A DNA stretch of 64,000 nucleotides from a bacterium (GTDB lineage Bacteria > Hinthialibacterota > Hinthialibacteria > OLB16): assembly GCA_022072055.1 (NCBI GenBank), contig JAJVIK010000020.1:62001-126000 (forward strand), read 5' to 3'. Both the position numbers and the translations under genes were made by a program. Below are positions 1 to 64,000 of the stretch, piece by piece (position 1 is the stretch's first letter; every line of letters starts with the position of its first letter). A model generated the notes under the pieces. That model had not been told where the DNA came from, made no database searches, and saw only the letters and a program-made list of their open reading frames with translations.

Positions 1-1
1 G

Positions 2-1048
2 TTGGGATTGATCCCCATCGAGTGCCTGCTGGATGTGATCGACCGGTGGCAGGTCCCGACTCCGACGGAAACGGAGGAGGTGACTCCCACCGACACGTTG
101 CATGAGACCCCAACGGACACCGAGGAGCCGACCCCAACCGACACCTTGTTCATGGAGGACACCGAAACTCCGACCGAAACCCCCACGGAGACTCCAACCG
201 ACACGGTCACCGAGACGCCGACCGAGACGGGCACCGACACTCCGACCCCGACTGAGACCCCGAAGGTGTGTGTCCCGGACCACCCGGACAACCCGCTTCG
301 GATCACCATTTCGCAGCCCAGCCAGCCGACCACCACGCAGCGCGTGATCCATGTCGCCGGGCAAGTGACCGACGCCTCCGGAGCGCCGGTGGGGAATGTG
401 ACCTATGCGGAGCTCCAGGTGAACGGTGACCCGCAGAACTTCAATGTGGATGGAGGCGGCAATTTCGATGTGGTGGTCATCCTCAAGAGCGGGATGAACG
501 ACATCTTCATCTATGTGGAGGATGCGCTCGGACGATTCGGATGCACGATCCGGCGGGTCGAATCCACCACGCCGCAAACCACGATTTCGGTGACTCTCAC
601 CTGGAGCCTGGGGCAGTGTGACGTGGACCTGTATGTGATTGAGCCGGATGGCCAAGCGGCCTGGTACAACAATTTCAACACCAACAACGGGGGCCGTCTG
701 GACGTCGACAACACCAGCGGATTCGGGCCTGAGAATTACTTTATCAGCGCGGCTTCGGGGGGACGTGTGTTGCGAGGCGATTACAAGGTCCGTGTGCATT
801 ACTTCCGAGACCACGCCCCGGGAGATCCCGAACCTCCCACACGGACCGTGGGCTGGAATGTCTATGTGCTCCTGAACGAAGGGACCGACCGCGAACAGCG
901 TCTCCAATATGGCGGAAGCCTGTCGGTGGAGGGCGGCGCCGCGAACAATCAACCAACCGCCACGGGCGGCGACTGGGCGGATGCGGTCACCATCAACCCC
1001 TGTCCGGATGAGATGGGCACGGTTTGCGGGGAGATGCCCCCGCCATAG
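2..1048 (+). CDS. secreted TP-linker protein with DUF2135/YfaP-like domain (5' partial)
   Basis: The frame is open to the window edge, so the true start lies outside; the TTG at position 2 is not taken as a start. The visible part begins with a short 'CLLDVIDRW' segment resembling the dockerin-like tail of other surface proteins here. A linker of about 70 residues built of TPTET/TPTDT units follows, then a beta-rich segment, then a DUF2135/YfaP-like domain (WSLGQCDVDLYVIEPDG ... GGRLDVDNTSGFGPE ... GDYKVRVHYF). Such proteins are exported and the linker is typical of surface spacers. The exact function is unknown. Confidence 0.75.
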   Translation: MGLIPIECLLDVIDRWQVPTPTETEEVTPTDTLHETPTDTEEPTPTDTLFMEDTETPTETPTETPTDTVTETPTETGTDTPTPTETPKVCVPDHPDNPLRITISQPSQPTTTQRVIHVAGQVTDASGAPVGNVTYAELQVNGDPQNFNVDGGGNFDVVVILKSGMNDIFIYVEDALGRFGCTIRRVESTTPQTTISVTLTWSLGQCDVDLYVIEPDGQAAWYNNFNTNNGGRLDVDNTSGFGPENYFISAASGGRVLRGDYKVRVHYFRDHAPGDPEPPTRTVGWNVYVLLNEGTDREQRLQYGGSLSVEGGAANNQPTATGGDWADAVTINPCPDEMGTVCGEMPPP

Positions 1049-1417
1049 GGGCTGGAGGGAATTGGGGGGAGGTGATTTTGCCGGGGAGGAAGCTCCGCCT
1101 CCCCCCCAGGACCCTCTTTGGCGAGAGTGGCAAAATCCAAGGGTTCTCACACGCCTTGTTGAGGTCGGCGGCTGGGGACCGCCACGCCCTCCCCAAAAAC
1201 AGGTTCCATGCCATCCTGGCGAATCTTCGGAATCTCGACCTAACTCAAGTGATATGAGGGCCTTATCGAAATTCTTCCAAGCCGATCGCGGTGGCTGAAA
1301 TCGGCAATTCCTGTCAGTGTGGGAAGATGTTGCAGGGGGGAACGCCCAAGCCGCGCGCGTGAGCAAGCGGTTGGTTCGTTCCGACCCGCTCCCTTGCGGT
1401 CGCGGTTCGGTTTGCCG
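1049..1417. other. intergenic spacer with several palindromic repeats
   Basis: No coding frame of quality is seen in this 369-base gap between a plus-strand gene end and a minus-strand gene end. It holds inverted repeats at 1083-1104 (ggggagg/cctcccc arms) and 1167-1183 (ggcgg/ccgcc arms), and a paired REP-like element at 1348-1410, listed separately. Confidence 0.6.
1348..1410. repeat. REP-like doublet (REPIN-style), copy 1
   Basis: Two related GC-rich palindromic units face each other. Unit B (1348-1374) has the core CCGCGCGCGTGAGCAAGCGG and unit A (about 1384-1410) has the core CCGCTCCCTTGCGGTCGCGG. They are separated by about 9 bases. The same A/B pair occurs reversed at 31385-31458, and a lone A unit lies inside a coding sequence at 27977-28001. 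Copy number and pairing are typical of REP/REPIN elements, but no RAYT transposase gene is in the window. Confidence 0.65.
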
Positions 1418-2464
1418 TCACCACCCGTGGGGATGCACCGCGATCTTCATCCCCTCGCGCGACTCCATGGCATTGAAGGCCTCTTGAATCCGGGAGAGAG
1501 GGAAGTGGTGGGTGATCAGCGGCTCGGTGCGAACCATTCCCTTCTCAAGCAGGCGCACCGCGAGCTCATGGTGCCGAGGCACGCACCCGTGCGAGCCGGT
1601 CACAAAGCACTCCTTGTAGTGAATTGTGTTTGAGAGGACATTCATCGGACGGGTTCCTTTCGGAAGCCCCCCGAAGAGGTTCACAAACCCCCGGTGAGCC
1701 ACCATCTCGATGGCTTGTTCATGGGCCTCCACCGAACCGCTGGTGGTCACCACGATGTCCGGTCCTTCGCCGCCGGTTTCCTCCCGGCAGCGCGAAACCA
1801 CATCCTCCTCCTCCGTGCAGATGTAAGCGTCCGCCTCGTAGAACCTGGCGATTTCCATGCGCTTCCGGCTCCGCTGAACGGCGATCACCTTGGCGGCGCC
1901 CATCGCGCGGGCAAGGTCGATCATCATACACCCGATGGGGCCGAGTCCGATGATGACCACGCTCTTCCCGAGGCTCATGTTCACAAGTTCCAGCCCATTG
2001 ATCGCGCAGGCGAGCGGCTCGGCGAGCGAGGCATGGTCAAAGCTCAGACTCTCCGAGAAGGGGGTCACGGGACCTTCATCCAGGAGGAGTTTGGGAAGCT
2101 TCATGAACTCCGCGAAGGCGCCGGGAATCTGATAGCCGACCGCGTAGTTGACCGCGCAGTTGTTGCCGAGTCCGTTCCGGCACCAACGGCATTGGCCGCA
2201 AGGCACATCCGCCCCGATGGCCACGCGGTCCCCTTCCTTCACGCGGGTGACATGGTTTCCGACCTTGACCACCACTCCACTGGTCTCATGTCCAATCACG
2301 GTGGGCGGTTTCACGCGCGGGTTGCCATGATGGAGGATGCGCACATCCGAACCGCAGATGCAGACAGTCTCCACCTTCATCAAGGCGGAATCGTCATCCG
2401 CATCGGGTGTGGGGATTTCCATGAGAGTCAGTTTTTCGAGTTCCTCGAGGACAGCGGCGAGCAT
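1418..2464 (-). CDS. zinc-dependent medium-chain dehydrogenase (sorbitol/threonine dehydrogenase-like)
   Basis: A 348-residue MDR-family NAD(P)-dependent alcohol/polyol dehydrogenase, the usual length. Catalytic zinc ligands are visible as Cys37 (CICGSD) and His59-Glu60 (GHE). The four structural zinc cysteines are at 89, 92, 95 and 103 (PCGQCRWCRNGLGNNC). The nucleotide-binding turn is VVIIGLGPIG near residue 170-180. The start lies 12 bases after the isomerase-epimerase gene, so the two are probably co-transcribed and act on sugars or polyols. The substrate cannot be read from sequence; L-threonine, sorbitol and other polyols are all possible. Confidence 0.85.
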   Translation of the reverse strand: MLAAVLEELEKLTLMEIPTPDADDDSALMKVETVCICGSDVRILHHGNPRVKPPTVIGHETSGVVVKVGNHVTRVKEGDRVAIGADVPCGQCRWCRNGLGNNCAVNYAVGYQIPGAFAEFMKLPKLLLDEGPVTPFSESLSFDHASLAEPLACAINGLELVNMSLGKSVVIIGLGPIGCMMIDLARAMGAAKVIAVQRSRKRMEIARFYEADAYICTEEEDVVSRCREETGGEGPDIVVTTSGSVEAHEQAIEMVAHRGFVNLFGGLPKGTRPMNVLSNTIHYKECFVTGSHGCVPRHHELAVRLLEKGMVRTEPLITHHFPLSRIQEAFNAMESREGMKIAVHPHGW

Positions 2465-2476
2465 CAGTCTCTTCCT

Positions 2477-4291
2477 TCAGGCCAAGGCGGTTGTGTTGGA
2501 GCGCTTCTCTCGCTCATAAAGGTCCAATCCGGTTCGGATCGCGCGGAGGGACTCGGCGTGGTTGCGCGAGAGGGATCCACCGGGACGAAACAGGCTGCTG
2601 GTCCCCGCCACCAGAATCTCCGCGCCCGCGGCAACCATTTTGGGGATGTTCTCAAAGCTCACATTGCCATCCACCTCGATGGGGATCGAGAGGCCGCGCG
2701 AATCCAGGAGCCTCCGGCAGTCGCCGATCTTGGCGAGAGTCGAAGGGACCAGCGCCTGGCCGGAGTAACCCGGATTGACCGTCATCAGCAAAACAAAGTC
2801 GAGTTTGTCGAGGACAAACTCCAGCGCCGAAAGCGGCGTCGCGGGGTTCAGCGCGACCCCCGCTCGGATTCCGTGATCGCGAATCAGCGCGACCGAGCGA
2901 TCCAGATGAGTGCTGCTTTCGGCATGGATGGAGAGCATCTCGACCCCGATCTCGGCCATCTCGCGGATAAAAAAATCGTTGTTCTCGACCATCAGGTGGA
3001 CATCGAAAGGGAGCGCGGTCTTGGGGCGAAGCCGTCGAAGGGTTTCCAATCCCAGCGGCATGTTGGGGACGAAGTGGGCGTCCATGATGTCCATGTGAAG
3101 GAGCTCGATTCCCAAGGCCTCAAGACGCCGAACCTCTTCCTCCAAGTGGCACGGATCCGCGCACATCAGGGAGGGGGCCAGGCGGACCCGAACGTGTTCT
3201 GGCCCGGAGTGCCACTCCGGGCCGGCATTCGTGGGCAGAGGAGTGAGTGGGCCAGGAGTTGCCCAGGGCGCCGGCGCGGAGTTGCACTCCGGTCCTTGCA
3301 CAAACGCCTCGCGCAGGTGCCGGATCGATTCCCTCAATTCCTCCTCCAAGAGGTGGTCCGTGTAATCCCGCCCGGTCTTGGGGCCGCCGATTTCGAGATA
3401 CCCGATCAGATCCGGAACAGGAATCAGGCTTGCCTTTTCAAGGAGCAAGGCTCGGATCGCGGAGATGTCCACGATCCCGCGCGCGCGCTGTTCGGCGGTG
3501 AACCCAAAGGTGGAGTTGAACAGGGAATCGGTGTTCTTGAGATGCAGCTCATGGGTGTAAGGCAGAGCCGCGAGCATGAGCGCGAGGTTGTCATGGATGA
3601 TCACACGCTCGCGGTTGGCGTAACCGTGCGCGACATCGAGGCAGTACCCGACGCGCGAGGTCGAATCCGGATTGAGGCGGTGGTAATCGAGGAGCTCCTC
3701 GGCCATCTCCCGCATCTCCTCGGGCAGCGTGGGCGGTTCGGCCAGGCACGACATCGGTTCGATTCCAAGAAAGCTCACGCCGCAATTGCCGGCATGGCGC
3801 ATCAGCCCCTTCATGTGGTCGATGTAGCAGCGTGTTCCGCGCGCCTTGAGTCCCATCTGATCTCGCGGGACCGCGCCCGGATTGGAGCCGACCGAGTCCG
3901 CGCCGACGAGCCTCCCCACCTCGATCAGTCGTTCGAAGTTCCTCCGCGCGACTTCGACAAAACCGGGTTCGGTCCGAAAAAAACCGCCGAGCTCCCGGTG
4001 GGCGGTGAAGATGCTGGAAATCCGGAGCCCGAAGTCATCGGCCTTGCTCCGGAGTTCGAGGAAGAACGCATCCGGGAGTTGGTATATCTCGAAGAAGGTC
4101 CCGAGCTGGACAAATCGGACCCGTTCCTCGGCGAGAATTCGGAAGAGCCAATCGTAGCTGAAGCGGTACTCAATCGGGTCAGCCTTGACTCCAAGGTGAA
4201 GTCGAAGTGGGGCCGGGTCCGGTTCGCGCCGTTCGGGGGAGGTCATGGGTTGGACAGCAAGGCTCATCAGTCGCCGCTGATCTTTGCACAT
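2477..4291 (-). CDS. fusion: xylose isomerase-like TIM barrel + ribulose-phosphate 3-epimerase
   Basis: One continuous 604-residue frame holds two enzymes. Residues about 25-330 form a sugar phosphate isomerase/epimerase (AP endonuclease 2 superfamily) barrel, with GIEPMS, CLDVAHGY and LHLKNTD segments. Residues about 370-595 form a ribulose-5-phosphate 3-epimerase: APSLMCAD, HMDIMDAHFVPN, DVHLMVEN, VNPGYSGQ and EVDGNV carry the expected metal ligands (His and Asp of HMDIMD, His of DVHLM, Asp of EVDG). The Pro/Gly-rich linker between them is encoded by palindromic repeats. No ATG, GTG or TTG stands just before the epimerase domain, so separate translation is unlikely. It is probably in an operon with the downstream dehydrogenase. 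Confidence 0.85.
   Translation of the reverse strand: MCKDQRRLMSLAVQPMTSPERREPDPAPLRLHLGVKADPIEYRFSYDWLFRILAEERVRFVQLGTFFEIYQLPDAFFLELRSKADDFGLRISSIFTAHRELGGFFRTEPGFVEVARRNFERLIEVGRLVGADSVGSNPGAVPRDQMGLKARGTRCYIDHMKGLMRHAGNCGVSFLGIEPMSCLAEPPTLPEEMREMAEELLDYHRLNPDSTSRVGYCLDVAHGYANRERVIIHDNLALMLAALPYTHELHLKNTDSLFNSTFGFTAEQRARGIVDISAIRALLLEKASLIPVPDLIGYLEIGGPKTGRDYTDHLLEEELRESIRHLREAFVQGPECNSAPAPWATPGPLTPLPTNAGPEWHSGPEHVRVRLAPSLMCADPCHLEEEVRRLEALGIELLHMDIMDAHFVPNMPLGLETLRRLRPKTALPFDVHLMVENNDFFIREMAEIGVEMLSIHAESSTHLDRSVALIRDHGIRAGVALNPATPLSALEFVLDKLDFVLLMTVNPGYSGQALVPSTLAKIGDCRRLLDSRGLSIPIEVDGNVSFENIPKMVAAGAEILVAGTSSLFRPGGSLSRNHAESLRAIRTGLDLYEREKRSNTTALA
3201..3291. repeat. palindromic repeats inside the fusion-gene linker
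   Basis: Positions 3201-3223 form a near-perfect palindrome, ggcccggagtg-c-cactccgggcc, with 11-base arms. Positions 3277-3291 hold a related smaller one (cggagt-tgc-actccg). Both are read in frame and give the odd linker peptides GPEWHSGPE and GPECNSAPAP. They sit exactly between the two enzyme domains. Confidence 0.7.
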
Positions 4292-4321
4292 CCGGTTCGG
4301 GCACTGAAGGGACGGCTCTAT

Positions 4322-5878
4322 TCAGGCTGACCGAGCATTGCGAAGGCAGGCGTAAGCGATGCGGATCTGTTCGTACGGAACCACGCCGCCGAGACGCTCG
4401 AAAGCCGGTCGAAGCCTCTGCACGCCGACCGCTCTTGCCGCCTCGCGTATCCGGTCGAATTCCTTGGGGGAGATCCAGGGTCCCGGATCGGTTCGACGGG
4501 AGTGGGCGATGAATTCCTCCAGGTAGCCGATCACCGTCGTCTCAGCGCGCTGGACTTGTCGGGCCACGGCGGTGATCGGAAGGCCGATCCGGAAAAGCTC
4601 AAAGGCGGCCTCGCGTGACTTGGAGAGAGTGAGGCGCGGTTTGCCGTTCCCCGCGCGAGCTTGTCTGGGACGGAGCTCCGCGGGGGGTAACCGAAGGCAA
4701 CGGTCGCACGCGCCGCAATCCGCGCGCGAATAAATCTCCCCGAAGTGGGCGAGCACGGCCTTTCTTCGACACCCCGCGGCCAGCGCAAAGGCGTGCATCC
4801 GGAGCAGCCCGGCGCGAGCCTTTCGGGTGACCTCGTTGCTGGGCGGACCCAGGAGCTTTTCCCAGGCGATCACATCGGACTGGGAATGGAACAGAAGGCA
4901 TTCGGATCGGAGGCCATCCCTGCCCGCGCGCCCGGTTTCCTGCTGGTACGCCTCCAGGTTCTTCGGCAGGGAGGCGTGAATCACATAGCGAATATCCGGC
5001 TTGTCGATTCCCATGCCGAACGCGACCGTGGCCACGAGGGTTTTGACCTCGCCCGAGAGGAACAACTCCTGGTTGCGTTTGCGGTCCTCATCCGACATCC
5101 CGGCATGGTAAGGCTTGGCGCTGAAACCATAGTCCTCAAGAACCAGCGCGATTCGCTCGGTTTGCCTGCGCGAAATGCAGTAGATGATCCCCGATTGGTC
5201 CGGGAAACGCTCAAGCGCCGCGGCCAGGTGGGCATCGCCGCGCGGTCGTGGAGTGCAGCGATAGAGCAGGTTTGGCCTGTCAAAGGAGCCAATCACCTTG
5301 ACCGGGTTTCGCAAACCAAGCTCGCGGCAGACATCCTCCCGCACCGAGGGGGACGCGGTGGCGGTGAAGGCGTGGATCGGGACATCCGGAAAGCGCTCCC
5401 GGAGGAGGCGAAGATCGCGATACTCGGGCCGGAACTCGTGCCCCCAGGTGCTGATGCAATGGGCCTCATCCACCGCGAAGAAAGAGATTTGAAACTTGGC
5501 CAGGGAATCGAGGAAAAGTTTGGAGAGAAGCCGCTCGGGCGCGACATAGAGCAACTTGAGCCTTCCCTCGCGGACGCCCCGCGCGATCCACTTGCGCTCC
5601 TCGATGCTGCTTGCGCTGGTGAGCTGCCCGGCGGGGATGCCTTTCGCGCGAAGGGTGTCCACCTGGTCCTTCATCAGCGCGATCAGGGGGGAAACCACCA
5701 CGGCGAGGCCCGGGAGGCACAAAGCGGGAACCTGGAAGCAGACCGACTTGCCGCCGCCGGTTGGGAGCACCGTCAGCGAGTCGCGGCGCTCAAGCGCGGC
5801 GCGGACCGCCTCGGCCTGACGCGGGAGGAATGTGGAGTACCCCCAGTATCGCCGGAGTTGAGAAAGGGCATGGTTCAT
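4322..5878 (-). CDS. recQ: RecQ-family ATP-dependent DNA helicase
   Basis: A 518-residue superfamily 2 3'-5' DNA helicase acting in recombination repair and fork restart. Motifs are Walker A PTGGGKS at 39-45, VVSPLIALMKDQV, the DEAHCIS box near 137, TATASP, and QETGRAGRDG near 310. A zinc-binding set of cysteines follows (GCRRK, then CGACDRC). The C-terminal 120 residues form a winged/HTH-like segment with a helix-turn-helix (PITAVARQVQRAETTVIGYLE). The aromatic-rich loop reads STWGHEFRPEYRDL. No HRDC domain is evident, so it is a short RecQ. Its promoter carries a palindrome shared with the Ski2-like helicase at 55.3 kb. It ends 30 bases before the fusion gene on the same strand. Confidence 0.93.
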   Translation of the reverse strand: MNHALSQLRRYWGYSTFLPRQAEAVRAALERRDSLTVLPTGGGKSVCFQVPALCLPGLAVVVSPLIALMKDQVDTLRAKGIPAGQLTSASSIEERKWIARGVREGRLKLLYVAPERLLSKLFLDSLAKFQISFFAVDEAHCISTWGHEFRPEYRDLRLLRERFPDVPIHAFTATASPSVREDVCRELGLRNPVKVIGSFDRPNLLYRCTPRPRGDAHLAAALERFPDQSGIIYCISRRQTERIALVLEDYGFSAKPYHAGMSDEDRKRNQELFLSGEVKTLVATVAFGMGIDKPDIRYVIHASLPKNLEAYQQETGRAGRDGLRSECLLFHSQSDVIAWEKLLGPPSNEVTRKARAGLLRMHAFALAAGCRRKAVLAHFGEIYSRADCGACDRCLRLPPAELRPRQARAGNGKPRLTLSKSREAAFELFRIGLPITAVARQVQRAETTVIGYLEEFIAHSRRTDPGPWISPKEFDRIREAARAVGVQRLRPAFERLGGVVPYEQIRIAYACLRNARSA

Positions 5879-5895
5879 GGCTCTCTCTCCCTGGA

Positions 5896-5939
5896 AGTGA
5901 ATATAAATGCACTATAACCGCCTCGGGACCGATTGACAA
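5896..5939 (-). promoter_or_regulatory. recQ promoter with 18-bp palindromic operator
   Basis: Read on the minus strand, the -35 box is TTGTCA (5934-5939) and the -10 box is TATAGT (5911-5916), with a 17-base spacer. The imperfect palindrome AGTGCATTTATATTCACT (5896-5913) overlaps the -10 box and runs to 18 bases before the ATG. Fifteen of its 18 positions match the palindrome on the promoter of the helicase at 55271-55288. A repressor bound here would block RNA polymerase. Confidence 0.65.
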
Positions 5940-5994
5940 GCCCTTTTTTTTGATCGTTGCTTGAGCCAAACCAGCCGAGTGCGGGAGGCATGCC

Positions 5995-6261
5995 ATGATC
6001 AGGGTCCGAGAGGTTGAGGAGGGGGTGTTTGAGGTCCAAGTGAAGGAAAGGGGTGGGTCCAGCAACCATCGGGTCACCGTGGCGCCGGATTATCTTGTCC
6101 GAATCGCGGGGGAAGGGGCGGACGGCGCAAGGGTTGTCGAAAAGTCCTTCGAGTTCCTTCTCGCGCGCGAGCCGAAGGAGTCCATTCTGCGATCCTTTGA
6201 TCTCAAGGTAATTCAGAGGTACTTCCCGGAGTACGAGAGCGCCATCGGGAGGTTGCTCTAA
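5995..6261 (+). CDS. small conserved protein of unknown function
   Basis: An 88-residue soluble protein. It has an N-terminal beta-like segment with HRVTVAPDYL and a C-terminal helical part, EKSFEFLLAREPKESILRSF followed by DLKVIQRYFPEYE. I recognise this pattern (HRVTV ... SIL..FDL..I..YFPEYE) as a recurrent small hypothetical protein of several phyla; no function is known to me. It overlaps the convergent membrane-protein gene by 4 bases. Confidence 0.75.
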   Translation: MIRVREVEEGVFEVQVKERGGSSNHRVTVAPDYLVRIAGEGADGARVVEKSFEFLLAREPKESILRSFDLKVIQRYFPEYESAIGRLL

Positions 6262-6518
6262 GGCTTGCGAATCCAATACAGGAACCTCCCCATCGCGTGG
6301 ACAAGGAAGCCGAGGACAAGCAGACCCGGACCATAGGGGGGATTCTGTTTCGGCGCGATGATCCACCAGAGGAATCCGAGCAGAAAAAGCACCCCGCCCA
6401 CAATCTCGATCCCGCGAGGATGGAAGCGGATCAGAAGGTGCAAGAGAACCCAAAGGAGCGAGGCGACCCCAAGCCGGATCAGGAGCGCCGCGGAGACCAA
6501 GTCTCCCAGAAGAAACAC
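6258..6518 (-). CDS. small membrane protein
   Basis: 86 residues starting at GTG, with about three hydrophobic segments: LVSAALLIRLGVASLLWVLL near the N-terminus, IVGGVLFLLGFLWWIIA in the middle and YGPGLLVLGFLVHAMGRFLY at the end. No catalytic motif is seen. It lies 17 bases downstream of the methyltransferase-like gene on the same strand and may share its transcript. The function is unknown. Confidence 0.6.
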   Translation of the reverse strand: MFLLGDLVSAALLIRLGVASLLWVLLHLLIRFHPRGIEIVGGVLFLLGFLWWIIAPKQNPPYGPGLLVLGFLVHAMGRFLYWIRKP

Positions 6519-6535
6519 TGTTCAGGTTCTCACTT

Positions 6536-7105
6536 TCAGAATTCTTTGAGGAACAGATGCTCCGAAAGGGGAATGAACATGGGGTTGGTGCTCGGGCTCA
6601 GGCTCCAATCGGTCCCCGCGTCGGTCGACAAGAGGCCTCCAACCTTCACCGAGCTCAGGAGATTATCAAGGATCCGCTTGGGGTCTTCGGCGGTCATCAG
6701 CGTATTGTAGCAAAAAACCACATCTCCAAGTTCAAGCAAGGAGTCATGGCGGATGTCGGTGGGATTCATGATGACCAGGTCATCCTCCGGAACGGCATGT
6801 GCCACATCCGGGTCGGCATACAGGACGTAGAGGTGCGCGGGATCGAGAGGGGCGAAAACCTGGCGGATTTCGTGGACCTCGTGGCAAACCACGGGAAACC
6901 GCCCCAACGAGCGGAGGCCTCGGTCGAGAGGCGCGAGGAGGCGCGTCTTCCAGTTCTGTCGGATTGGAAAGTAAGGGTCCAACAGCCGGGTAACCGCGCC
7001 GGGGTCGATATCGATCAGGGTCAGGCGGCGACGGTTCAAGCGGGAAGCTTGCCGCATGGCCTCCTCGATCCAAGCCCGATTCCGCCCCTTCCAGGAGGTT
7101 TTCAT
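6536..7105 (-). CDS. Rossmann-fold methyltransferase-like protein
   Basis: 189 residues. An acidic turn LTLIDIDPGAV near residue 30-40 and a later VVFCYNTLM / DPKRILDNLLSSVKVGGLL segment resemble motifs I and post-I/IV of class I SAM-dependent methyltransferases. The classical GxGxG loop is missing because the N-terminus is short, so catalytic activity is doubtful. A good AGGAGG site precedes the ATG. Substrate unknown. Confidence 0.55.
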   Translation of the reverse strand: MKTSWKGRNRAWIEEAMRQASRLNRRRLTLIDIDPGAVTRLLDPYFPIRQNWKTRLLAPLDRGLRSLGRFPVVCHEVHEIRQVFAPLDPAHLYVLYADPDVAHAVPEDDLVIMNPTDIRHDSLLELGDVVFCYNTLMTAEDPKRILDNLLSSVKVGGLLSTDAGTDWSLSPSTNPMFIPLSEHLFLKEF

Positions 7106-7196
7106 GGGAGTTTGAGGTTGCTCCTAGGGGGCGCTTTGAGGGTAGATGCCCGCCACCCGCCCCGTATCGGAGAATATCGGCATGGGGAAGGATGGC

Positions 7197-7225
7197 TTGA
7201 CGCTTGAACGGTCGTTCCAGATACT
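7197..7225 (+). promoter_or_regulatory. candidate promoter of the exopolysaccharide-type operon
   Basis: TTGACG at 7197-7202 and GATACT at 7220-7225 are separated by 17 bases, upstream of the chain-length determinant gene. The ribosome-binding site GGAGGA lies at about 7255-7260, ten bases before the TTG start. The -10 box is weak, so this is a candidate only. Confidence 0.4.
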
Positions 7226-7270
7226 TCCAAGAGGTCCAGCGGAAGAGAACCTCCGGAGGAGAGTGTCGCT

Positions 7271-9379
7271 TTGTCGGAAATGATATCGAACAACCGTCCC
7301 CCTTGGGCGCAGCCGGGAGGACGGACCATACTGGTTCTGCTGGACAACTGGAGATCGATCCTCAGCGCGACCCTCGGGACCATGGTGGTGGCCGTGGTGG
7401 TTGCCCTGCTTCTTCCCAAGACATACCGGGCCAGCTGCACTATTCTTGTGGCCCTCCCGCGCTATGTGGAGAACCTCAAGCTCCCGCCTCCGCCGGTGGA
7501 CATGACCACGGTTCATACTTTGGCGACCTCCACCACCATTTTACAGGCAATTCCTCCCCTCGTGGAGAAACAACGTGATTTGGTGGCGCGCGCCAAAGAG
7601 AAACTGGGCGACCAGGCTTGGTCCAAGATCGGGGCAATGGACGCCACCGCCGCGGCGAGCCTGCTCGGACAAGATTTCAATGAGGAGTTCAAGACCGCCT
7701 GGGAGGACCTTCCCCCCGACTATCTATTGCCGGGGTATCTCGAGTTCGAGGAGGACGCATTCGCGCGCGTCGATCCGCTTGTTCTCATTCGGGCGCTGGA
7801 GGCCATGATCAAGACCTCGGTGGAAACAAACACCACGACCGAGTACCAGCCCTTGTTGACTCTCTCCGCCGAATGGGACACGGAACGAACCGCCGCGGTC
7901 CTTTCGCACTGCTGGGCAAAGATCCTCCTTCGGGCGGTGAAGCGGGACATCACCGAACCGGTCTTGGCCGACCAGGCCCAGCGCCTGCGGCAGGTTGTCG
8001 AAACCGGTGACCAGCTCAAGGACGCGGTCAGCAAGCTCCAGGAGTTGGAGGCCAAGGAGCTGCTTGCCATCAAGACCCAGGAACGCGACGCCACACTCAA
8101 GGACTTATACACCGGCTGGAGCGATGTCCCCTCCCTGCTTTCACAGCGCGACGACCTTGAGCGGGAGATTGTCGCCACGGTGGAGCAACTCGCCAACCTG
8201 CGCGCGCTCGTGGGGGACCTTGAATGGAAAGGGGCTTGGGTTGGCGGGCTTGGCGAGGCGGTGATCCGCGAGATCACTCAATCGGATGAGAAGAGGGAAG
8301 TCGCGGATGTCGATCTCCTTAGAGCGAACCGCCAACGGCTGGGCGAGCTGGACGCTTTCAACACTCCCCTCCGTCTCTCGATCCTGTCCGCGGAAAAATC
8401 CCCGGATGTTGTCTGGGAGCCACCGTTCCCGCCGGAGCATGTCCACGGAATCGCCGATCTGATGCGGGGGACTTGGACGGCCAACCGGGGCTTTATCGGT
8501 TCCACGACCGCCGACATTAGGATTTCAGCGGCCGATATCTCCAGCCTAACCGCCGCCAAGGAGTTTTCCACGGGCGTGCGCAAGACCCTGTCGCTTCTCC
8601 AGGCGGTGTTGGACCGTCAGGAAGCCTTCCAGAAAACCCTTTCAGCCAAGCGCAGGCTGATTGAAAGCGAAGCGGAGTTGTATGCCGCGAGGAAGTCGAA
8701 TCAGATCGAGCAGTTGGAGGCGGACCTGAAGGTCTACACCGAACGTCTCGATGCCGCGACCCGCTCGGAGAGCGTGCTCTTGGGACAGCCCGGGATCACC
8801 GAGAACAGCCCGGAGATCTTGAGACTGAGGGAGTACATCCAAGACCTGGCCGTCAAGCGCGCCAAGGCGGAGGATGGCCTGGCCGCCGCGAAGCTCCTGA
8901 TCGGTCGCCTGGAGTCCCAGCGAAAGCTCGCGGAGGCTCTCCTCGACGAGCGCAAGACCTATTACATCGAGCAGGTGGTGGCGCTCAGCAAGCTCTCCAA
9001 GGTTCATCAGAACAACCGTGACAAGCTTCGCGCCATCGAGCGCTCGATTGAACGTAGAGAACGTCGCGCGGACATGTTGAACGCCGATGTGTTGGACATT
9101 CTGGCGCGCAAGGCCAACCTCGAACTTGAGCGAGACAAACTGACCAAGATGCACAATTTCACGTTGGAGCAGATCGGCGGCGTGGAGGCGCTCAGCACGA
9201 ACTACAGCAACGCGCTGCGAGTGAGCCTGCTTTCGCCCCCCGCGCCACCGAAGCGAAAAGTGGCGCCCAGACGCTCTCTGATTGTGCTCCTGGCCGGTTT
9301 CCTCGCGTGCCTGATCGCCTGCGGCTGGTATCTGCTCACCGACCAGTATCACCGCCTCCGGGCCGCCCAACCGATGTAG
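7271..9379 (+). CDS. polysaccharide chain-length determinant (Wzz/GumC-like)
   Basis: A 702-residue inner-membrane protein of the polysaccharide co-polymerase type, which sets chain length during exopolysaccharide or O-antigen assembly. It has an N-terminal membrane segment (ILSATLGTMVVAVVVALLLP, residues about 30-50), a long periplasmic coiled-coil region rich in Leu/Glu/Lys, and a C-terminal membrane segment (LIVLLAGFLACLIACGWYLL). Before the latter is the Pro-rich PPAPPKRKVAPRR typical of the family. There is no BY-kinase domain. TTG is chosen as the start because GGAGGA stands 10 bases upstream. The stop codon abuts the next start, so the three genes to 12553 form an operon. Confidence 0.85.
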   Translation: MSEMISNNRPPWAQPGGRTILVLLDNWRSILSATLGTMVVAVVVALLLPKTYRASCTILVALPRYVENLKLPPPPVDMTTVHTLATSTTILQAIPPLVEKQRDLVARAKEKLGDQAWSKIGAMDATAAASLLGQDFNEEFKTAWEDLPPDYLLPGYLEFEEDAFARVDPLVLIRALEAMIKTSVETNTTTEYQPLLTLSAEWDTERTAAVLSHCWAKILLRAVKRDITEPVLADQAQRLRQVVETGDQLKDAVSKLQELEAKELLAIKTQERDATLKDLYTGWSDVPSLLSQRDDLEREIVATVEQLANLRALVGDLEWKGAWVGGLGEAVIREITQSDEKREVADVDLLRANRQRLGELDAFNTPLRLSILSAEKSPDVVWEPPFPPEHVHGIADLMRGTWTANRGFIGSTTADIRISAADISSLTAAKEFSTGVRKTLSLLQAVLDRQEAFQKTLSAKRRLIESEAELYAARKSNQIEQLEADLKVYTERLDAATRSESVLLGQPGITENSPEILRLREYIQDLAVKRAKAEDGLAAAKLLIGRLESQRKLAEALLDERKTYYIEQVVALSKLSKVHQNNRDKLRAIERSIERRERRADMLNADVLDILARKANLELERDKLTKMHNFTLEQIGGVEALSTNYSNALRVSLLSPPAPPKRKVAPRRSLIVLLAGFLACLIACGWYLLTDQYHRLRAAQPM

Positions 9380-11263
9380 ATGGAAACCTCTTCGACGCGA
9401 GGGAGTCGCGCCTTTGCCGGAGTCGGAAGGCTCGTGGCCACTTTGAGTCACATCCCGCCCGCGCAAATCCTGCAACTGCTCCGACACCGTCTGCGCTCGC
9501 TGACTCGAGGAAAGTTTCCATTTTCATGCCAGCCTCCCCTGCGTAAACGGTTCAGAAAGGAGTGGTTTTCCTCAAGTTGGAGCCAAGACACCCGAGTTCA
9601 GATACGCTCTCTTCCGGAAGGGGAGGCGATCAGGCGGCTTGAGGAGTTCCGCGCGGGGAGGATCGAGGTTCTCAATCGGGTTGAGTTGTTTGAGCCCGAT
9701 CGGTTTTGGGATTTGGTCGAACGCTCGGACCTCCCGCCGCTGGCGCGAGAGACCCTGCATTACCAGGAGTTCCTTGTCGATTTTGGGTCGCTCCTCGACC
9801 CCGAACAAGGCGAGAAAGTCCTCGAAGTGATCGAATCGGTCCTCTGCGGTTGGCGTGAACGTTTCCCACCGGGCCACCCCGTGGCTTGGCAGCCCTTCAC
9901 GGTCGCCTACCGGGCGCAGTGCGGGCTGCGCTTGCACACCTTGCTTCTCAAGACGCCGCTCGAGCGCTCCCTGTTGTTGGCGGAGGGGCTGCGTCGCGAC
10001 CTCTTTCAACATGGCCTGTTTCTCGAGGCCAACCTGGAGCGACATCTTGGCGGGAACCATCTAGTCAAGGATCTTTCCGCGCTGGCGATGCTGGCGGGTC
10101 TCTTTCGCGGCCCCACGGCGGACCGCTGGCTCGCGGTGGTCCGCAAGGAATTGCCTCGACAGATTGGAATTCAGGTCCTTCCCGATGGCGGGCATTATGA
10201 GCGCTCCCCGATGTATCACATCTTGGTCATGGGCGATCTGCTGGACGCTGCGCTCGCTCTTTCCACGAGGGACGGCAGCTGGGTGAAGTCAGAACTCCTC
10301 GAACCGCTCGGGCGCATGGCGCGCTTTCTCGTTGGCGTCGTTCATGGCGATGGGGAAATCCCCCTGTTCAACGACAGTGTCCTCGGACAGGCGCCCTGTC
10401 CCTCCGAAATGTTCCAACGTCTTGAGGGTTCGGGACTCTTGGCGGAGAACTTTGCGGTTGAAGCAGCGGGGGATGGAGTGGATCACTTCCCCGACACGGG
10501 CTACACCCGCTTCCGTTCGGGGGGGCTGTGTCTCGTCTTCGACCATGGCCGGCTGGGTCCGGATGAACTCATGGGGCATGTCCACAACGACTCGCTCTCC
10601 TTCGAGCTGTCCTGGGGGCCGGATCGTTTCATTGTGGATCGAGGGGTGTATGAGTACACGATGGGGCCGCGGCGCGAAGAGTGCCGCGCGATCAAGGCGC
10701 ACAACACCCCCTCGGTGGATGGGCTTTCCCAAGCCGAGACCTGGGCCTCATTTCGGGTGGGCAAAAGGTGGCACGCGGAGGGCGGTGACTTGGAGAGGTT
10801 GCCCGAGGGTGAGGGAGTCGCCGCTCGCTGGTCACGTCCCGGAATGCCGGTTATCGAACGTCGGGTTGTGCGCCTCGATACCGGTGTCTTCGGGATCACC
10901 GACCGGATCGGAGCGGGAGGGGCCCGCCGCATCGAGATTCCATTCCATTTTGGGCCAGGGGTCCGGGTGGAGGTTGGCGAGGCGGTCAATCGGGTGGACC
11001 GGGGCGATGTTTTCACCGCCCGTTGGAGTGCGACCAAAGGACGGAAGACGCTTCATGGGACCTTCGCATCCCATCAACCCTTTGAGGTATCCTTGTCCGA
11101 GTCCGTGTGCTGGCCTCGTTTCCACGCCAAGGAGCAAATCGCGCGTCTCGTGGTCACCTTGAAGGCGGACACCCCCGTCGCGATGGGGACAAGCCTGTCC
11201 ACGCGGGAGATGCGCGGTGAGGTCCGAATGGCGCCGGATTCTAAGGATTGGGGGAGGGCTTGA
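9380..11263 (+). CDS. heparinase II/III-family polysaccharide lyase-like protein
   Basis: 627 residues. The first half is an alpha-helical toroid with GNHLVKDLSALAMLAGLF (near 225-245) and GGHYERSPMYH (near 270-280), the conserved Asn-His and Tyr/His regions of heparinase II/III-like lyases. The second half is a beta-sandwich beginning at HVHNDSLSFEL and HNTPSVDG. No signal peptide is clear. The gene starts directly after the chain-length gene. In exopolysaccharide clusters such lyases are thought to trim or degrade the polymer made by the cluster. The polymer is unknown. Confidence 0.85.
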   Translation: METSSTRGSRAFAGVGRLVATLSHIPPAQILQLLRHRLRSLTRGKFPFSCQPPLRKRFRKEWFSSSWSQDTRVQIRSLPEGEAIRRLEEFRAGRIEVLNRVELFEPDRFWDLVERSDLPPLARETLHYQEFLVDFGSLLDPEQGEKVLEVIESVLCGWRERFPPGHPVAWQPFTVAYRAQCGLRLHTLLLKTPLERSLLLAEGLRRDLFQHGLFLEANLERHLGGNHLVKDLSALAMLAGLFRGPTADRWLAVVRKELPRQIGIQVLPDGGHYERSPMYHILVMGDLLDAALALSTRDGSWVKSELLEPLGRMARFLVGVVHGDGEIPLFNDSVLGQAPCPSEMFQRLEGSGLLAENFAVEAAGDGVDHFPDTGYTRFRSGGLCLVFDHGRLGPDELMGHVHNDSLSFELSWGPDRFIVDRGVYEYTMGPRREECRAIKAHNTPSVDGLSQAETWASFRVGKRWHAEGGDLERLPEGEGVAARWSRPGMPVIERRVVRLDTGVFGITDRIGAGGARRIEIPFHFGPGVRVEVGEAVNRVDRGDVFTARWSATKGRKTLHGTFASHQPFEVSLSESVCWPRFHAKEQIARLVVTLKADTPVAMGTSLSTREMRGEVRMAPDSKDWGRA

Positions 11264-11266
11264 GGC

Positions 11267-12553
11267 ATGCGAATCGCGGTAATCGGAGCGGGGCCGGCGG
11301 GACTCGCGGCGGCCTGGGATTTCGTTCGCGCCGGGCATCAGGTGGTCTGCCACGAAACCGCCGAGCAAGTCGGGGGACTCGCGGCGGGTTTCAAGGCCGA
11401 GCATTGGGATTGGTCGGTGGAGCAGTATTACCACCACTGGTTCCAATCGGATTCGGACATCCTGCGTTTGGCGGAGGAACTCGGGGTCAAAGACAAACTG
11501 CTCTTCCCCAAGCCGGTCACCGCGCTGTACCACCAGGGCAAGTTTTATGCTTTCGACAGTCCCATCGCGGTCCTTAAATTCCCGGGAATTCCCTTTCTTG
11601 ACCGCCTGCGGTTCGGATTCGTGGGGGCTTATCTTCGCTTTTCGCGGAGTTGGAAGACTCTGGAGCAGCACACCGCACACGAATGGCTGAGACGTCGACT
11701 GGGACCGCGCGCTTACGAGGTCCTCTGGGAGCCGATGCTCGAAGGGAAGTTTGGGGCCGAATACTACAAACAGGTCAACATGGCTTGGTTTTGGGCGCGG
11801 ATTCACGCTCGCACCCAGTGTCTGGGGACCTTCCAGGGGGGGTTTCAGGCGTTCATGGACACGCTCGCCGAGGGGATCCGGAGAAAGGGGGGCGAGATTC
11901 GCCTTAAGAGTCCGGTCGAACGCGTCGCGCGAGCCGAAGATGGACGTCTTGTCGTGGAGTCTCAGGGCGCGAGCGAACTCTTCGACCGGGTCCTCGCAAC
12001 GAGCTCACCGCAAGTTCTTGCACGGATGGTTCCCGACCTTCCGAGCGAGTATCTCGCCAAGGTCCGCGCGCTCAGGTCGCTCGGCGCGGTGGTGCTGACC
12101 CTTGCGCTGGATCGTCCGCTTGGACCGGGGATCTATTGGTATAACCTGCCCAAGAAGGAGGGATTTCCGTTCCTATGCCTGGTGGAGCACACGGCCTTCC
12201 TTTCCCCGGAGCATTTCGGTGGGGACCATCTGGTGTATTGCGGGGATTATGTGCCGGAGGGGCACCGCTATCTCTCGATGAGCAAGGAGGAATTGGTGGC
12301 GGAGTTCTTCCCTGCCCTGGCGCGGATCAACCCGGCGCTCACCCTCGCCTCGGTGAAGGGGAGTTGGCTCTTCCGGACCGCTTACGCGCAGCCGGTGCCG
12401 ATGGTGAATCATTCCCAGAACCTGCCCAGCATCGAGACTCCCATCCCCGGCATCTATTGGGCGAGCATGAGCCATGTGTACCCGTGGGACCGGGGGACGA
12501 ACTACGCGGTGGAGATCGGAAGGAAGGCGGCGGAGAGGGTGATGGGGGAGTGA
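11267..12553 (+). CDS. FAD-dependent oxidoreductase of the amine oxidase/protoporphyrinogen oxidase type
   Basis: 428 residues opening with a dinucleotide-binding motif, IAVIGAGPAGLAAAWDF (residues 3-19), followed by VGGLAAGF. A C-terminal segment, PGIYWASMSHVYPWDRGTNY, matches the FAD-closing motif of this superfamily. Family members are common in exopolysaccharide and sugar-lipid gene clusters, where they may oxidise or isomerise a sugar nucleotide or lipid-linked sugar. It follows the lyase gene by 3 bases in the same operon. A role in haem synthesis is less likely from context. Confidence 0.8.
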   Translation: MRIAVIGAGPAGLAAAWDFVRAGHQVVCHETAEQVGGLAAGFKAEHWDWSVEQYYHHWFQSDSDILRLAEELGVKDKLLFPKPVTALYHQGKFYAFDSPIAVLKFPGIPFLDRLRFGFVGAYLRFSRSWKTLEQHTAHEWLRRRLGPRAYEVLWEPMLEGKFGAEYYKQVNMAWFWARIHARTQCLGTFQGGFQAFMDTLAEGIRRKGGEIRLKSPVERVARAEDGRLVVESQGASELFDRVLATSSPQVLARMVPDLPSEYLAKVRALRSLGAVVLTLALDRPLGPGIYWYNLPKKEGFPFLCLVEHTAFLSPEHFGGDHLVYCGDYVPEGHRYLSMSKEELVAEFFPALARINPALTLASVKGSWLFRTAYAQPVPMVNHSQNLPSIETPIPGIYWASMSHVYPWDRGTNYAVEIGRKAAERVMGE

Positions 12554-12569
12554 GGCTTGAGCCTCCCCT

Positions 12570-14117
12570 TCACCCCTTCTTCCTCTTCCCGTGTCCTTTG
12601 GCCTGGAGGTCGAGGAGGTTCATCATGTGCTCGGTGGCTTCCACGGCGGCCATGACCTGGTCGGAGTCCACGCCGCGAGTCTTGAGGCCGTTCTTCCAGG
12701 TGATGACCGTCTCGACTAGCGCGTCGGAGCGCCCACCGGGCGGGATGTGGACCACATAGTCCTCCAGCAGGGGAATCTCGAACGGAAAGCGATCCGCCAC
12801 CGAGCGCAGCGCCTTCATGAAAGCGTCATAACCGCCGTTCCCCTTCCCGTAAGCGTCAAACTCCTCGCCCCGAAACCGGAACTTCACCGCGGCGGTGGCC
12901 GACATGCCGGTGGTGGACACCACCACCGAGTTGACCACCTGGAAGGACTTGCCCTCCGGAGTTTCCATCAGGTCGAGCAGCAGGTACGGGATGTCCTCGG
13001 CGGTTACCAACTCCTTGTTCTCGCCGAGCTCGATCACCTTGTCGAGGAGCTGTTTCTTGACTTCCTCCGGGAGCTCAAGACCGAGCTGCCGCAGATTCAT
13101 CTCGATGCTGGCCTTGCCGGACATCTTTCCCAGGGCGTACTCGCGGTCGCGTCCGAAGCGCCGCGGAGTGAGCGCGCTTTCATAGAGGTTCTGCTTCTTG
13201 TCCCCATCGGCGTGGATGCCGGCGGTCTGGGTGAAGACATTCTCCCCGGTGATCGGCTTGTTGGAGGAGATGCGCAGGCCGGTGAACAATTCGAGCAGAC
13301 GGCTCACCTCCTTGAGGCGCTTCACATCAATGTGGGTCTTGAATTCGGTGTGATCCTCCAGGACCACCGCGACCTCATCCAGCGAGGTGTTGCCCGCGCG
13401 CTCGCCGAGACCATTCAGGGTGCAGTGGAGCCCATCCGCCCCGGCCTTCACCGCGAACAGAGAGTTCGCCGTGGCGAGCCCGTAGTCGTTGTGGCCGTGG
13501 AAGTCGAGACGTTTGTTGGTGACCTTCGCGCGCGCCTCGGAGACAAGCCGGTGGACCTGTTCCGGGTTCAAGACCCCTAAGGTGTCCGGGAGCAGCAGGC
13601 GGGTGAAGGGAAGCTGGGAGCACTCACGGTACAGGAAATCGACATATTCGGGGGACTGAAGCGCGCCGTTGGACCAGTCCTCAAAATAGACATTCACTTC
13701 GACTCCTTGCTGGGTGGCGTACTCGACCGTGGCGGCGATGTCGGCCATGTGCTTGTGAGGAGTCTTGCGGAGTTGCCCTTCCAGGTGACGCAGCGAGCCT
13801 TTGGTGAGCAGGTTCATGGCGCGGCATCCGGCGGCAAGCAGCCAGTCCACCGAGGCCTTGTGGTCGGTGAACCCGAGACACTCGACCCGACCGCCTTTGC
13901 CGACCGAATCCGCCCAACGCATGATCGTGGCGACAGCCTGTTGCTCTCCGGGGGAAACCTTCGCGCTGGCGACCTCGATCCGGTCCACGCGCAGCCCATC
14001 GAGCAGGAGTTGCGCGATGGTCAGTTTCTCCTCGGGAGAGAGGGAGACCCCTCGGGTTTGCTCTCCATCCCGGAGAGTGGTGTCCATGATTTCGATGGCG
14101 CGTCTGGATTTGGGCAT
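12570..14117 (-). CDS. 2-isopropylmalate/citramalate synthase-family enzyme (LeuA-like)
   Basis: 515 residues. The N-terminal DRE-TIM barrel carries the metal-binding MDTTLRDGEQTRGV, the HGHNDYGLATAN motif and GLGERAGNTSLDEV. The C-terminal half (about 385-500) is a LeuA-type regulatory dimerisation domain containing SATAAVKFRFRG and YDAFMKALRSV. The enzyme condenses acetyl-CoA with an alpha-keto acid, in leucine synthesis or in the citramalate route to isoleucine. The branch found here (FTDHKASVDWL) resembles the LeuA2 group, so citramalate synthase is possible. The gene stands alone; no other leu gene is adjacent. Confidence 0.85.
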   Translation of the reverse strand: MPKSRRAIEIMDTTLRDGEQTRGVSLSPEEKLTIAQLLLDGLRVDRIEVASAKVSPGEQQAVATIMRWADSVGKGGRVECLGFTDHKASVDWLLAAGCRAMNLLTKGSLRHLEGQLRKTPHKHMADIAATVEYATQQGVEVNVYFEDWSNGALQSPEYVDFLYRECSQLPFTRLLLPDTLGVLNPEQVHRLVSEARAKVTNKRLDFHGHNDYGLATANSLFAVKAGADGLHCTLNGLGERAGNTSLDEVAVVLEDHTEFKTHIDVKRLKEVSRLLELFTGLRISSNKPITGENVFTQTAGIHADGDKKQNLYESALTPRRFGRDREYALGKMSGKASIEMNLRQLGLELPEEVKKQLLDKVIELGENKELVTAEDIPYLLLDLMETPEGKSFQVVNSVVVSTTGMSATAAVKFRFRGEEFDAYGKGNGGYDAFMKALRSVADRFPFEIPLLEDYVVHIPPGGRSDALVETVITWKNGLKTRGVDSDQVMAAVEATEHMMNLLDLQAKGHGKRKKG

Positions 14118-14225
14118 GGTGGTTCCTTCACTGTTCCCGAACGGGGCGGTTTCGGGAAAGGAGGAAAGGATACAGCGGAGAGTCGGGACAGGGAAGCGCG
14201 GCTTGCCCGAGGCGTGGGTGATCCC

Positions 14226-16025
14226 CTACTTCACGCGCGCCACTTCTGGCTCACCCGGGACGGATCTCTCCGAGGAGGCCTCCGACACCCGTGTCCGGTC
14301 CTCATCCGCCCAATAGAAGTCATAGTAACCGATTAACATTTCATCGTTGGTTTGTTCGTCGAAACGGACCTCCGCGTTGGGATCCGGATTCGCGGGATTG
14401 GCGGCGGAGTTGTCCCAGTGAGCCTCGCACTCGATCCGAGTTCCCTTGGGGATCCGCTTCGGCTCGGCGAGACGATAGGCGTTCTGCCAACCGAAATCCC
14501 ACTTGGGCACGGACAGCAGGATTTCGCTGCTCCCATCAGGATAGAAGGCGGTGTATTTGAAGGATTTCCCGCGCAAGTGCATGTGCGGGAGCATGGCCAG
14601 GAGGTAAGCGTCCCGCTCGAACTTTTCGTGCGCGAATTCCACATGATCGGGGGCATGAGGGGGAATCCGGAGCTTGGTGTTGGCGATTCCCCGGGTGTGG
14701 ACCTCCTTCTTGACCGGTCCGTCCGCGAAGACCAGGCCGATTCGGGAGCGGTCTTTCGCGGCGGTCCCATTCGGCGTGTAGTGCATCTGGAAGATGAGCG
14801 TCGCCCCCTTGGGAAGGAGCTTGGCGCAGCCATCCGTGTAGACCGCGGGGGCATCGCCGGGAACCATCGAGGCGAAGAAACCGTTTAGGCCATTCTTGAA
14901 ATCGGGTTGCTCCCCCTTGCGGTCCTTGGGGTAAAGGATGAATACCAGGACATGGTGAACCACCGAGGGGTTTCCTGGGCGGACCTCGATCGCCTTGACC
15001 CACTTGTCCTCGGGCAGTTCGGTCTTGACCCCGAAATACTGGTAGTCCATCAATCCCTCGGCGGGGACACGGCACTCCACCGGCATTTCCAAGATCATAT
15101 CCGGGGTCCCGATGGCCCATCCCTCGGTGAATTCGGGCGCATCGGGGAGATCCTTGGGGTCCCCCTCGGGAGCGCCGTTCTCAACCCACTTGTTGACCAG
15201 CTCCACCTCGGTTCGCGACAGCGCGCGCTTGTTGGCGAAGACCCCGTGCGACTCATCGGCGTGCCAGGGGGGCATGCGCCGGTCGTTGATCACCTCGGCG
15301 AGCATCTCGGCGCGACGTTTGGCGGAGGTGTAATCCAGAAGACTGAAGGGGGCGACCTCTCCGGGACGGTGGCAGGAGATGCAGTTGCGTTGCAGAATTC
15401 GGGAGATGTGCTTGGCGTAGGTGACCGAGCTGGGGTCCTTGAGGTCCAGGTCGCGCGCGATGATGCAGCCTTGCGGGTCGGTCCGGACCACCTTGACCGG
15501 GTCGCCCGCCAAAAGCGCATCGAGAGCGTCCGTGAGGAAATTCTCGGTGGCCTCCTCGCGGTGGTAGCCGATCCCATACTGCGTGTCGATTCGTCCCTGA
15601 TACCGGAGCGCCCGCTGGGAATCCACCACGAACACATCGGTCGTGCGCTCGGCTCCGAGGATGTCGGCGATACGCCCGCCTTCATCCTTCACCGCCGGGA
15701 AGGAGATTCCGAACTTCTTGACCTCCCCGGCCATCTCCTCGCGGGTGTCCAATGCGTTCGAGTTGATCCAGAAAAAGCGAACCCCCTTGGGGGAGTAACC
15801 CTGATGGAGGCGTTCGAGCTTGGGGGCATAGAGGTTCACCATCGGGCAGCCGATTCCGGAGAAGGCAAACACCGTGATTTTCGACCCGGCCGGCTCGGAG
15901 AGTCGGTGGGATTTGCCCTCCAGGTCAGTCCACTCGAAATCCGGCAAGATTCGTTCCCCGGCGGCCTCGGAATAAGGGGCGAAGGTCAGGCCAAGGATAA
16001 TGGAAAAAAGGACGGTTCGCGGCAT
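14226..16025 (-). CDS. redoxin - cytochrome c - copper monooxygenase-like fusion protein
   Basis: 599 residues with an N-terminal signal peptide (MPRTVLFSIILGLTFAPYSEAA). Residues about 28-190 are a thioredoxin-like peroxiredoxin/redoxin fold whose active-site region reads FSGIGCPMVN, with a single cysteine rather than CxxC. Next comes a single c-type haem site, CISCH (near 217). The C-terminal 330 residues resemble the copper type II ascorbate-dependent monooxygenase fold with His clusters VVHHVLVF, FQMHYTPNG and LPHMHLRGK. This architecture recurs in Planctomycetes and Verrucomicrobia, and acts in the periplasm. The substrate is unknown. Confidence 0.82.
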   Translation of the reverse strand: MPRTVLFSIILGLTFAPYSEAAGERILPDFEWTDLEGKSHRLSEPAGSKITVFAFSGIGCPMVNLYAPKLERLHQGYSPKGVRFFWINSNALDTREEMAGEVKKFGISFPAVKDEGGRIADILGAERTTDVFVVDSQRALRYQGRIDTQYGIGYHREEATENFLTDALDALLAGDPVKVVRTDPQGCIIARDLDLKDPSSVTYAKHISRILQRNCISCHRPGEVAPFSLLDYTSAKRRAEMLAEVINDRRMPPWHADESHGVFANKRALSRTEVELVNKWVENGAPEGDPKDLPDAPEFTEGWAIGTPDMILEMPVECRVPAEGLMDYQYFGVKTELPEDKWVKAIEVRPGNPSVVHHVLVFILYPKDRKGEQPDFKNGLNGFFASMVPGDAPAVYTDGCAKLLPKGATLIFQMHYTPNGTAAKDRSRIGLVFADGPVKKEVHTRGIANTKLRIPPHAPDHVEFAHEKFERDAYLLAMLPHMHLRGKSFKYTAFYPDGSSEILLSVPKWDFGWQNAYRLAEPKRIPKGTRIECEAHWDNSAANPANPDPNAEVRFDEQTNDEMLIGYYDFYWADEDRTRVSEASSERSVPGEPEVARVK

Positions 16026-16126
16026 GGTCGTGGAATCAGCCTCCCGGTGGCTATCTTCGCCTCAAACGTTTTAGGTTGTCAAAGGTCACGCGAAAACGGG
16101 GGCTTTCTTGCGGGAGGGTGGAGGGG

Positions 16127-16957
16127 TCACCCCATTTCCCAATTCAACGGGTCAAAGGATGGGAGCTCCAACTCCAAGCCGTCATACGCCAGCTCCACGC
16201 CCTCGGGAAGTTCGGCGTTGGTCTCGGCGTGGAGGAGGTCATGGGTCATATGGATGAAATAAGTCCGCCTGGGTCCGAGCCGCGCGACCACTTCAAGGGC
16301 TTGGTCGATGTTGAAATGAGTTTCGTGCGGGCGCTTACGGAGCGCATCGAGGACGAGTGTGTCAACCCCCGCAAGCAGCTTCCAGGTCTGTTCGGGAATG
16401 GCGCTGCAATCGGTGATATAGGCCAGTGAACCCCAGCGGTAGCCCTGAACCGGGAGTTTGCCGTGCAGGACCTGTAGGGTTTGCAGGCCGAAACCGCCCG
16501 CCGTGAACCTCCCCTCGGCGGGGTGGAGGCGGACGGAGAGGATTCCGCCTCCGGATTGGGCGTTCGGATCGAAGAGGTGGGTGTAGACAGCGCGGACACG
16601 CTCATGGATTTCCGCCGATCCGAACACTTCAATCGGGCGTTTCACCACGAACTGCACAGCCCGCAGTTCATCCAGCCCGAAGAAATGATCGACATGGGAA
16701 TGGGTGTACACCACTCGAAAGACAGGTGGGGCGCCTTCGCGCAGGAGTTGTTGGCGAAGGTCGATCGAGGTGTCGATCAACAGGTATTCCCAGTCCTCCG
16801 ATTCCGAGGAGCGGGTTTTGAGCAGGACCGAGGCGCGGGTGCGTTTGTCGCGCGGATCGGGCGAGGCGCAGACCGGGCAGGCGCACCCGACCACCGGCAC
16901 CCCCGTGGAGGTGCCGGTTCCGAGGAAAAGGAGTCGATTGCGAGTTATCCGGGACAA
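16127..16957 (-). CDS. MBL-fold metal-dependent phosphodiesterase (PhnP-like)
   Basis: 276 residues from a TTG at 16957. This start lies 4 bases after the stop of the upstream gene; an earlier start would run back into that gene. The metallo-beta-lactamase fold shows GTGTSTGVPVVGC at the N-terminus, a CACPVC cysteine cluster as in PhnP, the metal motif HSHVDHFFGLDE, ITDCSA and FIHMTHD. PhnP-type enzymes hydrolyse cyclic phosphodiesters such as ribose 1,2-cyclic phosphate. No phosphonate lyase genes are near, so the substrate remains open. Confidence 0.82.
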   Translation of the reverse strand: MSRITRNRLLFLGTGTSTGVPVVGCACPVCASPDPRDKRTRASVLLKTRSSESEDWEYLLIDTSIDLRQQLLREGAPPVFRVVYTHSHVDHFFGLDELRAVQFVVKRPIEVFGSAEIHERVRAVYTHLFDPNAQSGGGILSVRLHPAEGRFTAGGFGLQTLQVLHGKLPVQGYRWGSLAYITDCSAIPEQTWKLLAGVDTLVLDALRKRPHETHFNIDQALEVVARLGPRRTYFIHMTHDLLHAETNAELPEGVELAYDGLELELPSFDPLNWEMG

Positions 16958-16961
16958 TCCG

Positions 16962-19751
16962 CTAAAAACTGATCGAAGTGATCGGGAGCGATGGGGAGTC
17001 GAACGCGCCCAGGTGATTGGGGTCGCCCGGCTCCCGGAAGGTCGCTTCCGGCCCCAAAACCCACCCATAGTAATCGGCCAGGGTGAATCTCCGAGGAACG
17101 CTCGGGTTGTCCGAGTTCACAAGCAAGGGAATCTCGGTCTCGTCATAGAGATTCTCCGGGGGCGCAAGTCCGCCCTCAGGCTTGATATCGCTCCGGGGGA
17201 CATCCGCGATCAGCTGCAGGGCTTCCAGGTCGAAATCCCATTCGATCAAGATGGAACCATGCCCATCCGGATCGATGATCTCGGCAATAATGTCGGTCAG
17301 ACCCGGGAAATCCCTGAGCCAGGGGAAGGAGCGCTCCGCGGTTTCCTTGGGCTTCACCCGCCCGCGGTCATCATAGACAATCTGGTCGCTGACCAGATAA
17401 CTGGCGCCATAGTACTCCACGACCGAATAACCGCGTCCCATCTGAAGCACCAACGTGTCCACCGGACTGAAAGTGGTCGGGTCCTCGGATTCAGCGGCGC
17501 TTCCGAAGGAAGAGCCACCCAGGCCGGCTCCCCCGAGCCCACCGCCACCAAGCCCTCCCCCAAACTGTCCACCCAATCCGCCAAGCTGACCGCCGACGCC
17601 TCCGAACTGGCCTCCCAATCCTCCAAACTGGCCACCAAGTCCCGCGCCCGCCAGCCCGCCACCCGGAAAACCTCCGCCGATCTGGCCCCCGGGGAAGCCT
17701 CCGCCGAATTGGCCACCCGGGAATCCCCCTCCAAACTGACCGCCGCCAAACTGACCCCCGCCAAACTGACCCCCTCCAAACTGACCCCCTCCAAACTGAC
17801 CCCCTCCAAACTGACCCCCTCCAAACTGACCCCCTCCAAACTGACCGCCGCCAAACTGACCCAGGCCGCCGCCCAAGCCTCCTCCGAGGCCGCCAAAGGC
17901 AGCCGCCCCCAAGGACTGGCTGGCCGCGGCCCCACGCGGAAGCAGCAACGAGGGGTTGGACGAGATAATTCGGCCCAGGACCTCTTGGCTGATATCCGGC
18001 ACATAGAGGGTGAGCGGGACTGTCATCCACTCCTCGGTGAACAGGAACGGAATCCGACCGATAAAGTCCACCGGTCGCTGGATTTCCGACTCCACGCCCA
18101 GGTATTGGTAGATGAGCGCCACCGCCGCCGCCTCGGGATAGTTCAAAACCTGTGTCTTCACTTCGGGCGAGAGTTTTCCCTCGAAGATGCGGATTCTCGA
18201 ATCATAGGGGTTCCTGGAGGTTTCATCGCCCACCAGCTCATCCAATCCTTTCAGGACGGACTGAGTGCCGCGCAGCTCTGTCGGCCCGGTGAAGATGCTG
18301 TCCGCGGTGCGCGCGCGGAAGACATGCATGAGACGTAAAATGCGGTCATAGGCCACGGTCCGCACCCACTCGATCTGCCGATGGATGGTCTGGTAGACCG
18401 GGTCCTTCTCGCCGGCCAGCTTGTAGACCTTCTCGGCCTCATCCAGGTAGGTCCGGTTGCCGCGCGGATACCCCTGAAGATCGAGAGTGCCATGAAGCTG
18501 TTTCTCCTGCTCGCTTCCCGGTTGCACCGGACCCACCGCGGCTCCTGGTTGAGGGAACTGGCCGGGGAAGCCCGGCTGGCCCGGGAATTGGGGTGGGGGA
18601 ACGAAAGGCTGGCCCGGGGCCCCGGGCTGCTGCTGAACCTGCTGACGGGCTTGAAGAGTCCCGGGCGGGTATTGCTGGTTGTAGCCGAAGAAATGCATCC
18701 AAGTGTAGGCCCGATTGGCGAGCAGGGCGGCCTCGGAGTAGTCGAACCGCCCTTGGGCGTCGAGCTCATATTCCGAGCGGGCGGTCTCGCGGTAGTCCCG
18801 GAGGGTCTGGTCTTCGGTTCCCTCGTCCACATCAGGCACCTGCGGGCCTCGGATGGTGAAGGAGTCGATGGCCAGGGCGCTACCCTCCTGGCCGGGGATA
18901 GGATCGGTCTGAATGCCGAGAAGGATGTCCACGAAGTCCGTGTCGATGGTGGGTCCCAGCGTGCCGCGGAGCTCCAGATCGGCCTCATCCTCGGCGGTCC
19001 ACCAGGTGATCTGATTGTCGCCCTCGGCGCGACGAAGCTCGACCGTGAGCGAGTCTTCCGCGCGGAGGTCATCGATACGATCCTGGGCGGTGAAGTGCTC
19101 CAGCTGTTGCCAGTCGCCCGCGTAGCGGACCGCGGCGGGTTCGGAGGGGTCTGGAGAAGGGTATTGGATCGCGATGTTCACTCTGCCTTCGCGGGCCCCA
19201 TCAAACTTCCAGTCGTGCTCGCGAACGAAGAACAGGACATTCGCGGCCTGAAAAGTCCGCCCGCGGATCGCAATCTTGATTTCTGCCCGAAAGCCACCCT
19301 GGATGGGGTCCGGGGTGATGACCTTGTAGCGCTTCAGCTCGGTGGGGGCGAATCGGGTGGTCGCTTCCCCACCCCCGACCTGCATGGGAATCCCTCCGGA
19401 AACGAGCAGGACGCCCTCTTTCTCCTGGGCCTTGATCGGGTCATCGTATATGGTGGCCTGCTCGTGCGGAACGCGGGGGTCCTGCTTGGCGGCGGTGTCC
19501 GGGTTGGCGAAGTAATTGATGTCGTAGGCGAACCAGGCGTTCCCCGGCTTGCCATCCTCAAACTCATCGCTCCAGACCCCTTCATCCACCGAATAGTCGG
19601 CCTCGGTCAGGAAGGAAGGGATCGACTCGGCGAGATCGCTGGGGACGGCGGCGGACTCCCCCTCGGCGGGGGGATTCTCTTGGGCAACGGCAGTCCTCGG
19701 CAGGCTCAGCGCAATCCCCACAAGCAGGGGGAGGCAAATCCTCAAGATCAT
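16962..19751 (-). CDS. large secreted protein with LamG-like N-terminus and Gly-rich repeat region
   Basis: 929 residues from the ATG at 19751, which has GAGGAG 8 bases upstream and opens a signal peptide (MILRICLPLLVGIALSLP). Residues about 60-310 look like a LamG/concanavalin-type sheet. A Pro/Gln segment follows near 370-410, then a helical region. A Gly-rich stretch near 620-750 contains nine consecutive QFGGG units and further FPGGQ and LGGQFG blocks. A conserved-looking C-terminal domain of about 170 residues ends the protein. The Gly-rich part resembles structural or matrix proteins. The MBL gene starts 4 bases downstream. Function unknown. Confidence 0.78.
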   Translation of the reverse strand: MILRICLPLLVGIALSLPRTAVAQENPPAEGESAAVPSDLAESIPSFLTEADYSVDEGVWSDEFEDGKPGNAWFAYDINYFANPDTAAKQDPRVPHEQATIYDDPIKAQEKEGVLLVSGGIPMQVGGGEATTRFAPTELKRYKVITPDPIQGGFRAEIKIAIRGRTFQAANVLFFVREHDWKFDGAREGRVNIAIQYPSPDPSEPAAVRYAGDWQQLEHFTAQDRIDDLRAEDSLTVELRRAEGDNQITWWTAEDEADLELRGTLGPTIDTDFVDILLGIQTDPIPGQEGSALAIDSFTIRGPQVPDVDEGTEDQTLRDYRETARSEYELDAQGRFDYSEAALLANRAYTWMHFFGYNQQYPPGTLQARQQVQQQPGAPGQPFVPPPQFPGQPGFPGQFPQPGAAVGPVQPGSEQEKQLHGTLDLQGYPRGNRTYLDEAEKVYKLAGEKDPVYQTIHRQIEWVRTVAYDRILRLMHVFRARTADSIFTGPTELRGTQSVLKGLDELVGDETSRNPYDSRIRIFEGKLSPEVKTQVLNYPEAAAVALIYQYLGVESEIQRPVDFIGRIPFLFTEEWMTVPLTLYVPDISQEVLGRIISSNPSLLLPRGAAASQSLGAAAFGGLGGGLGGGLGQFGGGQFGGGQFGGGQFGGGQFGGGQFGGGQFGGGQFGGGQFGGGFPGGQFGGGFPGGQIGGGFPGGGLAGAGLGGQFGGLGGQFGGVGGQLGGLGGQFGGGLGGGGLGGAGLGGSSFGSAAESEDPTTFSPVDTLVLQMGRGYSVVEYYGASYLVSDQIVYDDRGRVKPKETAERSFPWLRDFPGLTDIIAEIIDPDGHGSILIEWDFDLEALQLIADVPRSDIKPEGGLAPPENLYDETEIPLLVNSDNPSVPRRFTLADYYGWVLGPEATFREPGDPNHLGAFDSPSLPITSISF
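17731..17865 (-). repeat. tandem 15-bp repeat encoding QFGGG units
   Basis: Nine head-to-tail copies of a 15-base unit (plus strand CCAAACTGACCCCCT with rare changes) start at 17731, 17746, 17761, 17776, 17791, 17806, 17821, 17836 and 17851. The middle copies are nearly identical, which suggests recent slippage expansion and possible length variation. Confidence 0.9.
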
Positions 19752-19848
19752 GGCATGGGCTCCTCGATCGGGGTAGGGTGGGTTTCCTCCAGTCCTACAC
19801 GCCGATAGTGTGTCAAAAAACGGAGCGAGCGTCAAACCTGAATGCCTC

Positions 19849-19881
19849 AAAAAAAGAGGGCATCCGTTTCCGGATGCCCTC
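19849..19881 (-). terminator. intrinsic terminator of the pseudopilin gene
   Basis: On the minus strand, GAGGGCATCCG-GAAA-CGGATGCCCTC forms a perfect 11-bp stem with a GAAA tetraloop, directly followed by seven T residues. It starts 30 bases after the pseudopilin stop codon. Confidence 0.92.
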
Positions 19882-19910
19882 CGTCCTTGAGTCGTTTCGC
19901 TGGTACGAAC

Positions 19911-20729
19911 TTACTGCTGGAAGCGCCACAGGTCGCCCGGGGACTTGGTGCCATTGGTGGGCGAGTACACGCACTTCCCAATGCGCAGAGCCTCGGAGAC
20001 CGAACGGCAACCGCTGTCGCAGAACTCGGTTCCGATGTTGGTCGAGGTCTGGTGCAGGGTCGGGCCATCCTTCTCGCCCCCGCCGAACGCCAAGCAGGCC
20101 GGGAAGGGACCGCCCACCGCGGCGCCGCGGCTGCAGTTGCAGCGGAAACCGTTCTGACCGCAACCCACCGCCGCGATTCCATCCGGCCCAAGGCTGCGGA
20201 GCACGAAGGTGTCGCGCAGGTTCAAGCCGAAGTAATCGTATTGGGAGTTGAAGCCGCCATCGTTCTTGAACGGATCCAGCGGAACCGAGGTGACCGCTTC
20301 GATCGGGGAGGTCATGACGCGCAGGTCGTAGTGGATGGACGCGGTCGGAGGGGTGGCGGCCTGCGCCGCTGACCCATCATTGGCGTCATCATAGAACGAT
20401 CCGGTCACCCAGATGATCGAGCACGCATGCAGGTTGTTGTCGGACGAGTTCGGGCTCATGCCACCGGCGGTGTTGGTCCACGCGGTCCAGCCGGCCTGGG
20501 CCACATTACCCGCCGGCGGGAAGATGCCCTCTTTGCTCGCGCTGATCAACGCGGTGTTGTAATCGAAGAGAGCAGTCGCCAGAGACCGCATTTCGCCGTT
20601 GGCCTTCGTGACGCGCGCACGAATCTGGGCCTCCAAGAAGTTCGGAAGAGCGATGGCAATCAGGATAAGGATGATAGCGATAACGATCAGGAGTTCGATC
20701 AGAGTGAAACCTTTTATTTTCCTCAACAT
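19911..20729 (-). CDS. type II secretion/type IV pilin-like pseudopilin
   Basis: 272 residues from the ATG at 20729, with GGAGG about 11 bases upstream. The prepilin leader is very short: MLRKIKG followed by FTLIELLIVIAIILILIAIA, with the cleavage site G|F and Glu at mature position 5. The hydrophobic helix continues into ALPNFLEAQIRARVTKANGEMRS. The C-terminal globular part is rich in Asn/Gly and holds several cysteines (CGQNGFRCNC, CDSGC). This resembles the large DUF1559-like/G-type pseudopilins of Planctomycetes and relatives. No other secretion genes are adjacent. A strong promoter and a terminator bracket it, so it is likely monocistronic and well expressed. Confidence 0.88.
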   Translation of the reverse strand: MLRKIKGFTLIELLIVIAIILILIAIALPNFLEAQIRARVTKANGEMRSLATALFDYNTALISASKEGIFPPAGNVAQAGWTAWTNTAGGMSPNSSDNNLHACSIIWVTGSFYDDANDGSAAQAATPPTASIHYDLRVMTSPIEAVTSVPLDPFKNDGGFNSQYDYFGLNLRDTFVLRSLGPDGIAAVGCGQNGFRCNCSRGAAVGGPFPACLAFGGGEKDGPTLHQTSTNIGTEFCDSGCRSVSEALRIGKCVYSPTNGTKSPGDLWRFQQ

Positions 20730-20813
20730 CCCAAGATTCACCTCCATTAAGATCACGGATGAGGGTGCGCCGACCGCCATGCGGCCCGCGCCTCCTTCCC
20801 TCGCAGGTTGAAC

Positions 20814-20843
20814 ACTATAAGCAGAGGTTGAGAGGGTTGTCAA
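20814..20843 (-). promoter_or_regulatory. strong promoter of the pseudopilin gene
   Basis: On the minus strand a perfect -35 TTGACA (20838-20843) and -10 TATAGT (20814-20819) are spaced by 18 bases. The predicted start leaves an untranslated leader of about 80 bases. Confidence 0.7.
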
Positions 20844-20948
20844 GGACCATTTTTGCCCAGAATGCGGAAATTTGAACCGAGTCGGGCACGGGCGGCCCCC
20901 CTCCCGGCGGGGTGATGGTCGGGCTACAGTCCGAATCGGCCCAGACCG

Positions 20949-21581
20949 ATGGGCCGGAGACTTGGAATGAGGACTGGCCTCTCACCCGCGGAGCTCGCTG
21001 AAATCGCGGAAAAACTGGATGAATCGGCGGCGGGGTACAGCGGTTTCCTAAGCTGGGCGCGCGACGAAGTGGAGGAGATCGACACCCCCCAGGGGGAAAG
21101 AGAGCCCTGGCGAGCCACCCTCATGGTATTCGCGGGCAGAGGCCGGGTGGAGGTCTTGCGCGCCCTTCTGAAGGACCATCCGCAATGGGTGTCGCCCCAC
21201 ACGGAGGCGTTGATTCGCGCCACCGACGCGGAGCTTGAGGAGTGGCTCTCCGAAGAGTGGAACCGGATCTCCGAGGAGCTCGAAGTGGCCCTCCCGATTC
21301 TGCTGGCGGCGTACCGTGGAGGATACACCCCTGGGGACCATCCCGACATCGGCTGGAATTTCGACGATTTCCTGGATGAACGCGATCTGCTTGAGTTTCT
21401 GCTCGCGGGATTGGGGGACCTGTTCCCCGTGACCGAGTTTCGGGAGGGGCTGGCCGAGGCTGACCGTGAGGCGCGCGCGTGGATTCTGGCTCTTCACCTC
21501 GAATCCTTCAGAGAAGAGTTCTTTCCGGGAAGAGTTGAGTGGTACCCGAGCCGGTTCTGGTGGCACCATTCCCTGGAGTAG
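20949..21581 (+). CDS. hypothetical acidic protein
   Basis: 210 residues, soluble, acidic and rich in Trp. Segments include LSPAELAEIAEKLDES, EWLSEEWNRISEELEVALPI and a C-terminal FPGRVEWYPSRFWWHHSLE. No known domain is recognised and no signal peptide is present. An internal ATG six codons downstream is an alternative start. It is convergent with the TMTC-like gene, 17 bases away. Confidence 0.6.
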   Translation: MGRRLGMRTGLSPAELAEIAEKLDESAAGYSGFLSWARDEVEEIDTPQGEREPWRATLMVFAGRGRVEVLRALLKDHPQWVSPHTEALIRATDAELEEWLSEEWNRISEELEVALPILLAAYRGGYTPGDHPDIGWNFDDFLDERDLLEFLLAGLGDLFPVTEFREGLAEADREARAWILALHLESFREEFFPGRVEWYPSRFWWHHSLE

Positions 21582-21598
21582 AAGCGTGTCTCGCGCTC

Positions 21599-23347
21599 TC
21601 AGCGCGATGGACTTGGAATTCCGCTCCGGTTGAGCCGGTCGAGACGTTCACGGGCCTCGGTCGATGGCGGATCGAGCTCAAGCGCGGCGCGGAGGACCCT
21701 TTCCGCCTCGTCGCTTTCCCCGATCAGAATCAAGGCATCCGCGAGCGGGACATAGGCCTCCCGACACCCCGGTCTACGCCGAAGGAGTTCGCGGAGCTGC
21801 TCGGCGGCTTGGCGCGCTTGCCCTTCGCGAATCAGACCCAGGGCCAGGTTGAACCGCGCGGTGGCGAAGGAGGGGTTCAGCCGAACCGCTTCCTGGAGAC
21901 TCTGGAGCGCCTCTGCGTTTCGACCGAGGTGTGCGAGCACCCCGGCAAGCGCGAAATGCGCCTCGGCGTCTCCGGGATTATCCGCCAGCGCGCGCTCGGT
22001 GACCTGCAGCGCCTCTTCAGCGCGCCCTTTCTCCATCAGCTTGGCGGCCAGGAAACCCGCGGCCTTCGCGGACCTTGGGACTGTCCGGACAGTGTATTGC
22101 CAAAGCTCCAACTCGTCCGCATAGAGGTGGGAAGTCCGGTTTGAAAGGACGGTCAGAACCACGATCACGGCAAGGAGCATGGCGCGACGAAGGCGCGCGC
22201 CAAGGCGTGGACTAAGCCAGTCCGTTCCAAGCAGGATCCCGGCGAGGAGCGCGGCGGGTCCGATGACGGCGTGGTACTGATGATGGTCGAACACAAAGCA
22301 GTAAGCCATGCCGCCATAGTCGAGAATTCCCAAGACCGGCGACAGCATGAGCAGGTAATAGAGGATGGCCACCAGCGGCCCTGTTCCGAGACGGCGTCGT
22401 AAACCCCAGCAGAGGGCCACCAATCCCACCCAAGCGAGGGGAAACAGGTGTGGCCAAGGCGAAGCGGCGTTCACATCCCACTTCCCATAGACCGGCGTGA
22501 GGCGGTCAGGCCAGATGAGATCCCACGCATAGTGGGAGGCGATTTGACCCGCCAAAACCCAGCGCTCAAGGAGCGTGAAGTCGAAGTTCGCGTCCACCAT
22601 TCCCTGGGGATTCTGGACATGGCGGATCATCAGGAGCGCGGCAATCAGGCCGGCCCCCCAGAATGGGAGCAACGACAGGCGCGTGCCCCACAAGGCCGCA
22701 AGCAGAGAGGGGGCGCGTTCGCCGCGCGAGCCGGCTTCCACCGAATCCCTCCACCAAACCCAGAGGACAAGCGCGGCGGGGAGGGTGCAGATCATCGGTT
22801 TGGTGAGGAGACCGGCCACAAAACAGACCAGCCCCAGGGATGTGTTTCGGAAACGGTTCTGGGGGGACTGAGAGGTCCACAGCCAGGCGGTCAACAGCGC
22901 GAAGGTTCCGGATAGAACGTTCTTCAGCTCGGTGATCCAAGCCACGGTGGCCACCTGAACCGGGTGGAGAGCGTAGAGGAAGCCCGCCCCCCACGCGGCC
23001 TCACCCAAGAGGGGGCGAAGAATCCGGACCACCAGGCAAGCGTTCAGAACGTGCAGGGCCAAATTGACCGCGCGGCAGGGGAAGGGACGGCTGTCCCACA
23101 GGCGGTCCTCCAGCCAGAACACGGAGAAAAGGACCGGGTGATAATAGGGACAGGAGTCGGCCTCGAGCCAGATTCTCGCGAGCCCACGCGGATCTTGAAC
23201 CGCCGGGTTATGGGTCAGGTACGCGGCGTCATCCCAGAGGAAACCGCCGAGAAGAGAAGGGCCATAAGCCGCCAGGACCAAGGCGATCAGGATCCCCAGC
23301 GCTGTCCTTCGCGGGAACTTTGGACACGCGTGTTCCCCCTTCGACAT
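21599..23347 (-). CDS. TMTC-like multi-pass membrane protein with C-terminal TPRs
   Basis: 582 residues. The first 400 hold about ten membrane segments and begin with the GFLWDDAAYLTHNP motif; the acidic pair in the first periplasmic loop is typical of GT-C mannosyltransferase-like proteins (TMTC/PMT group). Residues about 430-575 carry three to four TPR units (AEAHFALAGVLAHLGRNAEA, ATARFNLALGLIREGQARQA). Such proteins may transfer sugars from lipid carriers to proteins. The ribosome-binding site GAGGAGG lies just before the ATG. The substrate is unknown. Confidence 0.78.
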   Translation of the reverse strand: MSKGEHACPKFPRRTALGILIALVLAAYGPSLLGGFLWDDAAYLTHNPAVQDPRGLARIWLEADSCPYYHPVLFSVFWLEDRLWDSRPFPCRAVNLALHVLNACLVVRILRPLLGEAAWGAGFLYALHPVQVATVAWITELKNVLSGTFALLTAWLWTSQSPQNRFRNTSLGLVCFVAGLLTKPMICTLPAALVLWVWWRDSVEAGSRGERAPSLLAALWGTRLSLLPFWGAGLIAALLMIRHVQNPQGMVDANFDFTLLERWVLAGQIASHYAWDLIWPDRLTPVYGKWDVNAASPWPHLFPLAWVGLVALCWGLRRRLGTGPLVAILYYLLMLSPVLGILDYGGMAYCFVFDHHQYHAVIGPAALLAGILLGTDWLSPRLGARLRRAMLLAVIVVLTVLSNRTSHLYADELELWQYTVRTVPRSAKAAGFLAAKLMEKGRAEEALQVTERALADNPGDAEAHFALAGVLAHLGRNAEALQSLQEAVRLNPSFATARFNLALGLIREGQARQAAEQLRELLRRRPGCREAYVPLADALILIGESDEAERVLRAALELDPPSTEARERLDRLNRSGIPSPSR

Positions 23348-23437
23348 TCAGTCCTCCTCGGAAAAGCCAGCCAATATACCCCGATCCATGCAGGCAGGCC
23401 AGAATCCGACGCAAGCGGGGCATGCGGTCCTTGATTC

Positions 23438-24529
23438 TTGACGCTACCCCGGGGGATCGTGAGAATCGCTCTTGATCCGCGGGAACCGATTCCACGAAAG
23501 GCGCGCAACGGTTTGTCCACAAGCCCCCAAGTATTGGCCTCATCGGTGGTGATCCCTGTCCACAACGCCGGGGAAAGGCTTGTTCCCTTATTGGAAGCGA
23601 TTCGAGGGCAATCCCATGCACCCAAAGAGGTGGTGATTGTGGATGACGGCTCCACGGATGGGTCCGCGGAAACGGCCGAGCGTTGGGCGAGCGACCATCC
23701 CGAGACTCCCTGGAAGGTCCACCGTCAGCCTAATCAAGGCCCCGCCGCCGCCCGCAACCACGGAGCGGCCCTGTGTAAAGGCGAAATCCTGGTGTTCATC
23801 GATAGTGATTGCCTGCCGGAGGCGGACTGGCTGGAGAAGATGCTGGCTCCCTTCGAGGACCCTGGAGTGGTGGGGGTCCAGGGGGCCTATCGCTGCGATC
23901 AGGAAGAGTGGATCGCCCGGTTCAGCCAACTTGAGATCGAAGAGCGCTACCGGCGGATGCTCCGCGCGGATTCCATTGACTTTATCGGAACCTACGCCGC
24001 GGCGTATCGACGGACCGTTTTTCAGGAGCAGGGGGCCTTCGACACCCGCTTCCCGATGGCGAGTGGCGAGGACGCCGATTTTTCCTTCCGGCTTTCCGAC
24101 CGCGGACTGCGGATGGTCTTCAACCCCGAAGCGGTGGTTTACCATGTTCACCCCACCACATTGGGGAAATACCTCCGCCAGAAATACTGGCGCGCCTATT
24201 GGCGGAACCTGATCTATCGCCGTCACCTCTCCAAGATGTGGAAGGACTCCTACACGCCCAACACCTTGAAGCTTCAAACCCTGCTCGGATTGGTTTTCCC
24301 GGCGAGCCTGGCGGGTTTGTTCGTGGGCTTGCCCTGGTCGTTCGCGCCCGTGCTCACCCTTCTGGCAATCCTCCTGCTCTCGGTTCCTTTCACCTGCTGG
24401 GTAGCGCGACACAGCCTGCCGCTCGCGCTCGTCACCCCGCTGGTACTCTTCCTGCGAACCTTTGTCCTGGCGGCGGGGACCGCGCACGGAGCGATTAAAG
24501 GGTTGTGGGTAAAGAAGGACTTTCTTTAG
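23438..24529 (+). CDS. family 2 glycosyltransferase
   Basis: Up to 363 residues. The GT-A domain starts VVIPVHNAG and shows VVIVDDGSTDGS, the DxD-type FIDSDCLPEADW and the acceptor-side ASGEDADFSFRL. Two to three hydrophobic segments follow after residue 285 (LLGLVFPASLAGLFVGLPW and LTLLAILLLSVPFTCWVA), so it is membrane-attached. It probably adds sugars to a lipid-linked or surface polysaccharide. The start is uncertain: TTG at 23438 and GTG at 23459 are both possible and neither has a convincing ribosome-binding site. Confidence 0.85.
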   Translation: MTLPRGIVRIALDPREPIPRKARNGLSTSPQVLASSVVIPVHNAGERLVPLLEAIRGQSHAPKEVVIVDDGSTDGSAETAERWASDHPETPWKVHRQPNQGPAAARNHGAALCKGEILVFIDSDCLPEADWLEKMLAPFEDPGVVGVQGAYRCDQEEWIARFSQLEIEERYRRMLRADSIDFIGTYAAAYRRTVFQEQGAFDTRFPMASGEDADFSFRLSDRGLRMVFNPEAVVYHVHPTTLGKYLRQKYWRAYWRNLIYRRHLSKMWKDSYTPNTLKLQTLLGLVFPASLAGLFVGLPWSFAPVLTLLAILLLSVPFTCWVARHSLPLALVTPLVLFLRTFVLAAGTAHGAIKGLWVKKDFL

Positions 24530-24588
24530 AGCTTTCGGCGCGGCAGTCCCAAGGTCTTTGATTTCGGCTAGAAGGGGCGGAGGCGGAA

Positions 24589-24732
24589 GTGGAGGCTGTG
24601 GAGGAAGAGGGAAGGTCCAAGCCATCTGAGTTGTTCGAGCATTACAGGGATGTCATCGGCACGGCCAAAGGTCTTCCCCCGGATGCGGCCGTGAACCACG
24701 ACCATTACTTGTACGGGATGCCGAAGCGGTGA
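24589..24732 (+). CDS. small antitoxin-like protein upstream of a PIN toxin remnant
   Basis: A 47-residue frame from GTG that ends LPPDAAVNHDHYLYGMPKR. This ending is what I recognise from small antitoxins paired with PIN-domain toxins. Its stop overlaps the GTG of the following PIN fragment (GTGA), the coupling typical of toxin-antitoxin pairs. The frame upstream has a stop at 24559, so the protein is short. The start could also be the GTG at 24598. Confidence 0.5.
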   Translation: MEAVEEEGRSKPSELFEHYRDVIGTAKGLPPDAAVNHDHYLYGMPKR

Positions 24733-24851
24733 AGGGCGTGTTTGCCGACACGGGCTTCCGAATCTTGCCGTGGTTCACGAATCCCTCTCCAGCGGGTACA
24801 GCGGCTTGCGGCGGTTGTGATAGACGAATGACTCCGGCCCGGCCTGGGTAA
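24729..24851 (+). pseudogene. truncated PIN-domain (VapC-like) toxin
   Basis: The frame opens with VKGVFADTGF, matching the N-terminal strand of PIN ribonucleases with its first catalytic Asp. After about 13 codons the homology ends and the frame runs antisense into the end of the M81 peptidase gene, stopping at 24849-24851. The remaining catalytic acids of a PIN domain are missing, so the toxin is dead. Confidence 0.55.
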
Positions 24852-26244
24852 TCCCAGGGGTGTCGACCGGAATCACCCGCGCGGAAATCGGCTCGTAGGC
24901 GGCGCGGGGAGCGGTCGCCCCCTTGACCACCACCACATTGTACAATCCCGGATCGATTCCCAGGCTGAGCAATTGCTGAAGACTGGTGGGCATCACCCGC
25001 AAGCTGTTCAGGACAAGTGTGTGGCCCGCCTCGGTGTCCACCACCGCGGTGAGTCCTTGGTCGAAAAACTTGAGGCCGCCATGACGAGGCTCCGGCTCCG
25101 TGAATCGACCCTCCGCGAGGAGGCGGACCATCCCGCGAATCGGAATGGGCTGACCGTGTCGGTCATCGGTCTTGCCTCCGACCACCGGCTCCACCATCGC
25201 CCCCACCCCTTTGGCTCGGCACTGGGCCGCGGAGGTGGGGTCATACAGGACCACCAGGGCAGGAGAAAGCTCTTGGCGCAGGATTTCCGCGAAGAGGTGG
25301 GTCGAGTCCCCCGGGCCGCCGCCTCCGATGTTGTCTCCGCAGTCCATCAGGCTCACCAGGCCCGGGGTCTCCGCGGCGATCCGGACCGCGGTGGCAGGGT
25401 CCGGCAGGCGCGCGTTGAGGGGTTCCCTCCGGTCCCAGGCAAACCGCTCAAGTCGGTCCGCCATCCGGTCCGCGAGAGAGCAGTCGCCGTTGGCCACAAC
25501 CACGGCGGAGCACCCCATTTCAGGGACATCCGCGTAGATGTAGCCGGGCGCGAATGAAGCGCTCAGAATTCCATCGGCCTCCCCGACACGCGCAACGTCC
25601 TCCATCAGTTCCGCCATGGCCCCCGACCCGGTGTATTGCCGAACGATGTGGATCAGCATCGGTGGTTTGCGGAGGGCCTGAACCGGCCTTCCGCCGCAGC
25701 GTAAGACCCGGTCGAGAATCCGTGCGCATTCGAGCCCGCGCTCGCGTTGGTCGAGGTGCGGATAGGTCCGGTAGACAACCGTGGCGGTGGCGTTTTCGAT
25801 CATCCGTTCGGAGATGTTGGCGTGCATGTCCAGGGACAGGATGATCGGCAACTCCGGACCCAGCGCGGCGCGAAGACGCCCGAGCGTCTCGCCGTCCGCG
25901 TCCGGGAAGCCTTCCGCCACCATCGCGCCATGCAGGGCGAGTAGCAGACCGTCGATCCTCCCGGAGCGCGCGACCCCGGAGAGCATGTCTCCAACGATTT
26001 CCTCATAAGTGTTTCGGGCGACCGGCCCGGCGGGGGTGGCCCAAGCAGCCAGGATCGGGACGATCTCGAAGTCATGGTCCCGGCACCCCTGGATGAATCC
26101 GCCGAGCTCATGGTGAGCCTCCTCCCAAACCGGGATCAGAGATTGACCACGGTGAAGGCTCGCCTCCTCAAATTGGCGGAGCGTGGTCGCCTCGGAGGAA
26201 AAGGTGTTGGACTCATGGAGGAACCCCGCGATGGCGGCACGCAT
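24775..26244 (-). CDS. M81-family metallopeptidase (MlrC-like)
   Basis: 489 residues, the usual length of the MlrC/M81 family first known from microcystin degradation. Visible motifs are the N-terminal GFLHESNTFS, LLLALHGAMVAEG, ILSLDMHANIS with the metal-binding Asp-x-His, YRTYPHLDQRERG, and a C-terminal MDCGDNIGGGGPGDST. In most environmental bacteria members are general amidases or peptidases of unknown substrate. The start is 5 bases before the end of the upstream large secreted protein gene on the same strand, so they are likely one transcript. Confidence 0.88.
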   Translation of the reverse strand: MRAAIAGFLHESNTFSSEATTLRQFEEASLHRGQSLIPVWEEAHHELGGFIQGCRDHDFEIVPILAAWATPAGPVARNTYEEIVGDMLSGVARSGRIDGLLLALHGAMVAEGFPDADGETLGRLRAALGPELPIILSLDMHANISERMIENATATVVYRTYPHLDQRERGLECARILDRVLRCGGRPVQALRKPPMLIHIVRQYTGSGAMAELMEDVARVGEADGILSASFAPGYIYADVPEMGCSAVVVANGDCSLADRMADRLERFAWDRREPLNARLPDPATAVRIAAETPGLVSLMDCGDNIGGGGPGDSTHLFAEILRQELSPALVVLYDPTSAAQCRAKGVGAMVEPVVGGKTDDRHGQPIPIRGMVRLLAEGRFTEPEPRHGGLKFFDQGLTAVVDTEAGHTLVLNSLRVMPTSLQQLLSLGIDPGLYNVVVVKGATAPRAAYEPISARVIPVDTPGITQAGPESFVYHNRRKPLYPLERDS

Positions 26245-26249
26245 GGAGA

Positions 26250-28649
26250 CTATGGCTCCATCCGAAAGCGAAACCGGTTCTCCGCGCCCCCTGGTTCCAG
26301 GGAGTCGAGCCCCACATTCCAGGTGATTTCCCAGGTCTTGGTTATGGGGTCGAAATCGGTCTGCCAGAAATCGCGGCCATGAACGGCTTGATCGAGACCT
26401 TTCCAGACGGCTTCAGACTCCTGTTCCAGGACCGGTTCGCGATAGGTCGAAAGGCCGCTTAGGGTCACTGGCGCATGCGCAAGCCCCCCTTCAAGGGCAA
26501 ACTCCGCGCGGTCGCCTTGGGCGCGAATCCGAATCGGATGCTCGGACTCGAGGTTTCCCACGCTGACCGTGACCCGTGGCGCATTCCCGGCTGCCTCCCG
26601 GTGCACCAAGCGCCAGCTGTTCTCCATCTCCGGGAGGACCTCCTGAAGGCCTCTGTTCGGACCGTAATAATCCTCGGCGAACTGAGGGAGGGTGAGCTGG
26701 ACAAGGGTGGCTTCGACGAAATCCCCGGGAAGCAGGCGGACAAGTCCAGGGGGCGGCGCAAGCTCCACGTTCGCGCTCTTGTAGGAGCCGTTCTCAGTTC
26801 CGTACACCGAGACAAATGGGACATGCGATTCCCGCCCGCCGAGTCGCGCGCGCCAGGAACGGATGACAAGGCCCCGGTTGGCCCAGGCGCCGGAGTTCGA
26901 TTCATCGCGCGAATGACCTTCATGGAGTGAAAACCACGGGGCCTGCCCGACACACTCGATGCCGGTCCGGCTGTAGCGCTTCCCTCCCCTTTCCGGCTCC
27001 CACTCCTCAATCAGCCCCTTTGCGTTGCCGCGCGCGATAAGGCCAAAGGTGTGATCGTTGTACCGGTCCGCGCCGAGCTGGAAGAACGCCAGGCGGCTAT
27101 ACTCCGCTTCCTGTCGGACATCGTAGCGGAGGTGGTAAAGGATCCGGACATAATCATCCGAGCGCATGAGTTGCGCGGTGCAGGACAGGTCGATCTTCTC
27201 CTTGGCGGTGGTTCCGGCGTAGGTCACTTCGGATAGGTTGGGGCCGATCCTCCGATAGGAGGTTTTCATCCGGCTGTTCCACTGTTTCTTCCCCGCCGGG
27301 TCGTGGTAGACCAGGAAATCCCCGCCGCCGACATTGTTGGTCCAAGCCCACTTGCGCGGGAAGTTGTTGTTCATGGACCAGACCATCAGGGGTCGGACAT
27401 CATCGATCATGGAGCGCTGGAGATTGACATCCGGGTCAAAGCAGATCGTTTCGCCCCATGAGCCGAGCGCGGCTTGATCCCAGAGCTGGTTGGTTCCCCA
27501 GCCCACCAGGCAGAGTTGCGCGTGAGACACGGCGGGCAGGCCGCCCCAGTGGCCGTTGACACTCGTATACTCGAACTCCATCGTGGCCTCGGGCGGAATG
27601 GTCAGGGATGTGAAACCGTGGTACCAGGGGCCTTGGAAGGGGTCTGAGAGCTCTTTGCGATGGTGCCAATTCTTGGAGATCTGAACCGGGATCCCGGTGG
27701 GAAAACCATCGTTATCCCGGATCATGGCGGAGAGGCCGGTGATTCCCACAACCGTGTCATCCTTGGCGAAAAGCAGGCGGAGAGTTTGAGGACCTTGGGT
27801 CGGATTGGCGACCTTCATCCTGACCCGCTCGATCCGGTCGTTCTCATGGAAGCCCTCACCTTGGGGATCATTGCGGAGGGCCACCCGATGGGCGCCGAGC
27901 GCGGGGTCGTAAGCGACGTTCAGAGGTTTCTCAAGGGGGAGGAACTGCTTGGCCTCGAGATTCAAAGCGGGTGCGGGACCGCTCCCTCGCGGTCGCGGCT
28001 CAGAGACCACGACCCCCGCCACACGCGCCCCATCGCTTTCGGAAGCGACCTCGTGGAGCTCCAGGCCGCTCAATTCGGAGAGCTGAATCTTCAACTCCAC
28101 CACGCAAGTCTGATCCCTAACCAAGGGAACGGCATGCAGGAGAAACGTTACGCGGTCCGGCCAGGCGGAGATCTCCAGCGAGGCCGTGGCGGGGAGCGGT
28201 GCCTCCTTGGCGGCGAGAGAGCGGATCACCCGGCGCTGGAACCAATGCCCACTCTCGATGAGCTCGCAGTCCTCCTCTTTGCCGGAAGAGGAGAGCGTGT
28301 AGACCTTCCCGTCCAGCTCGAGCCGGCACTCCAACGATGCCGGCGGAAGGTTCTCGATGAGCTCATTCCCCGCGAGCAGGGATTCTTCTTCGGACATCGG
28401 GGACTCGAACGCCCCGAGGCGTTCGAGCGAGAGCGTGGAGAGGTTGAACAGAAGGCCATAGCGGCTGGTTTGAATGCAAAAGGCCTTTCGTTCCGCGCGC
28501 CAGCCATCCGCCCACCACATGAAGGTGTAGTCGCGGCATCCCTCGAAACACGATCCTGGGAGTGGGGCGGAAAAGGAAACGGCCGCTTGGGAGATAGCGA
28601 CCACGAGGCAGGTGATCGCCAAAAGGCGCATCCCCTTTTCAATCGTCAT
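26250..28649 (-). CDS. large secreted protein of unknown function
   Basis: 799 residues with an N-terminal signal peptide (MRLLAITCLVVAISQAAVSF after a six-residue extension). The body is beta-rich with many Trp and Tyr; segments such as FQGPWYHGFTSLTIPPEATM and RIRAQGDRAEFALEGG recall carbohydrate-active beta-sandwich proteins, but no named domain is recognised. Residues about 216-226 (EPRPRGSGP) are encoded by a REP-like repeat unit. A TATAGT box lies 7 bases before the ATG at 28649, which suggests a very short or absent leader; the ATG at 28631 is an alternative start. Confidence 0.65.
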   Translation of the reverse strand: MTIEKGMRLLAITCLVVAISQAAVSFSAPLPGSCFEGCRDYTFMWWADGWRAERKAFCIQTSRYGLLFNLSTLSLERLGAFESPMSEEESLLAGNELIENLPPASLECRLELDGKVYTLSSSGKEEDCELIESGHWFQRRVIRSLAAKEAPLPATASLEISAWPDRVTFLLHAVPLVRDQTCVVELKIQLSELSGLELHEVASESDGARVAGVVVSEPRPRGSGPAPALNLEAKQFLPLEKPLNVAYDPALGAHRVALRNDPQGEGFHENDRIERVRMKVANPTQGPQTLRLLFAKDDTVVGITGLSAMIRDNDGFPTGIPVQISKNWHHRKELSDPFQGPWYHGFTSLTIPPEATMEFEYTSVNGHWGGLPAVSHAQLCLVGWGTNQLWDQAALGSWGETICFDPDVNLQRSMIDDVRPLMVWSMNNNFPRKWAWTNNVGGGDFLVYHDPAGKKQWNSRMKTSYRRIGPNLSEVTYAGTTAKEKIDLSCTAQLMRSDDYVRILYHLRYDVRQEAEYSRLAFFQLGADRYNDHTFGLIARGNAKGLIEEWEPERGGKRYSRTGIECVGQAPWFSLHEGHSRDESNSGAWANRGLVIRSWRARLGGRESHVPFVSVYGTENGSYKSANVELAPPPGLVRLLPGDFVEATLVQLTLPQFAEDYYGPNRGLQEVLPEMENSWRLVHREAAGNAPRVTVSVGNLESEHPIRIRAQGDRAEFALEGGLAHAPVTLSGLSTYREPVLEQESEAVWKGLDQAVHGRDFWQTDFDPITKTWEITWNVGLDSLEPGGAENRFRFRMEP
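27977..28001. repeat. single REP-like unit A inside a coding sequence
   Basis: The plus strand reads ACCGCTCCCTCGCGGTCGCG, matching unit A of the doublets at 1384-1410 and 31385-31413. It is read in frame on the minus strand as EPRPRGSGP within the secreted protein. Confidence 0.7.
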
Positions 28650-28735
28650 GGGGCAAACTATAAGTCACGCCTTGCCGCAAGACCAGTTTCCCGACAGGAT
28701 GAAAACAGGGTTAGGCGAATTGGAGGGAACACTCA

Positions 28736-29837
28736 GTGTTTGAGGAACAGAAGAACCAGGCCATTGGCCTTCGATCTCGGGTGACCGAACTCGGAGGTCG
28801 TCTTTGACGTCGGCGGCAAGGAAGCCTCGCTGGCCACGCTCGAGCCGGAGCTCGAGAAACCGGACATTTGGAGCAACCCGACGCGCGCTCAGGAGATCGG
28901 CAGGAGTGTCAAGCGCCTCCGCGATGAAATCCGGCGACAGCGGGACTTGGAGCGCCGGGTGGAGGATGCCCTCACCCTGATCGAGCTCTCCGAGGAGGAA
29001 GAGGCCGAATCGGAGCTTCCCGGGATCGCACAGGACTTGGATGAAATCACCCGGCTGGTGGATGACTACGAGTTGGAATGCACCCTTTCCGGCGAGCATG
29101 ATCCCAAGAACTGTTATGTAACCATCCATCCCGGGGCGGGCGGGACCGAGTCCTGCGACTGGGCGGAGATGCTCCTGCGGATGTACACCCGCTTTTTCGA
29201 GCGGGAGGGCTATGGCACCGAAGTGATTGACATTCAGGAGGGGGATGAGGCGGGAATCCGCAACGCCACCTTATGGGTCAAGGGGGATTATGCTTTCGGG
29301 CGCCTCAAGGCCGAGCATGGAATCCATCGCCTTGTGCGAATCTCCCCGTTCGACTCCCAGAGCCGCCGTCACACCTCCTTCACCTCGGTCTCCGTGGCCC
29401 CGGAGATCGACGATGAGCTCGAGGTGGAGATCGACGAAAAAGACCTGCGGATCGACACCTACCGTTCGAGCGGCGCCGGAGGGCAGCATGTCAACACCAC
29501 GGACTCGGCGGTGCGGATCACCCACCTGCCGACCGGGTTGGTGGTGTGCTGCCAGAACGAGCGCTCCCAACACAAGAATCGCGCCACCGCGATGAAAGTG
29601 CTCAAGTCGCGGCTCTATGAGCTCCAACAGAAGGAGCAGGAGGAAAAGCTCGCCGCGGCGACCGATGTGAAGAAGGACATCGCCTGGGGCCATCAGATTC
29701 GTTCATATGTGTTCCACCCCTACCAGATGGTGAAGGACCTGCGCAGCGGATATGAGACGAGCAACATTCAGGCGGTGATGGATGGGGACCTGGAGCCGTT
29801 CATCAAGGCGTATTTGAGGTGGAAAATCGCGCGGTAG
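28736..29837 (+). CDS. prfB: peptide chain release factor 2 with programmed +1 frameshift
   Basis: RF2 ends translation at UGA and UAA. The gene begins with GTG at 28736, with GGAGGG 8 bases upstream. Codon 24 is an in-frame TGA (28805-28807) in the classical site CTT TGA C, preceded at the canonical distance by the SD-like GGAGGT. Shifting +1 at 28805 joins 23 codons to the 343-codon main frame, giving 366 residues, equal to normal RF2 length. The main frame has the RF2 tripeptide SPF (RISPFDSQ) and the peptidyl-hydrolysis motif GGQ ([15 protein letters not shown]). Autoregulation follows: low RF2 favours the shift. A caller that ignores the shift loses the first 70 residues. Confidence 0.95.
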
Positions 29838-30315
29838 CGCGGACGAGGAATAACCTGTTCACCCGAGATTGAAGGTGATATGCTTCAGATTGGTGGGGGC
29901 TGGTGGGCCATTTCATACACAATGTTTTCCGTCATATCCGTAATCCCTCTCCCCCACTGTTTCTTAAAAACCATTCCGAGGCCAGACCCCGCGGCTGAAT
30001 GGGAGCGTCTCGGTAAGAATTTTTTTCCGTCTCTTGAGGGCGCGGAGGGGTTTGGTGCGCCCTCCCGTACCAGATCTTAACCTGCTTAGATCAATTGATT
30101 TACGTCTGGCGCTTGAAGAATCGCCGAAGGTTGGCACGAGTCCTGTAAATCGACTTCTGGACCTCTGGACGGGGTTCCGCCCAGGAACGGTTGAATGATT
30201 CTCGCCCGACGAGGAAGATGAGGTTGGGGGGCCAATGAGCGCGGGCGCGGCGTAAGCCGAAGCTCGGCTGGAAACGCTCGTTGCCCCCCGATTTCCGTTT
30301 TGCCCTCTTTCTCCC
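29838..30315. other. intergenic region with a possible decayed gene end
   Basis: 478 bases between prfB and queA. No full gene is visible. On the minus strand a frame ending at 30100 (PPNLIFLVGRESFNRSW ... TRANLRRFFKRQT) looks protein-like for about 55 codons but has no credible start and runs antisense into queA, so it may be a gene remnant. A T7 tract lies near 30020. Confidence 0.4.
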
Positions 30316-31374
30316 ATGAATCTCGATGAATTCGATTATCCCCTCCCGCTGGAGCTGATCGCGGACCGTCCGGTCCCGGCTCGGTCCGAATCCCGTCTCC
30401 TGGTGGTGTCTCGCGCCACGGCAACCCTTGAGCACCGGGTTTTCAGGGACCTTCCGGAGATTCTGTATCGAAATGACCTTCTGGTGATCAATCGGTCGAA
30501 GGTCATTCCCGCTCGGCTCCTCGGGACCAAGCGCGGGGGCGGCGCGCGGATCGAAATCCTGCTCCTAGAGAGGAGAAAGGAGCTGCTCTGGGAGTGCATC
30601 GCTCAGAGGGCTATCCGCCTCTCGGCGGGGACCGTGATTGCGTTCTCGGAGAGAGATGTGTGCGTGGTCCGCGAGGCGCTCGGAGAAGGGCGCTTCGTCT
30701 TGGAGTTTCAGATCGGGGGGACCTGGGAGGAATTCCTCGCCCGCCACGGCTCCACCCCCTTGCCGCCTTATATCCTCAAGAAGCGGGAGACTCTTCCTGA
30801 AGCGGAGCGCGCCGCCCTTGAGAGTCTGGACAAGGAGCGCTATCAGACCCGTTACGCGGTTGAGCCCGGCTCGGCGGCGGCGCCCACGGCCGGACTGCAT
30901 TTTGACGAGTCGGTTCTTGAAGCCCTCAAGCGCGGGGGGATCGAGAGCGCCCCGATTGTGTTGCATGTGGGCCTGGACACCTTTTCCCCGGTGACCGTGG
31001 AAAGGGTGGAGGACCATGTCATGAAGAGCGAGTGGTGTGACATCCCACCGGATTCGTTGAACAGGATTGTGGAGAAACTCGAATCGGGGAGCGGTCGAGT
31101 TGTGGCGGTGGGAACCACCGCCTGCCGGACTCTGGAGAGCTACGCGCGGGCAGGCTGGCCCGAAGGGCCGCTCCGAACCGACTTGTTCCTCAAGCCGGGG
31201 GATTCCTTCCAGGCCACCCAGGCTCTGCTCACCAACTTTCATCTCCCCAAGAGCACGCTGCTGATGCTGGTCTCGGCGTTCATGGGGAACGAGCTGCGGA
31301 AGCGGGTGTATGAAGAGGCGATTCGAGAAAGATACCGCTTTTACAGCTATGGCGACGCGATGCTGATTCTTTAG
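30316..31374 (+). CDS. queA: S-adenosylmethionine:tRNA ribosyltransferase-isomerase
   Basis: 352 residues, full length. QueA moves the ribosyl part of SAM onto preQ1-tRNA to form epoxyqueuosine. Family signatures are clear: FDYPLPLELIADRPVPAR at the start, LVINRSKVIPARL, PLPPYI, YQTRYAVEPGSAAAPTAGLH, HVGLDTFSPV and the C-terminal LLTNFHLPKSTLLMLVSAF. Other queuosine genes are not in the window. It is convergent with gyrA and a REP doublet lies between them. Confidence 0.96.
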   Translation: MNLDEFDYPLPLELIADRPVPARSESRLLVVSRATATLEHRVFRDLPEILYRNDLLVINRSKVIPARLLGTKRGGGARIEILLLERRKELLWECIAQRAIRLSAGTVIAFSERDVCVVREALGEGRFVLEFQIGGTWEEFLARHGSTPLPPYILKKRETLPEAERAALESLDKERYQTRYAVEPGSAAAPTAGLHFDESVLEALKRGGIESAPIVLHVGLDTFSPVTVERVEDHVMKSEWCDIPPDSLNRIVEKLESGSGRVVAVGTTACRTLESYARAGWPEGPLRTDLFLKPGDSFQATQALLTNFHLPKSTLLMLVSAFMGNELRKRVYEEAIRERYRFYSYGDAMLIL

Positions 31375-31384
31375 TTCGACAAGA

Positions 31385-31458
31385 CCGAACCGCGACCGTG
31401 AGGGAGCGGTTGGGAACGCAATAATGCCGCTTGGTCACGCGCGAGGGTCGCGAGCGGG
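31385..31458. repeat. REP-like doublet (REPIN-style), copy 2
   Basis: Unit A (31385-31413, core CCGCGACCGTGAGGGAGCGG) is followed after about 12 bases by a diverged unit B (31426-31458, starting CCGCTTGGTCACGCGCGAG). The same pair in the opposite orientation lies at 1348-1410. It fills the convergent gap between queA and gyrA. Confidence 0.6.
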
Positions 31459-31461
31459 ACC

Positions 31462-33933
31462 TTACTCGCTCGGTTCGGTTGTGTCCGGAGCGCCATCGCC
31501 CTCCTCGGATTCCTCGACCACCATGTTGGTGACCGCGGCCACGCGGTCGCCCTCATCCAGGCGGATCAGCCGCACCCCCTGAGCGTTCCTACCGGTCACC
31601 CGGATGTCGGCCACGCTCTGGCGGATCATGACCCCCGCTTGGGTGATGATCATGATCTCCTCGTCATCCCCCTTCACCTCCACCGCGCCGATCACCTTGC
31701 CGTTGCGCTCGGAGGTGATGATGTTGATCACCCCCTGGCCGCCGCGGCGGATATGGCGATAGTCGGCGATGGCCGAGCGCTTGCCATACCCGTTCTCGGT
31801 GACCGTGAGCAGGAAGGAGTCCGGATCGGCCATGTCCGCGCTGACCACCTCGTCCCCCTCGCGGAGGGTCGCGGCCTTGACCCCGCGCGCGGTGCGCCCC
31901 ATCGGGCGCACATCCTCCTCGGAGAAGCGGACCGCCTTGCCCTCGCGAGTGGCGATCAGGATGTCGTCCTTGCCGGTGGTGTGAAGCACGTTGACCAGCT
32001 GATCCTCATCCGGAAGGTCGATCGCGATGATCCCGGCCTTGCGCGGGTTCGAGAACGCCGCGAGATCGACCTTTTTGATGATCCCCTTGGCGGTGATCAT
32101 CACCAGATAGTGCCCCTCGGTGAACTCATGCACCGGGACAAAGGCGGTGACCTTCTCGTCCGTCTGGATGTCGATGCAGTTGATCACCGGTTTGCCGCGC
32201 GAGGTCCTTGTCCCCTCCGGGATGGCGTAGCACTTGAGCCAGTAAACCTTGCCCCGGTCCGAGAAGAGCAGGAGGTAGTCATGGGTGGAGGTGACAAAGA
32301 GATGTTCGACATAGTCATCCTCCTTGGTGGTCATCGCGGAGACCCCGCGCCCACCGCGCGACTGGGAGCGGTAGGTGTCGGGCGGGGTGCGCTTGATGTA
32401 CCCGGCGTGCGAGACCGAGATCACCATCTGCTCCTCGGCGATCAGGTCCTCCATGTCGAGGTCGCTGTCGGCGTCGATGATCCGCGTGCGCCGCTCATCG
32501 CCATACTTGGCGCGAATCCCGGCGAGCTCATCCTTCATGATCTGCTTCACCCGGGCCGGGTTGGCGAGGATCTCGCGGTAGTCCTCGATGGCGGCCTGGA
32601 GCTCGCGCATCTCCTCTTCGAGCTGCTCGCGCTCCAGCCCGGTGAGGCGCTGGAGGCGCATGTCGAGAATGGCCTTGGCCTGTACCTCGGTGAAACCGTA
32701 CTCGCCGATCAATCGCGCCGAGGCCTCCTCGCCATCGCGCGAGGCGCGGATGGTGGCGATGATCTGATCGATGATGTCGAGAGCCTTGAGAAGGCCCTCG
32801 ACAATGTGGGCGCGCTTGGTGGCTTTATCAAGCAGAAAGCGCGTGCGCCGGGTGATGACATCGGTGCGATGGTCGAGGAAGTGCAGGATGAGTTGAGGGA
32901 GCGTCAGGTAGACCGGACGATTCTCCACCAGGGCGAGGAGGATAATCCCGAAGGTGGTCTGCAGGCGCGAATGCTTGTAGAGCTGGTTCATCACCACGTC
33001 GCCGTTTTCGCCGCGCTTGAGTTCGAGAACAATCCGCATTCCCTTGCGGTCGCTCTCATCGCGCACATCCGAAAGCCCCTCGACCTTCTTCTCGCGCACC
33101 AGCGCGCCGATTTCCTCGAGGAGCTTGCCTTTGTTCACCTGATAGGGAATCTCGGTGACAATGATGGCCTCGCGCGCGCCCTTGAGCTCCTCGGTGTGCG
33201 AAACCGCGCGCACCACGGCGCGCCCGCGACCGGTGAGGTAAGCCTCGCGGATGCCCGCGCGCCCCAGGATCGTGCCCCCGGTCGGGAAGTCCGGTCCGGG
33301 GATGTAGCGCATGAGCTCCTCGACCGAAAGGCTGGGGTTGTCGATCAGCGCGGTGCAGGCATCCACCACCTCGCGCAGGTTGTGAGGCGGAATGTTGGTG
33401 GCCATCCCCACCGCGATCCCCGCCGAACCGTTTACCAGGAGATTGGGAACATGCGCGGGGAGAACGGTCGGTTCGGTCCCTTTCTCATCAAAGGTCGGGA
33501 CAAAATCGACCGTGTCCTTGTCGAGGTCATCCAGGAACTCCACCGAAACCGGCGCGAGACGGCACTCGGTGTAACGGTAAGCCGCCGGCGAATCCCCATC
33601 GATCGAGCCGAAATTCCCTTGGCCATCCACCAGGGGATAGCGCAGATTCCACTCCTGGGCCATGCGCACCAGGGCCTCATAGACCGGAAGGTCGCCGTGC
33701 GGGTGATAGTTGCCGAGCACCTCGCCGACCACCTTGGCGCACTTGGAATAGGGTCGAGTGGGTCCCAACCCGGAGGAGTGCATGGCGTAGAGGATCCGCC
33801 GGTGGACCGGCTTGAAGCCATCCCGAACATCGGGCAGGGCGCGCGCCACGATCACGCTCATGGCGTAATCGATGTAGCTGTCCTGCATCTGTTCCTCGAT
33901 GCCGTGGGGCCTGATGCGTTCTTCGGGGTTCAT
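31462..33933 (-). CDS. gyrA: DNA gyrase subunit A
   Basis: 823 residues from the ATG at 33933, ten bases after the gyrB stop. The breakage-reunion domain shows [23 protein letters not shown] and the catalytic tyrosine in YRYTECRL. The C-terminal DNA-wrapping domain carries a GyrA box variant (QSRGGRG), which marks it as gyrase rather than ParC. The quinolone-resistance region reads [15 protein letters not shown]: the positions equal to E. coli Ser83, Ala84 and Asp87 are Leu, Pro and Glu. It is co-transcribed with gyrB. Confidence 0.96.
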
Positions 33934-33943
33934 GGGTTGTCTT

Positions 33944-36457
<2,514 letters not shown>

Positions 36458-36702
36458 TCAACCATTCTCAGGGTGACTCGAGAGGATCACGAAGAACCCA
36501 CGGACTGCTCCCCCTCGTGGGTCCCTCACTCTCAAATAAGGTTAATGCTAACCGCCTGAAAGGTCAAGGTTTACTGGGAAAATTTCGAGGTTTTTGCCAT
36601 CTGGAGACCCACTTTAGCCACGCGACCTAGGGCATTTTCGGCGGCATGGGCTGGACACCTCCGGCAGTTTCGGAAGAATGCCGAAAGGAGGCGAAAAAGC
36701 AG

Positions 36703-38178
36703 ATGGAAAACCCACCGCGAGCGACGCCGATGGAGGCTCCCCGCGCTCGGCTCCTCCGTTTGGGGGATGACCCCTACCTTCTCCCGCTTGTCCTGCTGGC
36801 CGGCGCTGATGCCCTGGTGTTCGCGGGCGCGGTTTGGCTGGCCTATCCGATCCGATTTTTCTCTCCGCTCGCGAGCCTCTTTCCGCTTCAACCGGGGTGG
36901 GTGGCGCCCCCCTTCTCGGAGTTCTTCCGCTTCGGGCTGCTCGCGGCGGTGGTGGGGGTTGTCGCCTTTGAGCGGTTGGGGTTCTACCAGGGGCGCATCG
37001 GAACCGACCGTCGGATTCATCTGCTTCGCATCTTCGCGGGCGTTCTGATCGCCAACATGATCCTGGAGGGAATCCTCTCGTTGGCGGACACCCCGCTTTC
37101 GAGGGGCACAAGGCTGGTGGCCTTCAGTCTGACCGTGCCGCTCGCGGCGCTCGCCCATTACACCCTCAAGCACGCGCACTCGCGCATGCTGCGTCAAGGA
37201 GTCGGCTACCGTCGCCTGCTCTTGGTTCTGGATGACCTTGCCCGGACCGAGGAGGTGGTTCGGGTCTTGGTTCGAGATCACGGAACGGAGTTTCATGTGG
37301 TCGGAGTTCTCTTGGGGACGCAAGCGGAAGGCCCACCGGATGGAGGTTGGGGGAGCAAGACCTCGGTGGTGGGAACGTTGCTGGACTTGCGACGGGCGCT
37401 GGCTTCCGGGCTGTATGACACGGTATTGATCCAGCTTTCCCCCCAAAGCACCGCGGAGGCGCGCGAGGCGGCGGCTCTTTGCGATGCCTTCGGGATCGAT
37501 TTCTATGTGGACCCCGCGCTTTTCGAGCGCGTGCTCGCGGAAGTGCCGCTGGGCGGGGACCTTTACCTTCCGGTCTTGGTTCGAGGGGTCACGCCGCTGT
37601 CGGGATCCTCGGTGGTGGTGAAGCGGACCTTTGACCTTGCGGTTTCGGCGTGTCTGATCCTGGTCTGCGTTCCGTTCTGGGCGATCCTGGCGGCGTTGAT
37701 TAAGCTCGAATCCCGCGGGCCGGTCTTCTACCGGCAGGAGCGGATCGGGTCGGATGGACGCTCCTTCCGGATATTCAAGTTTCGATCGATGCGGATGGAC
37801 GCGGAGTCGGAGAGCGGGCCGGTCTGGGCGCGCGCGGGGGACCCCCGCCGAACACGCCTGGGGGCTTGGATGAGGCGCTGGAACATCGATGAGACCCCGC
37901 AGTTCATCAATGTATTCCGGGGCGAGATGTCTCTGGTGGGGCCGCGTCCGGAGCGCCCCTTCTTTGTCAACCGATTCAAGACCGATGTGCCGCGATACTT
38001 GCGTCGTCACATGGTCAAGTGCGGGATCACCGGTTGGGCGCAGGTGAACGGTTTCCGTGGAGACACCTCTATCGAGGAGCGAACGCGATATGATATGTGG
38101 TACATCGAGAATTGGAGCTTCTGGCTCGATCTCAAGATCTTGGCAAAGACAGGGTTTGTCCGTGAAAACGCCTATTAG
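36703..38178 (+). CDS. polyprenyl-phosphate sugar phosphotransferase (WbaP/CpsE-type)
   Basis: 491 residues from the ATG at 36703, with AGGAGG about 11 bases upstream; the first ATG at 36646 lacks one. It transfers a hexose-1-phosphate from a nucleotide sugar to undecaprenyl phosphate and so starts polysaccharide repeat-unit synthesis. The N-terminal half has four membrane helices and a CoA-binding-like domain. The C-terminal catalytic half has KRTFDLAVSACLILVCVPFW, FYRQERIGSDGRSFRIFKFRSM, LRRW-type NIDETPQFINVFRGEMSLVGPRPE and GITGWAQVNGFRGDTS. It probably serves the same polymer as the 7-12 kb operon. It overlaps the next gene by 17 bases. Confidence 0.92.
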   Translation: MENPPRATPMEAPRARLLRLGDDPYLLPLVLLAGADALVFAGAVWLAYPIRFFSPLASLFPLQPGWVAPPFSEFFRFGLLAAVVGVVAFERLGFYQGRIGTDRRIHLLRIFAGVLIANMILEGILSLADTPLSRGTRLVAFSLTVPLAALAHYTLKHAHSRMLRQGVGYRRLLLVLDDLARTEEVVRVLVRDHGTEFHVVGVLLGTQAEGPPDGGWGSKTSVVGTLLDLRRALASGLYDTVLIQLSPQSTAEAREAAALCDAFGIDFYVDPALFERVLAEVPLGGDLYLPVLVRGVTPLSGSSVVVKRTFDLAVSACLILVCVPFWAILAALIKLESRGPVFYRQERIGSDGRSFRIFKFRSMRMDAESESGPVWARAGDPRRTRLGAWMRRWNIDETPQFINVFRGEMSLVGPRPERPFFVNRFKTDVPRYLRRHMVKCGITGWAQVNGFRGDTSIEERTRYDMWYIENWSFWLDLKILAKTGFVRENAY

Positions 38179-39307
38179 AAGACTTATTGCACCCCTCGCC
38201 GCGGCGACCATGCTCCTTGTGGGCTGCGGCTCCAGCCCGAAGGCCGATTTCAATCAAGCCCTCGAGGCCTTCTCGAAGAAGGATTACGACCAGGCTGAGA
38301 GATTCGCGCGCCGGACTCTCGCGCAACAGGAGGATTACGCGCCGGCTTATCTTCTCCTGGGCCGGATCGGACTCGCGCGCGAGGATGAGAATTCTGCGAC
38401 GCTCAACTATCGGAGCGCGTACGACATGATGTCGGGACGGAAGTTCCGTCTCCGCGCGGAGGACCTCCAGGCCGCCGCCGGCGACTTGCGGCTCGCGTGG
38501 CAGGAGGCCGCCTTTTTTCTCGCGGATGTCGAATTCAAGACCCAGAATTTCAACCGGGCGATCCAGTTCTACGACGCGGTGAGCGCGGATGAGTCCAGCC
38601 CGGAGTGGCGGAAGCGCGCGTTGGACTCCAAGCAGGCCACGCGCGAATTCATGGGGCATGCGAGGATGCTCGAATCCTTGCGCGCGCAGAACTACAAGTC
38701 CCCGAACAACCCGACGATCCAAGCCGAGATGTCGGCCCTTTTTCTGGAGATGGCCTCGGGCCTCACCCGTCTCGGCAAGATGAAGTCCGTGCCGGATCGG
38801 TTGGCGATGGCGGCCAAGTTCCGCGAGCAGGCGCAGGAGGCCCTGGATGCGATCTATCAAGCTTCTCCGGAGGTTCGCCTGCCCCAGACCGAGGCGCTGA
38901 TCGCCTACACGGACGGTCAGGAGCAGCTCATGCGCGGGAAGTATGAGGACGCCCTCGAGAAGGTCCTGATCGCCGCGGAGAAGGAGCCCTCGAACGGGAA
39001 GTACCAGTTTTCGGTCGCGAGCATCATGGCGGTGATCGCGACCCAGAAGAAGGATCCGAGTTATCGACTGGATGAACGTGAGACCTATGTGAAGCGCGCG
39101 GTGGAGCTGGAGCCGAAGACCTGGAGGTACCAGACCGCGTACGCCGGGATTCTCCGTGATCGTAGAAAGCCGCGCGAGGCCTATGACGCGCTGGTCAAGG
39201 CGCGAGGGGTCACACAGGACCCCGACGCGCTGGTCCAGATCGATGCCGCGCTTGCGACGCTGGAGAAGGAGATCGGGGTCTCTCCCGGCGGCTCCCAAGG
39301 GAACTGA
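38162..39307 (+). CDS. TPR-repeat lipoprotein
   Basis: 381 residues from GTG at 38162. This start gives a clean lipoprotein signal: VKTPIRRLIAPLAAATMLLV followed by the lipobox Cys (LLVGC). About six TPR-like helical pairs follow, for example ADFNQALEAFSKKDYDQAE and YAPAYLLLGRIGLAREDENS. Its overlap with the sugar transferase suggests a role in the exopolysaccharide machine, possibly as an outer-membrane assembly scaffold. A related TPR lipoprotein lies at 46.4 kb. Confidence 0.8.
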   Translation: MKTPIRRLIAPLAAATMLLVGCGSSPKADFNQALEAFSKKDYDQAERFARRTLAQQEDYAPAYLLLGRIGLAREDENSATLNYRSAYDMMSGRKFRLRAEDLQAAAGDLRLAWQEAAFFLADVEFKTQNFNRAIQFYDAVSADESSPEWRKRALDSKQATREFMGHARMLESLRAQNYKSPNNPTIQAEMSALFLEMASGLTRLGKMKSVPDRLAMAAKFREQAQEALDAIYQASPEVRLPQTEALIAYTDGQEQLMRGKYEDALEKVLIAAEKEPSNGKYQFSVASIMAVIATQKKDPSYRLDERETYVKRAVELEPKTWRYQTAYAGILRDRRKPREAYDALVKARGVTQDPDALVQIDAALATLEKEIGVSPGGSQGN

Positions 39308-39338
39308 ACAAATCTGAGCACACGGACATCCTTGGCCG

Positions 39339-41123
39339 ATGCACGACCCTGACCTGATCTTTACTATCACGGGGGGCCTTACAGCCGCCCTCTTGTTCGG
39401 GTTTATCACCCATCGCCTGGGCCTTTCACCGATTGTTGGGTACCTTCTCGCCGGGGTTGCGGTCGGTCCCTCCACGCCGGGGTTCGTGGCGAACGCCGAG
39501 CTCGCAAACCAGACCGCCGAGATCGGTGTGATTCTCCTGATGTTCGGAGTTGGCCTCCACTTCCACCTCCAGGAACTCTTGGCCGTGCGTCGCGTGGCGA
39601 TTCCAGGCGCGGTAGGGCAGAGCCTTGCCTCCACGGTTCTGGGCTGCCTTCTGGCGGTGAGCATCGGGTGGACCTTGGCCGCCGGATTGGTTTTCGGTTT
39701 GGCGATTTCTGTCGCCAGCACGGTAGTGCTCATTCGGGTCCTGGCCGATAACAACGACCTGCACACCCCCACCGGTCACATCGCGGTCGGCTGGCTGATT
39801 GTGGAGGACCTCTTCACCGTTTTCGTGCTTGTCTTACTGCCTCTTGTTTTCGCCACGGAGGCATCCGGTGGGGGGGGCATGGCCTTGGCGCTGGTTTGGT
39901 CTCTGGTGAAGATCGGGCTCCTGATCGTTTTCGTGTTCCTGGTTGGGGGCCGCCTGATTCCATGGATTCTGACCCGAGTGGCGGCGACTCATTCGAGAGA
40001 GCTATTCACCCTTACTGTCCTCGTGTTGGCGATGGGGATCGCGGTGGGTGCGGCCAAGATCTTTGGAGTATCCATGGCCCTTGGGGCGTTCCTGGCTGGA
40101 ATGGTGGTAGGTCAATCCGATTTCAGCGCCCGGGCCGGATCCGAGGCGCTGCCGATGCGGGACGCCTTCGCGGTATTGTTCTTCGTTTCCGTCGGGATGC
40201 TCTTCGATCCCATGAGCGTGTTGGAGGCGCCGGGAATGTTAGCCGGGACGCTCGCGATCATCCTGGCTGGAAAACCACTCGCTGCAATGGCCATCGTGGC
40301 ATTGATGGGGTATTCCCGGGGAGTTGCCTTGGCGGTCGCCGCCGCTCTTTCCCAGATCGGCGAGTTCTCTTTTATCCTGGCCTCGCTCGGAAGGGATCTC
40401 GACATCCTGACCCAAAGTGCGGTCAGCACCTTGATTGCGGCCGCCTTGGTGTCGATAAGCATCAACCCGATTGTGTACCGAGTGGTCAAAGCGTTTGAGG
40501 CTCAGCTGAGGCGCTCCCACCGGCTCCGGGATGGCCGCCACGCGGAACCCCGGTTGGAATCGGAGGAGGAAACCAGCAAGGATGCGGCCCTACGGTACAG
40601 GGCGATCGTGGTCGGTTACGGACCCGTGGGACGGACGCTGGTTCGACTGTTGACCGAAAACGGCGTGGAACCCACGGTCATCGAATTGAACCCAGACACT
40701 ATCCGTCACCTGCGCGAACAGGGGATTCGCGGAGTTTACGGCGACTCCGCCGACAAAGAAATCCTGAGGGCAGCCGGAGTGGAGCGAGCTGTGGCGTTGA
40801 TTCTCAGCGCCTCGGATAGCCAGGGCAGCAAGGACGCCATTCGCCTGGCGCGGGAAGCCAATTCCAAGATTCGAGTGTTCGCTCGCGCGACCTACCTCCA
40901 TGAAGTCCCGGCCTTGCGACTCTCCGGCGCGGACGCGGTTTTTGCGAGCGAGGGAGAGGTGGCGCTGACGATGACCGAGTTTATTCTCCGACAATTGGGC
41001 GCGACAGACGAGCAGATTGACCGCGAGCGCAGCCGGGTGTGGGCCGAGCTCTTTGGGAAGGCGACAACCTTCGAGCCGCTATTCTCACTCGAGGAGAGTC
41101 AGCCGGGAGGGGAGAACGCCTGA
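39339..41123 (+). CDS. CPA2-family cation/proton antiporter with TrkA-N domain (YbaL/KefB-like)
   Basis: 594 residues. Residues 1-380 form about 12 membrane helices with HRLGLSPIVGYLLAGVAVGP, a GWLIVEDLFTV acidic motif and LAAALSQIGEFSFIL, the typical CPA2 exchanger core. Residues about 420-530 are a cytosolic NAD-binding RCK/TrkA-N domain starting AIVVGYGPVGRTLVRLL and including VYGDSADKEIL. It exports K+ or Na+ in exchange for protons. The ligand that gates it is not clear, as no glutathione-specific element can be read. It is monocistronic with a palindrome downstream. Confidence 0.9.
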   Translation: MHDPDLIFTITGGLTAALLFGFITHRLGLSPIVGYLLAGVAVGPSTPGFVANAELANQTAEIGVILLMFGVGLHFHLQELLAVRRVAIPGAVGQSLASTVLGCLLAVSIGWTLAAGLVFGLAISVASTVVLIRVLADNNDLHTPTGHIAVGWLIVEDLFTVFVLVLLPLVFATEASGGGGMALALVWSLVKIGLLIVFVFLVGGRLIPWILTRVAATHSRELFTLTVLVLAMGIAVGAAKIFGVSMALGAFLAGMVVGQSDFSARAGSEALPMRDAFAVLFFVSVGMLFDPMSVLEAPGMLAGTLAIILAGKPLAAMAIVALMGYSRGVALAVAAALSQIGEFSFILASLGRDLDILTQSAVSTLIAAALVSISINPIVYRVVKAFEAQLRRSHRLRDGRHAEPRLESEEETSKDAALRYRAIVVGYGPVGRTLVRLLTENGVEPTVIELNPDTIRHLREQGIRGVYGDSADKEILRAAGVERAVALILSASDSQGSKDAIRLAREANSKIRVFARATYLHEVPALRLSGADAVFASEGEVALTMTEFILRQLGATDEQIDRERSRVWAELFGKATTFEPLFSLEESQPGGENA

Positions 41124-41129
41124 TTCCCA

Positions 41130-41152
41130 GGCATGGGCGAGACGCCCATGCC
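41130..41152. repeat. palindrome in a convergent gap
   Basis: GGCATGGGCG-AGA-CGCCCATGCC forms a perfect 10-bp stem with a 3-base loop, between the antiporter and secDF ends. There is no T-tract on either side, so it may be a REP-type element rather than a standard terminator, although it could still stop or stabilise transcripts. Confidence 0.6.
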
Positions 41153-41163
41153 ACGCCGCGCCC

Positions 41164-43845
41164 TCACGCCTTGGCGCGGAGCGTCTGCTTGCGACCCTGC
41201 CAGTGGTACAGGATGTAACCCGCGATGAAGATCGTCGAATAAGACCCCGCAACCACGCCCACCAGGAGCACGAACGCGAAATCGTTGATCACATCCCCGC
41301 CGAACAGGAACAGCAAGAGCACGACCATCAATACGGTCAGCGAAGTGATGATTGTGCGTGAAAGGGTCTGGTTCACGCTCTTGTTGATGATGTCGCGCAG
41401 CGACTCCCGCCCGCCCCGCAGATTCTCGCGGATGCGGTCGAAGATGACGATCGTGTCGTTGACCGAGAATCCGATGATGGTCAAGAGCGCCGCGATCACC
41501 GAGAGGTTCACCTCGCGCTGCACGCCGAAGACATGGCAGAAGCCGAGGGCCCCAAGCGCGACAAGCACGTCATGCACCAGCGCCACAATGGCCGCGAAGG
41601 CGTACGCGAACTGAAAGCGGATGCCGACATAGATCAGGATCATGAGCCAGGAAAGAACGACAATGATCAGGCCCTTGCGCGCGAGCTCCCCGCCGAAGGA
41701 GGCGGCGAAGGACTCCAGCCCGCGCTGCTGGACCGGGTTGTCCGCGTTGAGTTTGGCCAATCCGGCGAGGATAAAGTTGCCGAGGTCCACCTCGGGCTCG
41801 TCGGCGCGCGTGTAGATCACGCCCTCGCCGGTGCGACGCTCCACCGTGCCGTCATCGGGCAGCACCTGGACCACCTGTTGGCCCGCCGGGATCCCCACCC
41901 CTTTCTTGAGGCGGACGATGAATTCCTTGGAGGTCGAGCCGATTTCCTGAAGCTGGAACGACTCCAGGCGAAGGTCGTTGCCCAATTGCGAGCGGATGGT
42001 TTCGATGTTCACCGGCTTCTCGAACTCGAGCCGAGCCATCGTGCCGCCGGTGAGCTCCAGGCCGCGTATGTTGGACCAGTTGGCGAGGGTGTAGCCCATG
42101 GTCACGACGATCACGATGATCGAGGCGACCACGAAGGGGGGCGCGATCTTGATGAAGTCGATCTGTTTGTTCTCCATGAAGCGAAGGGCGCCGAGCGAAA
42201 GGTCTTCGTTCTTGCGCCCGACCGCCTGCCAATCCTGGAACACACGGGTGACAAACAGCGCGGTGAAAAGCGAGATCACAAGACCCACGGTGAGCGAAAC
42301 CGCGAAACCCTTGATCGGGCCGGTTCCGAAGGACATCAGGATGATCGCGGTGAGGATCGTCGTGATGTTGCCGTCAAGGATCGCCGAAAGCGCCTTGGAG
42401 TAACCGCGCTCGATGGCGGCGATGGCGTTGCCGCTCCCCTTCCCCTTGACCTCCTCGCGGATGCGCTCGAACACCAGCACGTTAGCGTCCACCGACATGC
42501 CGATGGTGAGGATGATGCCGGCGATGCCGGGCAGCGTGAGGCTCGCGTGGAGCATCGCCAGCGACGCGAGCAGCAGAACCAGGTTGAGCATCAGCGCGAT
42601 GTTGGCGAAGACCCCCGAAAGGGCGTAGTAGAGGGTCATGAATGCGATGGTGACCACCAGGCCGTAAAGCGCGGCGGTGAAGCCCTGCTTGATCGAGTCG
42701 AGTCCGAGGCTTGGGCCGATGGTCCGATTCTCGATGATGCGGACATCGGTCTTGAGCGCGCCGGCCTCCAGAACCACCGCGAGCTTGGAGGCCTCCTCGG
42801 TTGTGAAATTGCCTTCGATGATGGCTTGTCCCTGGCGGATCGGTTGGCGGATGTTGGGCGCCGAGTAGACCACGCCATCGAGGACAATCGCGAGGTTGCG
42901 GTTGACATTCTCGGTGGTGATCCGCGCGAACTGCTTGGTGCCCTCCTTATTGAAGGCCATCGAGACAATCGGCTGAGTGACCATCGCAGTCTGGAAGGTG
43001 ACATAGGCGCGAGTCAGGGTCTCGCCGCCCATCTTGGGTCGATCCTCAAGCAGATAAAGGTTCTTGTAGCGGTCGCCGTTCTGGGGATCCACCTCCAACG
43101 GTCCCCACATGAACATGTGGCGTTCCGGGATTTCGAGTTTGACCAGGTTCAGCGAGCGGCTGACATTCTCGACATCCGCCTCCGCGACCCGCGCGGCGGG
43201 GGAATCCGGGTGCGCCTCCAAACGGCCCTCCAGGGCCGGGTTGGCCCGCTTGATCGCGTCCACGGTCCGCACCAGGTCGGTTCCGGGAGCCGCCAAATGG
43301 AACTGAAGGCGCGCGGTGGCGCGCAGGATGTCGAGCACATCATCCGGATTCTTCGCGCCGGGAATCTGGATCAGGATACGGTTGGGTGGCTGTTTCTCAA
43401 CCACCGGCTCGGTGAGGCCGAGCTTGTCGATGCGCGCCTGGTACACGGTAAGGGCCTGTTCCAGGAGAGTCTGCATGCCCTGTTCATCCCCCGGCAAACG
43501 GGAGACTCCCGTGGCTTCTTTGATCTCGAGGACCACGTGCATGCCGCCGGCGAGGTCCAGGCCGAGCTGGGCGGCGTTGCGGCGCAGCTTGTGAAGGCCA
43601 TCGACGATGGCCTGACGCTCCTCTTCCAGGCGGAGAATCTCGCTGTCGCTCCGCGCTTCGCCCGTGGCCGCGCGGATTTCCGCCAGGTTCTTGTCGATTT
43701 CCTCGATCTCCGGGGTCCTCGGGTCGGCGGCGTTGCGAATCTCGGCGGGCAGCCGGTACCAGACCGCGGAAGGGTAGAGGTAATACGCCGCGAAAAGCAC
43801 GGCAAACACAATGACCAACCACTTCCAGAGCGGGACCGATTGCAT
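41164..43845 (-). CDS. secDF: protein translocase SecD/SecF fusion
   Basis: 893 residues from the ATG at 43845, which has GGAGG 11 bases upstream. SecDF uses the proton gradient to pull exported proteins through SecYEG. The SecD half shows LGLDLAGGMHVVLEI, GTKQFARITTENVNR, the six-helix block with MSVDANVLVFERIREE, and GTGPIKGFAVSLTVG. The SecF half starts near residue 575 and shows LTGGTMARLEF, VALVHDVLVALGALGF and GFSVNDTIVIFDRIREN. Fusion of both in one chain is known in several phyla. It lies directly behind the SRP RNA and rpsA. Confidence 0.94.
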   Translation of the reverse strand: MQSVPLWKWLVIVFAVLFAAYYLYPSAVWYRLPAEIRNAADPRTPEIEEIDKNLAEIRAATGEARSDSEILRLEEERQAIVDGLHKLRRNAAQLGLDLAGGMHVVLEIKEATGVSRLPGDEQGMQTLLEQALTVYQARIDKLGLTEPVVEKQPPNRILIQIPGAKNPDDVLDILRATARLQFHLAAPGTDLVRTVDAIKRANPALEGRLEAHPDSPAARVAEADVENVSRSLNLVKLEIPERHMFMWGPLEVDPQNGDRYKNLYLLEDRPKMGGETLTRAYVTFQTAMVTQPIVSMAFNKEGTKQFARITTENVNRNLAIVLDGVVYSAPNIRQPIRQGQAIIEGNFTTEEASKLAVVLEAGALKTDVRIIENRTIGPSLGLDSIKQGFTAALYGLVVTIAFMTLYYALSGVFANIALMLNLVLLLASLAMLHASLTLPGIAGIILTIGMSVDANVLVFERIREEVKGKGSGNAIAAIERGYSKALSAILDGNITTILTAIILMSFGTGPIKGFAVSLTVGLVISLFTALFVTRVFQDWQAVGRKNEDLSLGALRFMENKQIDFIKIAPPFVVASIIVIVVTMGYTLANWSNIRGLELTGGTMARLEFEKPVNIETIRSQLGNDLRLESFQLQEIGSTSKEFIVRLKKGVGIPAGQQVVQVLPDDGTVERRTGEGVIYTRADEPEVDLGNFILAGLAKLNADNPVQQRGLESFAASFGGELARKGLIIVVLSWLMILIYVGIRFQFAYAFAAIVALVHDVLVALGALGFCHVFGVQREVNLSVIAALLTIIGFSVNDTIVIFDRIRENLRGGRESLRDIINKSVNQTLSRTIITSLTVLMVVLLLFLFGGDVINDFAFVLLVGVVAGSYSTIFIAGYILYHWQGRKQTLRAKA

Positions 43846-43907
43846 CTCAGCGAAAGCCTCCAAACGGAAAAAAGGGCCTCAGGACGGCGCCCAGGTCGAA
43901 CTGTCCG

Positions 43908-43935
43908 AGTATAGGGAGCGCGACGCCCATGTCAA
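43908..43935 (-). promoter_or_regulatory. consensus promoter upstream of secDF
   Basis: On the minus strand TTGACA (43930-43935) and TATACT (43908-43913) are spaced by 16 bases, giving a leader of about 55 bases before the secDF ATG. Confidence 0.7.
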
Positions 43936-44011
43936 TTATTCCAAACCCCGAACCCCGGGGCGCCTGATTGTCTTCCTCACCGTAAACACCCCCCGGAGGA
44001 GGGCCAAGCAT

Positions 44012-44135
44012 GGATATCCGGTTCGACACCCGGGTTGACCACGGCACAGGCGGTGTCCCTTACGGCTGCTCCCGTTAAGGCCTGACCGGGTTCGAGGCCT
44101 GCCTTGCGTGGGCCCGGATGCCGAACCGGATATCC
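44012..44135 (-). ncRNA. ffs: signal recognition particle RNA (4.5S/ffs type)
   Basis: On the minus strand the conserved SRP helix 8 core is visible: GGTCAGGCC, a UAAC tetraloop of the URRC class, then GGGAGCAGCC and GTAAGGGACA. The ends pair in a perfect 14-bp helix (GGATATCCGGTTCG with CGAACCGGATATCC), giving a hairpin RNA of about 124 nt, slightly longer than E. coli 4.5S RNA. It binds Ffh and targets membrane proteins. It starts 10 bases after the rpsA stop with no clear promoter of its own, and is followed by secDF. Confidence 0.88.
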
Positions 44136-44145
44136 TCGTTGCGCC

Positions 44146-46002
44146 TCAGGGGTTCTCCCGGCTGGCGCGGTCCTTTTCGAGGGCGGAGTTGAGCAGGCTT
44201 CCGAAATCCGACATGCTTTCGGGGACCTCCTCGTGGAGCCGTGCGGAGCCACCCTTCTCGCCCCGTTCCTCGTAGGTGCGAATCGACAGGCCAACCTTGC
44301 GTTTGGCCGGGTCGATTTTGACGATCGTGGCCTTCACCTTCTGGCCGACGGTGAGCGCCTCAGAGGGGTGCGAGATGCGTCGGTCGCTGATTTCAGAAAC
44401 ATGGATCAGCCCATCCAACCCCGGCTCGATCTCCGCGAACGCCCCGAATTCCGCCAGACGGTTGACCGTGGCGGAGACCGTGTCCCCCTCCGCGTACTTG
44501 GCCCCGATGTTGGACCAGGGATCAGGGCGAACCTGCTTCATGCCGAGGGAGATCTTACGGTTCTCACGGTCGATCTTAAGGATCTTGGTCTCGACCAAGT
44601 CCCCTTCCCTGAGCGCCTCAGAGGGGTGATTGATCTTCTTGCCCCAGACAATGTCGGAGACATGGATCATCCCATCGACGCCATCCGCCAGATTCACAAA
44701 GGCCCCGTAGTTGGTCATCGAGACCACTTTCCCGGTGATGGTGCTCCCCTCCGGGTGGTCCCGAAGGATCCGCTCCCAAGGGTCTTCGGTGGTTTGCTTG
44801 AAGCCCAAGGAGACCCGCCGCTTATCCTTGTCGAAACCGAGGACGGCCACCTGAACGCGGTCCCCCACCTTGAGAATCTCGGAGGGGTGACGGACCCGGC
44901 GGGTCCAGGAAAGCTCGCTGATGTGGATCAGCCCCTCGACCCCGGCATCCAAAAGCACAAAGGCGCCATAGGTCGCAAGCGAGGTCACCGCTCCTTCGCA
45001 GCGAGTTCCGATGGGGTGACTCTCGGAGAAATTCTCCCACGGGTCGGCCATCTTCTGTTTAAGGCCGAGCGCGATTTTGTCCCCCTCGACCGAGAGCACA
45101 ACCACTTCGATCTCCTGGCCGAGTTGGACCACATCCTCGGGTTTGGCGACATGGCCCCAGGACATGTCCTTGACATGCAGCAGGCCATCGATTCCACCCA
45201 GGTCGATGAAAGCCCCGAAATGGGTGAGGTGTTTGACCTTTCCGGTGACAACCCGCCCGGCCTGCACCCGCTCCAGGGCGGCCTTGCGATTGTGTTCGGC
45301 CTCGCGCTCCAACCAGATACGGCGCGACAAGACCATGTTCTTTTCAGTGGGCGGCTCGACAATGATCGCGGGGAAGGTCTGGCCCACCAGGGCTTCGATC
45401 TCGGCCTCCTGCCCGCGGCGGACGCCGCTGTGGGAGAAGGGCATGAATCCCGGCAGGCCATCCGCCTCAACCTTGAGGCCCCCCTTGGTCCGGCGGAGAA
45501 CCTTGGTCATCACCGGAATCCCCTTCTCGAAGGCTTCTTTGATTTTGGAATCCGCCACTCGACGGCGCGCCTCGATACGGGATAGAACCGGCTGGCCGTT
45601 GCGGATCCCCTTGAAAACCAGCTCATAGGTCTCCCCGGTCTTCAGCGGTTTGGCGTCCGACTCCCCGCGGAACTCGGCAAGCGGAATCACGGCCTCGGAT
45701 TTCCCCCCGATGGCCACCATGACATCATCGTTGGTGATGGAGAGAACAGTCCCCTGGATCAGCGAGCCTTGCTCCGGCATCTCGAAAGTGCTGGCGAGCA
45801 TGGCCGCCATTTCGGCATCCTGCTCCTCCTCGCGGTCCTCATCGAGCAGATCCTCATCCTCCAGGGGGAGGGTGTCGACCGGGTCGGGGGCCTGAACGGG
45901 TCCATCAGGAGCGGGGTCGGGGCCAGCCCCCTCCCCTCCCCCCGCGCTCTCCGTCGTGGGTTCCTCCACGGGCAGCCGGTCGGCGTGCATGTCCTCAGCC
46001 AT
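44146..46002 (-). CDS. rpsA: 30S ribosomal protein S1
   Basis: 618 residues with six S1 (OB-fold) repeats from about residue 75 to 575; typical lines are GVVTGKVKHLTHFGAFIDLG-like and VDGMIHVSDIVW. The N-terminal 70 residues are an acidic, Pro-rich extension. S1 helps mRNA bind to the 30S subunit. The start is ATG at 46002 with GAGG eleven bases upstream. cmk, the usual upstream neighbour, is not present; instead the SRP RNA and secDF follow. Confidence 0.94.
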   Translation of the reverse strand: MAEDMHADRLPVEEPTTESAGGGEGAGPDPAPDGPVQAPDPVDTLPLEDEDLLDEDREEEQDAEMAAMLASTFEMPEQGSLIQGTVLSITNDDVMVAIGGKSEAVIPLAEFRGESDAKPLKTGETYELVFKGIRNGQPVLSRIEARRRVADSKIKEAFEKGIPVMTKVLRRTKGGLKVEADGLPGFMPFSHSGVRRGQEAEIEALVGQTFPAIIVEPPTEKNMVLSRRIWLEREAEHNRKAALERVQAGRVVTGKVKHLTHFGAFIDLGGIDGLLHVKDMSWGHVAKPEDVVQLGQEIEVVVLSVEGDKIALGLKQKMADPWENFSESHPIGTRCEGAVTSLATYGAFVLLDAGVEGLIHISELSWTRRVRHPSEILKVGDRVQVAVLGFDKDKRRVSLGFKQTTEDPWERILRDHPEGSTITGKVVSMTNYGAFVNLADGVDGMIHVSDIVWGKKINHPSEALREGDLVETKILKIDRENRKISLGMKQVRPDPWSNIGAKYAEGDTVSATVNRLAEFGAFAEIEPGLDGLIHVSEISDRRISHPSEALTVGQKVKATIVKIDPAKRKVGLSIRTYEERGEKGGSARLHEEVPESMSDFGSLLNSALEKDRASRENP

Positions 46003-46455
46003 GTGAATTCCTCTTTTCGCTCATGATCGTCCTCAGTTTGTCCCGCCCTCGGTCCCCCCGAAGGCGCTCTCCACCCACCCACCCGGTCGGCTTCGCCGAT
46101 GCGGCGGACAGGGGCCAATTCCATTTCAGTCAGTTGGGATTTGACTCTGGGATCAACTACGGATGGTATGATCAGATATCAAGGTTCAGGCTATCCGACC
46201 GAGTTTTCCGACGGCGCGAGCGCCACCGGCCTTTCCCGAGCGGACCGCATACCCAGCCGCCGAATGGCCTTGCTCCTAACCGCAACAGACCTCCAGTCGC
46301 AAGCTTCCGCCACACCTGATTGGAAAAGGCTCGCGCCTTTCCACACGCCTCTCCCCTAAACGGGCTGGGGAGTCACCAGGCAGATTGAACAGCCTCTTCA
46401 TCGGGATTGTCAACACCTTTCCTCCGAATCCCGTCCATCTCCCCGAATCAAGCCT
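46003..46455. other. intergenic region upstream of rpsA
   Basis: 453 bases between the start of rpsA and the end of the TPR lipoprotein gene. No coding frame, RNA fold or repeat stands out. It should contain the rpsA promoter and leader, but no box pair is convincing. Confidence 0.4.
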
Positions 46456-47520
46456 TCATCGCCCACCCAAGCGGTCCACCAGGGCGCGGATTGTGGGCTG
46501 GTCCGGGTTAAGCGCGAGAGACTGCTCAAAACTCTTCTTGGCGAGGAAACGTTGGAGGCGCTTGAGCTCCCCCAGCCCCTTGAGGCAAAACGCGGCGGCC
46601 TCGGCGGGGCTGTCCGCGATCACCTCCTCGCAGGTCTCGATGGCGCGATTGGGGTCATCCCCCATCAGGTAGCAGAGGGCCGCGCCGAGCTTCGCGCGGG
46701 TCGCCACCGTAGGTTCATCGGCGAGCCCCTCAAAAGTGGCTTGAGCGGTGGCGATGGCTCGTTCGGTAAGGTCAATGTAGGCCCCATAGAGGCGCACCAA
46801 CGGGTTGTCCGCGAGTTCAGCCGGAGCCTCCGAAAGGGTCTTCCGGGCGGTCTGCAGATCGTTGTCCCGAAGATAGAGGGCCACATCGATCAGGAAGGTG
46901 TCCAGATTGTTCCCCGTGCGTTGATTCCAGACTGTGAGGGTGGATCGAGCCCCGATCAGGTCCCCCTGCCAGGACTGGGCACGGGCCAGGGCCAGATAGG
47001 TTTCCTTGCGGTCGGGGTTCAGACGAAGCGCCTTGTTGAGCGCCTCCACCGCCGGTTCCGGGGAGATGGCCGCGATCCCTTGGAGGAAAAGCAGATACTC
47101 GTTTTCGGGGTCCCGTTCCAGCAGGGTCTTGAGCACCGCGAACGCCTGCCCGGAATCCCCCTTCATCACATAGGCCTCGGCAAGCCGCTTCTGGAAGTCG
47201 GGGTCATCACCCAAACCTTCGACTGTCTGAACCTTTTTCAGGAGCTGAACCGCCTCCTCCCACTTCTTCTCTCGGAAATAGACTTCGATCAGGTTGGCAA
47301 GGAGGGTCTTGTTGGTCGGCGCCGCCGCAAGGGCCTGTCGCAGGAGTCTGTCCGCGCCCGCGAGATCCTCCTTTTGCACACACTCCAGCGCGGCCTGGTT
47401 CAGCGCCGCTGGGTTTTCGCCGCAGCCCGCCAGGAACAGTATCCCAGCCAGCGCAATCAGATGAAAAGCGAGTGGCCCCCGCTCACCAAGCCTCTTCAGG
47501 AATTCAAACCTATGGCCCAT
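46456..47520 (-). CDS. TPR-repeat lipoprotein
   Basis: 354 residues with a lipoprotein signal (AFHLIALAGILFLAGC, lipobox LAGC with Cys33). At least six TPR-like repeats follow, for example LAGADRLLRQALAAAPTNKT, KWEEAVQLLKKVQTVEG and PDRKETYLALARAQSWQGDL. It probably sits at the inner face of the outer membrane as an assembly scaffold. It resembles the lipoprotein at 38.2 kb. The partner is not known. Confidence 0.8.
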   Translation of the reverse strand: MGHRFEFLKRLGERGPLAFHLIALAGILFLAGCGENPAALNQAALECVQKEDLAGADRLLRQALAAAPTNKTLLANLIEVYFREKKWEEAVQLLKKVQTVEGLGDDPDFQKRLAEAYVMKGDSGQAFAVLKTLLERDPENEYLLFLQGIAAISPEPAVEALNKALRLNPDRKETYLALARAQSWQGDLIGARSTLTVWNQRTGNNLDTFLIDVALYLRDNDLQTARKTLSEAPAELADNPLVRLYGAYIDLTERAIATAQATFEGLADEPTVATRAKLGAALCYLMGDDPNRAIETCEEVIADSPAEAAAFCLKGLGELKRLQRFLAKKSFEQSLALNPDQPTIRALVDRLGGR

Positions 47521-47725
47521 TCCAGCTCACTCCTCAACTCATCAACAATTGGGATGGAATCCGGGAACATCTCGAGACGGCGCCTTCCCCCACGCCGCAT
47601 GTCTGTCCATTCCACAGTCTGCCCGTTCGGGGGCTGTCTGTACAGGGTCTAGCGCCACGCTGAACCAAGCGCGGCTCGGTTGTCGTTCGAGCTGCGGGTA
47701 TTCCAGAAGCAACCGGGTTGAGCGC

Positions 47726-49159
47726 TCAAAAAGTAACCCGTTCCACCTTGCCCGCCACAAGCCGGAACGGCTTGGAGAGCAGCGAGGCCCGGCCCACTTG
47801 AGCCTGATAGGTTCCAGGCTTCACCCGATGGAAGTAAAACCGGCCATTGGCGTCGGTTCGGGTTTCCGCGAGCTTGCGGCGGTCCCCATCCAGAAGTAGA
47901 ACCGGAAAACCCCCGCGATGCTGGGGGTCGCGCCCCGCCACGATCCCCGTGGTGGGACGATTGAGCCAGCCCGGGGAGGGGACCGGAGCCGGGTCCTGGA
48001 ACAATGACCCGGAGATCTCACGCAATACATACTGGGGCTCCCGCTCGCTCGACTCGGCCTGATTGTAACTGAACAGCGCCACCCCATCCGCGCCCAGGCG
48101 TTCCGCGACCTCGGCTTGACGTTTGGTGCCTTCAAGCGGGTTCAGCCACGCCCCCAAGCCTACAATCAGGTGACGGTCGGTGTTGGTCGCGCGCGCCAGT
48201 TTCACCCAGTCCACGAAATCCTGGGACTGTCCGGGGTCATTGGCGCGCTTGTAGTCCATCGGCACATTGATGTCGATCAGCCCCTCCCGGACCCAACCGA
48301 CCCAGTCTTGCAGGGCATCCTTGTAGGCGCGGGTCTTAGTGAAATCCCCATCCGGAATCCCGCCCCAAGTGATGGTGGCGGCTGAGAGGGCGATCCCGGG
48401 ACGAATATCTCGAATCTCGCCGGAGATCCGGCGCACGATCGCGGTGACCTGCTCGCGACGCCAAGCCGACCATTGGGGATCGGACGGGGCGGGGACATCC
48501 TTCCGTCCGGTTTCCTTCTGAAACCGAAACAAGGCCGCCGGGTTGTATCCCCAGTCCGCGGTCGGGTAGCGGATGTAATCCAGATGCAGGCCATCGACGG
48601 GATAGTTGGTGACCAACTCCTTGGCCACATTGACCACGAAATCCTGAACCTCGGGATGGCCCGGGTCCAGAAAATGGTTGCTTTCGGCATCCTGCTTGCC
48701 CCCCTTGTGGGTCTTCGAAAGCCACTCCGGGTGGGCATGAGTCACATGTTGCGGTTTCTGGTCCTTGGGCGGGAAGGGTTTCTCCTTCCAAGCCCTGAGG
48801 GCGACCATCCAGGCGTGGACTTCCAAGGGGCGGAGCTTTGAATTCCTCGTTTTGGCGAAGCGCAGCGCGGTTCCGAGAGGGTCATAGTTCGGGTCTGTCA
48901 GGGAGGTGGCCCGGGGGAGCCATTGGCTACGGTGGTGAGCGTCCATGGTCTTTACGGCTTCGACAAAAACCAGGTTGAAGTTGTGTTGACGCAGGCGTTC
49001 GAAGGTGAGACGACAGGTTGCCTCATCCAGAAAACCCGGATTCCAGGAGTCGAGCCAAATCGCGCGATATTCCGACGCGGACATGACGGTGGATGCCCAG
49101 CCGAACAAAAACGGTAAGGCGAGCAGGCGCGAAAGGACCCGCGTGGCGCCGATCTGCAT
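47726..49159 (-). CDS. glycoside hydrolase-like protein (GHL10/YngK type)
   Basis: 477 residues from the ATG at 49159, chosen for GGGAGG 8 bases upstream and for the signal peptide it opens (LSRLLALPFLFGWASTVMSA). The catalytic TIM barrel starts YRAIWLDSWNPGFLD and includes NLVFVEAVKTMDAH, the conserved DGLHLDYIRYP and DINVPMDYKR, as in GHL10 (UPF0748) proteins thought to act on glycans. A short C-terminal carboxypeptidase-regulatory-like sheet (residues about 405-477) follows. The substrate is unknown. Confidence 0.84.
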   Translation of the reverse strand: MQIGATRVLSRLLALPFLFGWASTVMSASEYRAIWLDSWNPGFLDEATCRLTFERLRQHNFNLVFVEAVKTMDAHHRSQWLPRATSLTDPNYDPLGTALRFAKTRNSKLRPLEVHAWMVALRAWKEKPFPPKDQKPQHVTHAHPEWLSKTHKGGKQDAESNHFLDPGHPEVQDFVVNVAKELVTNYPVDGLHLDYIRYPTADWGYNPAALFRFQKETGRKDVPAPSDPQWSAWRREQVTAIVRRISGEIRDIRPGIALSAATITWGGIPDGDFTKTRAYKDALQDWVGWVREGLIDINVPMDYKRANDPGQSQDFVDWVKLARATNTDRHLIVGLGAWLNPLEGTKRQAEVAERLGADGVALFSYNQAESSEREPQYVLREISGSLFQDPAPVPSPGWLNRPTTGIVAGRDPQHRGGFPVLLLDGDRRKLAETRTDANGRFYFHRVKPGTYQAQVGRASLLSKPFRLVAGKVERVTF

Positions 49160-49230
49160 GGAAACTGCCTCCCCTCGGTTATTTCGCGTCCGGAGCATTC
49201 CCAACGGAACGATTCCCCTCCGGCAAGGTC

Positions 49231-50322
49231 TCACCCACGCGAAACAGGCGCGATATCCGCGCGACTCCATGTCAACTTCAGAGTTTCCTTGAGATATTCT
49301 AGCCCAACTCCATCTTTCAAGCCAAGTTCAATCATAATCGGAACCTCCTCCGCAGTCCACCCCGTTGTGAACTCCGCCAGTCGGACCGCATCCTTGGCCG
49401 TGGTCACCAACCGGAGCCCTCGTTCCCGCGCGAGCCGTCGCTCCGCTTCAGCCTCTTCTCGCGTGAAGGCATGGTGGTCGCGAAAGATGGAATGGGAGTG
49501 CACGTGCAGCCCCACGGCGCGCGCGGTGGCCTCGAAACCCGAGGGCGAGGCGATCCCGGAAAGGAGCCTCGCGGGACGGTCCCTCGGAAGGGTCTCCAGC
49601 GGCAGCCAATCCTCATCCGCCAGCGGACGCCAAGCGGTCGGTTCCAAATCAATCTCAAAATCAGGGGTCGGCAAATGGGGTCCCAGCGGGGATACGGACA
49701 ATCCCGCGCGTCGCGCCAGGCCGATGGCATCCGCGCGATCAAGAGCGGCGGGAGGCTCCCGAAGCGGACCTCGCGGGAGGAGCCTTCCATTCCCCAGCCC
49801 TATCGCGGCATCCACCAGCACGAGATCCAGATCGCGCGCCAGCGCCAGATGCTGAAAGCCATCATCGAGGATGAAGAAATCGATCCACGGCTCCCGTTCA
49901 AGCGCCAAGCGCCCAGCTTGGGCGCGGTCCCGGCCCACATAAACACAGCCGCTTCGGAGTCCTTGCGCCAGCAGAGTCGGTTCATCTCCGAAGAACCTCC
50001 AATCGCTCGGCCCCTTGGTCACCCGCGCGGGGGATTGGATGGAAACCCCATAACCCCGCGAGAGGACGCATGGGACAAGGCCTTCCCGTTCCGCCCACTG
50101 GGAAATCCACTGGACTAAGGGGGTCTTCCCCGACCCGCCCACGGTCAGATTCCCGACTGAGATCACGGGCCGTGGGAGGGTTTCCCGCCGAGCCAGTTTA
50201 CGCCGCTGATCCCAACGGAGTCCGGCGCGGTATCCGAGCTCGGCCACGGCAAGCGGGAGCTCCAGCAGTCTCCCCAAAAAGCCGGCCTCACCCCGCCAAA
50301 TACGTTCGATCAGTCGGACCAT
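49231..50322 (-). CDS. lpxK: tetraacyldisaccharide 4'-kinase (lipid A synthesis)
   Basis: 363 residues. LpxK phosphorylates the 4' position of the lipid A disaccharide at the inner membrane. It has an N-terminal hydrophobic helix (FLGRLLELPLAVAELGYRAG), the P-loop SVGNLTVGGSGKTP near 55-68, FILDDGFQHLALARDLDLVLVD and the C-terminal RDHHAFTREE. Its presence argues for a lipopolysaccharide outer membrane. Other lpx genes are not in the window. It is downstream of no close gene on this strand. Confidence 0.95.
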   Translation of the reverse strand: MVRLIERIWRGEAGFLGRLLELPLAVAELGYRAGLRWDQRRKLARRETLPRPVISVGNLTVGGSGKTPLVQWISQWAEREGLVPCVLSRGYGVSIQSPARVTKGPSDWRFFGDEPTLLAQGLRSGCVYVGRDRAQAGRLALEREPWIDFFILDDGFQHLALARDLDLVLVDAAIGLGNGRLLPRGPLREPPAALDRADAIGLARRAGLSVSPLGPHLPTPDFEIDLEPTAWRPLADEDWLPLETLPRDRPARLLSGIASPSGFEATARAVGLHVHSHSIFRDHHAFTREEAEAERRLARERGLRLVTTAKDAVRLAEFTTGWTAEEVPIMIELGLKDGVGLEYLKETLKLTWSRADIAPVSRG

Positions 50323-50363
50323 GAGCGCTCCATCTTAGCAGCTCGGCCAGGAAACTCAGCCGC

Positions 50364-50392
50364 TTGACTTTTCGAGTTTACCCGATAGACTC
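50364..50392 (+). promoter_or_regulatory. Rrf2 gene promoter with candidate operator
   Basis: TTGACT (50364-50369) and TAGACT (50386-50391) are spaced by 16 bases. An inverted repeat GAGTTTA-CCCGA-TAGACTC (50374-50392, one mismatch) fills the spacer and the -10 box, a suitable site for autoregulation by the Rrf2 protein encoded just downstream. Confidence 0.5.
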
Positions 50393-50422
50393 CCTTTTCT
50401 CCATCGGAAAGATAGAGTAATC

Positions 50423-50884
50423 ATGCTCACCAAGAAGTCCAAGTACGCCCTCCAGGCCCTCCTGCACCTCGCGCGCCGTCACGGCCAGGGCCCGGTCTTG
50501 ATTTCCGACTTGGCGGATCAGGAAAGGATTCCCCGAAAATTCCTGGAGCTGATTCTCCTGGACCTGAAGAACGGGGGGATTCTCCAGAGCAAGAAGGGCA
50601 AGGGCGGGGGGTATGCCTTGGGGAAGAGTCCGACGGAGATTACCTTTGGGAGCGTGATCCGGATTCTCGAGGGGCCGCTAGCGCCGATCCCGTGCGTGAG
50701 CCAGATGGCCTACCGCCCGTGCGAGGAATGTCGGGATGAACTGACCTGCGGGATTCGCGTGGTCATGAAGGAAGTGCGCGACGCCACCGCGAGGATTTTG
50801 GACAGCACCACCCTGGCGGACGCCCTCCGGCGCGCCGAGTGGCAAAGCCGCGAGGAAGGCGCGGCGCTGATGTATTACATCTGA
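50423..50884 (+). CDS. Rrf2-family transcriptional regulator
   Basis: 153 residues, the usual length. The N-terminal winged helix shows KSKYALQALLHLA, IPRKFLELILLDLKNGGIL and KGKGGGYALGK. The sensor region has cysteines in PCVSQMAYRPCEECRDELTC (near residues 92-111), as in Rrf2 proteins that bind an Fe-S cluster or sense cysteine metabolism. It heads a three-gene cassette with DUF2061 and a sulfatase, so it may respond to sulfur status. Confidence 0.88.
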   Translation: MLTKKSKYALQALLHLARRHGQGPVLISDLADQERIPRKFLELILLDLKNGGILQSKKGKGGGYALGKSPTEITFGSVIRILEGPLAPIPCVSQMAYRPCEECRDELTCGIRVVMKEVRDATARILDSTTLADALRRAEWQSREEGAALMYYI

Positions 50885-50887
50885 ATC

Positions 50888-51136
50888 ATGGATGGAGACT
50901 CGAAAGTGAAAGTGATGGATTCCCACCGGAGAAGCATCGCCAAGGCTCTGACCTATCGGGTGATGGGGTTTGTGGTCACGCTCGGGGTGGCCTACGCGGT
51001 GACCGAGAGCACATCCACCGCCGCGACCATCGGGGCGGCGGACACTCTGGCCAAAATCTTTGCGTACTATGCTCACGAAAGAATGTGGACATACCTCCCT
51101 TTTGGAAGAAGACAGGAGCCGGAGTACGAGATTTGA
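50888..51136 (+). CDS. DUF2061 small membrane protein
   Basis: 82 residues starting 3 bases after the Rrf2 stop. The DUF2061 signature is complete: SIAKALTYRVMGFVVTLGVA, then ATIGAADTLAKIFAYYAHER and MWTYLPFGR. It has two membrane helices. DUF2061 genes are often found near sulfate-assimilation genes; the molecular role is unknown. An internal ATG at 50915 could be the start. Confidence 0.85.
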   Translation: MDGDSKVKVMDSHRRSIAKALTYRVMGFVVTLGVAYAVTESTSTAATIGAADTLAKIFAYYAHERMWTYLPFGRRQEPEYEI

Positions 51137-51158
51137 GCCGATGACCGGAGGTGGGAAA

Positions 51159-52496
51159 ATGGACTCGATGGCGACACGGTTCCTGGGAATCCTGATTGCA
51201 CTGGCGGCCGCGTTTGCCGATGTCGAGGCCACAGCCACCGAACATCGCCCACCGAATTTCATCCTCATCTACGCGGATGACCTCGGCTATGGCGACCTGG
51301 GCTGCTATGGCAACACCGAGATCGCCACCCCGAACCTGGACCGCATGGCGGCGGAGGGGTTGCGCTTCACCAGCTTCTATTCGTGCTCCCCGGTTTGCAC
51401 GCCCTCCCGCGCCGGGTTGCTCACCGGCCGCTATCCGATCCGAAGCGGACTCACCCATGTGCTCTTCCCCTACTCGAAGACGGGAATCGAGGACTCCGAG
51501 ATCACCCTCGCGGAGGCGCTCAAGGAGAAAGGCTATGCGACCGCGTGCGTGGGCAAGTGGCACCTCGGACATCTGCCCGAGTTTCTCCCGACCCAGCACG
51601 GCTTCGACCAGTATTACGGCATCCCCTACAGCAACGACATGCATGTCGCCGAACGCGGCGATCCCCCGCTTCCGCTGATGCGCGGGACCGAGATCATCGA
51701 GCAGCCAGCAGACCAGGACACCTTGACCCGGCGCTACACCGAGGAGTCCATCCGATTCATCACCGAGAACAGGGATCGCCCCTTCTTTCTCTACCTCCCG
51801 CACACGATGGTTCATGTGCCGCTCCATGTCTCCCCGGAGTTCGCCGGGAAATCCAAGCGCGGGCTGTATGGGGACGCCGTGGAGGAGGTCGATTGGAGCG
51901 TGGGGCGGATTCTCACGGCCCTCAGGGAACTGGGGCTTGAGGAAAACACGCTGGTGATCTTCACCAGCGACAACGGTCCCTGGTTGATCAAGAAGGAGCA
52001 TGGTGGCGTCGCCGGCCCGCTCCGAAACGGCAAGGGAACAGTCTTTGAGGGGGGCGTGCGGGAGCCGTGCGTGGTTCGATGGCCCGGAAAGATCAAAGCC
52101 GGGACAGTCACGCATGAAGCCGCGATGAATGTGGACCTGTTCCCGACCTTTGTCGCGCTCGCCGGGGGGACAGTGACGGGGGACCGTGCGCCGGACGGCA
52201 AGGACATCAGCCCGGTCTTCTTCGGAACCGGCAAACGCGCGGACCAGGAGTTCTTCTTCTATCACGGTTCGGAGCTAAGGGCGCATCGCTCCGGACCTTG
52301 GAAGTATTACAGGCCCTTCAAGGAGACGGTGAAGGAGAAGGAGCTCGAACACCCGGAGATGCTCTTCAACCTGGAGGCGGACCTTTCCGAAACCACCAAC
52401 CTCGCGGACAAACAACCGGAGATCGCGGCTCGTCTCGCGGGTGAGATGACGGAGTTCGAGAAAGGGCTGGGCGCGGTCCCGGAATCGAAACGGTAA
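51159..52496 (+). CDS. arylsulfatase (formylglycine-dependent)
   Basis: 445 residues from the ATG at 51159, with GGAGGTG six bases upstream. A signal peptide opens it (FLGILIALAAAFADVEATAT). The sulfatase fold shows IYADDLGYGDLGCYGN with the metal-binding Asp pair, the modification site CTPSRAGLLTGRYP with Cys80 becoming formylglycine, GKWHLGHLPEFLP and IFTSDNGPW. It cleaves a sulfate ester, probably from a polysaccharide, in the periplasm or outside. No formylglycine-generating enzyme is in the window. It is the third gene of the Rrf2 cassette. Confidence 0.93.
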   Translation: MDSMATRFLGILIALAAAFADVEATATEHRPPNFILIYADDLGYGDLGCYGNTEIATPNLDRMAAEGLRFTSFYSCSPVCTPSRAGLLTGRYPIRSGLTHVLFPYSKTGIEDSEITLAEALKEKGYATACVGKWHLGHLPEFLPTQHGFDQYYGIPYSNDMHVAERGDPPLPLMRGTEIIEQPADQDTLTRRYTEESIRFITENRDRPFFLYLPHTMVHVPLHVSPEFAGKSKRGLYGDAVEEVDWSVGRILTALRELGLEENTLVIFTSDNGPWLIKKEHGGVAGPLRNGKGTVFEGGVREPCVVRWPGKIKAGTVTHEAAMNVDLFPTFVALAGGTVTGDRAPDGKDISPVFFGTGKRADQEFFFYHGSELRAHRSGPWKYYRPFKETVKEKELEHPEMLFNLEADLSETTNLADKQPEIAARLAGEMTEFEKGLGAVPESKR

Positions 52497-52510
52497 GCGG
52501 GTTCGAGCGA

Positions 52511-55270
52511 CTACCGAAGAAGCGCCTGGAGCGGTTCCGGGGTGGCCTCGGCGGTCCAGATCAGGGACTCCGAGGGAATTGCCAGTCGGTAGTGGCCCGC
52601 GCGGTCGCTTTCGATCCAGGCCGAATGGCCTGGGGGAGGCGGCCCCAGGCGCGCGCGCAGGTCGCTGATCCGCTGCGAGAGGTGCTCGGGATCGACCCCC
52701 AGCGCCTTCTTGGGAACCCAACCTTCGCTGTCCCCATTGAACCTTCCGCGAACCAAGCGCAGCAGGAGCTCCGCCCCACGCATCCCCATGAGCGCCTCTT
52801 GCTTCCAAGTCCTGGCCAGGAAGTAAGCCCCGCGAGTCTCGAAGTCCACGCACAGGAGCGCGGGACGGGCGCCCCTCGCCGCCTCCCCGTTCTTGGGGAG
52901 ACGGGAGGGGCTGGAGGTGGGGGCTTGGGCTGAGTTCGATGGGGGATTTGGGGGATGGCCGCTTGACCTTTGAGATTTCCTTCCGTTCCCGCGCGAGAGA
53001 ATCTCCTCCACAAAGGCGCGCACGCGCCCGAACCGCGAGGGCGAAAGGATTCGAGGGAAGTCCGCGGGATTCGCGGTAAGCAGGTCACGCGGGTGATGGA
53101 GTTCGCGGGCAAGGAGGATCTTGCGGTCCCGTTCGAGGAGATCCGAGGGAATCAGCTCCCAGGCCAAGGCCTCTTCCGGAAGTCCGCACCCGACCCGGCG
53201 CGCGAGTCCGCGCAGCGCCGCGCATCCCTCCGCGGAGCGCCCGCGCGCGCGCCAGATGTCCGCGAGCGCCTCCAGCAGCCAGCGCGCCCCTTCGCCAACC
53301 GCGTGCAGGCTCCCCGGCGAGAATCCGAGACGCTCCCGAAGGCGCGGGACAGGCTCGCCCGAGGCCCAAGCATGGAGTGCGCTAGCGAGCTTGGCGGCAT
53401 CCTCGGCGCGCCTTGAGACCGAGCCTTCCTCGGTCCAGCGTCCCCCCAGCGAATGCAGGCTCTCCCAACCCAGGCGCTCGCGCGCCTGCTCGACCCACCG
53501 CGCGCGCGCCTCGGGCTGGATTTCGCGCGGCCAGGACCATTCCTGGGTCTCCTCGGCGCCCGCGATCACCAAGAGGGCGAGAAGGTCGGAGGGGACATTC
53601 CCCTCGAAGCGTTGAACCCACTCGGCGAAGGTCCGAGCGGTCTCGAAGGAGAACCCGCGCAGCGCCACGACCCGCCCCAGCGGCGAGAGCTCGAAGCGCT
53701 CCCCCTCCGCATCGGGTGTGGGCAGCGCTTCGAGCAAGCCGAGGCTCCTCGCGCGCTCGATCCCTTCCGCCAAGCGCTGTTCGAGATGCGGCAGGGGAAT
53801 CGCCTTGGAGGAGAGGAGACCCGCGAGCAAGTCGAGGAGTTTTTTCGAGGTGTCTTGTCCCAAGGCCACCCCGGCGAGCAGGTGTGGTCCCAGATCGCCA
53901 GCCAGGAGTGTGGGGCGCAGCCTTGGGGCCAGGTCGGTCCAATAGAATCTCCGGTAGAGGTCCCACTCCCGCTGGTTCCGCGCGACCAGCAGCGCGCGAC
54001 CATGCGCCTCACCCAGGCCGAGCCGCCCGGCGCGACCGGCCATGTTTCGGACAAGAGCCTCCGGGAGCAGCGATAGGTCCCCGGCCTGCCCGCTCCGATT
54101 CCAGACAAAGGGGTGAATCAGCACGCTCCGGGCGGGGAGGTTGACCCCCATGGCGAGGGTGGAGGTGCAACACAGGATCCGCACCGCCCCGGAGCGAAAA
54201 GCCTCCTCCACCAGCGCACGGCTTCGGGGCGAACAGTCCGCGTGGTGGAAAGCGACCCCCTCGGAAAGGCAGAACTGAAGGGATTCATCCTCGAGATCCT
54301 CGGCTCCCTCGGGGAGTTGACCCACCGAACCCAGAAAGGGGGCCGCTTCGGCGAGCAGTCGCGCGGCTTGCTCGGCCTCGCGCCGGGTGGGGAGGAACAG
54401 GAGCACCGAACCATCCTCGTTGGAAAGCCCGACCGCAAGACGGAGCAGGTCTCCCTCGACTCCCCCTTCGGGATCGGAGATCGGCAGCGCCTCGGCCTCC
54501 ACCAAGCCGGTGTTGTGGGAGCGATAGATGGAGACCCAGATGTTGGCCACGCTTGGGGGGCGTTGGACGCCATATTCCTCCAGCGCCGTTCGCGCGAGTT
54601 CCCCATCCGCGAGGACAATTCCTTGGCGCAGATCGATGGGCCGTCGCCGCGCGGTGAGGATCCGCCCCCCAAAGTCGTCGATCAGCGGGTCATCCGGGGC
54701 GATCACGCCGAGCAGGCCGATCCGCCGCACGCGAGGGACCCCGCGCTTGAGCAAGGCGAGCAGGAATTCAAGGTCCGGGCCGCGCGCCTGGTCCTCCACC
54801 CCCTGGAGTTCATCCACCACCGCCACGCCGATCCCGCGAAGGAAGGTCGGTTCACGCAGCGCGAGGTGTTTGAGCTTCTCGTGGATCAGAACCGCAATGT
54901 CGTAGTCCCCGCGCTCCAGGTCCGAGAGATGCTCGGAATACTCGCCGGTGGCGAGGCGGATTCGGAGACCGTATTTGGCGTAGCGGCGACTGAAGAGCTC
55001 GAACTTCTCGCGGGCGAGGGCCTTGAGGGGAACGGAAAAGACCGCGCGCTTGCCGAGCAGCGCCGCTCCGACCCCGGCCAGCTCGCCGATGAGGGTCTTG
55101 CCGCAAGAGGTGGGGAGGGAGACCAGCAGGTCCTCTTCACCGAGGAGGTTGCAGCGCAGGACCGCCTCGACCTGCGGCTCGAGCAGTTCGGTGACCCCAT
55201 CGGCCTTGAGGGCTTCGAGGATGCCCTTGGGGAACCCGAAACGGGAGAGGATCTCAATCGACGCGGACAT
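52511..55270 (-). CDS. Ski2-like (Hel308/Brr2-type) superfamily 2 helicase
   Basis: 919 residues from the ATG at 55270; any earlier start would run antisense through the ParD gene. The helicase core shows SLPTSCGKTLIGEL (Walker A near 47-52), VPLKALAREK, VVDELQGVED (a DELQ variant of the DExH box), FLPTRREAEQAARLL, ILCCTSTLAMGVNLPA and MAGRAGRLG. The C-terminus beyond residue 550 is helical and ends in a winged-helix-like segment (GWVPKKALGVDPEHLSQRIS). Hel308-type enzymes unwind stalled forks. Its promoter carries the palindrome also found at recQ. Confidence 0.88.
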   Translation of the reverse strand: MSASIEILSRFGFPKGILEALKADGVTELLEPQVEAVLRCNLLGEEDLLVSLPTSCGKTLIGELAGVGAALLGKRAVFSVPLKALAREKFELFSRRYAKYGLRIRLATGEYSEHLSDLERGDYDIAVLIHEKLKHLALREPTFLRGIGVAVVDELQGVEDQARGPDLEFLLALLKRGVPRVRRIGLLGVIAPDDPLIDDFGGRILTARRRPIDLRQGIVLADGELARTALEEYGVQRPPSVANIWVSIYRSHNTGLVEAEALPISDPEGGVEGDLLRLAVGLSNEDGSVLLFLPTRREAEQAARLLAEAAPFLGSVGQLPEGAEDLEDESLQFCLSEGVAFHHADCSPRSRALVEEAFRSGAVRILCCTSTLAMGVNLPARSVLIHPFVWNRSGQAGDLSLLPEALVRNMAGRAGRLGLGEAHGRALLVARNQREWDLYRRFYWTDLAPRLRPTLLAGDLGPHLLAGVALGQDTSKKLLDLLAGLLSSKAIPLPHLEQRLAEGIERARSLGLLEALPTPDAEGERFELSPLGRVVALRGFSFETARTFAEWVQRFEGNVPSDLLALLVIAGAEETQEWSWPREIQPEARARWVEQARERLGWESLHSLGGRWTEEGSVSRRAEDAAKLASALHAWASGEPVPRLRERLGFSPGSLHAVGEGARWLLEALADIWRARGRSAEGCAALRGLARRVGCGLPEEALAWELIPSDLLERDRKILLARELHHPRDLLTANPADFPRILSPSRFGRVRAFVEEILSRGNGRKSQRSSGHPPNPPSNSAQAPTSSPSRLPKNGEAARGARPALLCVDFETRGAYFLARTWKQEALMGMRGAELLLRLVRGRFNGDSEGWVPKKALGVDPEHLSQRISDLRARLGPPPPGHSAWIESDRAGHYRLAIPSESLIWTAEATPEPLQALLR

Positions 55271-55305
55271 AGTGCATGTATATGCACTTTCCGTTTGGTT
55301 GTCAA
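55271..55305 (-). promoter_or_regulatory. helicase promoter with 18-bp palindromic operator
   Basis: On the minus strand TTGACA (55300-55305) and TATACA (55277-55282) are spaced by 17 bases. The palindrome AGTGCATATACATGCACT (55271-55288) covers the -10 box and touches the ATG at 55270. The expected transcript start is at or next to the A of ATG, so the mRNA is probably leaderless. The palindrome matches that at recQ (5896-5913) in 15 of 18 positions. Confidence 0.68.
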
Positions 55306-55408
55306 GGGAAAATTCCAGGTCGCGGGTGATCTTGCCGAAAAAATCGCCCAATTGAAGCGGCGTGCTTGAGCCGCCAAAATGATCTCGCGCAAGGAGGCGC
55401 CATGGAGC

Positions 55409-55672
55409 ATGGGTGCATTGACCATCGACATCCCCGAGCCGATCCAGAAATGGCTGGAGAGCCGTCTCGAAGGGAGTGAGTACAAGACCCCCGAGGAATA
55501 TGTTCTTTCTCTGCTTCGCGAAGAACGGAAACGGAGCGCGGAAGAGCGTCTGGAGGAGTTGCTGCTGGAAGGGTTGGAGAGCGGGCCGCCGATTGAGTAC
55601 ACGGAGGAATCCTGGAGGAAGAAGAAAGATGCCTTGGCGGAACGTCTCCGAGCACCGGCGGGGCACAAGTGA
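55409..55672 (+). CDS. parD: ParD-family antitoxin
   Basis: 87 residues from the ATG at 55409, which has AAGGAGG 11 bases upstream. The ribbon-helix-helix reads MGALTIDIPEPIQKWLESRL and YKTPEEYVLSLLREE, followed by a C-terminal toxin-binding helix (EESWRKKKDALAERLRA). It binds DNA and neutralises ParE. Its stop overlaps the GTG of parE by four bases (GTGA). It is divergent from the helicase gene. Confidence 0.85.
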   Translation: MGALTIDIPEPIQKWLESRLEGSEYKTPEEYVLSLLREERKRSAEERLEELLLEGLESGPPIEYTEESWRKKKDALAERLRAPAGHK

Positions 55673-55994
55673 AGCGTGCTCTCATCGTACGGCCCGCGGC
55701 GGACGCGGATATCGATGATATCTTTGATTACATCCGCGCTGACCGTCCAAGCGCCGCCCTCAGATTCCTGGACAGCTTCTGGTCATCAGCGGAAGGAATT
55801 CGCGGGTTTCCGGAAATCGGGGTGTTAAGGTACAAAGGTACAAGGATCACCCTCAGATGAGAGATCTCCGTATGTTCGCAATTGAGCGATTTGAGAAATA
55901 CCTGATCTTCTACCGTGTGACCGAGAGCGCCATCGAGGTTGTCCGTGTCCTGCACTCGGCACAAGATATCGAGGGGATATTAGTCCGCGATGAA
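55669..55994 (+). pseudogene. parE: ParE-family toxin broken by an 8-bp tandem duplication
   Basis: The frame starts at GTG 55669 (VKRALIVRPAADADIDDIFD) and stops early at 55858-55860. The remainder continues in another frame as MRDLRMFAIERFEKYLIFYR and RVLHSAQDIEGIFSPR, ending at 55994. At the break AGGTACAA is present twice in tandem (55828-55835 and 55836-55843). Deleting one copy restores LRYKDHPQMRDLRMF and a complete ParE of 105 residues. The toxin is therefore inactive in this copy, but could revert by slippage. Confidence 0.88.
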
Positions 55995-56059
55995 TCGCCG
56001 GGGGCATGACGATTCTCTGTTGGGTCGGGTCTGCCGGACAGCGCAAACGCCGCGTGGGA

Positions 56060-56075
56060 CAGGCTTCCTTGCCTG
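56060..56075. repeat. small palindrome
   Basis: CAGGC-TTCCTT-GCCTG, in the gap between the parE remnant and the end of the next minus-strand gene. It belongs to the set of short GC-rich palindromes seen in this window. Confidence 0.45.
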
Positions 56076-56088
56076 CCGCTCCGTGGAT

Positions 56089-57315
56089 TTACTCCTTTCC
56101 CCAGTCCTGTTGGAACAGCAGCAGGTCCTTGGCGTCCACGCGGCCGTCGTCGTTGAGGTCTGCACTCCGGCCAGGGGTGGCGGTCGGAGTGGGAATCGAG
56201 GTTGGCGTCTCAGTTGGGGTCTCGGAGACTGTCGGAGTCGAAGTCGCCGAGGGGGTGGGGGATTTGTTGGGAGTCTTGGTCAGCGTCCGGGTTCGCGTGG
56301 GGGTGGGAATTTGGTCGAGTTGCAGTTCGAAGGCCCCCATGTCATAGGCGTTCTCACCATCCCGACCCACGCCGGGGATATCCACCGGACGAGGGTTGTG
56401 GGCGAGATCGAGGCTCGCCCCGACTGTCGCGCTGTCCACACAAGGGGAATTCGACGACAGGCGGTAGGTTCCAGGGATGAATCTAGGACCAGAAGTGATG
56501 TTTCCAGTCCCTGGATAGAACGGGTACACATAGCTGTACTCCACAACCGGGACGCTCAGATAATCCAGGTCGCTCTCATCCCAAAGGATGCAGTTTCTCA
56601 CCTCGCATCGTTGCTTGGCAAGGGCTTTTACTCCATCAACACCGTATTGTGTGTGAGTGACGTTGTCCATGATCGTACAGTTCTCCAGAATCAAGACATC
56701 ACCCTGATGGTAGAGGGCGGCTCCGGCCACGGTGGGGGGGAAATAGTCTTCATTTCTGGCAATCAGGCAGTTCCGGATTTCAGCATTACCCGTCACAAAA
56801 ACACCTGCTGTAGCAGAACTGGATGAGTTAATATTGTCAACAATGGCACAATTCCTCACACAGGCTGTAAAAACAGAGTTGACTGCATACATCAGCAAGC
56901 CACCTAGCGTCCCCCCCCGTATCGTAAAGCCATCTACCGTTCCCAAGTGGTCCATTGCGACCGTAAAATCCTCATCTCCCTCGAACGGCTCAGGGTCGGC
57001 GCATTGGATCGTCGTGACCCTGTTCCCCCAGTCGCGTTGGTCAAACTCATCGAGGCCTTCGTTTCCAGCGAATCCACCGAACAACATGCAGTGGGCGTTG
57101 ACATCTACGGACTCCACGTATGTCCCTTGCTTGACCCAGATATGGTCCTCATGCGTGGCGGAGTCCACCGCCGCCTGAACGGTCCTGAAGGCTCGGCCCC
57201 AGGTGGCGCCGTCCGTGTTGTTCCCTGATTTCGCGACATGGATGGTTCGCGCCTGGCAAGCGAACGGGAGAACCAGGGTAAGGCCGCAAGCGAGAGAGAG
57301 AAGGCGGGAGCGCAT
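56089..57315 (-). CDS. secreted parallel beta-helix protein with TP linker and dockerin-like tail
   Basis: 408 residues from the ATG at 57315, with AAAGGGG upstream and a signal peptide (MRSRLLSLACGLTLVLPFAC). Residues about 25-320 form right-handed beta-helix repeats of the choice-of-anchor-Q kind (IHVAKSGNNTDGATW, FRTVQAAVD, DGFTIRGGTLGG, VRNCAIVDNIN, DMGAFELQ). A TP-rich linker of about 60 residues follows. The C-terminus, ADLNDDGRVDAKDLLLFQQD then WGKE, has a dockerin-like Ca-binding DxNxDGxVD loop. It is probably displayed on the cell surface. Confidence 0.85.
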   Translation of the reverse strand: MRSRLLSLACGLTLVLPFACQARTIHVAKSGNNTDGATWGRAFRTVQAAVDSATHEDHIWVKQGTYVESVDVNAHCMLFGGFAGNEGLDEFDQRDWGNRVTTIQCADPEPFEGDEDFTVAMDHLGTVDGFTIRGGTLGGLLMYAVNSVFTACVRNCAIVDNINSSSSATAGVFVTGNAEIRNCLIARNEDYFPPTVAGAALYHQGDVLILENCTIMDNVTHTQYGVDGVKALAKQRCEVRNCILWDESDLDYLSVPVVEYSYVYPFYPGTGNITSGPRFIPGTYRLSSNSPCVDSATVGASLDLAHNPRPVDIPGVGRDGENAYDMGAFELQLDQIPTPTRTRTLTKTPNKSPTPSATSTPTVSETPTETPTSIPTPTATPGRSADLNDDGRVDAKDLLLFQQDWGKE

Positions 57316-57535
57316 GTCCGAATCCCCTTTCTTTCGGAGTGGGCGGGTAGGTCCAAGAATGGTAGCAGAGATAGCGTGAGAGGGATATAGATTCCGAGCC
57401 GCGGCGAGGATTCGGAGCGGCTGTTGCCCCATGTTCCTCCAAGGAGAATGGAGGGCTATGATGAGGGAGGTCTGATCTCCAGCTATGGAGCCGTGGACTT
57501 GTAGTCCCCCGCCCTGACTGAAAGGAGATTCAGCG

Positions 57536-59248
57536 GTGTCCACCATACTCCCCACCCCTCTGCACCAGGAAATCGCCTGTCCCAAGGTGCGTCTTGCCAT
57601 CCGGTCCGTTCTACTCTTGATACTGTGCGGACTGCCGGGGCCGAACCCGGCCTGGGCGCAAGCGGTCCAGACCCTTCTGGAAATCAGCTCCACGATCCCC
57701 GAACAATCACACCAGTTCTCCGGGGGGTCCCGCCAGGTTGTGAATTATGGTCCGATCGCGGTACCCCGCTCCGGACGTCTCCGCTTCATTGTCACCTCCA
57801 CTCCCAACATCCGTCAGGAGGTGGAGAACCTCGAGCGTCATGACTCCACGGTCCAGACAATCAGCTTCAACGGGCAGCAGATCTCCCTGCGCCCGGATTA
57901 CCCGGACTGCAATCCGCCCGGGAGCAACCCGGCGATCTGCTCCTCGATCTGGGATCCCCCCACGGGAGGAAGTCTCACCGTGGAACTGCTGGGACCGGCG
58001 GTCTACAACATCTTCGGTGAGTTTGTGGGGCATGTCGCCCAGAACTACACGCTCCAAGTGCTGTTCCAGCCGGGGCCGGATGTGACCCAAGTGGAGCCCA
58101 ACACCGGGTCCGCGGCGGGTTGGGATCCGGTCACTGTGAGAGGAGATTACTTCGCCGAAAACGCGGTGGTGCTGTTCGGTGGGACCGCCGCCACCGAAAC
58201 GATCCGAGTGAGCGCTCAGGAGATCCTCTGCAGGGTCCCCGCGGGGGTGCCTGGCGCGACGGATGTCTTGGTGTTGAATCCGGACCCCGAACTGGCACCC
58301 TGGAACTTCGGGCGACCCTATGGGCTTTTCGGGGAACTCCCGGGCGGTTTCACCTATGTGAGTCCGGGGCCGCCGCCCGCGCTAGAGGTCGAGGAGTTGC
58401 AGACCACCTATTCCGGGGTCTTTCCCGCGCAGCGGAGCTTTGTGTTCGATGGCCATCAGCAGTTCGCCGAATTCGACTTCTCGATCCCCGGCCCGGGTCA
58501 GCTCCGCTGGGAGGCATGGGCCTTTCTCCCCATCCTCAATCCGGTCTTCGGGCCTCCGGGCGACCCCCACAATTTCGAGGCGTTCAATGACAGCAGCGCG
58601 GTCCGTGGGTTTGTGCGCGGCGACGCTCAGGTGGCTCCCACGAATGTCTTTTGCACGAGCCTGACCTATCTCTACGGGCCGGTGATCTGCAACTCGACGC
58701 AGATTGTGGATGCCGCCGGGGCGGGCGCGGGACACTTCACTCTTTCCGGGCCGGCCTCGTTCAGCGCGCTCGACTTTTCGTTTCTGGGCGCGCCAAGGCA
58801 GGACTGGACCCTGGCCCTCTGGTTCGCGCACCAACCGGTGGTCACCCAAGTGGAGCCCGCGATGGGGTCCCCTTTGGGGGGAACCCCGGTCACCGTGCAC
58901 GGGGCCCACTTCGGAACCGGCGCCCGTGTTCGATTCGGAAACACGGCTGCCACGGGGGTGGCCATTGTGGATGAAAACACCATCCAATGTGTTTCCCCTC
59001 CCGGGGGTCCGGGAGCGGTGAATGTGTCCGTGGTGGTGCTGACCAACCTGGCGGGGACTCTTGAGAATGGGTTCGAGTATGGGGAGCCTGAACCGACCCC
59101 TTCTCCCACCCAGGATTTCGACGAGGTGGATGACCAGAAGATCAACGCCCAAGACCTCTTGGCGTTGCTGATCCGGATTCTGAACGATGAGTATTTCAGG
59201 CAGATCCTATTTGATTTCGCGCGGCAGTGGGGCAAGAACGTGGACTAG
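57536..59248 (+). CDS. secreted IPT/TIG-domain protein with DLL...W tail
   Basis: 570 residues from GTG, with AAAGGAG about 8 bases upstream. A signal peptide runs to about residue 42 (AIRSVLLLILCGLPGPNPAW). Two IPT/TIG immunoglobulin-like domains are visible: VTQVEPNTGSAAGWDPVTVR (near 182) and VTQVEPAMGSPLGGTPVTVH (near 438). Each is preceded by a beta-rich stretch ending LFQPGPD or LWFAHQP. The C-terminal tail reads DDQKINAQDLLALLIRILN and ends LFDFARQWGK, related to the tails of the neighbouring surface proteins. Function unknown. Confidence 0.82.
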   Translation: MSTILPTPLHQEIACPKVRLAIRSVLLLILCGLPGPNPAWAQAVQTLLEISSTIPEQSHQFSGGSRQVVNYGPIAVPRSGRLRFIVTSTPNIRQEVENLERHDSTVQTISFNGQQISLRPDYPDCNPPGSNPAICSSIWDPPTGGSLTVELLGPAVYNIFGEFVGHVAQNYTLQVLFQPGPDVTQVEPNTGSAAGWDPVTVRGDYFAENAVVLFGGTAATETIRVSAQEILCRVPAGVPGATDVLVLNPDPELAPWNFGRPYGLFGELPGGFTYVSPGPPPALEVEELQTTYSGVFPAQRSFVFDGHQQFAEFDFSIPGPGQLRWEAWAFLPILNPVFGPPGDPHNFEAFNDSSAVRGFVRGDAQVAPTNVFCTSLTYLYGPVICNSTQIVDAAGAGAGHFTLSGPASFSALDFSFLGAPRQDWTLALWFAHQPVVTQVEPAMGSPLGGTPVTVHGAHFGTGARVRFGNTAATGVAIVDENTIQCVSPPGGPGAVNVSVVVLTNLAGTLENGFEYGEPEPTPSPTQDFDEVDDQKINAQDLLALLIRILNDEYFRQILFDFARQWGKNVD

Positions 59249-59288
59249 AGCGGTTAACGTTATCGTGTGGCGCCTGGGAGGGCCAGGC

Positions 59289-60338
59289 TCAGTCGTGGCA
59301 GGTCTTACGGGGGGAGTCCGGATGGGTCACGAGGTGACAGGCCACTTGGTGGCCTCCGCCCACATCGGTGAGCGGCGGGGTTTCGGTCCGGCAAGGGTCG
59401 AAACAGTATTTGCAGCGCGGGTGAAAGGAGCAACCCGGCGGAGGATTGATCGGGCTGGGCACATCCCCCTCAAGCAATTGGCGCTCGCGCCGGACGGAAG
59501 GGTCTGGGATCGGGGCGGCCTCCAGCAGCGCCTCGGTGTAGGGGTGCAGTGGGCGTTTGTAGATTTCGTCCTTGTCGGCCACCTCGACCAGCTTCCCAAG
59601 GTACATGATCGCCACCCGGTTGCTGATGTGCTCCACGACGGATAGGGCGTGCGAGATGAACAAGTACGAAAGCCCGCGCTTTCTCCGGAGGTCCATGAGC
59701 AGGTTGATGACCTGGGCCTGGACCGAGACATCCAACGCGCTCACCGCCTCATCGCAGATGATCAGTTTCGGCTCGACCGTGAGCGCGCGGGCAATCCCGA
59801 TCCGCTGGCGTTGTCCGCCGCTGAACTCGTGCGGGTAACGGTCGAGGTGGGTCGAGGAGAGTCCGACCTCCTCCAGCAAGCCGACCACCCGGTCGCGGCG
59901 CTCCTTGCGGTTCTTGCAGATCCCGAAAATCTTGAGCGGCTCCATCAGGGCGCCGGCGACAGTGAGCCGCGGATTGAGCGAGGAGAACGGGTCTTGGAAG
60001 ATGATTTGAAGGTGCTTGCGGTAGGGGCGCATTTCGCGCTGCGAAAGGGTGAGCAGGTTGGGAGAGTTCTCGAAGCGAGCCTCCCCCTCGGCCCCATCGA
60101 GAAGTCGCAGAAGGGCGCGCCCGACAGTGGTCTTGCCGCAGCCGCTTTCGCCCGCGAGCCCCAGGGTCTCCCCGGGGTGGATCTCGAAGGACACGCCATC
60201 GACGGCGCGGACATGACCGGTGACCCGCGAAAACACCCCCGAACGAATCGGGAAGTGCATCTTGAGGTTACGCACGGAGAGAAGCGGCTTTTGCTCGCTT
60301 CCCGACACCGATGAGTTTTGGGGATCCGCCACGGTCAA
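59289..60338 (-). CDS. oligopeptide/dipeptide ABC transporter ATP-binding protein (OppF/DppF type)
   Basis: 349 residues. The ATPase shows [15 protein letters not shown] (Walker A), the Q-loop [13 protein letters not shown], the signature [14 protein letters not shown], Walker [15 protein letters not shown] and the H-loop FISHALSVV. The C-terminal oligo_HPY extension has cysteines [14 protein letters not shown], as in OppD/OppF. It powers import of peptides through an OppBC-type channel. The partner genes are not visible, so the operon is probably elsewhere or the gene is detached. Start TTG at 60338 or GTG at 60332. Confidence 0.92.
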
Positions 60339-60459
60339 TACACAGCCTGTCCGGGTTTTGGTAGGATTGGAGCGGATAGTAACCCACGGGACACAAATTC
60401 CAAGGGCAATCCCTTCCCTCGCCGGGCGCGCCGCGCGGCACGAGGGGCGTTCGGCGAAA

Positions 60460-61311
60460 ATGCGGACTATTCTCCGATATCAGATATGGATCCTCCCGGC
60501 GCTGCTGGCGTGCGCGACCCAACCAGGGACCGGTTGGGGACAGAGTCGAGTGCGCCTCGACCTGGAGAGCTTCCGGACCGAGGTGTCCCCAAGCGCCCCG
60601 GATCAGGATGCTCTGTTCCTGAAAGACCTCATTCCGGCGCTGGCTCGGCGGATGTTCCCCCCGGGATCGGCTGGGTCCCAGATGGAACCGCAGACCATCG
60701 ATGTGGGGGTGGAGCGCGAATCCCGACCCGAGGAGACCCCCAGGAAAGGGGTTCGAATTGTTCAAAGCGCTCGATACAAGCTCGATATCCGGGGAAACCA
60801 GTATTTGGCGGCGGCGGAAAACTTCCTTTCCTGGCGGAAGGCTTTTGAAACGAGTTGGATCGAAGCCGCCAGCGGTGAGATCACCGCCGCCTCGAAAACC
60901 CCGCTCGCGCTGATCTTTGAGGACTCAGGCCTTTCCAAGCGCGAGAAAATTGTCCGTATCCTTCAGCTTCAAGCGCACGCGGGGGCGACCTACTCTCCCC
61001 CGCCGACCCCGCACCCAGAATTCTGGCCGGTTTCAAAGATCATTGAGATGCCGGAGATCCACGCCAGGGTGCAATTCAACCCGCGCGGCGGAAAGGTGAC
61101 AATTCTGGAGGCGGAAACCGGACGCGCCTGGGTGATTCCGTTTAACCCGACGGACGATCCGATTCGGTGGATGCGTGATTTACGGGTGTGGGCGGAGGGG
61201 AACGGTCTTTCCCGCGCGGTGGAGCGAATGCGCGCGGTGGCGCTGGGGAAGGAAAAGGAGACATCGCGAACCCTGGCTCCTTTTCAAGGAGAGTCCAGAG
61301 GATCCAGGTGA
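60460..61311 (+). CDS. hypothetical lipoprotein
   Basis: 283 residues from the ATG at 60460, which opens a possible lipoprotein signal (ILRYQIWILPALLACATQPG, Cys18 after LLA). The rest is soluble and has no recognised domain. Segments are IPALARRMFPPGSAGSQMEP, GVRIVQSARYKLDIRG and RVQFNPRGGKVTILEAETGR. A longer reading from 60220 would run antisense into the ATPase gene and is not used. Confidence 0.6.
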   Translation: MRTILRYQIWILPALLACATQPGTGWGQSRVRLDLESFRTEVSPSAPDQDALFLKDLIPALARRMFPPGSAGSQMEPQTIDVGVERESRPEETPRKGVRIVQSARYKLDIRGNQYLAAAENFLSWRKAFETSWIEAASGEITAASKTPLALIFEDSGLSKREKIVRILQLQAHAGATYSPPPTPHPEFWPVSKIIEMPEIHARVQFNPRGGKVTILEAETGRAWVIPFNPTDDPIRWMRDLRVWAEGNGLSRAVERMRAVALGKEKETSRTLAPFQGESRGSR

Positions 61312-61337
61312 ATAAACCAGCTCGGAACGGGGGCAGG

Positions 61338-63683
61338 ATGGAGGGGCTCATCTCACATTCATCGATCAGGCCATGGACTCCAGGATCACGGGAACCGGAT
61401 CATGGCCAGCTCTTCATCACGAAAGATGGAGCGGGGACCTCCGAGCGTCGGGGCGTGATTGCGGTCATCTGCGTGCTCACGGCGCTTATCAACCTTCAGG
61501 CGCATAGCGCCACTGTGGTGCTGACCTCGCGCCACGGCCAAAAAGATGGCAACTTTGGCTATTCCGTGTCGGGAATCCCCGACGTCAACGGAGATGCCCG
61601 GGGAGATGTTGTGGTCGGTGCGCCCTTCGAGGATGTAGTCTCTGTCGTGGCTGGCCGTGCATATGTGTTCGATGGAGCAAACGGCATTTGGCTTAGGACG
61701 CTGAGGTCTCCGGGAAATGAGCCGTTCGGTTTATTTGGCGCATCCGTCGCAGGAATCCCTGATGCCAACGCGAACGGTCAAGGAAACGTCATCGTGGGCG
61801 CTCCCGAAGAAGATCCCGATTCCAGTCCCGAGAGAGCCGGCCGCGCTTATATCTTCGATGGAACCAGTGGCTTACTAATCTACACTTTGGTCTCGCCGAA
61901 CGAAATAAGCGTTGGTCGGTTCGGGTCCTGTGTCTCAGGTGTTCCCGATGTCAATGGAGATGGTCGTGGTGACGTCGTCGTGGGCGCTGATTCCGAGGAA
62001 GTGGAGACCTTTCAGTCGGTCGGATTAGCCGGACGGGCATATATCTTTGATGGTGTCACCGGGAACCTGCTGCACACACTTGTCTCTCCAAACGCCTCAT
62101 TTGGCGGTCATTTTGGTTACTCCGTATCTGGGATTCCAGATGTCAACGGCGATGGACGGGGGGATGTCGTGGTGAGCGCTGTCGAGGAGGATGATTTGAC
62201 AGCAACGATATCTGGGCGGGCGTATATTTTCAGTGGGGCCAGTGGGAACCTACTCCGATCCTTGACTTCACCGGCTCCCGAATTCTACGGGAGATTCGGA
62301 GAGTCCGTCTCGGGCGTACCGGATCTAAGCGGCGATGGACGAGGAGACGTTGTGGTGGGGGCCCCGCGAGAGGAAACCGGCGCCAGTCCCGCCAATTCCG
62401 GCCGCGCCCACATCTTCAATGGAGCCACCGGAAATCTCCTCCGCACGCTTGCTTCGCCCGATGAGGGGGAATTCGGAGGCTTCGGTGAGTCCGTGGGGGG
62501 TGTTGCCGACATCAATGGTGATGGTCTGGGGGATGTCGTCGTGGGCACGCTTGGGATGGATACCGTAGGCCACCCAGTCAATATCGAAGGGGCTTATGTT
62601 TTCGACGGCTCCACAGGTGGTCTGCTGCAATCGCTGGTGTCACCAAACGCTGAGGGTTTTGGCCAGTTCGGGGTGGCGGTGTCGGGCGTTCCGGACGTAA
62701 ACGGTGACGGTCGGGGGGATATTGTCGTGGGCGCGCCGGAAGAAGACCCCGGATTCAGTCCGGAGGGTGTGGGACGAGCTTATGTCTTTTACGACGGGGA
62801 TATCCCAACACCAATCCCCACGGCCACATCCTCTTCCACCCTAACGCCGACCGCCACACCCACCGTCACTCAATCAGACACGCAGACCATCACCGAGACT
62901 CCGACCGAAACGGGCACGCCCACAATAACCCCGACCCACACGGAGACTGGCACGCGGACTGAAACTCCTTCCCAAACAGAGACGTTTACAGAAACCCCTG
63001 TGCTCACCTCCACACTCACCCGAACACCTGAACCCACGGAGACCGAAACCCCCACCTCCTCGGAGACCGAAAGCCCCTTGCTGACACACACCTCAACGCC
63101 CACGAATTCTATCTCCCCGACTCTTACTCAGTCCCACACTCCCTCCGCGACACCAACGTCAACATCCAATCTCGATGTGGCCGACGCCGTGGACGCCACG
63201 CAGATTCATTGGAGTTCCATGGGGAACGCGGGATGGTTCCGTCAGTCTGTCGTTACTCACGATGGGGTTGACGCCGCCCAAAGCGGACGCATTGGGCACG
63301 GACAAACCACCATCCTCGCCGCCAGTGTGATCGGCCAAGGAACACTCACTTTCTGGTGGTCGGTGTCCTCGGAACCGGGTTTTGACACTCTACGCTTTCG
63401 GATCGACGGGCAAGTTCAGGATTCCATCTCGGGCCTGAGTGGGTGGATACGGAAGGTGTTTGCGGCGCCTGCGGGCAGCCATCTCTTTGAGTGGGTGTAT
63501 GCGAAAGATGGGAGTCGCTCTCTCAACAGTGATGCGGGGTGGGTGGACCAAGTGATGTGGGAGACTTCCGAAACCGGACTTGATGCAACCGGTCTCCTAG
63601 TGCTGCTTAGCCGAATGCACACGGGTGATGCGGATTTCCGAGATCTCTTCGACGCAAGCCGAAGGTGGATGAAGCTCCAATAA
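61338..63683 (+). CDS. secreted FG-GAP beta-propeller protein with TP linker and DLL...W tail
   Basis: Up to 781 residues from the ATG at 61338. The start is uncertain, since the hydrophobic signal segment (VIAVICVLTALINLQAHSA) begins only about 38 residues later and a GTG there is possible. Seven FG-GAP/integrin-alpha-like repeats of about 64 residues follow, each with FGxSVSGIPDVNGDGRGDVV and GRAYIFDG; the DxNxDGxGD loops should bind calcium. Next come a TP/TE linker of about 120 residues and a beta-sandwich of about 115 residues (LTFWWSVSSEPGFDTLRFRI). The tail TGLLVLLSRM ... FRDLFDASRRWMK ends the protein. It is likely a surface adhesin-type protein. Confidence 0.85.
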   Translation: MEGLISHSSIRPWTPGSREPDHGQLFITKDGAGTSERRGVIAVICVLTALINLQAHSATVVLTSRHGQKDGNFGYSVSGIPDVNGDARGDVVVGAPFEDVVSVVAGRAYVFDGANGIWLRTLRSPGNEPFGLFGASVAGIPDANANGQGNVIVGAPEEDPDSSPERAGRAYIFDGTSGLLIYTLVSPNEISVGRFGSCVSGVPDVNGDGRGDVVVGADSEEVETFQSVGLAGRAYIFDGVTGNLLHTLVSPNASFGGHFGYSVSGIPDVNGDGRGDVVVSAVEEDDLTATISGRAYIFSGASGNLLRSLTSPAPEFYGRFGESVSGVPDLSGDGRGDVVVGAPREETGASPANSGRAHIFNGATGNLLRTLASPDEGEFGGFGESVGGVADINGDGLGDVVVGTLGMDTVGHPVNIEGAYVFDGSTGGLLQSLVSPNAEGFGQFGVAVSGVPDVNGDGRGDIVVGAPEEDPGFSPEGVGRAYVFYDGDIPTPIPTATSSSTLTPTATPTVTQSDTQTITETPTETGTPTITPTHTETGTRTETPSQTETFTETPVLTSTLTRTPEPTETETPTSSETESPLLTHTSTPTNSISPTLTQSHTPSATPTSTSNLDVADAVDATQIHWSSMGNAGWFRQSVVTHDGVDAAQSGRIGHGQTTILAASVIGQGTLTFWWSVSSEPGFDTLRFRIDGQVQDSISGLSGWIRKVFAAPAGSHLFEWVYAKDGSRSLNSDAGWVDQVMWETSETGLDATGLLVLLSRMHTGDADFRDLFDASRRWMKLQ

Positions 63684-63715
63684 TCGCAGGGGATCCAACA
63701 CACAAACTCTTCCCA

Positions 63716-64000
63716 CTAGTAGAGCGCAACCGCCTCAGTCCCTTCCCCGCGCACCCGAAGGCAGTCCGGCGCGAGCTCCACCTTGGCCCGCGATCCGTTC
63801 CGGCTGATCGATAGCGTTTGCCCTTTGGTGGTCCAATCGTAATCATGGGTGGCCGAATCCGGATTCACCCGAATGAGGGTCACGAACTCCTGCTTCTTGG
63901 AAGAGCCGCGCGGCTTGGCGGTGAGGTGCCACTCGCTGAGATCGAATCCGGCCCAGTTTGCGGGAGGGGGGTCATACCCATCCCGCTGGGAAAGGGCCAG
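63716..64000 (-). CDS. C-terminal part of an unknown protein (5' partial)
   Basis: The frame ends at 63716 and is open to the window edge, giving the last 94 residues. It is beta-rich and reads WAGFDLSEWHLTAKPRGSSK, KQEFVTLIRVNPDSATHDYD and AKVELAPDCLRVRGEG. This resembles the C-terminal sheet of secreted polysaccharide lyases or similar proteins, but no firm family can be given. Confidence 0.55.
   Translation of the reverse strand: MALSQRDGYDPPPANWAGFDLSEWHLTAKPRGSSKKQEFVTLIRVNPDSATHDYDWTTKGQTLSISRNGSRAKVELAPDCLRVRGEGTEAVALY

Follow-up and report, generated by a model that had tools for sequence, protein, structure and literature searches.

Two helicase genes in the window (the whole stretch of 64,000 nucleotides analysed here) each carry a palindrome on the -10 box of their promoter, which raises the question of whether one repressor controls both and, if so, which repressor it is. 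The preliminary description had placed these palindromes at recQ and at a Ski2-like helicase gene, about 49 kb apart, with 15 of 18 positions identical and a 17-base spacer in both promoters, and each of these statements held on recounting, the separation being 49.4 kb (Table 1). The first gene product is a RecQ protein scoring well above the family cut-off (TIGR00614, 463 bits vs 219.8). The second has its best solved relatives among archaeal Hel308 proteins (2p6r, E 3.8e-53) and falls below the Hel308 equivalog cut-off (NF040935, 176 bits vs 1200); judged by these scores, it is a bacterial Hel308 homologue and not an equivalog. As to the neighbours, the gene downstream of recQ (2477-4291, minus strand) encodes a xylose-isomerase-like TIM barrel (PF01261) fused to a ribulose-phosphate 3-epimerase domain (PF00834), while a small ORF divergent from the helicase gene (55403-55672, plus strand), with a short ORF starting right behind it, resembles a ParD-type antitoxin on visual inspection and has no Pfam match at 0.001.

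Table 1. Coordinates of candidate operators, promoter boxes and genes; positions are those of the window unless a locus is named
Feature	Position	Strand	Details
LexA-type operator of recQ (candidate)	5896..5913	-	AGTGCATTTATATTCACT; plus strand AGTGAATATAAATGCACT
recQ -10 box	5911..5916	-	TATAGT; overlapped by the operator
recQ -35 box	5934..5939	-	TTGTCA; 17-bp spacer to -10
recQ-family DNA helicase gene	4322..5878	-	Pfam DEAD, Helicase_C, RecQ_Zn_bind, HTH_40
LexA-type operator of the Hel308/Ski2-like helicase gene (candidate)	55271..55288	-	AGTGCATATACATGCACT; directly abuts the start codon
Helicase -10 box	55277..55282	-	TATACA; within the operator; ATG 6 nt later
Helicase -35 box	55300..55305	-	TTGACA; 17-bp spacer to -10
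Hel308/Ski2-like superfamily 2 DNA helicase gene	52511..55270	-	start codon 55268-55270
RecA-fold paralogue, about 200-233 aa	L157:6150-6851 (genome C6); L158:1818-2411; L159 from about 1205	-; -; +	

The operator form first suggested, AGTGCAT-N4-ATGCACT with three mismatches allowed, is not significantly enriched in the window alone (3 matches vs 1.12 expected) and only weakly so in the 5.86-Mb genome (120 matches vs 91 for a reversed control). The genome scan at this stringency is near chance and uninformative by itself, but a tighter form stands out. This form, GTGNATNTANATNCAC, which was defined only after inspection of the first three sites (recQ, the helicase and comM), has exactly three matches in 5.86 Mb and none for the reversed control (four and one, respectively, with one mismatch); 60 other genomes gave only three single matches, and the exact form is therefore not general. 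The third match in the genome (C10:155819-155836) precedes the start codon of comM (yifB) by 15 bp, overlapping a -10 box TATAGT that stands 17 bp from TGGACA. The ComM/YifB protein is full-length, with Lon-like, Mg-chelatase AAA+ and C-terminal domains (PF13541, PF01078, PF13335), and scores 645.6 bits against a TIGR00368 cut-off of 362.4. One operator common to recQ, the Hel308-like helicase and a branch-migration helicase pointed to recombination repair.

A related box is found at lexA and recA in each of three genomes that represent three genera of one family (G000, the source genome; G001; and G002). In the source genome lexA lies at C2:285538, and the promoter spacer between TTGCTT and TACACT holds TTGCATCTTAGTGCAC; the lexA promoters of the other two genera hold TTGCATTTTTGTGCAG (G002) and TTGCATCTTTGTGCAG at the same place, so that in each of the three genomes the operator sits between -35 and -10, within a spacer of 17 bp. 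At recA the box directly follows the -10 box TATATT in all three genomes (GTGACAATAAATGCA in two and GTGACATTAAATGCA in the third). The family box can be written STGHHHWWANRTGCA, with a TTGCAT-N4-GTGCA-like form at lexA, and the symmetric form proposed earlier is not its best description: the RTGCA half and A10 are invariant, and the other half reads AGTGAC, AGTGAA or AGTGCA. This consensus occurs at eight places in the 5.86-Mb genome compared to two for the reversed control, five of them (lexA, recA, comM, recQ and the helicase) being the sites from which it was derived, and three being new: the promoter of a RecA-fold paralogue, a divergent promoter at nrdJ and a place by clpB. The last (C8:132791), a weak match of 13.4 bits that did not turn up in relatives, was set aside. 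Three genome positions match TGCAY-N4-RTGCA: the lexA promoter, the helicase and C2:13889, where the perfect match falls within a repetitive surface-protein gene and was taken as chance. Of the one-mismatch matches to GTGCAYN4RTGCAC that were inspected in the three genomes, most fall inside genes.

For scoring we used a matrix of 26 bits, made from 14 sites at five genes in the three genomes of the family. The matrix scan covered the window and the fetched stretches and the whole genome was searched by patterns only, so the list of regulon members given here is not complete. In the window the recQ site scores best (31.0 bits), followed by the helicase site (28.3 bits), with the next place at 14.2 bits; the best scores in 20 dinucleotide shuffles were 8-13 bits, with one of 18.3. 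When each gene was left out of the matrix in turn, its sites were equalled or exceeded by between zero and three of 186,616 background positions. The recQ site scored 30.2 bits under this procedure, with no background position as high. The recA sites scored 9.8-16.2 bits, with 0-3 positions as high, although these sites and the G002 recQ site were chosen as the best-scoring places of their own promoter regions, which biases their scores somewhat upwards; that they stand at a fixed place beside the -10 box in several genera is stronger evidence than the scores. The weakest values were 8.3 bits for the lexA site of the source genome and 9.8 bits for one recA site.

Conservation in orthologous promoters, on which the earlier proposal of a shared operator also hung, is clear for lexA, recA, comM and the helicase, each with a box in G000, G001 and G002. 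Twelve orthologue pairs were compared, and their sites agree at 180 of 216 positions (83%), against 278 of 720 (39%) in the 60 bp upstream. The helicase box (ACTGCATATACATGCACT and AGTGCATATATGTGCACT in the relatives) always lies over the -10 box, with the ATG right behind it, and the helicase mRNA is predicted to be leaderless in all three genomes, the start codon beginning some 6-7 nt downstream of the -10 box. At recQ the box is present in both genomes that have a close recQ, there being none in G001; the G002 copy is degenerate, lies on the -10 box and is shifted on the promoter. In other families of the class, comM has no such box in its promoter.

A single LexA protein exceeds the thresholds in the source genome (PF01726, E 2.8e-16; TIGR00498, 190.5 bits with a cut-off of 110.95), and its S24 peptidase domain matches PF00717 at 114.9 bits. 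The cleavage pair A144-G145, S182 (in GDSM) and K219 (in ATVKR) are invariant in the alignment; the determinants of self-cleavage are present, and cleavage is predicted from these residues only. Compared to sister families, the family LexA has a hinge extended by roughly 35 residues (L034:1501-2289, residues about 90-135), the end of which is conserved as GL(S/T)HWWK(A/P/S)LPI. Because a conserved box stands at the promoters of lexA, recA and repair genes, and because this LexA carries both cleavage and catalytic residues, the repressor is most likely LexA, and we are highly confident that the palindromes represent the LexA boxes (SOS boxes) of this family, controlling recombination-repair genes. 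The earlier suggestion of a LexA with a lineage-specific SOS box is thereby strengthened, and the clustering expected of such a box was found at lexA, recA, comM, recQ and the helicase gene.

Repression by promoter occlusion and release by RecA-stimulated self-cleavage are established features of LexA in SOS biology. In undamaged cells of this lineage a LexA dimer on the box would block RNA polymerase, the box overlapping the -10 box, the spacer or the predicted start point of each promoter, and on DNA damage RecA bound to single-stranded DNA would trigger LexA self-cleavage, so that lexA, recA, comM, recQ, the Hel308-like helicase gene and the RecA-fold paralogue would be induced together, the divergent promoter of nrdJ and a small membrane protein probably being switched on as well. 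Binding, repression and damage induction at the predicted boxes are what we infer from the sites and the protein. Several features fit this less well, namely the lack of a Y-family polymerase under the box, the degenerate recQ site of G002, the recA half-site GTGAC, which departs from symmetry, and the register of the box on the promoter, which differs between genes.

The regulator being inferred from its sites, another repressor such as an S24-family or XRE-type DNA-damage regulator might bind the box and control lexA, recA and the helicases. Regulators acting in parallel in the damage response of other bacteria, as UmuDAb or DdiA, are described in two reports (PMC12288472, PMC11332147), and the source genome has further LexA-HTH-like matches. 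These matches are all weak and below cut-off, however, whereas the LexA described above carries the cleavage residues; in addition, a box within the lexA promoter itself in three genera is the classic sign of LexA autoregulation, and a related dyad-N4-dyad also stands in front of lexA in Fibrobacterales and in other families of this class. We therefore consider a different repressor improbable. Operators of the CRP-like, NrdR, CIRCE and NsrR kinds were compared and rejected for wrong half-site orientation or spacing.

A competence (DNA-uptake) regulon, in which comM and recQ would be induced for transformation and not as part of an SOS response, is less probable still. It draws on the description of comM as encoding a transformation-specific helicase in Gram-negative bacteria (PMC11612176). 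The site lies on lexA and recA, however, and none of the eight genome places of STGHHHWWANRTGCA is at dprA, comEA or comEC. Nor are a Hel308-like helicase gene and nrdJ known as competence genes. That the two sites are a chance pair of AT-rich palindromes, -10 boxes being AT-rich and partly self-complementary, would agree with the near-chance result of the three-mismatch pattern in window and genome but has a negligible probability, given that all three genome matches of the tight form fall on recombination or repair promoters, that the sites are conserved in other genera where their flanks are not, and that leave-one-gene-out scoring and conserved TGCA bases outside the -10 box also speak against it.

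Taking the box as that of LexA, the notion of a repressor of two helicases stood as regards the common operator and was too narrow as regards the regulon, which would include at least lexA, recA, comM, recQ, the helicase gene and the RecA-fold paralogue; nrdJ or the gene divergent from it is a probable further member. The RecA-fold paralogue (C6:47853) has weak RadA/Rad51 matches and, on reading the sequence, no Walker A motif; its box is present in each of the three genomes, and an ImuA-like role would be a guess. Its core is strongly conserved (VYCLDAGNxFxPYPLA...VSRAATCHQ), and its mRNA is predicted to be leaderless in at least two genomes. In the predicted leaderless mRNAs of the helicase and of the paralogue alike (window 55268-55282; L078, L080, L134, L154), the start codon comes 6-7 nt or so behind the -10 box and lies inside the LexA-type box or abuts it. 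The divergent promoter between nrdJ, encoding a class II ribonucleotide reductase, and the gene for a small membrane protein has its box at C10:143170 and again in G002, and one of these two genes probably belongs to the regulon. Strong boxes were also seen on the promoters of a PA0069-family radical SAM gene (L143:416-1498, minus strand) and a DUF3276/PUR-type gene (L129:1273-1566, plus strand), as far as seen in G002 only.

Elsewhere the SOS core includes Y-family polymerases (PMC8565304), but no PF00817 match was found in G000 or G001, despite the presence of lexA and recA, and the single Y-family polymerase gene of G002 has no box. Such a polymerase is a usual and not an obligatory member of the response, and its absence limits the predicted content of the regulon, not the assignment of the box to LexA. 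Taken together, the set resembles an SOS response particular to this lineage and centred on recombination repair. We put forward tentatively, as somewhat less than an even chance, that ComM is a permanent part of the reaction to DNA damage here, within a recombination-only SOS that would jointly induce RecA, a RecA-fold partner lacking Walker A, ComM, RecQ and the Hel308-like helicase, together with nrdJ for the supply of nucleotides and with no Y-family error-prone polymerase. The statement that ComM is 'exclusively' a transformation factor concerns the species studied (PMC11612176), and the placing of comM in an SOS regulon is a prediction on regulation, not proof of a repair role. A limited literature search found no paper pairing a LexA regulon with a magnesium chelatase, and this is weak evidence that such a link is new.

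Wide shifts in the LexA motif are on record, with 17 distinct motifs reported by 2021 (PMC8565304). To these the present analysis adds a predicted box for an uncharacterised family, and it names comM and the Hel308-like helicase gene, beside recA and recQ, as probable SOS targets of the lineage. It also makes possible a direct test of ComM in DNA repair, and not only in transformation.

In E. coli, LexA represses its own gene, recA and repair helicases stand under one operator, and repression works through overlap with the promoter. The system predicted here is alike in all of these respects and differs in having another box, in including comM and the Hel308-like helicase gene and in having no boxed Y-family polymerase. 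The E. coli box itself is CTG(TA)5CAG (PMC3091678). The Gram-positive and cyanobacterial boxes, CGAAC-N4-GTTCG and AGTACWNWTGTACT (PMC3091678), have the same N4-spaced dyad geometry, but this family often has C in place of the central A of GAAC (GCAY). Mixed forms, e.g. GTGAACATAAGTGTAC and ATGAACAGAAGTGCAC, stand in the lexA promoters of sister families within the class and resemble the GAAC-N4-GTTC type of B. subtilis (PMC3091678). With GTGAAC in one half and GTGCAC in the other, these intermediates make the step from a GAAC-type to a GCAY-type half-site traceable within one class. As a separate observation, the lexA promoter of the unclassified bacterium M3-30_Bin_374 (L191) holds CTGCACATTTGTGCAG, almost the family lexA box, and its LexA has a similar recognition helix (STNGVRYF).

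Among the closest known boxes is the Fibrobacter type, reportedly described by Mazon et al. as TGCNC-N4-GTGCA. Set against this form, our lexA sites fit TGCAY-N4-RTGCA, and recA, recQ and most comM sites fit one half only. Both types are dyad-N4-dyad palindromes on TGC/GCA, and a Fibrobacterales lexA promoter (L168) has TGCCCTTTTGTGCA following TTGACA, an arrangement that aligns almost exactly with the lexA promoter of G002 (TTGCATTTTTGTGCAG) and gives it a promoter position like that of TTGCATTTTTGTGCA in G002. The differences lie in the half-site RTGCA, the wider AGTG flank, the invariant A10 and the other half, GTGAC or GTGAA, and the lineage is a different one, with LexA proteins only 38% identical. 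By its sequence, the predicted family box is thus close to the Fibrobacter type and falls within the known kind of N4-spaced dyads, of which it is a new variant.
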